Source: Holosporaceae bacterium
Lineage (GTDB): Bacteria; Pseudomonadota; Alphaproteobacteria; UBA3830
Assembly: GCA_031284365.1 (NCBI GenBank)
Contig: JAISZX010000037.1
Location: 1 to 49,408 of the forward strand
Direction of reading: 5' to 3'
DNA: 49,408 nt
Part shown: in pieces, positions 1-49,408 of the stretch
Position numbering within the stretch: position 1 is the first letter of the stretch
Layout of the letters: each line of letters begins with the position of its first letter
Made by a program: the position numbers and the translations under genes
Notes under the pieces: model-generated
Database searches by the model: none
The model's input: the letters and a program-made list of their open reading frames with translations, nothing else
Told to the model about the DNA's origin: nothing

Positions 1-242
1 TATTGAGATATAGTCACAAAAACATTACTTCTTTGGAATTGCATTACCCTTGGCGTCATTATTGCCACTATATACCTTCTTATACCTATGAAGATAAGAC
101 GAATACTTCCTTAAAAAGCCGTTTTTTCTATGCTTATTAAAATTTATGAAACGGCCGTGACTTATCCATTTTTCGATATTGCTTTACGTTAAATTATGTG
201 ATACATAATGGTTGTGTTTTTTGAATTATAAGGGGGAGTAAA

Positions 243-725
243 ATGAAAAAAACAATGTTAATTGCGTTTGGGTTGTTGTTGTTAGGCGCTGACAGGTGCG
301 AAGGTTTGAACGATTGGGTTGTCGGAATCAGAGAACTTCTTGTATCTAAGCAACTCGCTTTCTATGCTATAAAATGGAATGGTAACACGAAATTTTCGTC
401 CGGTACGTTTGAAGAATTGGCAAGCGAAGCGAATGGAGAAGGCGCAATGTTTAATTGTTTAGCAATTACAAGCAGGGTACCGTTTTTTTCTAGTGAGTCC
501 ATGTCACATACATCTATGTTTTCTGTTATATCGCTTGTCGCTGTAGGGAAATTTGGTATTATAATTCCAATTTTTGATCCAAATGTCAGTGAAAATGAAG
601 ACATTTCATTTGAATGTGTTGGTACTGCAGTAGAAAGAATTTTTGGATGCAGTTATGAAATAACAACATCACAGAATGATATTGCTGCTCGTATTTCAGA
701 GTTATTAAACACTGAAAACCATTAG
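243..725 (+). CDS. hypothetical exported protein
   Basis: 160-aa ORF with N-terminal hydrophobic signal-like segment (MKKTMLIAFGLLLLGADRCEG) and strong RBS (aagggggagtaaaATG); no family recognised. Confidence 0.7.
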   Translation: MKKTMLIAFGLLLLGADRCEGLNDWVVGIRELLVSKQLAFYAIKWNGNTKFSSGTFEELASEANGEGAMFNCLAITSRVPFFSSESMSHTSMFSVISLVAVGKFGIIIPIFDPNVSENEDISFECVGTAVERIFGCSYEITTSQNDIAARISELLNTENH

Positions 726-946
726 GATTGTTGGTTGTCACGGCCTTTTACAAAATTTAATGAGATACTGTGTATATACTCATTCCACATGAGAATCGGG
801 AGTTTAGTGCTGAGGTAATGCTGAATTTTCAAGTAGCCTTATCCTGATTCTCATTGCGAATGACTATAGAGTCAAGTATAAAAAAACATGCTTTTTATTT
901 TTGTGAAGGCCTGTTCAAAATGTAAAAATACTTTCACTAATGCCTC

Positions 947-1055
947 TATACCCAATCATCTCGAGAAGATTGCCATTAATTATATAAACAATTAATTTTG
1001 GATATGGTTTTCTATGTATAATCAGAAAAATGTATAGATTCTCGAAATTCTATCG
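947..1055 (-). mobile_element. degenerate terminus of an IS630-like element
   Basis: TATACCCAatCAtCTcGAGAAG end and GATTCTCGAAATTCT block (encodes EFRESI on minus strand) both shared with the IS630-like remnant at 45422-45676; reading frame full of stops. Confidence 0.45.
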
Positions 1056-1129
1056 TTCAATCGAATCAAGTTAGTGCTGTAATACGGGCAAGAAATGCAA
1101 CAAAAATCCAGTACGCAGCGTCACGCTAC

Positions 1130-1223
1130 TGGCGGAGGGAGAGGGATTCGAACCCTCGATACGGCTTTTCAACCGTATGGCGGTTTAGCAAACCACTGCC
1201 TTCAGCCACTCGGCCATCCCTCC
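1130..1223 (-). tRNA. tRNA-Ser (anticodon GCT)
   Basis: Reverse complement GGAGGGATGGCCGAGTGGCTGAAGGCAGTGGTTTGCTAAACC...GGTTCGAATCCCTCTCCCTCCGCCA; long variable arm, encoded CCA. Confidence 0.95.
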
Positions 1224-1242
1224 AGCTGCTTATAAATAACTG

Positions 1243-2037
1243 TTATAGGGCGCTGCTGTCAAGGTGTTTTCGCGATGTTCTTTTTAATTTTGCAGTTTTT
1301 TTATGTTGGCGTTTTGTTGCAGTATTGGGAGTCTCTTCTAGAGACTCCGAAGTTTGAGTTATCGGAAGGGTTTCATCTGATTCATAGTCGGCTTTTAGCT
1401 TAACAATAGGATCAATAATTAAATTTTTTAATTTATCAGTTATACCGACTTTTTCTTCCGATCTCTTTTTAGTTATCTGCAACGACTCTTCAATAATCGC
1501 TTTCTTTTTCTTTTGTGAAGAAAGTTTTCTTACATCGCTAATCAAACCTAGTTTGATCATGCTAGGCATCAATAATTCAGCAACATTGAAGAATATCGAA
1601 GAAAGCTTGGAATTTCTTAAAAATGAATATTTATCCTTTTGAAACTCGAATGTAATCATCAAAGCATGCAGACATATGAAAACTCCGACGCTCTTGAAAA
1701 GACCGAACAGAACTCCAAACGCTCGATCAATCCCCGACAGCATTCCATGCTTTACGCTTTGCGATATTATATTGATAATCAGCAGCAGTACTATAAGCAC
1801 AGCCAAGTAAGAAACTGCGATGGATACGACGCGCACCAGCGTTACATTTTTAACTTGCTCAGCTACAATCGGAATTAAGTACGGAGCTATCCAGACTGCG
1901 ATAAATCCGCTGCAATACCAGGCGCATGTGCCAAAAAAATCCTTGATAAAGCCACGTACAAACCCAGATACTGTGAAAAAAAACATCAAAGCTATATAAA
2001 TATAATCAAGAAAATTGAAAAACTCACTATTTTTCAT
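1243..2037 (-). CDS. cvpA: CvpA family membrane protein
   Basis: Four hydrophobic helices with CvpA-like FVRGFIKDFFG; immediately downstream of radA; charged C-terminal extension. Confidence 0.8.
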   Translation of the reverse strand: MKNSEFFNFLDYIYIALMFFFTVSGFVRGFIKDFFGTCAWYCSGFIAVWIAPYLIPIVAEQVKNVTLVRVVSIAVSYLAVLIVLLLIINIISQSVKHGMLSGIDRAFGVLFGLFKSVGVFICLHALMITFEFQKDKYSFLRNSKLSSIFFNVAELLMPSMIKLGLISDVRKLSSQKKKKAIIEESLQITKKRSEEKVGITDKLKNLIIDPIVKLKADYESDETLPITQTSESLEETPNTATKRQHKKTAKLKRTSRKHLDSSAL

Positions 2038-3383
2038 TTGTATGCTATTCCAAGCAATTCAACGACATTCATTATGGTTTCAATGGTTTCTATTTTCACT
2101 CCATCGCCACTTTTTACAATAGTGTTGGAGGCCGGAGCAATAATTCTCTTAAAACCGAGTTTTTCGGCCTCTTTTATGCGTTCTGAGCATCTAGAAACTG
2201 ATCTCACTTCGCCCGTTAATCCGATTTCACCAAAAACGCAGGTTTCGTTAAGAATGATCGTTTCGCTCCTTGCAGATAATAAACTCATGGCTACAGCGAG
2301 ATCGCACGCAGGTTCCGATATTTTTAAACCGCCGGCTATGTTTAAATACACATCTCTATCTGAAAAAGATATTTTGCACTTCGATTCTATGACGGCCAAT
2401 ATTGTGAATAACCGATTCATATCCCATCCGACAACAGTTCTGCGCGGCGCTGAGAAATAACTCTTGGAAACAAGCGCTTGCACTTCAACCAAAATCGGGC
2501 GCGTGCCCTCGATTCCGGAGAAAACAACAGATCCAGGAACGCTCTCGCTTCTCTGGGTTAAAAATAGGACTGATGGGTTAGAAACGCCAACAAGACCATG
2601 CTGCTGCATTTCGAAAATTCCAAGCTCATCGCATGGACCGTAACGGTTTTTTACGGATCTTAAAATGCGATAGGAGTTTCCGCGTTCACCCTCGAAATAC
2701 AGTACTGTATCAACCATATGCTCCAATATTTTTGGACCAGCAATTGCGCCATCCTTTGTTACATGACCAATCAGAAATACTGTTGTGTTTGTCGTTTTTG
2801 CGAAATTTATTAGTTTGTAGGCACAGGCGCGCACCTGGGAAACAGTTCCTGGAATGGAATCTACGGAAAAACTCTGGAGAGTTTGAATAGAATCTATGAT
2901 GAGAAAATCTACATCTTCTCCCAATGAATTTAAGACAATGTCAATGTCTGTTTCGCACGCAAGTTTCACGCTGGAATCACCGGCGCCAAGGCGAGCAGCA
3001 CGCATGCATATTTGCTCCGCTGATTCTTCCCCGGAAATGTACACGCATTTGTAGTCCTGTGATAAAGCTGCAGATATTTGTAGCAATAATGTTGATTTTC
3101 CGATTCCAGGATCACCGCCTATAAGAACGACTGATCCAGAAACGATTCCACCGCCAAGGACGCGATCAAATTCACCTATGTCGCTGAGTTTTCTGTCTAA
3201 TCTTTCCTGCGGAGCGGCGAGTGTCTTGAAATTTAATCGCGAGTTCCCTGTTTCTGATTTTTCTCCTGCTGAAATGTTTTCAACTATAGAATTCCACTGG
3301 CCACAATCTTCACACTTTCCCAGCCACTTCGGATAGCGAGCCCCACACTCGCTGCAGTAAAACTTTTTTTCGCCTTTAGCCAT
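2034..3383 (-). CDS. radA: DNA repair protein RadA
   Basis: N-terminal CxxC zinc finger (FYCSECGARYPKWLGKCEDCGQWNS), Walker A GGDPGIGKST, KNRYG motif, Lon-like C-terminal domain. Confidence 0.97.
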   Translation of the reverse strand: MAKGEKKFYCSECGARYPKWLGKCEDCGQWNSIVENISAGEKSETGNSRLNFKTLAAPQERLDRKLSDIGEFDRVLGGGIVSGSVVLIGGDPGIGKSTLLLQISAALSQDYKCVYISGEESAEQICMRAARLGAGDSSVKLACETDIDIVLNSLGEDVDFLIIDSIQTLQSFSVDSIPGTVSQVRACAYKLINFAKTTNTTVFLIGHVTKDGAIAGPKILEHMVDTVLYFEGERGNSYRILRSVKNRYGPCDELGIFEMQQHGLVGVSNPSVLFLTQRSESVPGSVVFSGIEGTRPILVEVQALVSKSYFSAPRRTVVGWDMNRLFTILAVIESKCKISFSDRDVYLNIAGGLKISEPACDLAVAMSLLSARSETIILNETCVFGEIGLTGEVRSVSRCSERIKEAEKLGFKRIIAPASNTIVKSGDGVKIETIETIMNVVELLGIAYK

Positions 3384-3422
3384 GATCCACCCTAATAATG
3401 CTGTGGATTATATAGTATTTCC

Positions 3423-3857
3423 TTATTTTTTAGTAGCAGCATTTGCCTCGTTATTTAATAGTGAAACAATGATGGTTAGCTGATTTTTGTCATCAACTCG
3501 CGAATATTCAACTACTTCAGACAATTGTTTTACTATGAAAATACCTAATCCACCAATTTGGCGCTCTTCTATGGAAGAATCAACGTCAGGATCCACCTTA
3601 CCTAGAGGATCGAATGGAATACCACTATCAACTAATTTAATCGTGATGCGATCGCCTTTTTTATCTATTTCCAGTGTAAAATCATGCTCCTCTCCATCTG
3701 GATAAGCGTAACTGATAACATTTGTGACAACTTCATCTAAAATTAAAAGAATGTCATGAAATTTTTCATCAGAAATATCATTTTCTTTGCAAAAATCGCC
3801 AATACTGTCACACAATTTTCCGATTTCTTCTATAGTGTTTTTTATTTTAATTAGCAT
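3423..3857 (-). CDS. RsbW-like serine kinase / HATPase anti-sigma-type protein
   Basis: HATPase_c_2 motifs: ILDEVVTNVISYAYPDG and LVDSGIPFDP...GGLGIFIVKQL; overlaps the PP2C gene. Confidence 0.85.
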   Translation of the reverse strand: MLIKIKNTIEEIGKLCDSIGDFCKENDISDEKFHDILLILDEVVTNVISYAYPDGEEHDFTLEIDKKGDRITIKLVDSGIPFDPLGKVDPDVDSSIEERQIGGLGIFIVKQLSEVVEYSRVDDKNQLTIIVSLLNNEANAATKK

Positions 3858-5023
3858 GATGGTGTAATCCTCAATCTATATTTTAAACATAATGTTGTAA
3901 TATCATCGGATTGTGGAGCTCCATCTGTGAACTCTCTAATTGATGATAACAAAGCTTTTGTGAGTAAATTTGGCGATAACGTCGAATTTTCCCGTAAAGC
4001 TGCAGAAAAACGCTCGTAGTCATACTCTTCTCCATTTTTGTTAACTGCCTCTGGTACTCCGTCAGTATATAATAGGATCATTTCACCAGGAGAAAAAACA
4101 TGAAGATTATCTATAAATTCTACCTCCTCAAATATACCGAGCGCCATTCCTGGATCGCATTCTAAAAACTCTGGCTCTTGATTGGAACGGATAACGCCTA
4201 TCGGCAGGTGTCCGGCGTTTGTGTAAACTATTTCATTTTTTTCTATGTCCACTATTCCATACATTGCTGTAATAAACATTGAAGTGACGTTTTCTCCACA
4301 CAAAGTTTTGTTTACATTTTTAAAGCATTCAGCAGGGGATGAATAAATTTTCGAAAATGACTTTATTAATGTTTTTCCAATCAGTGCAAACATGGCAGCT
4401 GAAACATTTTTTCCGGATACATCAGCTATTACTATTCCGAGTTTTGTTTCGCTCAGCCAGAAAAAATCATAAAAATCCCCCCCGACTTCAGCAGCCGGCG
4501 TTGTATCAGCCCAAATTTCAATATTTCCCTTCTTTACTACATTTCCAGGAAGGATGCTTTTTTGAAGCTTAGCGGAAACATCTAATTCATCAGAAATTGC
4601 AGACAATTTTTTGTTTGTTGCTTCCACTTGTTTTAATTTTTCCACAACATGTATAGTTTTTTCCAACGTATCGGAAAAATCTTTAAAATCAATCGGCTTA
4701 ATAACGAAGTCATGAGCACCTCCACGCATGACGGCTCGCAAAGTGTTCATATCTCCGTAGGCTGATATAACAATTGATTTCATCAACGGATATTCTTTGC
4801 GTAGCTGAGCTATAAAGCTTATTCCGTCCATTCCTGCAACGTTTATGTCAGATACAAAAATATCAAAAGCCTTACCTTTTAATAAATTTAATGCCTCCTC
4901 AGGACCACTGGCAAAAGAAAACTCATAGAGTTTGCTTGAAATCTGATGACGAAACTTTTGCTGAAATAGATCTTGAGTATCTTCCTCGTCGTCCAAAACT
5001 AAAATTTTTGATAAAATCGCCAC
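3851..5023 (-). CDS. Response regulator receiver - PP2C/SpoIIE phosphatase fusion (RsbU-like)
   Basis: REC residues (LDDEED, VSDINVAGMDG, VISAYGD, KPID) followed by SpoIIE motifs (AEVGGDFYDFF, IADVSGKNVSAAM, LLYTDGVPEA, DDITTLCL). Confidence 0.92.
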   Translation of the reverse strand: MAILSKILVLDDEEDTQDLFQQKFRHQISSKLYEFSFASGPEEALNLLKGKAFDIFVSDINVAGMDGISFIAQLRKEYPLMKSIVISAYGDMNTLRAVMRGGAHDFVIKPIDFKDFSDTLEKTIHVVEKLKQVEATNKKLSAISDELDVSAKLQKSILPGNVVKKGNIEIWADTTPAAEVGGDFYDFFWLSETKLGIVIADVSGKNVSAAMFALIGKTLIKSFSKIYSSPAECFKNVNKTLCGENVTSMFITAMYGIVDIEKNEIVYTNAGHLPIGVIRSNQEPEFLECDPGMALGIFEEVEFIDNLHVFSPGEMILLYTDGVPEAVNKNGEEYDYERFSAALRENSTLSPNLLTKALLSSIREFTDGAPQSDDITTLCLKYRLRITPSC

Positions 5024-5083
5024 TTAACTCTTCTCCAAAAAGTGCTATAATGACCGATGATGCCATGAAAAAGTTTATAGATT

Positions 5084-5782
5084 GTGAATATTTCCCAATA
5101 TATTCGAGAAATTGTGCTTGATACTGAAACGACAGGGTTAGATCCCAAAAACGGGGATCGTATCGTTGATATTGCATGTGTTGAGCTAGTAAATCACGTT
5201 CCAACGGGTAACACTTACCAGGTGTATGTTAATCCAGAACGAGAAATATCTCAGGAAGCAACTGCCATAACAGGAATCACAAATGAAATGTTGGTGGGAA
5301 AGCCGCTTTTTTGCGAAATAGCTGATGATTTTCTGGATTTTATAAAAGATTCAACGCTTGTTATACACAATGCAAAATTCGATATAATGTTCCTCAACAG
5401 TGAGCTTGAAAGAATTAATAAGCCGCTGCTTGATATTGAAAATACAGTAGATACGTTGCAGATAGTTCGGCAAAAATTTCCGGGGATACCGGCAAATCTA
5501 GATTTTCTTTGCAAAAAATTCGAGGTGGATGCGTCAGAACGTGTTACCCACGGAGCTTTAATTGACTGTAAGCTGTTGGCAGAAGTATACATAAATCTTC
5601 TTGGAGGACGTCAAAGCTCTCTTTTTTCTGAAAATAAGGAAAAAATGTCGGCATCTGACACTGTGATCCATAGGCGGAGAAAAGTTAATACAAAGCGTTT
5701 TTTTCTACCATCGGATGATGAAGTACTTGCTCACAAAGAATTTTTAAAAAGTATTACGGCTCCGCTGTGGGATGAACAATGA
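5084..5782 (+). CDS. dnaQ: DNA polymerase III epsilon subunit (3'-5' exonuclease)
   Basis: GTG start; DEDDh exonuclease motifs LDTETTGLDP, IHNAKFDIMFLN, HGALIDCKLLAEVY. Confidence 0.93.
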   Translation: MNISQYIREIVLDTETTGLDPKNGDRIVDIACVELVNHVPTGNTYQVYVNPEREISQEATAITGITNEMLVGKPLFCEIADDFLDFIKDSTLVIHNAKFDIMFLNSELERINKPLLDIENTVDTLQIVRQKFPGIPANLDFLCKKFEVDASERVTHGALIDCKLLAEVYINLLGGRQSSLFSENKEKMSASDTVIHRRRKVNTKRFFLPSDDEVLAHKEFLKSITAPLWDEQ

Positions 5783-6642
5783 TAAGCTTCTCAAGTTTTG
5801 CTAAATGGATACTCTGCGGAGAGTATTCTGTTGTACGAGGTGGAAAAGCGATCGCATTTCCACTGCGCAATTTTTCAAATTGTATTTCTTTCGAGAGAAA
5901 AGGTGATTTTTTTATAACAAATAGTGAAAAATCTTCGGAAGATACAATTTTCGCTTTACTTAGGATTGGATGTGAATTGCTAGGCATTCCATTAGAAAAA
6001 ATCTCAGGTCATATCGAAATAAAAAGCGATATTCCAATCCAAAGTGGGCTTGGGAGTTCAGCTGCAATATGCGCCAACATCGCTAAAATATTTCAACACA
6101 ACGGATACTGCGACGATGTGTTTACGCTTGCCAGATGTATGGAAAACTATTTTCATAGAAAAAGCAGTGGATTAGACATTGCTGTGGCTTTAGAAAATAG
6201 GCCGATTATTTTCAAAGAAAATAGTGTAATCGAATTTCTAGAACCGAGTTTTTGGCCAAATATGCTTCTCACGTATTCAGGAAAAAAATCAATGACTTTT
6301 GATTGCATAGGCATTGTTAAAGATCTTTTTTTAAGAAACGAAAAAATAGCTATCGAGTTGAATTGCCAGATGAATTTAGCATCGGATATGTGCGAAGACG
6401 CTTTCAAAAAATCAAATTTTCGCGAACTGAGGGATGGAATAATGCTGGCAAATGATACTTTTTACAAGTGGGGATTATATAACGAATCTATGTCTAATCA
6501 CGTGGAACAGCTTCTATCTGTGGGAGCGGTTGCTGCAAAGCCAATTGGATCAGGATTAGGTGGATATATCATAAGTTTATGGGAAGAATTCCCAGATGAA
6601 AAGCTTGAATTTCCCGGCATTTTACACATCAATCAGCCATAA
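5779..6642 (+). CDS. GHMP kinase, mevalonate kinase-like
   Basis: N-terminal KWILCGEYSVVRGGKAIAFPL, ATP loop IPIQSGLGSSAA, C-terminal KPIGSGLGGYIIS; overlaps dnaQ stop by 4 bp (ATGA). Confidence 0.75.
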   Translation: MISFSSFAKWILCGEYSVVRGGKAIAFPLRNFSNCISFERKGDFFITNSEKSSEDTIFALLRIGCELLGIPLEKISGHIEIKSDIPIQSGLGSSAAICANIAKIFQHNGYCDDVFTLARCMENYFHRKSSGLDIAVALENRPIIFKENSVIEFLEPSFWPNMLLTYSGKKSMTFDCIGIVKDLFLRNEKIAIELNCQMNLASDMCEDAFKKSNFRELRDGIMLANDTFYKWGLYNESMSNHVEQLLSVGAVAAKPIGSGLGGYIISLWEEFPDEKLEFPGILHINQP

Positions 6643-7921
6643 TATAAACAGTCCTTATCGAAGATTTATCAAAAATTTTTCTTGCAACTTCTAAAATGTC
6701 ATTTTGCGTAATTTCTGAGAATGGAAGTAAATTGTATTCAATTTGTTTGTCGATATGTGCGATGCTGGTAAAACCGTTGCGCAAACTTATCGCGATACTG
6801 TCTTGAAAAAAACTTAAATCTTTCAAATTTAATTTGTATTGATATGTTGATATTTTTTCTTCAGCATACTTTTTATATTTCTCCAGATCTTTTTTATCAA
6901 TGAAAATGAAAAAATAAAAAACGTTAGAAAGCTGCCTTTGTAGATAACCTGAATCAACGGAGTATGCGATGTTTTGTGATCTTAATCCAGCTTGAAAATC
7001 TCCAATTTTTCCATCAAATGAATTTTTCAATATTATGTAGGCCGTAGCTTTTTCTTTGTTACTCAGATTGTCCAAGCGAATTCCAGTTGCTATTCCAATT
7101 GCATTTCCCATGTTTTTTTTGTAAATAACTGAAAAATTATCTTCCGATGGATGACTTGCAGATATATCTAAATTTTGGGATTTTTCTTCACCTTTTTCGC
7201 GTAATCCATCAAATAGCGTTTCAATATATAATTCGATTTCTGACTGAGATACATCCCCAGCAAAAAAGACTTCAAGATTATCTTTTGAAAAATTGTTGTG
7301 TATAAAATCATCGATATCGTCTTTGGTGATGCTGTTTATGGCCTGAGCAGTGCCAGTATTATTCAACCCGTATCCATTATGTGGATACAACATATTCATC
7401 ATTTTATCAAAAAGCAATTCCTTTGGAGGCGATATTTCTGGGTCTAAAATTGCTGGATATCTACCTTTTACAAACTCCAAATCATTTTTTGAAAAAATTG
7501 GTTTTGAAAAAATCGGCGATAAAGACTTCAGCGCATCTGCAGCTTTATCTTTTAAAACAAAAAACGATAATTCAAAATCATCTCCAAAAGCATTAATGTT
7601 AAAATGACCTACGCCAAGTTCATTCAACTTCTCTTCGGTTTCTTCCGGAGACAACTCCCCAATTTTTCTGCATATGATAGTTCCAACAATAGCTGAAATT
7701 CCATGTTTCTCCTGGATGTTGTGCAGTACTCCAGCATTTTTAAATTTGCATTTTACATACACAACTTTATCACTCTTTACGCGCACTTGATACGCTTTTA
7801 CGCCGTAGCTATTTGCAGATTCAAAAATTTTGATAAACTGCTTTTCTTTTTTTAAAAAAATTGGAGCGGAAATCAAAACAATCAATATGACTGTAATTAT
7901 TATTTTCAATCTTCGCGACAT
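6629..7921 (-). CDS. M16 peptidase-like protein, catalytic motif absent, exported or membrane-anchored
   Basis: M16 fold-like pattern (FKNAGVLHNIQEKHGISAIVGTIICR where HxxEH would be); N-terminal hydrophobic segment; adjacent to three other M16-like genes. Confidence 0.75.
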   Translation of the reverse strand: MSRRLKIIITVILIVLISAPIFLKKEKQFIKIFESANSYGVKAYQVRVKSDKVVYVKCKFKNAGVLHNIQEKHGISAIVGTIICRKIGELSPEETEEKLNELGVGHFNINAFGDDFELSFFVLKDKAADALKSLSPIFSKPIFSKNDLEFVKGRYPAILDPEISPPKELLFDKMMNMLYPHNGYGLNNTGTAQAINSITKDDIDDFIHNNFSKDNLEVFFAGDVSQSEIELYIETLFDGLREKGEEKSQNLDISASHPSEDNFSVIYKKNMGNAIGIATGIRLDNLSNKEKATAYIILKNSFDGKIGDFQAGLRSQNIAYSVDSGYLQRQLSNVFYFFIFIDKKDLEKYKKYAEEKISTYQYKLNLKDLSFFQDSIAISLRNGFTSIAHIDKQIEYNLLPFSEITQNDILEVARKIFDKSSIRTVYIMAD

Positions 7922-7923
7922 TT

Positions 7924-9153
7924 CTACTTATCCGGTTTGTATTTTGTAACAATTTTCAAAATCAGATTTTGTTTTAAAATTCTTTCACCAAACAAATTAA
8001 ATTGTTTCGTATCGCATATATCTATTTTTTCATCTAATCCATTTAAATAATTGTCTCTTATTTTTAAATATACTGCGCGCAGATCAGACGATAAAAATTG
8101 TTGAGCATAACTATCAAGCAATTTTATTTTTTTTAAAGTATCTGGCGCGATTTCTCTTCTACAAATGCGATCTACGAAAATATCGTAAGCTTTTTGAAAA
8201 TCAACTAAAGATACGTCCGGCTTTGGGTAGAAGATGATTTGCCGTATGCAGTATCCGTTTGAAATTATATTGAAGCAAGAATAGTCAGAAATCATGGCAT
8301 TGGATTTTTTAAAAAAATCAAGTAGTTCACTATCAAAAATACGAAAAAACGCACGTTCCAACGGCATATCTTCGCTCGAGATTTTATAAAAATACCGTAC
8401 TGATCTGCTAACATACTTGTTTTCAATATATATCTCTTTAAAAATTTGATTAAGGCAAACATCATTGGATACAAATTCGCTTGGAGGTCGATTACATATT
8501 GTTGACTGCAATACTTTTATCAGATTTTTGTACCCAATCGCTCCACTAACTACTATAGACATATGGCATCTTTTATAATGTTTCTCAAAATATTTAATTA
8601 CATCGTCGAAAGTAATAGAAGCTAGTTTCTCTTCATTAAATACTTCGTCAACACTAAAATTTTTATACCGAATTTCGGTCAAAACTTTATTGTATACAGT
8701 ATTCTGATGACAATTATGCGCAAGATTTCCATTGATTACTAACTGTTTCTTCAGTACATTGAAGTTTTTCAAAGAAAATTCGTTTTCGCACATTATTTGA
8801 AGAAATTTAGTGATGTATTTTGGATTCATTTTTGCGATAACTTCTGTATATCGCCCAGAAACATTCACATCGTAGGATATTCCAAGATCCAACATTTTTT
8901 TATGAGTTATTTCATCGATAAAATTTTCTGCAATTATTGATGTAATGTTTTTTTGATGATCAGGAGCGTCAAACGATCCAGTGTGAAAAATCAATCCTAC
9001 TATAACAACAGGCATGCGAAAATCTTCGTATAATACTACATTAACACCGTTACTCAGTACACATTTTTGTGTTTTTTTTTCTGAACTGCGAAAAGAATTG
9101 CAATCAAATGATTGTGCGAAAAAGAGCAGCAAAATTGCGAGGAGTCTAATCAT
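7924..9153 (-). CDS. divergent M16 peptidase-like protein, catalytic motif absent
   Basis: VLSNGVNVVLYEDFRMPVVIVGLIFHTGSFDAPDHQKNITSIIAENFI aligns with M16 N-terminal domain without HxxEH; signal-like N-terminus; operon context. Confidence 0.65.
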   Translation of the reverse strand: MIRLLAILLLFFAQSFDCNSFRSSEKKTQKCVLSNGVNVVLYEDFRMPVVIVGLIFHTGSFDAPDHQKNITSIIAENFIDEITHKKMLDLGISYDVNVSGRYTEVIAKMNPKYITKFLQIMCENEFSLKNFNVLKKQLVINGNLAHNCHQNTVYNKVLTEIRYKNFSVDEVFNEEKLASITFDDVIKYFEKHYKRCHMSIVVSGAIGYKNLIKVLQSTICNRPPSEFVSNDVCLNQIFKEIYIENKYVSRSVRYFYKISSEDMPLERAFFRIFDSELLDFFKKSNAMISDYSCFNIISNGYCIRQIIFYPKPDVSLVDFQKAYDIFVDRICRREIAPDTLKKIKLLDSYAQQFLSSDLRAVYLKIRDNYLNGLDEKIDICDTKQFNLFGERILKQNLILKIVTKYKPDK

Positions 9154-10481
9154 TTTTCGCCTCCTCCTATCACCAAAAACAGCATATTATTTTCGTCCAG
9201 GATTTCATTAGCGATAGCATTGACTTCTTTCAACGAAACTTTATCGATTTTCTCTATTGTATCTGATAGCATCATTGTTCCTAGTCCTTGCAATTTTCTG
9301 TTAAAATAAAAACTGCAAATGGCGTCTGAAGTTCGCAACTTAACCAGCATTGATCCTTTGATATTGTTTTTTGCGAATTGCAATTCTGATTCGTTTATAC
9401 CTTTTTCTCGCAATTCTTTCAGAATTACTTTCAGCAATTCTATGGTGCTTTGAACTTTAGAATTGTCTGTTTTCAAAGATCCAAAAATATAGCTTGCGTG
9501 ATTCAAATCAATAGTGCTTACACCTCCGCTATATATCAATCCTTTTTCCGTACGCAACCGTGATAGAATTCTTGCTTTAAAAGCACCGCCTTCTCCTAGG
9601 ATTCTATACAATAGCAACGCAGCATACCGTTTTGCAGATAGAGGACGCTCAGTTTTTAGCACGAAAAAAACGGAGCTTTGAGGTCCATCTGCGTAATATT
9701 TTTTCGTTTCTGATTTTTGCTGCAGCGTAACGTCTTTAATTTTATCTTCGGATTTTGTTCTTTTTTCGATTCCTGAAAAAACTTGATCGACCAACGCAAT
9801 AGCTTCTGCCTCAGAGATGTTGCCATATACACACACTTCTGCGTTGCTGGTTACGAGAAATATTGCTTTATAATTTTTCAGATCTTTAATTGATAACTTC
9901 ATGAAATCTTCCGGATAACCAAACTCTCCACTTTCGTAGTCATGCAATTTAAAAATTATTGATGGAAGAATCGAAGATGATGCAATTTGTTCTGGATTTG
10001 CAGCATGATTTTGAATGAAGCACATTACGCTATTCTGTATTATTTTGACTTTATCTTCTTCAAAATTTGGGGATTTTATTGCTATATTAAAAAGAGTGGC
10101 GGACTGCTTTAAAACTGTTGTTGGAGCAGTGAGAGAAAAATAAAAATTGTCCATATCACTTTTACAAAGTATATTAGCGGACAAATCTTGGCAGGCCTCT
10201 GCGAATTTATCCTTGGAGTACGCTCCCGTGCCGCAAAAAACTGTTGTTGAATAAAATAATGGAAGTCCAACTTTACTTTTCTCCTGATGAGCTGAGCCGG
10301 CATTTCTAAAAGCGATTTTCATATGTACCAAATTGGAGCTGCTATCTTTGATAAATAAAAAATTGATGCCGGCGGAACTTACTAACTCTTTTAGATCACT
10401 AGCATTTGAAATGCTACAACAAAATACGGATATAACAATTGAAAAAAGTTTTTTATTCACGATCGTATCCCTTTGGTACAA
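9150..10481 (-). CDS. M16 peptidase-like protein (non-catalytic subunit type)
   Basis: RNAGSAHQEKSKVGLPLFYSTTVFCGT lacks HxxEH; C-terminal RLRTEKGLIYSGGV motif typical of M16 proteins; signal-like N-terminus. Confidence 0.85.
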   Translation of the reverse strand: MYQRDTIVNKKLFSIVISVFCCSISNASDLKELVSSAGINFLFIKDSSSNLVHMKIAFRNAGSAHQEKSKVGLPLFYSTTVFCGTGAYSKDKFAEACQDLSANILCKSDMDNFYFSLTAPTTVLKQSATLFNIAIKSPNFEEDKVKIIQNSVMCFIQNHAANPEQIASSSILPSIIFKLHDYESGEFGYPEDFMKLSIKDLKNYKAIFLVTSNAEVCVYGNISEAEAIALVDQVFSGIEKRTKSEDKIKDVTLQQKSETKKYYADGPQSSVFFVLKTERPLSAKRYAALLLYRILGEGGAFKARILSRLRTEKGLIYSGGVSTIDLNHASYIFGSLKTDNSKVQSTIELLKVILKELREKGINESELQFAKNNIKGSMLVKLRTSDAICSFYFNRKLQGLGTMMLSDTIEKIDKVSLKEVNAIANEILDENNMLFLVIGGGEK

Positions 10482-11793
10482 CTCTTAAAATGGCGCATGG
10501 ATCCTGCGAAAAAACCTGCGACAAAAGATCGTTGCATTCTTTTTCAGAAATTGACTGAATTATATCATCAATCGATTGAATTTCATCCATAGAGTATCCA
10601 CACACAAGCAACCATCCAAAATAATTCGACATACTCACAATGTCATCTTTTTTATATGCAAGTGAAAGAAGATATTGTCGTTTTACAGCGTCCAATTCTG
10701 ACTTTGAGATTCCAACCTCAACCACTTTCTTTTTTAAATGCCGCCATATGTTTTCGATTTCATATAAATCATCTATTGAGGAAGCCGAAAATTCTACTGA
10801 AGCAATATCATATTGAAAAATCCTATCAGTGTATCCGAACGAAATTTTAGATGCTCGATTCATTACATCTTTCAATATTTTTTTTACAAAAAAGGTTGGG
10901 CGATTTATAGCCATAAACGCTACTTCAAGCGCTATAGCTTTTCTCAGATTTTGCTTGGATAAAAAAGGTACTGCATATAAATACTCCACCAAAGAAAGCG
11001 ATCCATTTTTGGGAGATCCACATTTTACTTCTTTTTGGTATATCGTTGATTCTTTTTTTTCTGAAATGTTACAGATTTCTTTCTGAGGAATTTCTCCAAA
11101 ATATTTTTCTGCTAGCTTTTTTATTTTTTGTAAATCAAAGTCTCCGGAAATAACAATTACAGCATTATTCGGCGCAAACCATTTGTCATGAAATTGATAT
11201 AAATCATCTTTTTGTATGGATTCTATTTCGTGCCTCCATCCTATGATTTCTATACCCCCAATTTCGCGATTAAAAATATTGGCAAGGAACGACTCTTGTG
11301 CTTCACCGTTTGGATCATTATCGATTCTCATACTGCGCTCTTCAAGAATTGCATTTTTTTCCGATAGAAAAGCGTTATCATCGATGTCAAGCGAAGTCAT
11401 TCGCATAGCTTCATGTTCAAAAACTGTTTCTATATTTTCTTTTGGAACTACTTCATGAAAACAAATTACATTGATAGAAGTGAAAGCATTTCTGAATGCT
11501 CCAACGTCTTCCAAAAAGTTGTTGAATTCCATCTTGTTGGAAGCAAATGCCATATGTTCCAGATAATGAGCCACTCCAGATCTAGAAATCGCATCATCTT
11601 TCGATCCACATTTATACCAAATCGAGAAGAAAATAATGGGAGATGATTTTTTTTCGATACAAATAACTCTAAGTCCATTTTTTAAAATAAAATCAGCCGC
11701 GCTATATCTCGCTTGTGCAGAAAAAATCATAAAAGCAGAAAATAGCGTGACAATTATTTTAAAATTATATTGGATATTTTTCGAGCAAATCAC
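10453..11793 (-). CDS. M16 family zinc metallopeptidase, catalytic
   Basis: KCGSKDDAISRSGVAHYLEHMAF (HxxEH) plus downstream EKNAILEERSM glutamate; signal-like N-terminus. Confidence 0.93.
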   Translation of the reverse strand: MICSKNIQYNFKIIVTLFSAFMIFSAQARYSAADFILKNGLRVICIEKKSSPIIFFSIWYKCGSKDDAISRSGVAHYLEHMAFASNKMEFNNFLEDVGAFRNAFTSINVICFHEVVPKENIETVFEHEAMRMTSLDIDDNAFLSEKNAILEERSMRIDNDPNGEAQESFLANIFNREIGGIEIIGWRHEIESIQKDDLYQFHDKWFAPNNAVIVISGDFDLQKIKKLAEKYFGEIPQKEICNISEKKESTIYQKEVKCGSPKNGSLSLVEYLYAVPFLSKQNLRKAIALEVAFMAINRPTFFVKKILKDVMNRASKISFGYTDRIFQYDIASVEFSASSIDDLYEIENIWRHLKKKVVEVGISKSELDAVKRQYLLSLAYKKDDIVSMSNYFGWLLVCGYSMDEIQSIDDIIQSISEKECNDLLSQVFSQDPCAILRVVPKGYDRE

Positions 11794-12340
11794 GAATTTT
11801 CCTTTCCATCACCATTACTCTTTCTTCAATTACTCGTTTAGCTATGTCAGGAAGATTGTCACTGATCCATTTATTGATTAAAGGCTCTGATCGTTTAGCT
11901 ATATCAGGAAGATTATCATTGATCCACTTGCTAATTAAAGGCTCAGATAATTCTTTTAACAACTCTAAAATTGCCTCATTTTTATCAACTTTTCTTTCGG
12001 ATGAAGAAACAACAGGACAACTAGAAATATCAGCAGAAACAAGTTGACCAGTTTTCAATTGCTGCGTAAAATCTTCTTTAAGATGCTTTTGGTTCAAAGC
12101 TGAAGCAGAAGCTGAACCAGAAGTTGAATTTGAGTTTTCTTGCACAAATTTTAAAAAAGCCCCCATATCTGTATTTTCTGTATTTTTTATTTTTACAATA
12201 CTTCCGTCTGGCTTGACCATATCGGTTAGATCTAGAACCGGCGGCTCATCATCTATCATCATTTTTCGAATTGACGACAGTACATCATCCAATGACATCT
12301 CTAGGTTTTTATCAGTCATCCTTCTAATCACTCCGATCAC
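11765..12340 (-). CDS. popZ: PopZ-like polar organizing protein (DUF2497)
   Basis: N-terminal MSLDDVLSSIRKMM; C-terminal EPLISKWINDNLPDIAKR repeated, as in PopZ oligomerisation region; likely start ATG at 12319; adjacent to tolC. Confidence 0.8.
   Translation of the reverse strand: MIGVIRRMTDKNLEMSLDDVLSSIRKMMIDDEPPVLDLTDMVKPDGSIVKIKNTENTDMGAFLKFVQENSNSTSGSASASALNQKHLKEDFTQQLKTGQLVSADISSCPVVSSSERKVDKNEAILELLKELSEPLISKWINDNLPDIAKRSEPLINKWISDNLPDIAKRVIEERVMVMERKIRDLLEKYPI
11835..11948 (-). repeat. 57-bp tandem duplication inside popZ (2 copies)
   Basis: Copies 11835-11891 and 11892-11948 differ at about 8 of 57 positions; encode SEPLISKWINDNLPDIAKR / SEPLINKWISDNLPDIAKR. Confidence 0.95.
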
Positions 12341-12347
12341 ATTAGTA

Positions 12348-13745
12348 TTACTTCTTCTTTAATAGCGTATGCAAGCTGAGATTTCCAGACAACGCATAAA
12401 TCGTCATTGCGGACATTATTTTCTGCTTTCGCGAATTCGCGAGATTAATTCTTGCGTCAAGCAATTGATTTTCCTCAACTAAGACTTCCGTATTCGATTT
12501 TGTTCCCATTACATTTTCTTCAATGTTACTCTCTGTACTTAATTCAGCGCTTTTTACTGCGGAACGACTTGACTTTATCATTGCGCCAGCTGATATATAT
12601 TTGTTCCAGTTGTCAACGCACTCTTTTTTTACTTCAAGTAGAGCATCTTCTGCTGAAAATTTTGCTTTAAGAGCACGTTGATTGGCAATTGCAATGGATG
12701 AATAGCTATTACCCGATGATGGAGAATTTGAAAAAATCGGAATATCAACTTCTAGAGAAGCTGAAACAGCATTTTGTGTAGTATCAGTTGCCGGCAACAG
12801 CTGCTTTTGCCTCAACAGCTGCTTTTCCCTAGTATCCCTTCGAAAATTTCTATTCGCACTTATTGTTAAATTACAACTTGGAAACAATGCGCCTCGAGCT
12901 ACATTTAGGTTATCGAACTCCGCGCGCTCTTCGAATTTCTTTGATAATACACTATGATTCAACGCCATTGCGTTGGCAATTAATTCGTCTAAGTTCTCTG
13001 GCAGTTGGATATCTAAATCTGGTAACTCTATATTTTTGTCTTTAGCTTCTATATTTGTTAGCTTTGTGAAATCAGCTTCAGCAGTGAATAATTCGGTTTC
13101 AGCTTCAATTCTTTCGTAGACTGCTTTGCTATAGTTAGCTTTTGCTTGAGCAAGTTCGGATGGAGTTCCGGCCCCAGCTTCCAAGCTAGTATTTTTTGAA
13201 TCCATTGCTTTTTTAAGATTTTCCTCTTTCTTTTTTAGTGCTGCAACTTTTTGGCGCCCAACCCATATGCTGGTATAAGCGTTAATTACTTGAAGAATCA
13301 GCTTCTGTTCATCAAATTTTAATTTGTGATCTGAAGATTTTGCAGCATTAGTACATGCTTTTACTCTATTAACAGTTGCAAAACCATTAAATAAATTTTG
13401 CCTTATTGTTAATGCAAGAGATGTTTGGGTTGTTTTATCATGTAATTCTTCGGAAAGACCACTTTGGTGAGTAGAATCTCTGTTCCCAGATCTACTAGTA
13501 GATACTCTTCCTTGAATGTCAGGCAAAATCATCATTTTTGCTTGAGTAAGAGACTCTTCAGCACTTTTTTTATCAGTTTGACTTGCACGCCATCCCATAT
13601 TGTTATTGTATGCTGCAACAACTGCTTCTTCGATAGTCAAAGTATCAGTTTGAGCATTTTCCTCAGCTAAAACATAACAGCAAGCAGCAATCGCTCCCAA
13701 AAACACAGACTTAATCTTTACCATAGTACCTCCTAAAAAACACAA
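12348..13745 (-). CDS. tolC: TolC family outer membrane efflux protein
   Basis: Signal peptide (likely start at 13724), TIEEAVVAAYNNN, TQTSLALTIRQNLFNGF, paired coiled-coil TolC pattern. Confidence 0.88.
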   Translation of the reverse strand: MCFLGGTMVKIKSVFLGAIAACCYVLAEENAQTDTLTIEEAVVAAYNNNMGWRASQTDKKSAEESLTQAKMMILPDIQGRVSTSRSGNRDSTHQSGLSEELHDKTTQTSLALTIRQNLFNGFATVNRVKACTNAAKSSDHKLKFDEQKLILQVINAYTSIWVGRQKVAALKKKEENLKKAMDSKNTSLEAGAGTPSELAQAKANYSKAVYERIEAETELFTAEADFTKLTNIEAKDKNIELPDLDIQLPENLDELIANAMALNHSVLSKKFEERAEFDNLNVARGALFPSCNLTISANRNFRRDTREKQLLRQKQLLPATDTTQNAVSASLEVDIPIFSNSPSSGNSYSSIAIANQRALKAKFSAEDALLEVKKECVDNWNKYISAGAMIKSSRSAVKSAELSTESNIEENVMGTKSNTEVLVEENQLLDARINLANSRKQKIMSAMTIYALSGNLSLHTLLKKK

Positions 13746-13761
13746 CTTTATAAAATAAATT

Positions 13762-15156
13762 TTACATAAAAAACGATTTAACCCTACTCAAACTTTCATC
13801 TCTCCCAAAAGAAACCAACATATCAAATATGCTTGGGGTGATCTTCCTCCCAGTTAGCGCATTTCTTAGCGCTTGAGCTACTTTCCCGAACGAAAGATTA
13901 GATGCTTGAGCTAACATCCTCAATTCGTTTTCGATATTTTCTTCAGTCCAATCTACGATAAGTTTCAACTTTTGAAAAGTAATATCTAAAGTTTCTTTTT
14001 CTTCGAGAGTTAGCTTTACACCAACAGAATCGTTTGTGTAAATCGACGCAAGATCACGCAACTCGATTAAAGTTTTTGCACGTTGCTTTAATCCATTCAT
14101 TCCTTTCAGTAAACGCTGCCGTTTTTCATCTGAAACATCTTTCATCATGCCCAAAAGATACGTTAACAAACGATCATTGTCGGCCACGCGCATGTAGTGT
14201 CCATTCAAATTATCAAGCTTCATGAAATCTAAGCGCGATGCTGATTTTCCTAGATTCTCTGTCGTAAACCACTGTATTGCCTGTTCTTTTGATATTATTT
14301 CGTCATTTCCGTGAGCCCACCCTAGGCGAAGCAGACAATTGCAAACTGCTTCTGGAAGATATCCCATGTCACTGTATGCGTCAATTCCAAGAGCTCCATG
14401 ACGTTTAGACAATTTTGCTCCATCTGAACCATGAATCAGCGGAATATGCCCAAACTGCGGAATATCCCAACCAAAAGCGTTAAATATTTGTATATGTCGA
14501 AACGTGTTCGTTAAGTGATCATCACCGCGAATTACGTGCGTTACTCCCATATCATGATCATCTACAACAACTGATAACATAAATGTAGGAGTTCCGTCAC
14601 TGCGCACTAAAATCATATCATCGAGTTGATCGTTCGATACTGTTACAGTCCCCTGAACTATATCTGACAGAGACGTATTGCCACCGGTGGGTGCTTTTAG
14701 ACGAATGACTGGTTTTACCCCAGATGGAGCTTTATTCGAATCGAGGTTTCGCCACTTACCATTGTACTTTGGAGACTGTCCATTTGCTCTAGCCTCTTCA
14801 CGCATCGCTTCGAGCTCTTCCGGAGTACAATAACAGTAATAGGCCTTTCCTTCACGCACTAATTTCTCTGCTAATTCAACATGATGCTGCAATCTAGATG
14901 ATTGAAACACTGGTTCATCATCCCAATCTATTCCTAGCCAACGCAGCCCATCAAAGATGGCGTCCACGGCTTCCTTTGTGGAGCGCTCCCGATCAGTGTC
15001 TTCGATTCGCAGGAGAAATTTTCCTCCGTAATGCCTGGCCAATAACCAATTAAAAAGCGCTGTTCTCGCGCCTCCTATGTGCAAAAATCCAGTTGGAGAT
15101 GGAGCAAAACGTGTAACCATCAGCGCTGCTTGTTCCGAAAAAATTTTAGTATCCAT
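13762..15156 (-). CDS. gltX: glutamyl-tRNA synthetase
   Basis: RFAPSPTGFLHIGGARTALFNWLLARHYGG (HIGH) and GAKLSKRHGA (KMSKS-type). Confidence 0.97.
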   Translation of the reverse strand: MDTKIFSEQAALMVTRFAPSPTGFLHIGGARTALFNWLLARHYGGKFLLRIEDTDRERSTKEAVDAIFDGLRWLGIDWDDEPVFQSSRLQHHVELAEKLVREGKAYYCYCTPEELEAMREEARANGQSPKYNGKWRNLDSNKAPSGVKPVIRLKAPTGGNTSLSDIVQGTVTVSNDQLDDMILVRSDGTPTFMLSVVVDDHDMGVTHVIRGDDHLTNTFRHIQIFNAFGWDIPQFGHIPLIHGSDGAKLSKRHGALGIDAYSDMGYLPEAVCNCLLRLGWAHGNDEIISKEQAIQWFTTENLGKSASRLDFMKLDNLNGHYMRVADNDRLLTYLLGMMKDVSDEKRQRLLKGMNGLKQRAKTLIELRDLASIYTNDSVGVKLTLEEKETLDITFQKLKLIVDWTEENIENELRMLAQASNLSFGKVAQALRNALTGRKITPSIFDMLVSFGRDESLSRVKSFFM

Positions 15157-15213
15157 CGTTTACCCTTAATAAAGCAATCGTGTGTATTTTACATATTGAA
15201 TGTTTGAGAGTAA

Positions 15214-17166
15214 ATGTGCAGCGGTAAATTTCAAAATATTTTTTATGATTTTTGCGAAAGCGAAAAGAATAGATTCCCGAATCTTATTCCGGTTGGAATT
15301 GGCATAGGGATCGCTATTTATTTTTTTCTTGATAATGAACCAAATTTTTTATTAAGCTCAACGAGCTTCATTCTATTACTGTTGTTATCAGTATACGCAA
15401 AAACATACAGATGTTTTTTTTGCGTTTTACTGACTGTTAGTTTTGGTTTTTTTATTTCGCAGTTGCGTACGAAAACTGTAGATACGTTTATGTTATCAAA
15501 AAAAACAGATGAATTCACTTCGCTGGTTGCTACAGTGGAGTTGTGTGAAAAGACAGAGAAAGGTTTAACCTTTATCGTCGATAATGTGCGGAGCAAAAAG
15601 TACAAAAACTTAAATAAATTGCATCTCACATGGCGTGGAAAAAAAGCGATGAAGTCAAAAGTTGATTACGTTCCTGGGTCAAAAGTTTTATTTCGAGCAA
15701 TTTTATCTCCGATAAAAGGACAGGCTTTTCCTGGCGCTTACGACTTTAAAAAACAGCAGTATTTCAAGAAGATAAGTGCTCGCGGATTCGTAGTATCTCA
15801 GCCCAAAATTCTAAAAAAACCTAAGCGAACGTCTATAAAATTATTTATTGAACAATTGCGTCATTATTTGGATAAAAAGATTGAGCAATACCTTTCAGCA
15901 GATGTTGCCGCAGTCACAAAAGCTCTCATTACTGGAAATAGATCTGGAATATCAAAGAAAATTCGAAGAAATTTCTCAAATTCTGGAACGGCACACTTGC
16001 TTGCCATATCTGGACTTCATATGGGGATAATTGGATTTTTTATTTTCTGGGTCTTTCGAATTTTTTTCTGCTGTTTTTCGCGTATTTCAATGTTTTATGA
16101 TGTAAAAAAAATTTCAGCCATAATTTCATGGGTGGTCGTACTATTTTATCTGCAAATCTCTGGAGGCTCAGTACCATCTTTGCGGGCGTTCATAATGCAT
16201 ACAATTATTATATTGGCAATTTTGCTAGAAAGATGTGCGCTAACGATGCGATCAGTAGCGATTGCCTCAACAATTATCATGACATTCTCACCGGAAGTAA
16301 TTTTATTTCCAAGTTTTCAGATGTCATTTGGAGCAGTTATTGCTATCGTCGCTTTTTACGAACACTGCTGGGATTTTTCAAAATTTTTTAAAACAATATT
16401 TAATATTGTAGCTACAACTTTAGTCGCATCCATTCCAACGGCAATATTTTCTATGAGTATTTTCAATCAGTTGACGTTAAATAGTATTTTAGCAAACGTT
16501 GTATCGGTTCCTCTGATGTCATTCTTCATTATGCCGATAGCTGTTATGGCTTTGTTTTTCATAATGTTCGATTGGGCGCAGCCTTTCATTATTTTGATGG
16601 GATACGGAGCTCAATTACTCATAAAAATTTCTGAGTTATCTGCGCAATTGCCAGGATCTCATTTTACAATGGCTGCTCCATCAGCGACAAATATGGCTAT
16701 TTTTATTTTTTCAGGATTAATACTGACTTTATTCCACCATAAAATTCGTTTTCTTGGAATCATCGGATCAATCGTTGGTGGAATTTATTATTATCTAAAT
16801 CCGACTCCGGACGTTTTTATTTCGCAAAATTCAAAGGTAATCGGAGTAAAAATAGATGATGCAGCTTGTTTTAATGACCTAAGCCATTTTCGATTCATTG
16901 CTTCGGCATGGGTTAAATCAATTGGGTTAGAAAAACGCAAAAGATTCAGCTCTGATATTTGCAAAAAATGTATAAAAAAAATCGATGACGACACTTATCT
17001 AATCAGTTCGAAAGACAAAAATGTGATAATCACAGACGACAAAAGTTATTTAAAAAAATATCCAGATGCCATTTTTTTAGATAAAAACGACAAGTTCGCT
17101 AGGATATTTTATCTTCATCCGCGTAGCTGCGTGTCGAATCGATCGAAAAATCGCCCGTGGAGTTAA
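15214..17166 (+). CDS. comEC: ComEC/Rec2 family competence membrane protein
   Basis: DUF4131-like N-terminus and competence domain ALITGNRSGISKKIRRNFSNSGTAHLLAISGLHMG; many TM helices; no metallo-beta-lactamase domain seen. Confidence 0.9.
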   Translation: MCSGKFQNIFYDFCESEKNRFPNLIPVGIGIGIAIYFFLDNEPNFLLSSTSFILLLLLSVYAKTYRCFFCVLLTVSFGFFISQLRTKTVDTFMLSKKTDEFTSLVATVELCEKTEKGLTFIVDNVRSKKYKNLNKLHLTWRGKKAMKSKVDYVPGSKVLFRAILSPIKGQAFPGAYDFKKQQYFKKISARGFVVSQPKILKKPKRTSIKLFIEQLRHYLDKKIEQYLSADVAAVTKALITGNRSGISKKIRRNFSNSGTAHLLAISGLHMGIIGFFIFWVFRIFFCCFSRISMFYDVKKISAIISWVVVLFYLQISGGSVPSLRAFIMHTIIILAILLERCALTMRSVAIASTIIMTFSPEVILFPSFQMSFGAVIAIVAFYEHCWDFSKFFKTIFNIVATTLVASIPTAIFSMSIFNQLTLNSILANVVSVPLMSFFIMPIAVMALFFIMFDWAQPFIILMGYGAQLLIKISELSAQLPGSHFTMAAPSATNMAIFIFSGLILTLFHHKIRFLGIIGSIVGGIYYYLNPTPDVFISQNSKVIGVKIDDAACFNDLSHFRFIASAWVKSIGLEKRKRFSSDICKKCIKKIDDDTYLISSKDKNVIITDDKSYLKKYPDAIFLDKNDKFARIFYLHPRSCVSNRSKNRPWS

Positions 17167-19102
17167 GTATTTCTGTTGCTGCTCGTTTTGGATCTCCACG
17201 AATGATGTTGATTACCTTTTCAAAAACTTTTTTTTGCTCTTCATATTTTTCTGAACGCAGTATTTTTTCTACGCAATCAAAAATATTTTTCGCAGTGCAA
17301 TCATTTTGTAGAAGTTCAGGAACTACGACCTTTTTCGATAGCAAATTTATTAAACAAACATTTTTTACCTTTATTAAAAATTTTACAATCCAATATGTAA
17401 TGAGAGAAGTTTTGTAAATCGCCACAAAAGGAAGTCCAACTCGCGCTAATTCAATTGTGACAGTTCCGGACGCAGCAACAGCAATATTCGACGAATAATA
17501 AGCTAAAATTTTTTGCCTTTTATCTGTAATGATCAGTGGCTTTTGCGGCCAGTCATTGGTCATCTTATATATTTTTTGTTCTAAGCTTTCTATTGTTGGA
17601 ATTATAAATTTTGCATTTTTCCGTTTTTTGATCATCAGCTTCACAAATTCTTTAAGTATTGGCATATGGTAATTTATTTCGGACACTCTGCTGCCTGGCA
17701 GTAAAGTCACAACGAAATCCTCTTTTTCATTTTTATGAATGAAATTGTGAAATTCTTTCAATTGTTCGGTATTTGGCCGGTCGAAATCAGAGTCTACGGC
17801 AATTGGATGGCCAACAAATATTGTCTTTAATCCGTACTTTTCAAAATATGCAGGTTCAGAGGGAAACAAAACCATTAATTTATTTAAAAATTTATGCATA
17901 GACTTTGCTCGCCATCCTCTCCATGCCCAAACAGGAGGAGCAACATAGTGGACTATCGGAATTTTGCATCCCATTTTTTTTACTTTTTTCGCAACGCGGT
18001 GCGTAAATCCAGAAGAATCAATTGTGACGATAACGTCAGGTCGATAGCTGCAAATTGCTTTAACAGTTTTCCTTATCAATCTCTTTACACGAAAAATTTT
18101 TCCGATAACTTCCAAAATTCCGATTATAGATAACAGTTCGATTGAAAATAATTTTTTGAGTCCGGATTTCTCCATGCACGCTCCGCCGACTCCAAAAAAT
18201 TCTACCTTATCTTTTCGAATTTCATAAATATCATTCATCAATTTTCCGCCGAGATAATCTCCCGATGCTTCACCTGTAATGATAAAAATTTTAGAAGCAA
18301 AAACATTAATTGATTGGATAAAAATATTCAACTCATTGGCACGTTTGATGACGTCTTCCTTATTAATCACAATACATCTGTTGGCCTCGATAACAATTCC
18401 ATCAAATTTATTTTTGTGAAGTATTTCAATAGTTTCAACACCAATTGTTGGAAGATCCAAGCGATCATCTTGCTGAGGTTTTGAAATTTTTATCAAAATT
18501 CCTCCACCATTTAATTCGGCTGCAGATTTTTCTATTAAAGCGTTTGTTCCATCAATATCCTCTTTGCCAACAACTTCCCCGTTACAAACAACTACAGCCT
18601 GTCCTATATCGGAAAGTCCAAGCTCTTTTGCAGCTGCTATGCCAATATCGATATCGTCGTAATCCGTTTGCAATGGTTTTCTGTCGGAAAAAATTCCAGC
18701 TGGTAGAAAAATATTCTTCAACAAACTTGTACCAGAAATTAGTTCGAACCCTTCATATTTTATTAGATCAGCAATGGCTCGCAACAGTGCATCGTCTCCA
18801 GCTCCGATGGTCTTTCCGAGCCGTAGCAACCAATATCTAGCTTTTTTATCCATGGTTATCTGATTGAAATCCGGCCGTCTTACTTTCCCTGCAAAAATAA
18901 TTTTTTTAACATTATTTTGTTTTAAAAAATCAACAGCCTTGCCTATTTCTCCGAAATTTATCGTAATGCTTGTAACGCTTGGCCAATTTTCTGTATTGCA
19001 AAATCCATTCATAAAGACTAAACAAAAATCAAGTCCATTTTCTATGCATGCGCGAGCAATTAAACGAGGATAATTACCTCCACCACAAACTACACCAATC
19101 AT
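17099..19102 (-). CDS. LpxI-LpxB fusion: UDP-2,3-diacylglucosamine pyrophosphatase + lipid-A-disaccharide synthase
   Basis: Residues 1 to ~268 LpxI-like (MIGVVCGGGNYPRLIA, GKTIGAGDDALLRAI, PTIGVETIEILHKN); from ~271 LpxB-like (KIFIITGEASGDYLGGKL, VHYVAPPVWAWRGWRAK, LLPGSRVSEI). Confidence 0.9.
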   Translation of the reverse strand: MIGVVCGGGNYPRLIARACIENGLDFCLVFMNGFCNTENWPSVTSITINFGEIGKAVDFLKQNNVKKIIFAGKVRRPDFNQITMDKKARYWLLRLGKTIGAGDDALLRAIADLIKYEGFELISGTSLLKNIFLPAGIFSDRKPLQTDYDDIDIGIAAAKELGLSDIGQAVVVCNGEVVGKEDIDGTNALIEKSAAELNGGGILIKISKPQQDDRLDLPTIGVETIEILHKNKFDGIVIEANRCIVINKEDVIKRANELNIFIQSINVFASKIFIITGEASGDYLGGKLMNDIYEIRKDKVEFFGVGGACMEKSGLKKLFSIELLSIIGILEVIGKIFRVKRLIRKTVKAICSYRPDVIVTIDSSGFTHRVAKKVKKMGCKIPIVHYVAPPVWAWRGWRAKSMHKFLNKLMVLFPSEPAYFEKYGLKTIFVGHPIAVDSDFDRPNTEQLKEFHNFIHKNEKEDFVVTLLPGSRVSEINYHMPILKEFVKLMIKKRKNAKFIIPTIESLEQKIYKMTNDWPQKPLIITDKRQKILAYYSSNIAVAASGTVTIELARVGLPFVAIYKTSLITYWIVKFLIKVKNVCLINLLSKKVVVPELLQNDCTAKNIFDCVEKILRSEKYEEQKKVFEKVINIIRGDPKRAATEILNSTGDFSIDSTRSYADEDKIS

Positions 19103-19106
19103 CGCA

Positions 19107-19898
19107 TTAAATACTTTCCTTTGGAAGACAGAAAGCTCTGTCTGTGTCTTTTTTCATAAATTCGACTAAGCGATCAACTGTCCTCAATCCTTTTATAGAT
19201 TTTTCGACACTTTCTAAATTTTGCAGCAGTGTATTATCTCCTGAAAAAATCATATTATACACCTTTTTCAACGTAGTGATTTCGTGACGATCCACACCAT
19301 TGCGCCGCAATCCAATGATGTTTATGTCATACAGATGCGCCCTCTCTCCCTTTACTGCTCCATGCGGAATTACGTCACGTTCCACTCCGGACATTCCTCC
19401 GATAATCGCGCCGTACCCGATTTTTACCCACTGATGAATCGCCGCAAGTCCTCCTATGATCACTTCGTCCTCGATTTTTACGTGACCTCCGAGAGTCGCA
19501 TTATTTCCCATAACGATATTGCTGCCGACAACGCAATCATGAGCTATGTGCACACCTATCATAAATAAGTTATGATCGCCAACAACAGTCTTCATAGAGT
19601 CACCTTCGGTTCCCGGATGCATCGTGACATACTCGCGAATTACATTATGCTTGCCAATTATAAGTTGCGACTTTTCGCCTTTAAATTTTAAATCCTGTGG
19701 AGCATAACCAATCACCGCAAATGGAAAAATGCGCGTTCCTTCTCCTATTTTAGTAAATCCATCAATGCAAACATGAGACATAACTTCGACATTATCGTCT
19801 AACTCAACATTACTGCCTATGATGGAATATGGACCTATTTTAACATCCTTTCCAATTTTTGCAGACGAAGATACTATTGCAGTTTGATGTATCAACAC
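19107..19898 (-). CDS. lpxA: acyl-ACP--UDP-N-acetylglucosamine O-acyltransferase
   Basis: Hexapeptide repeats, IHQTAIVSSSAKIG, IREYVTMHPGT, IGLRRNG; between fabZ and lpxI/B. Confidence 0.95.
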   Translation of the reverse strand: MLIHQTAIVSSSAKIGKDVKIGPYSIIGSNVELDDNVEVMSHVCIDGFTKIGEGTRIFPFAVIGYAPQDLKFKGEKSQLIIGKHNVIREYVTMHPGTEGDSMKTVVGDHNLFMIGVHIAHDCVVGSNIVMGNNATLGGHVKIEDEVIIGGLAAIHQWVKIGYGAIIGGMSGVERDVIPHGAVKGERAHLYDINIIGLRRNGVDRHEITTLKKVYNMIFSGDNTLLQNLESVEKSIKGLRTVDRLVEFMKKDTDRAFCLPKESI

Positions 19899-19905
19899 TT
19901 ATCTC

Positions 19906-20373
19906 CTAAAGTACTATCATTGCCGTAAAAGTTGCTTCAGTGACCAAAGCGTCTCTTACATACGCTTCACCTTTAAAACGCCAAACATTATTGCGAGCTC
20001 TATCTTTTTTCACATTTAGATGAAGTACGTCTCCTGGTTCGACCAATTTTCGAAAGCGCACGCCATCCATAGACATGAAATACACCAATCCACCATTTTT
20101 TTCCAGCTGCATAGTTTTTGCTACGACAACTCCAGCTGTTTGCCCCATTGCTTCTACGATTAGCACACCGGGCATAATTGGTTTTGTAGGAAAATGTCCT
20201 TGAAAAAAAAGCTCATTTATCGTAACGCTTTTAATACCGGTTGCGCTTTCTCCAAGGATTAAATTTTCTATTCGATCTATCATGAGCATAGGATATCTGT
20301 GTGGAAGACAATCTTTAATTTGATTTATATCCAAATTTATCGATTCCTGGTTAATCATTTTTTCTAGGCTCAC
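19906..20373 (-). CDS. fabZ: 3-hydroxyacyl-ACP dehydratase FabZ
   Basis: LPHRYPMLMIDRI, GHFPTKPIMPGVLIVEAMGQTAG. Confidence 0.97.
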   Translation of the reverse strand: MSLEKMINQESINLDINQIKDCLPHRYPMLMIDRIENLILGESATGIKSVTINELFFQGHFPTKPIMPGVLIVEAMGQTAGVVVAKTMQLEKNGGLVYFMSMDGVRFRKLVEPGDVLHLNVKKDRARNNVWRFKGEAYVRDALVTEATFTAMIVL

Positions 20374-21404
20374 TATACCTCCTCAGGCTGCTTTTTCTTC
20401 GTAACTGACATTTTCAAAAATGCCGCTTGTCTTTTCCATATATTTACATCAACTGCCGGAATACCTCCAACTATTTTTTTAGCTTCAACACTTGAAGCAA
20501 TGCCACTTTTCGCCGCAGCTATTGCTCCATCTCCGATTTCTATATGGCCAGAAACGCCCACCTGCCCAGCTAGAACAACGTCGTTTCCGATTTTTGTACT
20601 TCCAGCTATGCCGACTTGCGCTACAAGAATTGATCTTTTCCCGACGCAAACATTGTGTGCAATTTGCACCAAATTGTCGATTATTGTATCATCACCAATG
20701 GTAGTGTCTTCAACGCTGCCTCTGTCGATTGTTGTATTAGCTCCGATGCGAACGCGATCTCCGATGACAACTCGTCCCAGCTGTCTTACATGTATCATTT
20801 CTTTTCCGGTTGGAATTATTCCAAAACCGGATTCACCGATACGCGCTCCTGAATTAATCGAAACATTATCACCGATAATGCTGTGTGAAATGGTGACGCT
20901 GTCGTGAATAAACACGTTATTTCCAATTTTGCATCCTTTTTCTATAACACAATTGTGCCCGATAACGACGTCATTTCCTATAATTACATTCTCTTCAATA
21001 ACAACATATTCTCCGACGAAAGGATTTGATCCTATTTGCACAGATTCGTGAATTTTTGCAGTTTCACATATTTTGGATATATGTTTTTCCTTTGGATATA
21101 AGATACTTAGCGCATTCGCGTAGCCTATCGTTGCATTCGGATAAACAAGTCCAACTACACTACTGGGAAGATCTGCAACATTATTTTCCGTAAGAATAAC
21201 TGCTCCAGCCGAAGTTGTGCGCAGGTCAGCCAAATATTTTCGATTACCAAAAAAAGATAATTCACTGGCAGTTGCATTTTTTAGAGTAGCAACGCCAGAA
21301 ATTTCAAAATCACAGCTTCCGATAATTTTAAAATCACACATGGCGGCAAGCTCGAAAACCTTCACCTTTTTTATTTCTTCAAAAAAAATTTTATCTATCA
21401 CCAA
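20373..21404 (-). CDS. lpxD: UDP-3-O-acylglucosamine N-acyltransferase
   Basis: Hexapeptide repeats, GESGFGIIPTGKEMIHVRQLGRVVIGDRVRIGANTTIDRG. Confidence 0.95.
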   Translation of the reverse strand: MVIDKIFFEEIKKVKVFELAAMCDFKIIGSCDFEISGVATLKNATASELSFFGNRKYLADLRTTSAGAVILTENNVADLPSSVVGLVYPNATIGYANALSILYPKEKHISKICETAKIHESVQIGSNPFVGEYVVIEENVIIGNDVVIGHNCVIEKGCKIGNNVFIHDSVTISHSIIGDNVSINSGARIGESGFGIIPTGKEMIHVRQLGRVVIGDRVRIGANTTIDRGSVEDTTIGDDTIIDNLVQIAHNVCVGKRSILVAQVGIAGSTKIGNDVVLAGQVGVSGHIEIGDGAIAAAKSGIASSVEAKKIVGGIPAVDVNIWKRQAAFLKMSVTKKKQPEEV

Positions 21405-21410
21405 AAGCCT

Positions 21411-21920
21411 CTACTTCTGTTCAGTAATTTCAACCTTTACCTCTTTGCAGTGTCTATTCAATTCTGATATCACATCTCCGGTGATGTCTTTGCATTCCTG
21501 TGTTGCATACACAATTGCGTCAGAATTTATAACAACTTTGTATCTATCTTTTTTGCATATTTTTTCTATAATCTTTTTCATTTCTCTGTCTACAATAGCA
21601 ACAGCTTTTTTGTAAGCCTCTGTAATTTGGTATTTTTTTGTACGCACCATATCATAAAGCAATACCTGCAGCTCCTCTATTTTTCGCGAGTCTTCAGCTG
21701 ATTTTTTCTTTTTAGAATCGAGTAACTTTATTTGTGACTCTAATTCTTCAAGATCTTTACTAGCATCTTGATTCAGTTTCTCAATCTGCTTCTCTATATC
21801 TTTTCCAGCTTCCGATTCAGTTGCTATTCTTTTCAGATCTAATATTGCCGAAGAAGCAAAGCACTCAGCCTGAAAAGCGCAAAGCGCAAACATCAAAAAT
21901 ACATTTTTCATTTTATTCAT
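21411..21920 (-). CDS. OmpH/Skp family periplasmic chaperone
   Basis: Signal peptide, AILDLKRIATESEAGKDIEKQIEKLNQ, coiled coil; between bamA and lpxD. Confidence 0.85.
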   Translation of the reverse strand: MNKMKNVFLMFALCAFQAECFASSAILDLKRIATESEAGKDIEKQIEKLNQDASKDLEELESQIKLLDSKKKKSAEDSRKIEELQVLLYDMVRTKKYQITEAYKKAVAIVDREMKKIIEKICKKDRYKVVINSDAIVYATQECKDITGDVISELNRHCKEVKVEITEQK

Positions 21921-24211
21921 TACATAAACCCAGTTAGTGTGAATGTTTGTTTTTCATCAAACGATTTTTTCTTTATCGGGAATCCAAAAACGAACGACAA
22001 AGGAACGCCAAGCGGAGATCTTGCCCACTCAATAGCTATTCCTGCGGAACTCCTGATCGCACTGGAATCTTTGATCTGCGATTTGTTATATTTTGATCCC
22101 CATGCACTGCCAAAATCGACAAAAACTTTCCCATCTACTCCGATTTCTCTGCTGGAAAGGGGAGCTTTCACGACAAAACTTAGCGCCCAGTACTTGTTTC
22201 CACCAACGCTATCCCCAGTAGCAGCATCCCTCGGACCAACGCCGTACGAATCAAAACCACGCATGTTTACGCCATCCCCGCCAAGAGTGAAACGGTGTCC
22301 ATTGCGCGTCCCTCTGATTTCTTTTATGTGACCAACACTAGCGCTAGCAATGAAAGTCAGCTTTTTAGTCAGGGCGTGATAGTAATTGCCTTCTATTTCG
22401 TTTTTGAAATATCGTACGCTGCCGCCAACACCTGCGTATGAGTTTGTCAAAGAAACATCATATCCTGCACGCGGACTATATGGATTATCTGTTCTATCAT
22501 AGGACAAAACGGAAGAAATTTCGCTGCAAGTGTACCGACCATATTCATCTCTCGTGAGATAAACTGGAACATTAGGCGGAACTTTATCCAACATGCTACT
22601 TGATGACCTATCCCACCAACGTCTGTCGTTAAAAGATATAGTGTATCCAATTCTATGTCCTATGCGCTCAGTTATCGCGTAGCGAATATATGGAGATAGA
22701 TATGCCGACTTCGTAACGCTCCGATCAATATTTTTTCTGTTGTATTGATGGGCACCAACAGATAGTCCAGCTCCGAAATTTTTATCCATAAAATGCGGAT
22801 CGAAAATATTAAACTTACATCCGTAATATTTTTGCATCCAGAAAATATCGGCAGAGAGAGTTTGTCCACTTCCGTTCAGGTTATTTTCAACAAAACCGAT
22901 AAATCCTCCAAAACCATCAGCATCGCTTACATTTAACCCAAAGCGGAGTTGTGTAGTACTCTCTTTTTCTTTTACTGATACAACCAATACCTTCTTATCA
23001 TCTGTAGAACCTGGCGAATCACTAACATGCACGTCGTCGAAATATCCAATTGATTTTAGACATTCAACTGTTCTCTGAATTTTATAGACATTGTATGCAT
23101 CGCCTTCATGTATTGAAAACTCGCGACGAATAACACGGTCCAGCGTGCGATTATTTCCTACTATTTCGATTCTTTCAATGAATGCTTTTGCTTTTTCAAC
23201 GATGGAATACTTTATGTCGGCCGTTTTATTAACTTTATCGTAGTCAACGGCAACAACTACGTCTGTGAAAGGATGATCCTCCATAGCCACTTTGCCTCGA
23301 ATCATATCTCTATTTGCAGTAATCAAAGCTTCGTTGTAAACGGATCCGCTAGGAAGCACTACGTATTTTTCGAAATCTTTAGCTTTTATTTTAGAAACCT
23401 TTGATTTAAGAGAAACATTTTTGATAGTATATTTGTCTCCCTCTTCCACTGCAAATGTGCAATAGTGAGATTTTCTGTCAAAATCCATTTCTGCAGAAAC
23501 CGAAGTTACCATAAAAAACGGGAATCCGTTATTTTTGTAAAAGGTTGTCAAAGTTTCTGTATCAACGTCTACTTTATCTTCTCTGAAAACGTGGCTCTCA
23601 TAATCCCAGAAGCGCCATATTTTTGCCTCTTTTGTTGTGAGTAAATCCTTCAATTCATCATCGCTGAAATTTTTATTTCCGACGAACAGAATTTTTTTTA
23701 CTGTTGTTTTTGATCCTTCTATAATTTCAAAAACGATATTAACTCTATTTCCATTATGCCTAATAATTTTTGGAGTAATAATCACAGAACAGTACCCAAG
23801 CGCTTTGTACTCCATTTGAAAATCCGAAAGAATATCTTTTATTGTGTGGATACTGAATAAACGTCCTTCTCCGACACGTCCATTGATTATATTTTTCAAA
23901 ACATCATCGCTAGCAGCATCATTTCCTTCAAAAGATACCTTATCTACCATCGGTTTTTCAGTGCATTTAACAACCAATGTATTTCCTCTTTTTATGAACT
24001 TGACGTACGAAAAGAAATCCTTCTTAAAAAGGGCTTTCAATGTTGTATCTATATCAGATTGATCATAATTTTTGTTTGGTTTGATTGTAATACAATCTTG
24101 GATTGCTTCCTTTTCGACCCTGTCCAGCCCTTCAAACTCAATTTTATCTACAACGTCCGCAAAAATACTGCAGAAACTCAATACATAGACAACTCCCAAT
24201 GTTTTTTTCAT
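21920..24211 (-). CDS. bamA: outer membrane protein assembly factor BamA
   Basis: POTRA repeats (KIEFEGLDRVEKEAI) and Omp85 barrel (LGGDGVNMRGFDSYGVGPRD). Confidence 0.95.
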   Translation of the reverse strand: MKKTLGVVYVLSFCSIFADVVDKIEFEGLDRVEKEAIQDCITIKPNKNYDQSDIDTTLKALFKKDFFSYVKFIKRGNTLVVKCTEKPMVDKVSFEGNDAASDDVLKNIINGRVGEGRLFSIHTIKDILSDFQMEYKALGYCSVIITPKIIRHNGNRVNIVFEIIEGSKTTVKKILFVGNKNFSDDELKDLLTTKEAKIWRFWDYESHVFREDKVDVDTETLTTFYKNNGFPFFMVTSVSAEMDFDRKSHYCTFAVEEGDKYTIKNVSLKSKVSKIKAKDFEKYVVLPSGSVYNEALITANRDMIRGKVAMEDHPFTDVVVAVDYDKVNKTADIKYSIVEKAKAFIERIEIVGNNRTLDRVIRREFSIHEGDAYNVYKIQRTVECLKSIGYFDDVHVSDSPGSTDDKKVLVVSVKEKESTTQLRFGLNVSDADGFGGFIGFVENNLNGSGQTLSADIFWMQKYYGCKFNIFDPHFMDKNFGAGLSVGAHQYNRKNIDRSVTKSAYLSPYIRYAITERIGHRIGYTISFNDRRWWDRSSSSMLDKVPPNVPVYLTRDEYGRYTCSEISSVLSYDRTDNPYSPRAGYDVSLTNSYAGVGGSVRYFKNEIEGNYYHALTKKLTFIASASVGHIKEIRGTRNGHRFTLGGDGVNMRGFDSYGVGPRDAATGDSVGGNKYWALSFVVKAPLSSREIGVDGKVFVDFGSAWGSKYNKSQIKDSSAIRSSAGIAIEWARSPLGVPLSFVFGFPIKKKSFDEKQTFTLTGFM

Positions 24212-24217
24212 AAAACT

Positions 24218-25351
24218 CTATCCCATAATACTAGAAACAAATTTGCTTACTACTTCAATGCGCAATACATCATTTACAGTTGTTAGCAACATCAAGCACA
24301 TCAACAAAATTGCGCACGCCATCATAACATACTCTTGTAACGTTTTATTAAACTTTTTTTTAGTGATTTCTTCAATGAAAGATATCAAAATTCTGCCTCC
24401 ATCCAACACTGGCAGCGGAAATAAATTTATGAAGCCAAGATTAAGTGACAAAGTTACAGTAAACATAATTAAAAGGGCGAAACTTCCAGTTTTTGAAAGA
24501 TCTCCGGCTACTTCTGCCATACGCACAACTCCTCCAAAATCGTCAAGAGATTTTTTTCCAGCAAACAGTTTTGAAAACATTGTACACATTTCTTTTGTTG
24601 CATTGAAACATTCTTCAAACGCTAATTGTATCGATTCTAGTATGCCTCTTTCTTTGAAAACTGGCTCTCCCGATACAATGCCAACGATTTTTGTTTTTTT
24701 CACTCCTCCAATTATTTTTTTTACTTCTTTTATTTCTGGAGCTACAACGATTTCCTGTTGTACGCCATTTCTTTCTATTTTGAATTTTACTTCTCCGGAT
24801 TCATTATCCAAAATCTTCAAAATAACATCTCTATATCTTTCAACAGCTTGATCATCGACGGAAATAATTTTATCTCCTTTCATGATTCCAACTTTTTCAG
24901 CTGGACTGTCTTTCAATACGTTTCCAATTATTGGTTCGTAGGTCGGTGTTCCATAAAATATTCCCATGAAGAAAATTACTACGAAAGCATAAAGATAATT
25001 AAAAAGCGGTCCGCAAAACGCTATTAAAATTTTTTCCCAATTGCTTTTTGCAGGGAATGATTGCTGCTTTTCTTCTTCGCTTAGGCCTTTCAAAGATTCC
25101 TCGTCTTCAGTTGAAGATGCAACATCACCATCCCCAAGCATCATCACATATCCACCGACTGGAAGCAAAGAAAAACACCATCGTGTTCCATCTTTATCAT
25201 TAAATCCTAAAATTTCCGGTCCTATTCCTATGGAAAATTTTGTAACTTTTACTCCAACACGCTTGGCTGCCAAAAAATGCCCGTATTCGTGCACAAACAC
25301 AATAATGTTTACGATCATAAAAAATGAAATAAGATAATAAAGTATACTCAT
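24218..25351 (-). CDS. rseP: RseP site-2 zinc metalloprotease
   Basis: VFVHEYGHFLAAKRVGVKV (HExxH-type HEYGH), PDZ SPAEKVGIMKGDKIISVD, LFPLPVLDGG. Confidence 0.95.
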   Translation of the reverse strand: MSILYYLISFFMIVNIIVFVHEYGHFLAAKRVGVKVTKFSIGIGPEILGFNDKDGTRWCFSLLPVGGYVMMLGDGDVASSTEDEESLKGLSEEEKQQSFPAKSNWEKILIAFCGPLFNYLYAFVVIFFMGIFYGTPTYEPIIGNVLKDSPAEKVGIMKGDKIISVDDQAVERYRDVILKILDNESGEVKFKIERNGVQQEIVVAPEIKEVKKIIGGVKKTKIVGIVSGEPVFKERGILESIQLAFEECFNATKEMCTMFSKLFAGKKSLDDFGGVVRMAEVAGDLSKTGSFALLIMFTVTLSLNLGFINLFPLPVLDGGRILISFIEEITKKKFNKTLQEYVMMACAILLMCLMLLTTVNDVLRIEVVSKFVSSIMG

Positions 25352-25364
25352 TATTTAAATGCCT

Positions 25365-26069
25365 TTAGAATAAAATATCAACAATCGCCAATACGATTGA
25401 AGCTAACAACAGACTATCCAGACGATCAAGAATTCCGCCATGTCCAGGAAACAAGTCCCCCATATCTTTCACGCCGATTAATCGCTTGAACCACGATTCA
25501 AGCAAATCCCCTGCGACAGACGCAAGAATTATTACTTGAATGGTCCAAAAATCCATTAGGTGTAAAAACTTTCCCTCGACAGAGAAAAAAGTATTGTTTA
25601 AACAAAAAATTGCAACATTTGTAAAAAGAATGCCGCCCCAAAATCCAGCCCAAGTTTTGTTGGGACTGATCTTTGGGCATAATTTTGGTCCTCTTAAAAT
25701 TTTTCCAAAAGAATATGCGCCAATATCCGTAAAGCTCGCGACGCAAATCAAAAACACACATCCAGGTTGTCCCAAAAATTCACGACAGTACGTAAACGAG
25801 TGAATTCCAACGAAACAAATAAAGGCCGACAGCATCCTTAACGGGATTTTTCCATTTATTTTAGGAGAAAAAATCTCATAAAGCATGAGAGCATATGTTC
25901 CCCAACATAAAAAAGAAAACACTTTATATGGAACCCAGAACAAAAGGAAAACGATCAAAATGAACAGAAACGACGAAAACAACCTATATACAAATTCCTT
26001 TTTTTCTGCATCGATTCTTTCTTTAATCACGCTACTTTCCATACCGCCGCTCCCTCTGCGAAAATTCAC
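25365..26069 (-). CDS. cdsA: phosphatidate cytidylyltransferase
   Basis: SPNKTWAGFWGG and GDLLESWFKRLIGVKDMGDLFPGHGGILDRLDSLL. Confidence 0.95.
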   Translation of the reverse strand: MNFRRGSGGMESSVIKERIDAEKKEFVYRLFSSFLFILIVFLLFWVPYKVFSFLCWGTYALMLYEIFSPKINGKIPLRMLSAFICFVGIHSFTYCREFLGQPGCVFLICVASFTDIGAYSFGKILRGPKLCPKISPNKTWAGFWGGILFTNVAIFCLNNTFFSVEGKFLHLMDFWTIQVIILASVAGDLLESWFKRLIGVKDMGDLFPGHGGILDRLDSLLLASIVLAIVDILF

Positions 26070-26724
26070 GCATTATATCTCGCAAATCACATTCATTAAA
26101 GTCCGGCCAAAGTTTATCAACAAAAAATACCTCTGAATAAGCAGTCTGCCATATCAAAAAATTGCTGATACGCTTCTCACTTGTTCTCACGATAGCATCC
26201 GGATACGGCAAACCACCAGTATCCAAATACGATGCAAACACATCCTCATCGACTTCGTCCAGAACAACTTTATTATCAAGTACATCCTGCGCAATTTTTT
26301 TCGAAGTCCGCACGATTTCATCTCTCCCACCATAACTTATTGCAATGACAGCCGTCAAGGAGGAATTATCTTTTGTTGAATCTTCCAAGAATCTAATTTT
26401 TTCCAAAATATCTTTTGGTAATTTATTCAAACATCCTATGGCTTTGATACGAATGCCATGTTTATTTGCGTAACCACGTATTGAAAAAAAATCACGAAAT
26501 ATATTCATAAGGTAATTAACCTCTTCCTCCGACCTATTCCAATTTTCGATTGAAAACATGTAATACGTAACGTACTTAATTCCGTATTTCGGAAGAAGAG
26601 GAGTGATCGCTTTCACCAACTCATATCCACTTTTGTGCCCCACTAAAGTTGAAATACCCCTTTCGCGAGCCCATCGACGATTTCCATCCAATACAAAAGC
26701 AATATGCCTCAATGAACTGTTCAT
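26032..26724 (-). CDS. uppS: polyprenyl diphosphate synthase (undecaprenyl)
   Basis: HIAFVLDGNRRWARERG, FSIENWNRS, SNFLIWQTAYSEVFF. Confidence 0.96.
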   Translation of the reverse strand: MNSSLRHIAFVLDGNRRWARERGISTLVGHKSGYELVKAITPLLPKYGIKYVTYYMFSIENWNRSEEEVNYLMNIFRDFFSIRGYANKHGIRIKAIGCLNKLPKDILEKIRFLEDSTKDNSSLTAVIAISYGGRDEIVRTSKKIAQDVLDNKVVLDEVDEDVFASYLDTGGLPYPDAIVRTSEKRISNFLIWQTAYSEVFFVDKLWPDFNECDLRDIMREFSQRERRYGK

Positions 26725-27273
26725 CTAAACTTTCATTATCTCCTTTTCTTTTATAGATAAAGAAGTGTCGACTTTTTTTACGAATTCATCGGTAATCTTT
26801 TGAATATCATCAAGCAACTTTTTTTGCTGATCCTCTGTAATTTCTTTGCTCTTTTCTTGCTTTTTTACATCATCCATTCCCTCTTTGCGGATATTACGCA
26901 AAGCTATACGAGTTTGCTCGGCGTACTTTCCCGCCAACTTGCAAATTTCCTTCCTGCGTTCTTCACTCAAATCAGGAATAGCTATTCTAATCAGCTGACC
27001 ATCAACCACAGGACTTAAGCCAAGCTGAGAATTTCTAATCGCTACCTCAGTTGGTTTTATCAAGGATGAGTCCCACACCTGGACGGTCAACATACGCGCC
27101 TCAGGAGCTCCAACCGTTCCAACCTGCTGGATTGGAACTTTATTACCATACGCTTCCACAAAAATGTGATCCAAGATTGTGACAGAAGCGCGACCAGTTC
27201 GGAGTCCTCCAAAATCTTTGAGCAGACTCTCAAAACTAGCGTTCATTTTTTTTCTTACATTTTCTAAAATCAT
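26725..27273 (-). CDS. frr: ribosome recycling factor
   Basis: FGGLRTGRASVTILDHIFVEAYG; IRNIRKEGMDDVKK. Confidence 0.97.
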   Translation of the reverse strand: MILENVRKKMNASFESLLKDFGGLRTGRASVTILDHIFVEAYGNKVPIQQVGTVGAPEARMLTVQVWDSSLIKPTEVAIRNSQLGLSPVVDGQLIRIAIPDLSEERRKEICKLAGKYAEQTRIALRNIRKEGMDDVKKQEKSKEITEDQQKKLLDDIQKITDEFVKKVDTSLSIKEKEIMKV

Positions 27274-27288
27274 ATCATCACCTTTAAG

Positions 27289-27993
27289 TCAGGATATTAC
27301 AGAGCAAATCCCATTTCCAGCCAAGACTTTTTCTAGCGTTCCCTCTTCTTCGAGCGAAAAAACAAAAATAGGCATTTTATTTTCCTGAGCCAATGTAACG
27401 GCAGTTTGATCCATCACTCTTATGTCCTTATCAAACACATCTTTGTACGATAGCGTTTTTAACATGATGGCGCCAGGGTTTTTTTGAGGATCGGAATCGT
27501 ACACTCCAGCTACCTTCGTTGCTTTCATAAGGACATCACATTCCGTTTCGAGAGCCCTGAGAATCGCAGCTGTATCCGTCGTGAAATACGGATTTCCGGA
27601 TCCAGCAGCACATATGACAATTCTCTTTTTTTCCAAATGACGAATCGCTTTTCGACGAATATATTGCTCGCAGACGCTCGGCATCGGTATTGCAGACATT
27701 ACGCGAGTCGGAACTCCTTGTTTTTCAAGTGAATTTTGAAAAGCAATCGCATTCATGATCGTCGCCAACATGCCAATATTATCTGCTGCGGCCTGATGCA
27801 TGCCGTAGGCTGCACCCGAAACGCCTCTGAAAATGTTTCCGCCGCCCACGACGATGCAGATCTCATATCCACTATCGTAAACGCGCTTAACTTCTCTAGC
27901 GATGCGATCGATAGTTCCGACATCAAGCCCAAACTCCCGATCTCCCATGAGGAATTCGCCAGAAACCTTCAACAGTACCCGATGAATTTTCAC
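27289..27993 (-). CDS. pyrH: UMP kinase
   Basis: RVLLKVSGEFLMGD, VVGGGNIFRGV, AAGSGNPYFTTDTAA. Confidence 0.97.
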   Translation of the reverse strand: MKIHRVLLKVSGEFLMGDREFGLDVGTIDRIAREVKRVYDSGYEICIVVGGGNIFRGVSGAAYGMHQAAADNIGMLATIMNAIAFQNSLEKQGVPTRVMSAIPMPSVCEQYIRRKAIRHLEKKRIVICAAGSGNPYFTTDTAAILRALETECDVLMKATKVAGVYDSDPQKNPGAIMLKTLSYKDVFDKDIRVMDQTAVTLAQENKMPIFVFSLEEEGTLEKVLAGNGICSVIS

Positions 27994-28007
27994 TGAAAAC
28001 TCCCCCC

Positions 28008-28946
28008 CTAGCTAAGCTGCGCTGCAACCTCAGCGGCAAAATCAACAACCTGCCTCTCTATTCCTTCGCCAAGTGCAAATTTTGTAAAGCCCTTGATCGT
28101 AATCGGAGCTCCAATCTCCTTGGAGGCAGCTGCAACAACCTCTTTCACTTTCGTTGAACCATCGATTACAAAAACCTGCTCAAGCAAAATAACTTCTTCA
28201 TAGAATTTTCTGATTCGCCCCTCGACAATTTTTTCGATAAACTCCGCTGGCTTTCCAGTGCTCTTTGCCTGCTCCGTGACGACATCTTTTTCCCTCTCCA
28301 GAAGAGCAGGATCGAGATCTTCAATTGTCGTTGACTGTGGATTAGCCGCAGCAATGTGCATAGCTATTTTTTTTCCAATTTCAAGCAATTTTTCTTTATC
28401 TCCAGACGACTCCAACGCTACCAGAATACCAATCTTCCCGAGATTTGCAGAAATTTTGTTGTGAATATAGGACGCTACGATTCCATCAGAAACAGATACG
28501 TGCTTAACCCTACGAACCCCCATGTTCTCGCCAATTATGGCGATCAAATTCATTAACTCATCAGACACGTTTCGCCCTGTTCCGGGATACTCAAGTGTTT
28601 TTAAGTGCTCAACGTCGCAATTGTGCTCACAAGCCAACTCGACAACATCTCCAACATACTTCTGGAATAATTCATTGCGCGCAACGAAATCTGTTTCAGC
28701 GTTGATTTCTACAACTGCCCCTCTATTTCCATGCACGCATATTCCAACCAAACCTTCAGCCGCAACCCTTCCGGATTTCTTTGCTGCCGCCGCCAGACCC
28801 TTCTTGCGCAGCCAATCAACAGCCTCCTCAATATTACCATTACATTCGACAAGAGCCTTTTTGCAATCCATCATACCGGCTCCGGTGCGATCTCGAAGTG
28901 TTTTTACTTCGCTTGCTTTTACATCAGCCATTTTTTTACCTTTCAA
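28008..28946 (-). CDS. tsf: elongation factor Ts
   Basis: VKTLRDRTGAGMMDCKKALVECNGNIEEAVDWLRKKG; NAETDFVARN; likely start ATG at 28931. Confidence 0.97.
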   Translation of the reverse strand: MKGKKMADVKASEVKTLRDRTGAGMMDCKKALVECNGNIEEAVDWLRKKGLAAAAKKSGRVAAEGLVGICVHGNRGAVVEINAETDFVARNELFQKYVGDVVELACEHNCDVEHLKTLEYPGTGRNVSDELMNLIAIIGENMGVRRVKHVSVSDGIVASYIHNKISANLGKIGILVALESSGDKEKLLEIGKKIAMHIAAANPQSTTIEDLDPALLEREKDVVTEQAKSTGKPAEFIEKIVEGRIRKFYEEVILLEQVFVIDGSTKVKEVVAAASKEIGAPITIKGFTKFALGEGIERQVVDFAAEVAAQLS

Positions 28947-28955
28947 TAATTTATT

Positions 28956-29741
28956 TTACTCTCCAGAATCCTCTGGTTCATCATTTTTACTTGTTTTGTT
29001 TTTGGATGGCTCGACAGATGGACTATCTAGGGCGCCGACATCGACTCCAGCTGAAGATAACCCTCTTTGAATACCATCGATAATTGCGCTCTCCAACGCG
29101 CTGCAATATAAATCTATCGCCTTTACGGAATCATCATTGCCGGGAATTGGATAATCAACCAATGTTGGATCAGAATTCGTATCGCAAACGCCGATAACCG
29201 GAATTCCGAGAACCCTAGCTTCCTGAACAGCTGTTTTATCCACCGTAACATCCAACACAAACAGTATTGACGGGATTCCACCCATGTTACGCACACCACC
29301 CAGAGCACGATTTAACTTTATTATACGCCTCTCAATATCCAAAACTTCTTTCTTTTTGAGAACGACGTTTTCGTCCCTTGTTTTTTTCTCAAGACTCTCC
29401 AATTTTTTAATCGATTGGGAAACCGTCTTCCAATTGGTAAGCATACCACCCAACCAACGATGGTTTACATAATACTGACCACAGCGCACCGCAGCGTCAG
29501 CAACTCTATCGCTAGCTTGCCTCTTGGTTCCAACGAACAGGATGCGACCACCATCAGCTGCAACCTCTCCGGCTACTTTAAGAGCCTCCTGAAGTAGCGT
29601 AAGAGTGCGATCCAAATTTATGATATGGATTCCATCCTTTGACCCATATATATATGGTGCCATTTTTGGATTCCACCGCCTCGTTTGGTGACCAAAATGA
29701 ACACCATTCTCAAGTAAATCTTGAATTGAAACATTTAACAT
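28956..29741 (-). CDS. rpsB: 30S ribosomal protein S2
   Basis: LLENGVHFGHQTRRWNPKMAPYIYG; VNHRWLGGMLTNW. Confidence 0.97.
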   Translation of the reverse strand: MLNVSIQDLLENGVHFGHQTRRWNPKMAPYIYGSKDGIHIINLDRTLTLLQEALKVAGEVAADGGRILFVGTKRQASDRVADAAVRCGQYYVNHRWLGGMLTNWKTVSQSIKKLESLEKKTRDENVVLKKKEVLDIERRIIKLNRALGGVRNMGGIPSILFVLDVTVDKTAVQEARVLGIPVIGVCDTNSDPTLVDYPIPGNDDSVKAIDLYCSALESAIIDGIQRGLSSAGVDVGALDSPSVEPSKNKTSKNDEPEDSGE

Positions 29742-29944
29742 TATAACTCCTTCTTTCTTCGGTTAACAAAAGCCGCCCCCATGCGACCTTTTCCTCCGCA
29801 AAATTCACACTGAAAAATCAGACCGAACAGACAACCGCATCTCACGGCGCCTACATTTTGCGTGCGTACTCACCCATCTTATACACCAAAAACGCAAGAA
29901 AAGCAAGCTTTTTTTGAAGTCATTTATATTTTTTGAATAAACTA

Positions 29945-30020
29945 TGGTGGGCCCGGTAAGATTCGAACTTACGACTACTCCGTTATGAGCGGAGGGCTCT
30001 AACCGCTGAACTACAGGCCC
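29945..30020 (-). tRNA. tRNA with CAT anticodon, probably tRNA-Ile2 (lysidine type)
   Basis: GGGCCTGTAGTTCAGCGGTTAGAGCCCTCCGCTCATAACGGAGTAGTCGTAAGTTCGAATCTTACCGGGCCCACCA; CTCATAA loop resembles tRNA-Ile2. Confidence 0.88.
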
Positions 30021-30139
30021 ACGAAGATAAGATACGTGTTTGTAGTAATAAGTCAATCTAAAAAATAAATTTATTCAGGGCTGATTTATGATTTTTTTTT
30101 AATATAGTTAGCTTACGCAGACATTATTATTGTTTCAGA

Positions 30140-30330
30140 ATCGGAAGCCGTACTGTCTGTTTTTGAAAAATTTGACCAAGAAACGATTTCCTATTTTTTG
30201 AACATCATATAAAGAATGGATGGAAGTCCATGGATACGAAAATGTTTTATCGCCGAAACTATTGTATCTGGTATAACTACTGGATTTTCGTTTAACAAAG
30301 TAGTTCATCACGGCTGTTACTGCTATTGTT
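30140..30330 (+). mobile_element. possible decayed N-terminus of a DDE transposase
   Basis: Frame reading SVFEKFDQETISYFLNII*RMDGSPWIRKCFIAETIVSGITT resembles the N-terminal WIRK region of IS4/IS5-like transposases; stops and no downstream ORF. Confidence 0.3.
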
Positions 30331-30424
30331 GCTTCTGTGTCGCGTAGTGAATATATGTTCGTTAATATGGTACAATATTATAAAAATTAATAAAATAGCA
30401 GTGTATATATGAGATAATTGCACT

Positions 30425-31438
30425 ATGTATAAGCTTTTATTAACTATTTTTATACTGTTATTCGTGGAAATAGGCGTTGTTGATTTCCAACATTTCGCTT
30501 TTGCCGAAGAAGAGGAAAGTGAAGAAGAAGGTGGCGAAGAAGAAGGTGAAAACGAGCAAACCGATCAAGCAGATCAGAGTGATGATAATGAAGAGGATGC
30601 TGAAAATTCGTCAGGTGAAGAAGAATCTGTCTCCAATCCAATAAAAACCAAGGAACATGTTCGTTCTGTCGTTGATAGTATTCTGAAAATAAACAAGCAT
30701 ATAATTTCATCTAATCTCAATAAACGAAAAAAGAAATCAAATGATAGTCGCGAGCGTTCTAATCAAGATGATAGTCGCGAGCGTTATGATTCAGATAATA
30801 ATAACGAGCGTTCTAATCAAGATAATAATAGTGAGCATTCTAATTCAGACAATAACAATAAGCGCTCTAATTCAAGTGATAATCGAGAGCATACAAATTC
30901 CGGTGACAACGAAAAAAGTGAAAAAATCACAAGAAGTAAAAATGGTAAAAAGAACAAAAAAGTGAAAGAGCATAAGAACTCTGCAAAAAAAAATCAAAAC
31001 CCACCAAATAATCAGAAATCATCAGCTAAAAATAATGGCAAAAAAAAATCATCAATTAGAAAGAAGAAAGCTGTAAAATCAGGATCAAGTCACTTTAAAT
31101 CAGGCAAAATGAGTCAATTCTATTCTCCAAAAAAAATATATACTGTAAAAAACATACGATTGCCGAATAATGCAACCAACAAATATTTAAATAATGCTAA
31201 TAATATGTACACAAAATATGGCAAAACAAAATCATATGGGAAAAAAGCCACCTTACATGACGATCAAAAATTACGTGATGATCAAAAAATAGAATACAAA
31301 GTAAAATCGTACAGAAGCGACAAACCTGAGAAGGCATCTGAAGATACGCTAATCAACCATAAACTTACAGTAAAAAATTATTTTGGTAACAAGAAACGCT
31401 GCGGTACATCCAGAGGATGCTCTTCCAAATCAACATAA
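30425..31438 (+). CDS. hypothetical exported low-complexity repeat protein (acidic N-terminal part, Ser/Asn/Arg repeats, Lys-rich C-terminal part)
   Basis: Signal-like N-terminus ending at FAFA|EEEE; acidic block; ~6 units of a 9-aa DNSRERSNQ-like repeat; basic C-terminus. Confidence 0.7.
   Translation: MYKLLLTIFILLFVEIGVVDFQHFAFAEEEESEEEGGEEEGENEQTDQADQSDDNEEDAENSSGEEESVSNPIKTKEHVRSVVDSILKINKHIISSNLNKRKKKSNDSRERSNQDDSRERYDSDNNNERSNQDNNSEHSNSDNNNKRSNSSDNREHTNSGDNEKSEKITRSKNGKKNKKVKEHKNSAKKNQNPPNNQKSSAKNNGKKKSSIRKKKAVKSGSSHFKSGKMSQFYSPKKIYTVKNIRLPNNATNKYLNNANNMYTKYGKTKSYGKKATLHDDQKLRDDQKIEYKVKSYRSDKPEKASEDTLINHKLTVKNYFGNKKRCGTSRGCSSKST
30743..30910 (+). repeat. degenerate 27-bp tandem repeat (about 6 units) within orphan ORF
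   Basis: gatagtcgcgagcgttctaatcaa / gatagtcgcgagcgttatgattca / gataataataacgagcgttctaatcaa ... encoding DSRERSNQD DSRERYDSD NNNERSNQD NNSEHSNSD NNNKRSNSS DNREHTNSG. Confidence 0.85.
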
Positions 31439-31535
31439 GATATTCCGAATAACTACTTGAATTTACTGTAATCGTTATCGTTGGATACAAAATCTTAACC
31501 AATTCCAATAGATCAGATTTCAATAGTTTCTGATA

Positions 31536-32432
31536 TTATTGAGTCGGGATAACCTGAGTTAATTGCTGCGGCTGTGGAACAGGTACTGCATATTGCGGCT
31601 GTGGAACAGGTACTGCACTCTGCGGCTGTGGAACAGGTACTGCACTCTGCGGCTGCAATTGGACGCTTGGAGGATGAGGCAGCGGCATTTCGGGAATATT
31701 TTTTTCGTTGTTCTCAGGAAGGTTAATGTCATCGTTGATTGCTTCATATAGAGTTTCTTCAATGGAATCGTCTGACACGCTCACTATGCGAGCTTCCGAA
31801 AAATCGTGCTTACGCAGCCATTTAACTAATTTTTCTGCATTTTTTCCTTTTTTAAAAGGCCCACAGAATATGAACGACTCTCCACTCCCGGTTTGAGAAG
31901 CTTCAACGTGTACCACATATCCTTTCTCAGTTAGTAATTTTTGAATTTCGAGAGCGATGTTATTCTTAAAATATCCTATAAATACAATTCTTTTGCCGTG
32001 CAAACTGTTTTGATTTATTTGTATCGGCTTACTCATATCTTGTGTAGTTTTTTCAATTGAGCACTTATCATCAGTTGCATGGCTAGCCGCAATTTCCCTC
32101 AATAGAGAATCAATTGTTACATGCGAAGATGCATCATATGCAGGTTTTTTGTCCATGACTTCGGAAAGTGATGATGAAGCTGATTCAGCAGCAGATGCTA
32201 AAATTGCAAGAATTTTATCTGATATACCAGATGATTGTGAATCAACAACTGATTCAACATCTTTTAAAGAAATGCCTTTTTCTGAGTCTGGACCTGTCGG
32301 GTCAAAATTCTTTGAACCTGCAGATTGTAATGTCGGAAATACTGTGGTGCCCGTGAAAAATCCAGCGCAAAAAAATAATCCTCCAAGCGTTATTAAAACT
32401 ATGACTCCCAGTATCGCAACGACCTTGTTCAT
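31536..32432 (-). CDS. membrane-anchored protein with SPOR-like domain and C-terminal Pro/Gln repeats
   Basis: N-terminal TM (VVAILGVIVLITLGGLFFCAGFF); SPOR-like IVFIGYFKNNIALEIQKLLTEKGY...FIFCGPFKKGKNAEKLVKWLRKH; C-terminal (SAVPVPQPQ)n. Confidence 0.65.
   Translation of the reverse strand: MNKVVAILGVIVLITLGGLFFCAGFFTGTTVFPTLQSAGSKNFDPTGPDSEKGISLKDVESVVDSQSSGISDKILAILASAAESASSSLSEVMDKKPAYDASSHVTIDSLLREIAASHATDDKCSIEKTTQDMSKPIQINQNSLHGKRIVFIGYFKNNIALEIQKLLTEKGYVVHVEASQTGSGESFIFCGPFKKGKNAEKLVKWLRKHDFSEARIVSVSDDSIEETLYEAINDDINLPENNEKNIPEMPLPHPPSVQLQPQSAVPVPQPQSAVPVPQPQYAVPVPQPQQLTQVIPTQ
31567..31653 (-). repeat. 27-bp tandem repeat, 3 units plus partial
   Basis: tgcggctgtggaacaggtactgca(tat/ctc) at 31567, 31594, 31621, then partial at 31648; units nearly identical. 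Confidence 0.95.
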
Positions 32433-32533
32433 AATATTTTATCCATTAACCTTCAAAAAAACATTACGTATGTTATTCTCAGCATACTGTGAAGATATTT
32501 ACAAAAGATTACCTGTTGTCTTGAAAGGAGAAA

Positions 32534-33868
32534 ATGTTTAGTTCAGCGATTATATTAGCGGCCGGAGTTGGATCGAGGTTAAAATCAAATACACCGAAAG
32601 TGTACCACAAGGTTGGCGGGCTGTCTTTGGTTGACCATATAATAATGACCGCACGCAGCGTAAATTTACGTGAGATTACAGTTGTTTTGAATCCAAAATA
32701 TCAGAATATTCGATTGAAATTCGATGCAGATATTATTAAAGCGCATCAGGAAATCCTCAAAGGAACTGCTGATGCTGTAAAATGCGGTCTCAATGTAATG
32801 TCAATCGACACTGATTCATGGATATACGTGCTTTATGGCGATATTCCGCTAATAACAGCAGAAACTTTACTAAAAATGGCGGAAGTTGCGCATAAATGCG
32901 AAAGGACTGCTGTTGTGGTGCTGGCAATGGATGCAACCGGAACAAATGGTCTTGGAAGGCTGGAACCAGCTGATCAGGAAGGAACAATCGCCGGCATCAT
33001 CGAGGCAAAAGACATCTCAAACTGCGCAAAAACATTGCCTTTGTGCAACGCTGGCATGTTGATAAGGGGAGATATACTCAAAAAATTCATAAATGAGATT
33101 AAACCAAGCGCCATAACCGGAGAATTTTATATCACAGAAATAGTTAGACTAGCTTATGAATCCGGTTATATATGTAGGTATTATGAATGCGATTCACGAG
33201 AGCTTGCCGGAGTCAACACCCGTGCAGAGCTGGCTCTCCTGGAGAAAAATTTTCAGGAAAGAGAGCGTAAGAAACATCTTGACAATGGAGTTACGCTTGT
33301 TGCTCCGGAGACCACTTTTTTTTCCTACGATACTCATCTTGAAAATGATGTTACGGTGTACCCATATGTTGTATTTTTGGAAGGTGTTCATGTGGGTAGT
33401 GGAGCGCATATCGGTCCTTTCTGCGTGGTTGAAGGATCAAAAATAGGCTCCGCAAAAGTCGGACCTTTTTCACGGTTAAGAACCGGAGCCGACATTCTTG
33501 ATGGTGTGAAAATTGGAAATTTCGTTGAGGTGAAGAACAGTGTCATATCTGAAAATACCAAGATAAATCATCTAAGTTATGTTGGAGATTCCACAGTTGG
33601 GAAAAATACCAATATCGGCGCTGGAACTATCACATGCAATTACGATGGATTTAAAAAGCATAAAACAATCATTGGAGAAAATGTTTTCGTTGGATCAAAT
33701 ACTGCTTTGATTGCGCCGGTGGAAGTGTGCGATAATGCAACGGTTGGAGCTGGAAGTGTTATCGTGCAAAATGTCGCTGATGGAGAGCTAGCCATTGCTC
33801 GAAGTGATCAGAAAAACATATCTGACTGGTATAAAAAATTTAGAAGGAATAAAAAATGTGCGGAATAG
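32534..33868 (+). CDS. glmU: bifunctional GlmU (GlcNAc-1-P uridylyltransferase / GlcN-1-P acetyltransferase)
   Basis: IILAAGVGSRLKSNTPKVYHKVGG; hexapeptide repeat C-terminus with TITCNYDGFKKHKTIIG. Confidence 0.97.
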   Translation: MFSSAIILAAGVGSRLKSNTPKVYHKVGGLSLVDHIIMTARSVNLREITVVLNPKYQNIRLKFDADIIKAHQEILKGTADAVKCGLNVMSIDTDSWIYVLYGDIPLITAETLLKMAEVAHKCERTAVVVLAMDATGTNGLGRLEPADQEGTIAGIIEAKDISNCAKTLPLCNAGMLIRGDILKKFINEIKPSAITGEFYITEIVRLAYESGYICRYYECDSRELAGVNTRAELALLEKNFQERERKKHLDNGVTLVAPETTFFSYDTHLENDVTVYPYVVFLEGVHVGSGAHIGPFCVVEGSKIGSAKVGPFSRLRTGADILDGVKIGNFVEVKNSVISENTKINHLSYVGDSTVGKNTNIGAGTITCNYDGFKKHKTIIGENVFVGSNTALIAPVEVCDNATVGAGSVIVQNVADGELAIARSDQKNISDWYKKFRRNKKCAE

Positions 33869-35616
33869 CAGGAGTAGTCGGAAAATCAAATGATGACGTT
33901 GTAAAAAAAGTCATCGAAAGGTTAGAAAAGCTGGAGTATCGGGGATACGATTCAGCTGGAGTTGCAGTTGTTAGCAATGGTCAGATTGAAAGATTGCGCG
34001 CAGTGGGAAAGTTGCGAAATCTGAAAGCTAAATTGGAACAGAATCCCCTTTCCGGCAGCGTTGGAATAGGACACACAAGGTGGGCAACACACGGAAAACC
34101 AACGGAAAATAATGCTCACCCAATTGTGTCTGAGAATTTGGCCATTGTTCACAATGGTATCATCGAAAATTATAAAGAATTAAAATTTGAACTGCAGAAA
34201 GACGGATTTATTTTCGAAACCGAAACAGATACGGAAGTGATTGCGCACCTTTTGCAGCGGGAAATAAACAGAGGACTTTCATCTCGCAAATCATTTGAAA
34301 ATGTTTTGAAAGTTATAGAAGGAAGCTATGCGATAGCCGCAATTTTTTCGTCTCTCCCAAATACAATAATTGCAGCCAGGCAGAAAAGTCCTTTGGCAGT
34401 GGGTTTTGGTGATAACATGTGCGTGGGGTCGGACGTGAGCTCCATACTACCTTGCAGCGAGGTAGTATACCTGGAAGATGGAGAATATGTTGAAATTACC
34501 GAAGATAACGCGCTGTTTTTCAATAAAAATTTCCAACAAGTAAAACCTAAAAAGCAAAAGATATCGATAGATTTGGAAAACACGGATAAAGGAGAGTACT
34601 CACACTACATGCTCAAGGAAATTATGGAGCAGTCAAGTACGATTCGCAAAACTATTCTACACAACAAAATAGATAAAAATATTTTTGAGGGAGTTTCTAG
34701 AATTTTGATTCTTGCATGTGGAACATCACACCATGCAGGAATGGTAGCGAAATATTGGTTTGAAAAATTTTTAAAAATTCCAACAGATGTTGAAATCGCC
34801 TCGGAATATAGATACAGATCACCAATTATTGGTGAAAATGTGTTGGCCATTGCAATTACCCAATCTGGGGAAACAATTGATACACTTGAAGCAACCGAAT
34901 ACGTGCGTAGGTACAATAATTCCAAAGTAGTGGCCATCGCAAATGTCAAAAATAGCGCAATTTCAAGAATCTCGGACGTTACTTTCTACACAGAGGCTGG
35001 CATTGAGATTGGAGTTGCTTCCACAAAAGCATTCACAGCTCAGCTAACGATACTGGCAGAGCTGGCCTTCCATAACTACGATTTTCTAACGCGAGAATTT
35101 CAGAATCTCCCGACATTGTGCGAAGAAACACTTGATCTGCAGAATGAGATAAAAGATCTGGCAAAAAGAATATGTTCTGCCAGCAGTGCCATATACCTTG
35201 GACGTGGATCACTCTACCCAATTGCCATGGAAGGAGCGTTAAAACTGAAAGAGATTTCCTACATTCACGCCGAGGGATTCGCAGCCGGAGAGATGAAACA
35301 TGGTCCAATAGCATTGATAGATGATGACACTCCGGTGATATGCCTATGTCCTCACAATGAATTGTTCGAAAAGACTTCATCTAATATTCAAGTTGCGCTT
35401 GCCCGAGGAAAAAATGTCATTATATTTACCGATTCTGACGGAAGTAAGTTTCTGCCACCCGAGACTACAAAAATTGTTTTACCAAAAATTCCGGAAGAAT
35501 TTGCTCCAATTTTATATGTCATACCACTGCAGTTGCTGGCGTACTACGCGGCGTCATTGCGTGGTACGGATGTTGATAAACCACGAAATTTGGCCAAATC
35601 TGTAACAGTGGAGTAG
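33856..35616 (+). CDS. glmS: glutamine--fructose-6-phosphate aminotransferase
   Basis: MCGIAGVVG N-terminal Cys; GIGHTRWATHG; C-terminal DKPRNLAKSVTVE. Confidence 0.98.
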   Translation: MCGIAGVVGKSNDDVVKKVIERLEKLEYRGYDSAGVAVVSNGQIERLRAVGKLRNLKAKLEQNPLSGSVGIGHTRWATHGKPTENNAHPIVSENLAIVHNGIIENYKELKFELQKDGFIFETETDTEVIAHLLQREINRGLSSRKSFENVLKVIEGSYAIAAIFSSLPNTIIAARQKSPLAVGFGDNMCVGSDVSSILPCSEVVYLEDGEYVEITEDNALFFNKNFQQVKPKKQKISIDLENTDKGEYSHYMLKEIMEQSSTIRKTILHNKIDKNIFEGVSRILILACGTSHHAGMVAKYWFEKFLKIPTDVEIASEYRYRSPIIGENVLAIAITQSGETIDTLEATEYVRRYNNSKVVAIANVKNSAISRISDVTFYTEAGIEIGVASTKAFTAQLTILAELAFHNYDFLTREFQNLPTLCEETLDLQNEIKDLAKRICSASSAIYLGRGSLYPIAMEGALKLKEISYIHAEGFAAGEMKHGPIALIDDDTPVICLCPHNELFEKTSSNIQVALARGKNVIIFTDSDGSKFLPPETTKIVLPKIPEEFAPILYVIPLQLLAYYAASLRGTDVDKPRNLAKSVTVE

Positions 35617-35620
35617 AAAA

Positions 35621-36568
35621 ATGGATAAAGAATTAGATTACGCAAAATCAATAATAAAAGAAGAAATTTCTGGACTGGAAGCAGTTTACAACTCTTTAAA
35701 TGACAGTATTATCAACGCAATAGAGCTACTTTACAAAAAAAAAGGGCACGTGATTGTATCCGGCATGGGAAAACCGGGGCATATTGGACGAAAAATATCA
35801 GCTACGCTGGCTTCCACCGGAACTCCATCGTTTTTTCTGCATCCCGGTGAGGCTAGCCATGGTGATCTCGGCGAAATTTCTGGTTCTGATGTGTTGCTGG
35901 TTCTTTCTCTATCAGGAAACACGCAGGAGTTGGTTCCGATGCTTTCCTATGCGAATCGTTTTGGCATAGATGTTGTTGCAATTACATCGAATCCAGAAAG
36001 TATTCTGGCGAAGGCTTCCACGGTTTGCGTATTGATGCCGAAAGTAAAGGAGGCCTGTCCATATAATCTTGCTCCAACAACAACGACCACCATGATGCTG
36101 GCAATGGGCGATGTTATTGCGCTGTGCCTGCTGAAAAAAAAGGAATTTAACCGGGAGGATTTTAAAAATTTGCATCCGGGAGGCGCCCTCGGGAAGCGGT
36201 TACTGACCGTTGGAGATCTGATGCACAAAGATGTCCCGGTTGCCCACGGTAACGACCTTATGGAAAATATTCTGGTGAATATGACACAAAAATCCTTTGG
36301 TTGTATCTGCATTATAGATGACAATGGAAAGATTATTGGGATTATCACAGATGGAGATTTAAGAAGGAATATTTGTGAGAATTTTCTGAAAATGAAGGCT
36401 ATCGAAGTAATGAGCAGAAATCCTAAAATTGTTTCAAAAAATATGTTTGCACAGGAGGCCACAAAAATGATGAACGACCACAAGATCACAAGTTTATTCG
36501 TCACAGAGGATGATCTCCCCTGCGGAATTATCCATATCCACGATTGCCTGAGAGCTGGTCTTGTTTAA
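35621..36568 (+). CDS. kdsD: D-arabinose-5-phosphate isomerase (KpsF/GutQ family)
   Basis: SIS domain (VSGMGKPGHIGRKISATLASTGTPSFFLHPGEASHGDLG), HPGGALGKRLL, CBS pair. Confidence 0.95.
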   Translation: MDKELDYAKSIIKEEISGLEAVYNSLNDSIINAIELLYKKKGHVIVSGMGKPGHIGRKISATLASTGTPSFFLHPGEASHGDLGEISGSDVLLVLSLSGNTQELVPMLSYANRFGIDVVAITSNPESILAKASTVCVLMPKVKEACPYNLAPTTTTTMMLAMGDVIALCLLKKKEFNREDFKNLHPGGALGKRLLTVGDLMHKDVPVAHGNDLMENILVNMTQKSFGCICIIDDNGKIIGIITDGDLRRNICENFLKMKAIEVMSRNPKIVSKNMFAQEATKMMNDHKITSLFVTEDDLPCGIIHIHDCLRAGLV

Positions 36569-36591
36569 AAAAATCATAAAAGTGGTGTAAA

Positions 36592-37719
36592 ATGAACGTG
36601 ATTGAGTTTTGCTCTGATCTAATAAAGTGTAAAAGCGTTACTCCAAATGATGATGGGGCGATTGAGTATCTCGCACATTTTTTATCTTCAATTGGATTTG
36701 AAACAAAAGTGCTAACATTTTCATCAGCCGATAATTCGAATACCATCAAAAATCTTTTTGCAAAATACGGATGCTCAGATGAAAAAGTACTTGGATTCAT
36801 TGGTCACTCTGACGTTGTTCCGGCCGGAAACAATTGGGACGTTGATCCATTTGCAGCCGTCCAGAACAATGGATTTTTGATTGGTCGCGGAGTGGCTGAC
36901 ATGAAGGGTGGCATAGCGGCATTTTGCTGTGCTATCGCTAAATTTGTGCAACGGCCATTTTTCGGAACCATTGAATTTTTCATAACGGGAGATGAAGAAG
37001 TCGGATCGTATGAAGGAATTCAATCGCTTATAAAATGGGCAGTAGAAAATAATCATATTCCCCACGATTGTTTGATTGGAGAGCCTTCATCTGATTCACA
37101 ACTCGGAGACAGAATCTATCTTGGACATCGCGGAAGCCTAAACGTTATGGTAAAATCACGGGGAAAACAGGGACACTCTGCCTACCCGGCTAATTATAAA
37201 AATTCCCTCGCGAATCTTTGCAAATACGTTGCGAAAATTAGTGATTACAAATTGAAATATGAAAATAAAAAATTTCCGCAAACTAATCTTGAAGTTACCA
37301 TGTTATTTACCGATAACTGCGCTATGAACGTGGTTCCCGAGTTGTCTTCAGCTAATTTAAACATACGATTCGGAGATGATTATACATCGGAAATTTTGAA
37401 AACTGTGATAGAGCAAGAAGCGAAAGAATTCAATGAGTTAGCATTCGATTTTTATCCAAGCGGAGAAGCATATTACTGCGATGACGAGCGTCTGAAAAAT
37501 ATTCTTTCAGAATCAATAAAAGAAATAGTTGGGATTAGTCCATCTTTTTCTGCGGCCGGTGGAACGTCCGATGGACGGTTTATGATAAAACATTGCAATG
37601 TTATCGAATTTGGAGTGCGAGATGCAACAATTCACCAAAAGAATGAAAAAGTAAAAATCGAAGACTTGCAAAATTTGGAAAAAATATATCTAGCATTTTT
37701 AGAAAAATATTTTCAATGA
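36592..37719 (+). CDS. dapE: succinyl-diaminopimelate desuccinylase
   Basis: IKCKSVTPNDDGAIEYL, GHSDVVPAG, RGVADMKGG, GTSDGRF. Confidence 0.95.
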   Translation: MNVIEFCSDLIKCKSVTPNDDGAIEYLAHFLSSIGFETKVLTFSSADNSNTIKNLFAKYGCSDEKVLGFIGHSDVVPAGNNWDVDPFAAVQNNGFLIGRGVADMKGGIAAFCCAIAKFVQRPFFGTIEFFITGDEEVGSYEGIQSLIKWAVENNHIPHDCLIGEPSSDSQLGDRIYLGHRGSLNVMVKSRGKQGHSAYPANYKNSLANLCKYVAKISDYKLKYENKKFPQTNLEVTMLFTDNCAMNVVPELSSANLNIRFGDDYTSEILKTVIEQEAKEFNELAFDFYPSGEAYYCDDERLKNILSESIKEIVGISPSFSAAGGTSDGRFMIKHCNVIEFGVRDATIHQKNEKVKIEDLQNLEKIYLAFLEKYFQ

Positions 37720-38156
37720 TAACAGGAATAGATGATGTGGAAGTTATCGCAAAAATACATCAAAGCTGTTTTGATGACGGATGGAGTACGAGAAGTTTCC
37801 AGGAAATGTTATCAAACAATGTTTTTTTCGGATTTTCATCAAAAGAAAAATCGACCCATGGATTTATTTTATGTAAAAAAGTGTGTGATGAGATTGAGAT
37901 CATTACTTTTTGCGTGCTGCCGCAATTCAGGAATCAAGGGATTGGAAAATCGTTGATAGAAGCCATCGACCTTTATGCTAAAACTCATTCAGTTAATCTA
38001 ATATTCTTGGAAGTTAGTGAAGATAATATGATTGCGCAAAGAATATACGAAAAATTCGGATACAAAAAAATTTCTGAGCGTAAAGGGTATTATCGGACGC
38101 AAACCTACTGCAAAAATGCAATAGTTATGTTGAAAAAAACAGACTTCAAAAAATAA
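37716..38156 (+). CDS. GNAT N-acetyltransferase, RimI-like
   Basis: VLPQFRNQGIGKSLIEAI, LEVSEDNMIAQRIYEKFGYKKISERKGYY. Confidence 0.85.
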   Translation: MITGIDDVEVIAKIHQSCFDDGWSTRSFQEMLSNNVFFGFSSKEKSTHGFILCKKVCDEIEIITFCVLPQFRNQGIGKSLIEAIDLYAKTHSVNLIFLEVSEDNMIAQRIYEKFGYKKISERKGYYRTQTYCKNAIVMLKKTDFKK

Positions 38157-38203
38157 ACAATTCATTAACTATTATCAATTTATTCTAAAGGTAAGTAGTT
38201 TAT

Positions 38204-39508
38204 ATGGTAAATGAGATGAAGTCTTTTGTTCAATGGCACGAAGGAATGTTATTATCGCCCCATCATTTTCAGCAATCAGATAATTATCTACAGCATTTAC
38301 TAAGTGTTTTCGGCGCAGCGGGATCTGCATTTTTTTTCGGAGTTTACGATTTAAAAATAGATACATCTGCCCTTGCTTCTGGGATTGTAAGAGTCCTAAA
38401 TGTACGCGGAATTTTTCAAGATGGACTTTACTTTGATTTTGATGCAATTTACGACAAAGCTCTTGAAAAAAATCTTGTGGAATATTTTATGGCAAACAGC
38501 GCAGCGGTGAAAATTTATCTTGCGATACCTGCGCGCAGAGCCGGAGAAAATCAACTCACAGGTGTAATGTCCAGATATTATTCGTCAGAAATAATCAACA
38601 TAGGAGATGAAAATACCGGAGAAAATACCATCAATATACCTGTTTTAAAACCAAAGCTAAAATTGCTGTTGGAAAATGAAGTTGATGCGCGTTACGTAAG
38701 TTTTCCAATTTTTGAGGCAGAAAAATCTGTTGACAGAGGGATTGTGGGCACAAATTTTCTACCCCCATTCATTGTGCTTGAAGAGCATTCAAAAATTTTT
38801 GAGATGTGCAGAGAATTGGCGCAGATTATTCGTAGCAAAGTTTCGTATTTTTCTGACCGCAAAGACAATTATTCCAGAACAGCAACTGATGAGACGATGG
38901 CCAGTCTACGTTTACTAATTAATGCAGTGCTGCCGCTCGAAGCAATAATTCGTATCAACAACATTCAACCATTTGAAATATATAAATGTCTTCTGGGAGT
39001 AGTTTCGGGTATTATTTCGATAAATCCAACGCAACTAATTCCAAGATTGCAGATTTACAATCATAACAATCTGTTCGATACCTTCGATTCTCTGCTTCAG
39101 TATGCAAAAAATATCCTTGGTTATCTAAAGCAGCAGTACGATATCATTCATTTCGATAAAGATGGCGCAATCTTTAAATTGATGATGAAGAAAGAATGGC
39201 TGGCCAAAGACGAAATTGCCATCGGTATCCAAAAAGCTTTTTCAAACTCCGATGATGAAATTTTTGCGTGGATTAACGAAGTACAAATAGCAAGCGAATC
39301 AATGCTTTCGGCTGTTCGGGATAAGCGTGTGCTTGGAGCAGGACGAAAAATTTTAGAGAGAGGTGCATACATAACCCAGCCAAATGGTATGACTATAATT
39401 TCGGTAAAAGTGAAAACGGCCTACATAAAACCTGCAGAAAAATTATGTTTACTTAATACATCACAAAATATTATTCCAGACGAGGTTGTGCTGTATGCAG
39501 AGTGCTAA
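38204..39508 (+). CDS. tssK: type VI secretion system baseplate protein TssK
   Basis: VQWHEGMLLSPHHFQQSDNYLQHLL (TssK N-terminal signature); followed by tssL/tssM. Confidence 0.92.
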   Translation: MVNEMKSFVQWHEGMLLSPHHFQQSDNYLQHLLSVFGAAGSAFFFGVYDLKIDTSALASGIVRVLNVRGIFQDGLYFDFDAIYDKALEKNLVEYFMANSAAVKIYLAIPARRAGENQLTGVMSRYYSSEIINIGDENTGENTINIPVLKPKLKLLLENEVDARYVSFPIFEAEKSVDRGIVGTNFLPPFIVLEEHSKIFEMCRELAQIIRSKVSYFSDRKDNYSRTATDETMASLRLLINAVLPLEAIIRINNIQPFEIYKCLLGVVSGIISINPTQLIPRLQIYNHNNLFDTFDSLLQYAKNILGYLKQQYDIIHFDKDGAIFKLMMKKEWLAKDEIAIGIQKAFSNSDDEIFAWINEVQIASESMLSAVRDKRVLGAGRKILERGAYITQPNGMTIISVKVKTAYIKPAEKLCLLNTSQNIIPDEVVLYAEC

Positions 39509-40220
39509 CAACGAATTATTTTTAGATGAAATGTTCGGAGCTTTTTGTTTGCAAATTTTCGACACAAAAAAAAGCATCGAAGATAATTCGACAAATGGCG
39601 ACTATAAAGCGCTGCATAAATCCATGAGCATCTTTCTAAAAGCATCCTTGGAGTCAGATAAAATATTATCATTCACCGGTAGCGCAAAAGAAGTCATATA
39701 CATAATGGCAGCAATTGCTGATGATTTTTTTTTAAACATGGAGTGGATCGGGAAAAAATATTGGGAAGAAAATATGTTGGAACAGCGCTACTTCGGGTCG
39801 CAAATTGCCGGAGAAAAATTTTTCGATCGCATAGATGGCCTTATATTAGAAAGTGAACCCCTGTCAACCAAAAAAGCGGAAATTTATTTGAAAGCTTTAT
39901 CTCTCGGATTCAAAGGAAGGTATAGAGGAACCGATGATGAGCAAATTGAAATTGATCAGTATAGAAAAAAGCTTTTCGAATTTATTCAAAGGGCGGATAA
40001 ATCCATTTTTTTAATTGGATATCGTTTGTTCCAAAAAGAGTATACATACACAATTCCAACGATTCATCGAAAACTTTTGCCGGACACTTCCATAATAAAT
40101 TATTTGTGCGCATTTTTTGTATTCATGTTTTTAGTTATTAGCTCCGTTGTTTGGACGTTTGAAACAAGAGATATACAGCGATTGCTAACCAATATATCAA
40201 GCATTGCTCTACGGGAATAA
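39486..40220 (+). CDS. tssL: type VI secretion system protein TssL (DotU/IcmH-like)
   Basis: DotU-like helical domain (KEVIYIMAAIADDFFLNMEWIGKKYWEENMLEQRYFGSQIAGEKFF) and single C-terminal TM. Confidence 0.9.
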   Translation: MCCMQSANNELFLDEMFGAFCLQIFDTKKSIEDNSTNGDYKALHKSMSIFLKASLESDKILSFTGSAKEVIYIMAAIADDFFLNMEWIGKKYWEENMLEQRYFGSQIAGEKFFDRIDGLILESEPLSTKKAEIYLKALSLGFKGRYRGTDDEQIEIDQYRKKLFEFIQRADKSIFLIGYRLFQKEYTYTIPTIHRKLLPDTSIINYLCAFFVFMFLVISSVVWTFETRDIQRLLTNISSIALRE

Positions 40221-40222
40221 AA

Positions 40223-43200
40223 ATGGATATAAAAGAACTGTTGTCCAGCAAAATATCTCTAGTACCAAAGGAATTGGTTCCCGTGATTTCCGTTGGGTTG
40301 ATCGTTATTGCATTCGTACTAATTCTCGTTTTTTTTGCCATATGCGTTGCCTACATAAACATGAAGCCAAAAGTGGTTGTGAAGAAAAACGACCCAAAAA
40401 TAGATAAAAAAAAAGAGGCAATTGCTGTAAAAGTTCGTCACGAAGATCTACCGATACTATCCGGTCGAATGGGAGAATTTTTAACGCTGCTGGGAATTCT
40501 AAATGCCGGACCAGTGACAAAAATTTTCTTCAAAGTCCTGGAAATAATGAAAAATAGTACCTACGATGTTCGTTGGAGGTACAAGCTTCCATGCTTTATG
40601 ATGGTTGGACCCAATGAAAGCGGAAAAACAACACTACTTGATAGTTTAAATTTTGAGCATCTTACTTCAGATGGGTCTTCCATAAATTCAATGTGGAAAT
40701 TGTTCAAAAGTGGAGCTATTTTCGAAATGCCGCAGATGGATTCATCTGAAAACGTAAATAAATTTTGGTCGTTTATAAGCGAACTCTTTGTTTTTATTAG
40801 ACCGCGCCGTCCACTTGACGGAATCATCGTAACGTTGCCAGCCAACATGCTACTTTCTGAATCTTTTGATATAGAAAAGCATGCCAGAGAAATGTTCGAA
40901 CGAATTTTTTATTTTCAACATGATGTAAATTTTCACCTGCCTATATATATTATTATTACAAAAATGGATCTTATTGATGGTTTTGCTGAATTCTCGCATC
41001 TTTTAAACGACAATGCAAAACAGCAGATTTTCGGATGGTCATGTCCATATTCAATTAGTACGGCATTTTCTACCGATTGGATTAATGAGATTTTTCAAAC
41101 AATTAACGATGGTGTAAAAAAAGCAATCCTGAATTTTTCAAAAGAAAAAAGAATAAATGAAGATTTAGAGAAAACAATTTTGTTCGAGTATAACATTCGT
41201 AAAACCAAATCTACATTGACAAAATATTTGTATTCAATGTTTCAAACACACAATCCTGAAGATGGACTAATTTTAAGGGGAGTATATTTTTCTGGACAGC
41301 AAAAACGCGTAGAAGCAATTTGCACGGATATTATTAGACCAATGGCGCTTAGTCCCAACATGAATTTTCCGCTAATCAATTCGTACAACAATAATTTGTA
41401 TTTTGTCCAAGATCTTTTCAAAGAAAAAATTTTCAAAGAACTAAACATTGCGTATCCAATTCGCATAGACGCAATCGATATGAACAAAACTGAACAGCGC
41501 AATAAAATTATAATGGCCACTACATTTAGTGTTATCGCATTTGGGTGGCTCTGGGGAAACAATAAAATAAAAGAGAAAATATATGAATATTATCTGGCGA
41601 TGGCGTCCGTAAAAACAACAATGATAAAGATAAAACACCTGGAATCAAATTTAAAAGGAGAAGAAGATCAAGCACTTATTAACAAAGAAACGGTATTGTT
41701 ACTAAAAAACATGCCCTCAATAAAAAGAATGGATCTTACTTCTATATTCGTCCCTCAATCATGGTTTTCGAAATTACATAAAGAAATTATAGAAACAATA
41801 GGATTAGTTTTTGACTCTGTGATTATTCGTGCGATGTACATAGATATAAATTTAGATACGCGCAATATTCTGCAAAATATTCTTGGAGATTTGAAACTTA
41901 CGGAAAGAAAAAAAGATCTTTTCGATGTAAATTCGTTCGCTAGTTTTAAAAAGCTGTATGGTTTTATAAAACAAATCTGCGATATAGAAAAAGTTAGCGC
42001 TACATATAATTCCATTCGTCGTCTGGAAGACAGAAAAAGCGTTGCTGATCTTACTTACGTTCTGTTCAAAGAAAATTTCAATATTGCGGACGAAATAAAA
42101 GATCGTATTCCAAATAAAAAATTGATTCCACCTAAATTTGATATAAATTTATTTGGCAAAAAGATAAAATCAAATCTAGAAATTATATATACAACTTTTT
42201 TAAATGATGTATTTGATGCAGTAATTGAAAAGATATTGCAAAATTTATCACAAGATATAGAAAAAATAGTAGATACGTCGCAAAATGCCAAAATGAGTTA
42301 TTCAGTTGCAGAGTTGGCCAAACTATACGGTAAAACTGTGCTAGTTTCAGATATTTTGAAAAATAAAAATTTTGCATGGATAGCTAAAGATCATTTTTGT
42401 CCCTGTGAAGAGTACGTAAAAGTAATGAATAATCTCGTGGAGTCGGACGTTATTGAAAGAAGTTGCGTAAAAGAACTAATAAGAACTGGAGAGCTCGAAT
42501 TTCATAAATTTAAGGCAAGACTGCTTGAGTACAAAACAGATTTGACAGGAACGCTATTATCTCCCAACGTACAAACTACGTCAGCTGGATTCAATAATTT
42601 CCAAAATGAAATAAAATCGGTTCTAGAGCAACCTTTTATTTGTGTGACACCAAAAGGAAAACTTTCCACAATTATTCTTGAAGATAAGATGTTGATTTGG
42701 GATCTCAAACGATTGAAAGATCTTTCCGGTCTGATCGATAAATATTACGATTTTTCGGAAAATATGCCGCCTGATATGCGTGCGCAGTATTTTGAAATGT
42801 ACAAAACAATCGCTCGCAAATGTTTTTATCCGATAATTAGCTCTACGCTTGGTAGTGCACAAATTTTTGACGACATACCTGTGGGCCATTCCAACGATCT
42901 GCTGGAAGATGCATACAAACGTCAAACAGCGAACATTAGAGGAGCATCTTTCGCCCTTCCGAAAATTGCAAAAATAATAGATGAAATGGAGGAAGAGGAC
43001 AACGCGAAAGATTGTGGTTTCTCTTTAATGATTGTGTCGCATTACTCCGCTTTGCTCGAAAGAATCGATGCTCTTTTCAATCAGGAAAAACCTTACTCTG
43101 CTGAACATGCGGTTTTTGATAATTGGGATGGAAATACAACTCCGCGGTATCTTAACATTGATAACCAAGAAGGATTAAAGCAATATCTTACAGCCCAGTT

Positions 43201-44326
43201 CGAAAGAATCCGCTTTCTTGCAAAAGATCTTGCTTCTCCCATCGTAGATCTTTTATCGATGCCACATTTCATAGAAAAGGTAAAAAATCGAAAAATTCTA
43301 AACAAATGGAAGGAGATAATTAATAGCGTATATGATTACGAGAGTAAGAAACCAGGAAACTCCATCACGGCTCTTGAGAATTTTATTTCCGATAATTTAT
43401 CTAAAATTTCCATAGGATCATTTGATGAACAGGGAGAAATTAAAACAATATCGCAGACTGGCGGAGATTATTTTCTATCCAAGCGTTCAGATGTGGCAAA
43501 ATCGTTGATGTCACGAGCCGATGTAATCCAATATGAAAAAGCCGCTAACGCATATACAAAAATACAAAAATTCTTCAATGAGAATCTCGCATATAAATTT
43601 CCATTTGGGAAATCAAAAATAGATGCAACATTAAAGGATATTGAGAATTTCATCAATTTATATGAGCAAAATTCCCAAAACGTATTAAATGTCCTTGATA
43701 AAAATCAAAAAAGAAAGAATGTAAATGAAAAATCTCTGGAATTTTTAGAATCTATGAACGACAAACTGATTCCCTTTTTAAAAACTTGGATCGCGCATTC
43801 TAAAACATCCGATGCAAATAACGCTTTGATTACTTTTAATGTGCAGACGCGTCCTTCTCCAGAACTGGAATCTCTCACGTCATCTGTCATGGATAGAGAG
43901 TTCAAAATAGATAACGTCCAGATAGCTGACAATGCTAACGCTTTGTTTTTTAATGGAAATAAAGTAGACATGCTTTTCAGTTGGGTGTCATCGTCCGATG
44001 AAAAACCGAATGAAAAAAGCGCCACCGGCAATATGCTCATCGAAGGATCAAATGTCACTTTTTCCTACGACGGAAAATGGGCGATGTTGCGTTTGATCGA
44101 AGAAAATAAAACCAACAAAGAAGCAGAATCTTCCAATGGAGTTATGTTGCAGTTTAACGTTCCAATTATTGACACTTCCAAAAAAAACTCTGAATTAACC
44201 TCAAAAATGGTTATAAAGATTACCCCAATGATTAAAGACGGAGATAAAACTTCGCCAATGGCGTGGCCTATATTTCCCGAATCTTGTCCAGAACTTCACG
44301 AAAACAATGGAGCACATGAAATATGA
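40223..44326 (+). CDS. tssM: type VI secretion system membrane subunit TssM (IcmF)
   Basis: 1367 aa; N-terminal TM, Walker A MMVGPNESGKTTLLDSL, IITKMDLIDGF, IcmF architecture, next to tssL. Confidence 0.95.
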   Translation: MDIKELLSSKISLVPKELVPVISVGLIVIAFVLILVFFAICVAYINMKPKVVVKKNDPKIDKKKEAIAVKVRHEDLPILSGRMGEFLTLLGILNAGPVTKIFFKVLEIMKNSTYDVRWRYKLPCFMMVGPNESGKTTLLDSLNFEHLTSDGSSINSMWKLFKSGAIFEMPQMDSSENVNKFWSFISELFVFIRPRRPLDGIIVTLPANMLLSESFDIEKHAREMFERIFYFQHDVNFHLPIYIIITKMDLIDGFAEFSHLLNDNAKQQIFGWSCPYSISTAFSTDWINEIFQTINDGVKKAILNFSKEKRINEDLEKTILFEYNIRKTKSTLTKYLYSMFQTHNPEDGLILRGVYFSGQQKRVEAICTDIIRPMALSPNMNFPLINSYNNNLYFVQDLFKEKIFKELNIAYPIRIDAIDMNKTEQRNKIIMATTFSVIAFGWLWGNNKIKEKIYEYYLAMASVKTTMIKIKHLESNLKGEEDQALINKETVLLLKNMPSIKRMDLTSIFVPQSWFSKLHKEIIETIGLVFDSVIIRAMYIDINLDTRNILQNILGDLKLTERKKDLFDVNSFASFKKLYGFIKQICDIEKVSATYNSIRRLEDRKSVADLTYVLFKENFNIADEIKDRIPNKKLIPPKFDINLFGKKIKSNLEIIYTTFLNDVFDAVIEKILQNLSQDIEKIVDTSQNAKMSYSVAELAKLYGKTVLVSDILKNKNFAWIAKDHFCPCEEYVKVMNNLVESDVIERSCVKELIRTGELEFHKFKARLLEYKTDLTGTLLSPNVQTTSAGFNNFQNEIKSVLEQPFICVTPKGKLSTIILEDKMLIWDLKRLKDLSGLIDKYYDFSENMPPDMRAQYFEMYKTIARKCFYPIISSTLGSAQIFDDIPVGHSNDLLEDAYKRQTANIRGASFALPKIAKIIDEMEEEDNAKDCGFSLMIVSHYSALLERIDALFNQEKPYSAEHAVFDNWDGNTTPRYLNIDNQEGLKQYLTAQFERIRFLAKDLASPIVDLLSMPHFIEKVKNRKILNKWKEIINSVYDYESKKPGNSITALENFISDNLSKISIGSFDEQGEIKTISQTGGDYFLSKRSDVAKSLMSRADVIQYEKAANAYTKIQKFFNENLAYKFPFGKSKIDATLKDIENFINLYEQNSQNVLNVLDKNQKRKNVNEKSLEFLESMNDKLIPFLKTWIAHSKTSDANNALITFNVQTRPSPELESLTSSVMDREFKIDNVQIADNANALFFNGNKVDMLFSWVSSSDEKPNEKSATGNMLIEGSNVTFSYDGKWAMLRLIEENKTNKEAESSNGVMLQFNVPIIDTSKKNSELTSKMVIKITPMIKDGDKTSPMAWPIFPESCPELHENNGAHEI

Positions 44327-45417
44327 TTAATATAGAAGAGCTTTTATTACCAATTTCGGAAAATAATGAATGCGGTGAAGATTTAAAGTACGATCACATA
44401 TACGACCAAGTAAAAGAATTGCGGCGCGAAGATGATCCACGGTTATCGCAGGGAATTTGGCAAACTGATCTCAAAAAAGCTAATTGGCCAAGCGTAGATC
44501 GTACCTGCACCAATCTTCTGAAAACAAAAACAAAAGATTTACAGATTGCAATCTGGCTTCTGGAATCATGGACTGTCATTGAAAAATTTCATGGATTCAA
44601 TCATGGAATTTTACTTTTACTGGCTTTATGCGAAAAATTTTGGGATGACATCTATCCTGCAATTGACTATGAGAACCACAATTTTATATCTCGGTTATCG
44701 CCTTTTTATTTTTTGGCTGAAAAAGTGCAGGAGAAAATAGTTATTCTTCCAATAGTTAATTCGATGGATTCCATATTGAATAATTATACTTTATCAGATT
44801 GGATGACAGCTCGTCATAATTTTAAAATAAAAAATACAAAGGGATTATCTATGCGAGAAATTCGGAAAAGCGTACTGTCTACGCCAATCGAATTTTTTCA
44901 AAATCTTCAAACAGAAATTATTGAATCAATAAACAATTTAAAAAGGCTCGACAATTTTATAGTTGAAAAATGCGGTAATGATAATTCACCAAGCTTCCGA
45001 GGAATTATTGATTATTTGGAGGACATAAGACGTGTTACATCCAAAAATATTGAAGATAAGAAAAAGCAAATGGATTCACAAAAGCTGCGCGAACAACAGA
45101 ATATTGTCGAATCCCAACAAGTTGACGAAGTTCCACCTACTCCGTTGACAGATCCTGAGCCTCAACAGGGGCCAACATTGGAAAATGCGTACTCAGCAAT
45201 GGAAGAAATTGCAATTTTTTTAGAAAAAGAACAACCGCAAAGCCCAGCTTCGACTCTGCTAAGAATAGCAGGCGCCATCGGTAAGAAAAATTTTCAAGAA
45301 TTACTTGAGATAAATATGAAAAGTGGAACTTCGGTTATGAACACCATTTCCGAACTCTATCGCGCACTAATTGCTATTCCAGATAAAAATGCCGAACCAC
45401 CTAATTCTCCAAAGTAA
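44323..45417 (+). CDS. tssA: type VI secretion system protein TssA
   Basis: ImpA N-terminal domain (LLLPISENNECGEDLKYDHIYDQVKELRREDDPRLSQGIW...ADWPSV-like NWPSVDRTC); overlaps tssM by 4 bp. Confidence 0.92.
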   Translation: MINIEELLLPISENNECGEDLKYDHIYDQVKELRREDDPRLSQGIWQTDLKKANWPSVDRTCTNLLKTKTKDLQIAIWLLESWTVIEKFHGFNHGILLLLALCEKFWDDIYPAIDYENHNFISRLSPFYFLAEKVQEKIVILPIVNSMDSILNNYTLSDWMTARHNFKIKNTKGLSMREIRKSVLSTPIEFFQNLQTEIIESINNLKRLDNFIVEKCGNDNSPSFRGIIDYLEDIRRVTSKNIEDKKKQMDSQKLREQQNIVESQQVDEVPPTPLTDPEPQQGPTLENAYSAMEEIAIFLEKEQPQSPASTLLRIAGAIGKKNFQELLEINMKSGTSVMNTISELYRALIAIPDKNAEPPNSPK

Positions 45418-45421
45418 TAAA

Positions 45422-45676
45422 TATACCCATTCAACTTGAGAAGTTGGATTTAGAGAAGAAGCGGAAGTTATCGTTGATTCGATCAACCATAAATTGTGAT
45501 ATATTTTTCCATGTGCAATTGAAGAAATTTCTTATTGATTCTCGAAATTCTCTGGCAGAAGTGAAGAATCTGTTATTTCTCACGTATTCATTCATGACTT
45601 TCCGTCTCACCTGAATATAATAGGAGCACTTAATCTCGAGACGATGGAAGTTCATGCTCAGTATGGTGCCCCCCAT
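45422..45676 (-). mobile_element. IS630-family transposase 3' remnant with element end
   Basis: Minus-strand ORF 45431-45676 (VMNEYVRNNRFFTSAREFRESIRNFFNCTWKNISQFMVDRINDNFRFF) matches IS630 transposase C-terminal pattern; TATACCCATTCAACTTGAGAAG at the presumed IS end. Confidence 0.7.
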
Positions 45677-45829
45677 TTTTTAGACCAGATTTTGTCGATT
45701 TAGAGTTTCAGTGAGGTTTATCTGAGCATAGATAAAACTTTCAACTCTACAAGCGCCTTCATGATACAACCCACTAAAAGCAATTTTTAAAAATTCATCA
45801 AACTTTTCATTGTCTGAAAACACTCTATC

Positions 45830-46210
45830 TCATTTCTTTCGTGTAAGAAAAGTACTACTAACGGGATTGCAGCAATCACCAAAAACGGCTATTTCAATCG
45901 AAAAATGTAAAGAACGCAAACCGCCATCAGATTGCGTTTTTAACGTTGTTTTTGCGTTATCTCCATGCATGAGTCTTACGTAGTGATTGCGAATATCACT
46001 GTACTTGCCTGATTTTTCTATAAAAGTAACGATACCTTCCTGAGAAGAGCAACCAATCTTATTTGATATATTTCTTATGTGAACGCTTACAGTGTAGGGC
46101 GATATGTTAAGCAGAGAGGCAGAAGACTTCGTCGATCTTCCGTTCATAATGCACGCTATAACATCAATCTCTCTATTCGTAAACTCTACTTCACTAATAG
46201 AAGTCTCCAT
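45830..46210 (-). CDS. LuxR-type helix-turn-helix protein (orphan, possibly truncated)
   Basis: FTNREIDVIACIMNGRSTKSSASLLNISPYTVSVHIRNISNKIG; no receiver domain; C-terminus unassignable. Confidence 0.65.
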   Translation of the reverse strand: METSISEVEFTNREIDVIACIMNGRSTKSSASLLNISPYTVSVHIRNISNKIGCSSQEGIVTFIEKSGKYSDIRNHYVRLMHGDNAKTTLKTQSDGGLRSLHFSIEIAVFGDCCNPVSSTFLTRKK

Positions 46211-46343
46211 TTTTCACCGTACAGTTAAATACTCTAACACAACCAGTGATTGTAATATACACAAGGAAAAACGTTAAATCAAGCCAATTTCGTACCGCCA
46301 TATGAACTCAAACAGAATCGCTTCCTATAGATGATGACGTGTA

Positions 46344-48230
46344 TTACACAACTGGTGGTTGACACATCTCTCGAATTTTTGCGATTGCTTCGTCTGTCGG
46401 CATAGTCTTCTGATTACCATTGGGATATCTAAGAGTTAAATTATCCTGTTTTTCCTCTTCAGCGCCGATAACAACAATGATTGGAGTTTTATCAATAACG
46501 TGTGCTCTTATTTTGTACGAAATTTTCTCCGACCTTGTATCCAACTCAGTTCTTAATCCAAGTTGATCAAGTTTCCGAAAAATTTCCATTGCGTGATTAT
46601 CCAAATCGTTTGTAATAGTCGCAACAATTACTTGCACTGGGCTGAGCCACATCGGAACTCGTCCGGCGTAATGTTCAAGCAAAATTCCGATAAATCGCTC
46701 AAGAGATCCAAGAATAGCCCTATGCAACATTATAGGATGATGCTTCTGTCCGTCTTCTCCTGTGTACCACGCTCCAAGTTTTTCTGGTAGTTGGAAATCG
46801 ACCTGCAGAGTGCCACATTGCCATTCGCGACCAATCTTATCTTTTAGCACAAATTCTAATTTTGGACCATAGAAGGCTCCCTCTCCTTTATTCAATGTAA
46901 AATCTAGCCCAGACTCAATAGTCGCTTTTTTGAGAAGATCCTCTGCGAGATCCCAAACCTCATCAGACCCTGTTCTCTTCTCGGGACGGTCCGAAAATTT
47001 CACGCTAAATGTGTCAAAACCGAGATCCTTGTAGACTTTGGCTAGTAACAAGCAGAATTTTTTTGTTTCCGAGTTGATTTGCTCCAACGTACAGAAAATG
47101 TGAGCATCATCTTGTGTAAATCCGCGGACCCTCATAGCACCGTACAGAGCGCCAGACGGCTCATTTCTGTGACAGCAGCCAAATTCTGCAATACGAATTG
47201 GCAAATCCCTGTAGCTTTTCACTCCCTGCTTGAAAATTTGCACAGCCCCAGGACAATTCATTGGTTTAATGGCCAAAATTCGCCCATCTGACTCGGCGAT
47301 AAACATATGTTCACGGTATTTCTCCCAATGGCCAGACGCTTCCCAGAGTGAACGGTCAATCATCTGAGGAGTGCATACTTCTACGTATCCATCTTTATGA
47401 ATACATTGCTTTATGTAATCTTTTAGGATGTTATACATTGTCCATCCCTTTGGATGCCAAAAAATACACCCGGGAGATTCTTCTTGCATGTGAAAAAGAT
47501 CCATCTCTTTTGCTATTCGTCGATGATCTCTCCTTTCGGCTTCCGCAAGATTTAATAAATACCTATCCAAATCTTCTTTTGTAAACCAAGATGTTGCATA
47601 AATTCTTTGCAACATGTTTCTCTTTGAGTCTCCACGCCAGTAAGCTCCGGCTATTTTCATTAATTTAAAGTATGGAGATACTTTCCCGGTTTTTGAAAGG
47701 TGTGGACCGCGGCACAAATCTACGAAAGTATCACCATGCCAATAAACAGAAACATTCTCTACGTTAAGATCTTGAATCAATTCAGCTTTGAAAGGTTCCT
47801 CGCAATCTGTGAACATTTCGATAGCGTCATCCTTCGACATTATCTCACGTGTAATCGTATAATTTCTCTTAATAATTTCCCTCATTTTCTTTTCGATTTT
47901 ATCGAAAAGTTCCGGAGTTATTTGGTGATCACAGGAAATATCGTAGTAAAATCCGTTATCTATCACTGGTCCAATTGCTATTTTTGCGTTCGGCCAGAGC
48001 TCTTTTAACGCATGAGCCATAACATGTGAAGTGGTATGTCTCATAATTCCGAGAGCTAATGGGTGCTCTTCTGTGACGAACTCTACAACCGCATCTTCTG
48101 AAACAATTGCGGAAAGATCAAGCGCAACTCCATCCACAACCATTGCAATGGCTTTTTTTACGCCATTGTGCTTCATTAAATCGAATCCTGAAATTTTACT
48201 GCTCATTGTAATACTCCGAAGTACGACCAT
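46344..48230 (-). CDS. thrS: threonyl-tRNA synthetase
   Basis: KPMNCPGAVQIFKQG, FGCCHRNEPSGALYGAMRVRGFTQDDAHIF, GEGAFYGPKLEF; likely start ATG at 48206 with GGAG RBS. Confidence 0.97.
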   Translation of the reverse strand: MVVLRSITMSSKISGFDLMKHNGVKKAIAMVVDGVALDLSAIVSEDAVVEFVTEEHPLALGIMRHTTSHVMAHALKELWPNAKIAIGPVIDNGFYYDISCDHQITPELFDKIEKKMREIIKRNYTITREIMSKDDAIEMFTDCEEPFKAELIQDLNVENVSVYWHGDTFVDLCRGPHLSKTGKVSPYFKLMKIAGAYWRGDSKRNMLQRIYATSWFTKEDLDRYLLNLAEAERRDHRRIAKEMDLFHMQEESPGCIFWHPKGWTMYNILKDYIKQCIHKDGYVEVCTPQMIDRSLWEASGHWEKYREHMFIAESDGRILAIKPMNCPGAVQIFKQGVKSYRDLPIRIAEFGCCHRNEPSGALYGAMRVRGFTQDDAHIFCTLEQINSETKKFCLLLAKVYKDLGFDTFSVKFSDRPEKRTGSDEVWDLAEDLLKKATIESGLDFTLNKGEGAFYGPKLEFVLKDKIGREWQCGTLQVDFQLPEKLGAWYTGEDGQKHHPIMLHRAILGSLERFIGILLEHYAGRVPMWLSPVQVIVATITNDLDNHAMEIFRKLDQLGLRTELDTRSEKISYKIRAHVIDKTPIIVVIGAEEEKQDNLTLRYPNGNQKTMPTDEAIAKIREMCQPPVV

Positions 48231-48670
48231 ATTCTATAATTATTTTTCGAAATTTACTACCCACTGAATTCAAAAAAGCTGGACATTTCAGTCGTGGTAA
48301 CGTTATATGCGATGGCAAGCATCTCAAATATAAGCTTTGCAGAGAAACCATTGAAAGTTGTTTATTTGCATTGCGATCACAATTTATAAAATCGTCTAGT
48401 GATCTTAGACGCATTGTTTTGGTATTTGCTAAAAAACTAGCACCAATTCCATTAAAAAACATTTTTTCTCCTAATTTAAATAATATTTTTTTAAAACGAC
48501 GCGATCTACGCCGTTTAACTGATCTTTTCAATCTTTGGACATCTTACAACAATTCTATTGAAAAGTCAAGATTTTTTATTTTTCAATAAAAACAATAAAA
48601 TCAACGCATTAACCGCATCGCTTTGTTTCTTTATTGAATCTGTCGTAAAAATTAATCCTAAAAAAAGCTA

Positions 48671-48747
48671 TGGTAGCGGGAGAGGGAATTGAACCCCCGA
48701 CACGCGGATTATGATTCCGCTGCTCTAACCAACTGAGCTACCCCGCC
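48671..48747 (-). tRNA. tRNA-Met (anticodon CAT, elongator type)
   Basis: GGCGGGGTAGCTCAGTTGGTTAGAGCAGCGGAATCATAATCCGCGTGTCGGGGGTTCAATTCCCTCTCCCGCTACCA. Confidence 0.93.
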
Positions 48748-48914
48748 ATACCTTTTGCGCATTATAACCTAAATAAATGATAAAGTGAACAATAAAAAAA
48801 TATTTGTGTAGGTTCAATCAGTTCACCAATCCAAGGGTAAAATGCGCCAATGGTACTGGCTAAGAATTGCATCTACTGTTTTATTAGAAATTGCTGAAAA
48901 TTTGGATTTCTAAT

Positions 48915-49408
48915 TTTATTTTTTTTAGCTTTGCAGATTTGCGGGATCAGCTGCGCCGCATGGGTTACATGAACGAGGTTTTCACGTTCATAGATGCAAC
49001 CCACTTGATATCCAAAGGTCAACTATGGAAAGAAAGGGATGAACTTATCAAGAAGAATTACGAAAAAATGAACAACGATAATATATCTAAAGTTGCAGCA
49101 GATGACGAGACACGCTTTGGTTGCAAAGGTGGCAACAAATTTTGGTTACAAGGAGCACGTCAGCGTTGATGCGCAATCCGGAATGATTAACAAAGTTGCA
49201 GTGAGCGATTTACGTGGACAAAGGTACTGTACCAATCCGGCGCGGACAGCTGCTGCAATCAAAGGTTGTCATCTTGCGGCCATAAAACGCAATGATATGA
49301 AGGGGAAAAATCATGATTTGGATCGCTGGATATCTGGTATTCGAGCTCCCTACGAGAAAATTTTCTCAAAAATCGAAAAACGAGTTCGCTACAAAGGAGT
49401 TGTAAAAA
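48915..49408 (+). pseudogene. disrupted IS4/IS5-type DDE transposase (continues past window end)
   Basis: FADLRDQLRRMGYMNEVFTFIDATHLISKGQLWKERDELI...RFGCKGGNKFW then frame change to FGYKEHVSVDAQSGMINKVAVSDLRGQRYCTNPARTAAAIKGCHLAAIKRNDMKGKNHDLDRWISGIRAPYEKIFSKIEKRVRYKGVVK. Confidence 0.85.

Follow-up and report, generated by a model that had tools for sequence, protein, structure and literature searches.

The window, a stretch of 49,408 nucleotides from a Holosporaceae bacterium, is contig C38 of a draft genome of 1.44 Mb in 133 contigs. Of the six M16 genes in this genome, four form a block in the window and the other two lie singly on contigs C76 and C49. All genes of the block are on the minus strand, and we call them M1 to M4 in the order of their reading. 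M1 (10453..11793, 446 aa, GTG start) encodes a catalytic M16B subunit and M2 (9150..10481, 443 aa, TTG start) its non-catalytic partner. They are followed by two further M16B paralogues, M3 (7924..9153, 409 aa) and M4 (6629..7921, 430 aa). M1 and M2 overlap by 29 nt, M2 and M3 share a stop/start overlap of 4 nt (9150..9153), and a gap of 2 nt separates M3 from M4. An earlier note on this DNA had described four overlapping or abutting same-strand ORFs of 409-446 aa, and its coordinates proved exact. In relatives, the M2-M3 junction is mostly the same 4-nt overlap and the M3-M4 junction mostly a gap of 1-2 nt or again a 4-nt overlap. Such tight junctions suggest coupled translation, and the four proteins are probably co-translated in similar amounts. 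Scans for promoters and terminators returned nothing beyond chance level.

The end of M4 is overlapped by 14 nt by a convergent gene of a GHMP kinase (5779-6642), whose nearest match is mevalonate kinase (113.6 bits with TIGR00549, under its cut-off). Elsewhere in the window, a response-regulator receiver is fused to a SpoIIE-type phosphatase domain (3851-5023), and a 667-aa ORF (17099-19102) matches LpxI in its first part and LpxB in its second, an apparent LpxI-LpxB fusion.

All four proteins of the block belong to M16 by sequence or fold, as the earlier note had it, M3 with less force than the others. Pfam domain PF05193 is matched by M1 (7.7e-19), M2 (7.4e-25), M4 (2.3e-12) and, just below the cut-off of 23 bits, M3 (5.8e-4, 20.2 bits); PF00675 matches M1 and M2 only. 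Among structures in PDB, M1 is closest to 3amj_C, the active subunit of a Sphingomonas heterodimer (E 5e-44), and to 3ami_A. M2 matches 3gwb_A and 3amj_B, the latter being the inactive subunit, and the profile of M3 finds M16 chains at 4.7e-11. The structure models of M3 and M4 were built from five-sequence alignments and deserve modest confidence. The AlphaFold2 model of M4 (pLDDT 68) has 3amj_B as its top Foldseek match, with TM 0.74. The model of M3 is poor (pLDDT 58); its listed Foldseek matches are all M16 proteins, at TM 0.45 and with poorly predicted domain placement. Neither ORF failed to fold as M16, an outcome that would have refuted the earlier note. None of the proteins belongs to the YfmF/YfmH families of NCBIfam, the best score being 66 bits against curated values of 285 and 250.

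The catalytic residues are distributed very unevenly. M1 possesses two M16 domains, the HxxEH motif in the form HYLEH (H76, E79, H80) and a distal glutamate (E151/E152), as expected of an M16B peptidase. HxxEH is found in 31 of 33 copies of M1, the remaining two being truncated by contig ends, and together with the distal glutamate it is invariant across 26 aligned orthologs. M1 is the only gene of the block with this combination, just as the earlier note claimed. M2 has the features of a non-catalytic partner: it adjoins the catalytic gene, has two M16 domains, lacks HxxEH and keeps the R-x6-Y motif (R/Y, within LRTEKGLIYSG) in 33 of 35 orthologs. In M16 enzymes, the active site is completed by the R/Y pair from the opposite half (PMC12731061). 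M3 has NITSIIAENF in place of the motif, and none of its 35 orthologs contains HxxEH; all zinc ligands needed for an active M16 peptidase are gone. M4 has HxxEH in 0 of 28 copies and R-x6-Y in 4 of 28, so that the residues of a functional M16B partner are largely missing as well, and in the alignment some copies retain an LR..Y remnant. The loss of zinc ligands in M3 and, largely, of R/Y in M4 leaves the second M16 pair dead.

The earlier note read the block as one catalytic and three non-catalytic subunits. Profiles and trees speak against this framing. In hhalign comparisons, M3 is closer to M1 than to M2 (140 vs 57) and M4 closer to M2 than to M1 (155 vs 65). Compared with outgroup pairs, M4 is strongly of the non-catalytic type (276 vs 107) and M3 weakly of the catalytic type (170 vs 157). 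The tree groups M4 with the non-catalytic M2 type (99/98) and leaves M3 outside that clade. When M5, the gene on C49, is included, M1, M3, M5 and outgroup catalytic subunits are divided from M2, M4 and outgroup non-catalytic subunits with support 100/99. M3 has a long stem, and it attaches near the divide of the two types with weak support (77/45). A single clade of M2, M3 and M4, which would derive all of them from M2, was rejected (AU p 0.012 and 0.0017). A recent duplication of M1 into M3 at the level of the family was disfavoured to mildly rejected (p 0.0275 and 0.036). The corresponding duplication of M2 into M4 remained compatible with the first tree (p 0.30), and a common clade of M3 and M5 was not rejected either (p 0.35). 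M1 and M2 represent the catalytic/non-catalytic M16B pair that is usual in alphaproteobacteria. The non-catalytic type of M4 is firm, given its M16 fold and its nearness to inactive subunits; the catalytic type of M3 has good support, though it is less firm. As judged from sequence comparison, the order catalytic-type, non-catalytic-type, catalytic-type, non-catalytic-type is therefore well supported, and 1+3 gives way to 2+2.

The earlier note also inferred from hydrophobic N-termini that all four proteins are exported. All of them do look exported: M1, M2 and M3 have N-termini resembling signal peptides. M4 differs in appearing anchored rather than cleaved. Under simple rules based on hydrophobicity, charge and presence of an AxA-like site, its N-terminus shows a stronger hydrophobic core and, behind it, a basic segment with a mean net charge of +1.7; 3 of 28 copies have an AxA-like site, versus 11 to 19 of 33-35 in M1-M3. 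Because of the basic segment and the usual lack of an AxA-like site, M4 likely keeps its N-terminus as an uncleaved signal anchor.

The same block is carried by Holosporaceae MAGs (Alphaproteobacteria, Holosporales) in the GTDB contig collection, which was scanned with the M1 alignment as a query. Of 41 genomes of the family, 34 have an orthologue of M3: all genomes of the genera g1 (12/12), g4 (12/12) and g3 (5/5) and five of the nine in g5; g2 and g6 have none. Such recurrence shows that the block is not a product of chance. M1 accompanies M3 in every genome whose contig extends far enough (that of G027 begins inside M2), and both are absent from the same 7 of 41 genomes, including G012, G015, G016 and G020, which are 91-97% complete. 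Since four of the seven block-less genomes belong to g5, a genus otherwise with the block, M1-M2-M3 were likely lost jointly at least once. The order M1-M2-M3(-M4) is constant, and flanking genes differ between and often within genera. One genome, G063, contains two divergent M1-M2-M3 blocks on different contigs (L207, L208), possibly because the bin (contamination 4%) includes a second organism. Elsewhere in the order, families have no more than a pair of the M1-M2 type. Among 385 sampled members of the class, no sequence outside the family exceeded 67 bits with the M3 profile or 116 bits with the M4 profile, versus more than 500 bits for true members in the window's genus.

M4 is less constant. 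In G013 and G062 it sits on a separate contig; in G014, G018 and G024, all of which have M1-M3, it was not found. In G018, a neighbour of the relocated M4 of G013 is present, on a contig without M4. A 435-aa gene that follows M3 in three genomes was considered as a diverged M4; it showed no match to M16, and on inspection it looks like XseA. In G017, conversely, M4 lies at a contig end without the rest of the block, probably because of an assembly gap in this 75% complete genome. M4 is thus not strictly needed by, or linked to, the rest of the block.

M3 and M4 evolve fastest of the four, with mean identities of 0.31 and 0.40 versus 0.50 for M1 and 0.46 for M2. Pairwise dN/dS is nevertheless low, 0.09-0.34 for M3/M4 and 0.05-0.26 for M1/M2, the values being rough and several pairs having high dS. 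Even in the genus of G018 the constraint on M3 persists (0.12-0.16). Distances of the four block genes are correlated with each other at 0.93-0.96, which may mirror the species tree only. M3 and M4 are under purifying selection and are not decaying, as follows from their intact ORFs, low dN/dS, joint presence and absence, reshuffled flanks and coupled junctions. The paired M16B protease in its 2+2 arrangement is real, well conserved and selected.

In many of the alphaproteobacteria searched, an M16 pair is located between ileS-lspA and pgi. In one alphaproteobacterium of another family (G051), complete M16 pairs with HxxEH are found at two sites, lspA and a second locus (L196, L197). Genomes of the Holosporaceae contain a single M16 gene, M5, at the ileS-lspA-pgi site. 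In the window's genome it is an orphan M16 gene of catalytic type without HxxEH (G000, C49: 3574-4878, L103). M5 is present in most genomes of the family, including those without the block; the match in G016 consists of two pieces only. With M5 at the ancestral site and M3 in the block, the lineage harbors two kinds of dead catalytic-type M16, and its live pair now resides elsewhere.

A live pair followed by a retained dead copy suggests that an inactive pair of partners is built into the protease. We imagine its working as follows. M1 and M2 would form a periplasmic clam-shell zinc endopeptidase, an active heterodimer that degrades peptides. M1 would contribute HxxEH and the distal glutamate, M2 the R/Y pair and the other half of the chamber. 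M3 and M4 would build an equivalent dimer on the same plan, dead for want of the zinc site in M3 and of R/Y in M4. Upon association of the two dimers, a pseudo-symmetric heterotetramer might arise, held at the inner membrane by the N-terminal anchor of M4, and the dead pair could serve the live one as a scaffold, docking site or substrate receptor. We propose the association of dimers because M1, M2 and M3 are present or absent together, because the genes are coupled, and because a tetramer has been reported for the Sphingomonas relative SPH2681/SPH2682, with two of each subunit (PMC12731061). We see an even chance that the two tandem pairs are joined into such an M4-tethered heterotetramer, in which the dead pair scaffolds or feeds the live one. 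More tentatively, the protease might be obligately four-subunit, with the M4-anchored dead pair as the receptor or scaffold half of the tetramer. The occasional absence of M4 weakens the case for a strict tetramer, and M3 might also act directly with M1/M2.

M3 and M4 might instead form a dead heterodimer that works independently, for instance in peptide binding or as an envelope scaffold comparable to the cores of complex III, and be merely co-expressed with M1/M2. The loss of catalysis in both halves and the apparent anchor of M4 are in keeping with this. So is the retention of orphan dead M5 where the block is absent, so that dead M16 proteins can act alone in this lineage. Against it, M3 was not found without M1, both are missing jointly from seven genomes, of which four belong to a genus that otherwise bears the block, and M3 persists where M4 was not found. 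We therefore find this explanation rather unlikely. Partners could also be exchanged: M1 would then be the sole catalytic half, combining with M2 or M4 into different chambers, and M3 would be a decoy or regulator. M4 is indeed of the non-catalytic type and has the LR..Y remnant in some copies. With R-x6-Y in so few M4 copies, however, an M1/M4 enzyme would be impaired, and no clear role is left for M3, the most constantly linked of the extra genes, which makes the proposal improbable.

The earlier note had named a pair accompanied by pseudogenes as a case that would overturn it, and fast evolution and lack of catalytic residues would fit a plain M1/M2 protease with M3 and M4 as decaying duplicates. 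This did not hold. Broken copies of M3 or M4 next to the pair were not seen in any relative, and ORFs that are intact across dozens of genomes, a dN/dS clearly below 1 and survival of the block through rearrangement contradict decay, so we give the idea very little credence.

M16 enzymes serve as a textbook case of one chamber made from two halves. A lineage that retains an entire second, dead pair next to the live one, in a genome both small and rearranged, would illustrate how a pair of pseudoenzymes turns into a lasting component of a bacterial protease. This would parallel the path from processing peptidase to core proteins of complex III, and a single operon would make that step accessible to experiment. 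Live and dead M16B subunits are known to pair, and the cores of complex III include non-proteolytic M16 subunits (PMC12731061). The block resembles mitochondrial processing peptidase and these cores in its live and dead subunits; unlike there, no respiratory complex genes adjoin, and live and dead pairs occur in one bacterial four-gene block. A literature search of partial coverage found no description of such a block. AlbE/AlbF and TTHA1264/TTHA1265 likewise consist of a bacterial catalytic M16B protein and a non-catalytic partner, but comprise two proteins only, a second dead pair not having been described. The closest comparison is SPH2681/SPH2682 of Sphingomonas sp. A1 (PDB 3amj), an M16B heterodimer whose active subunit is similar to M1 and whose inactive subunit is similar to M2 and M4 in sequence or fold. 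Adjacent pairs of the same kind are found at ileS-lspA in many of the alphaproteobacteria searched. The Holosporaceae block differs from them in its location away from the lspA locus, and from SPH2681/SPH2682 in the second, dead pair that stands in line behind the live one.
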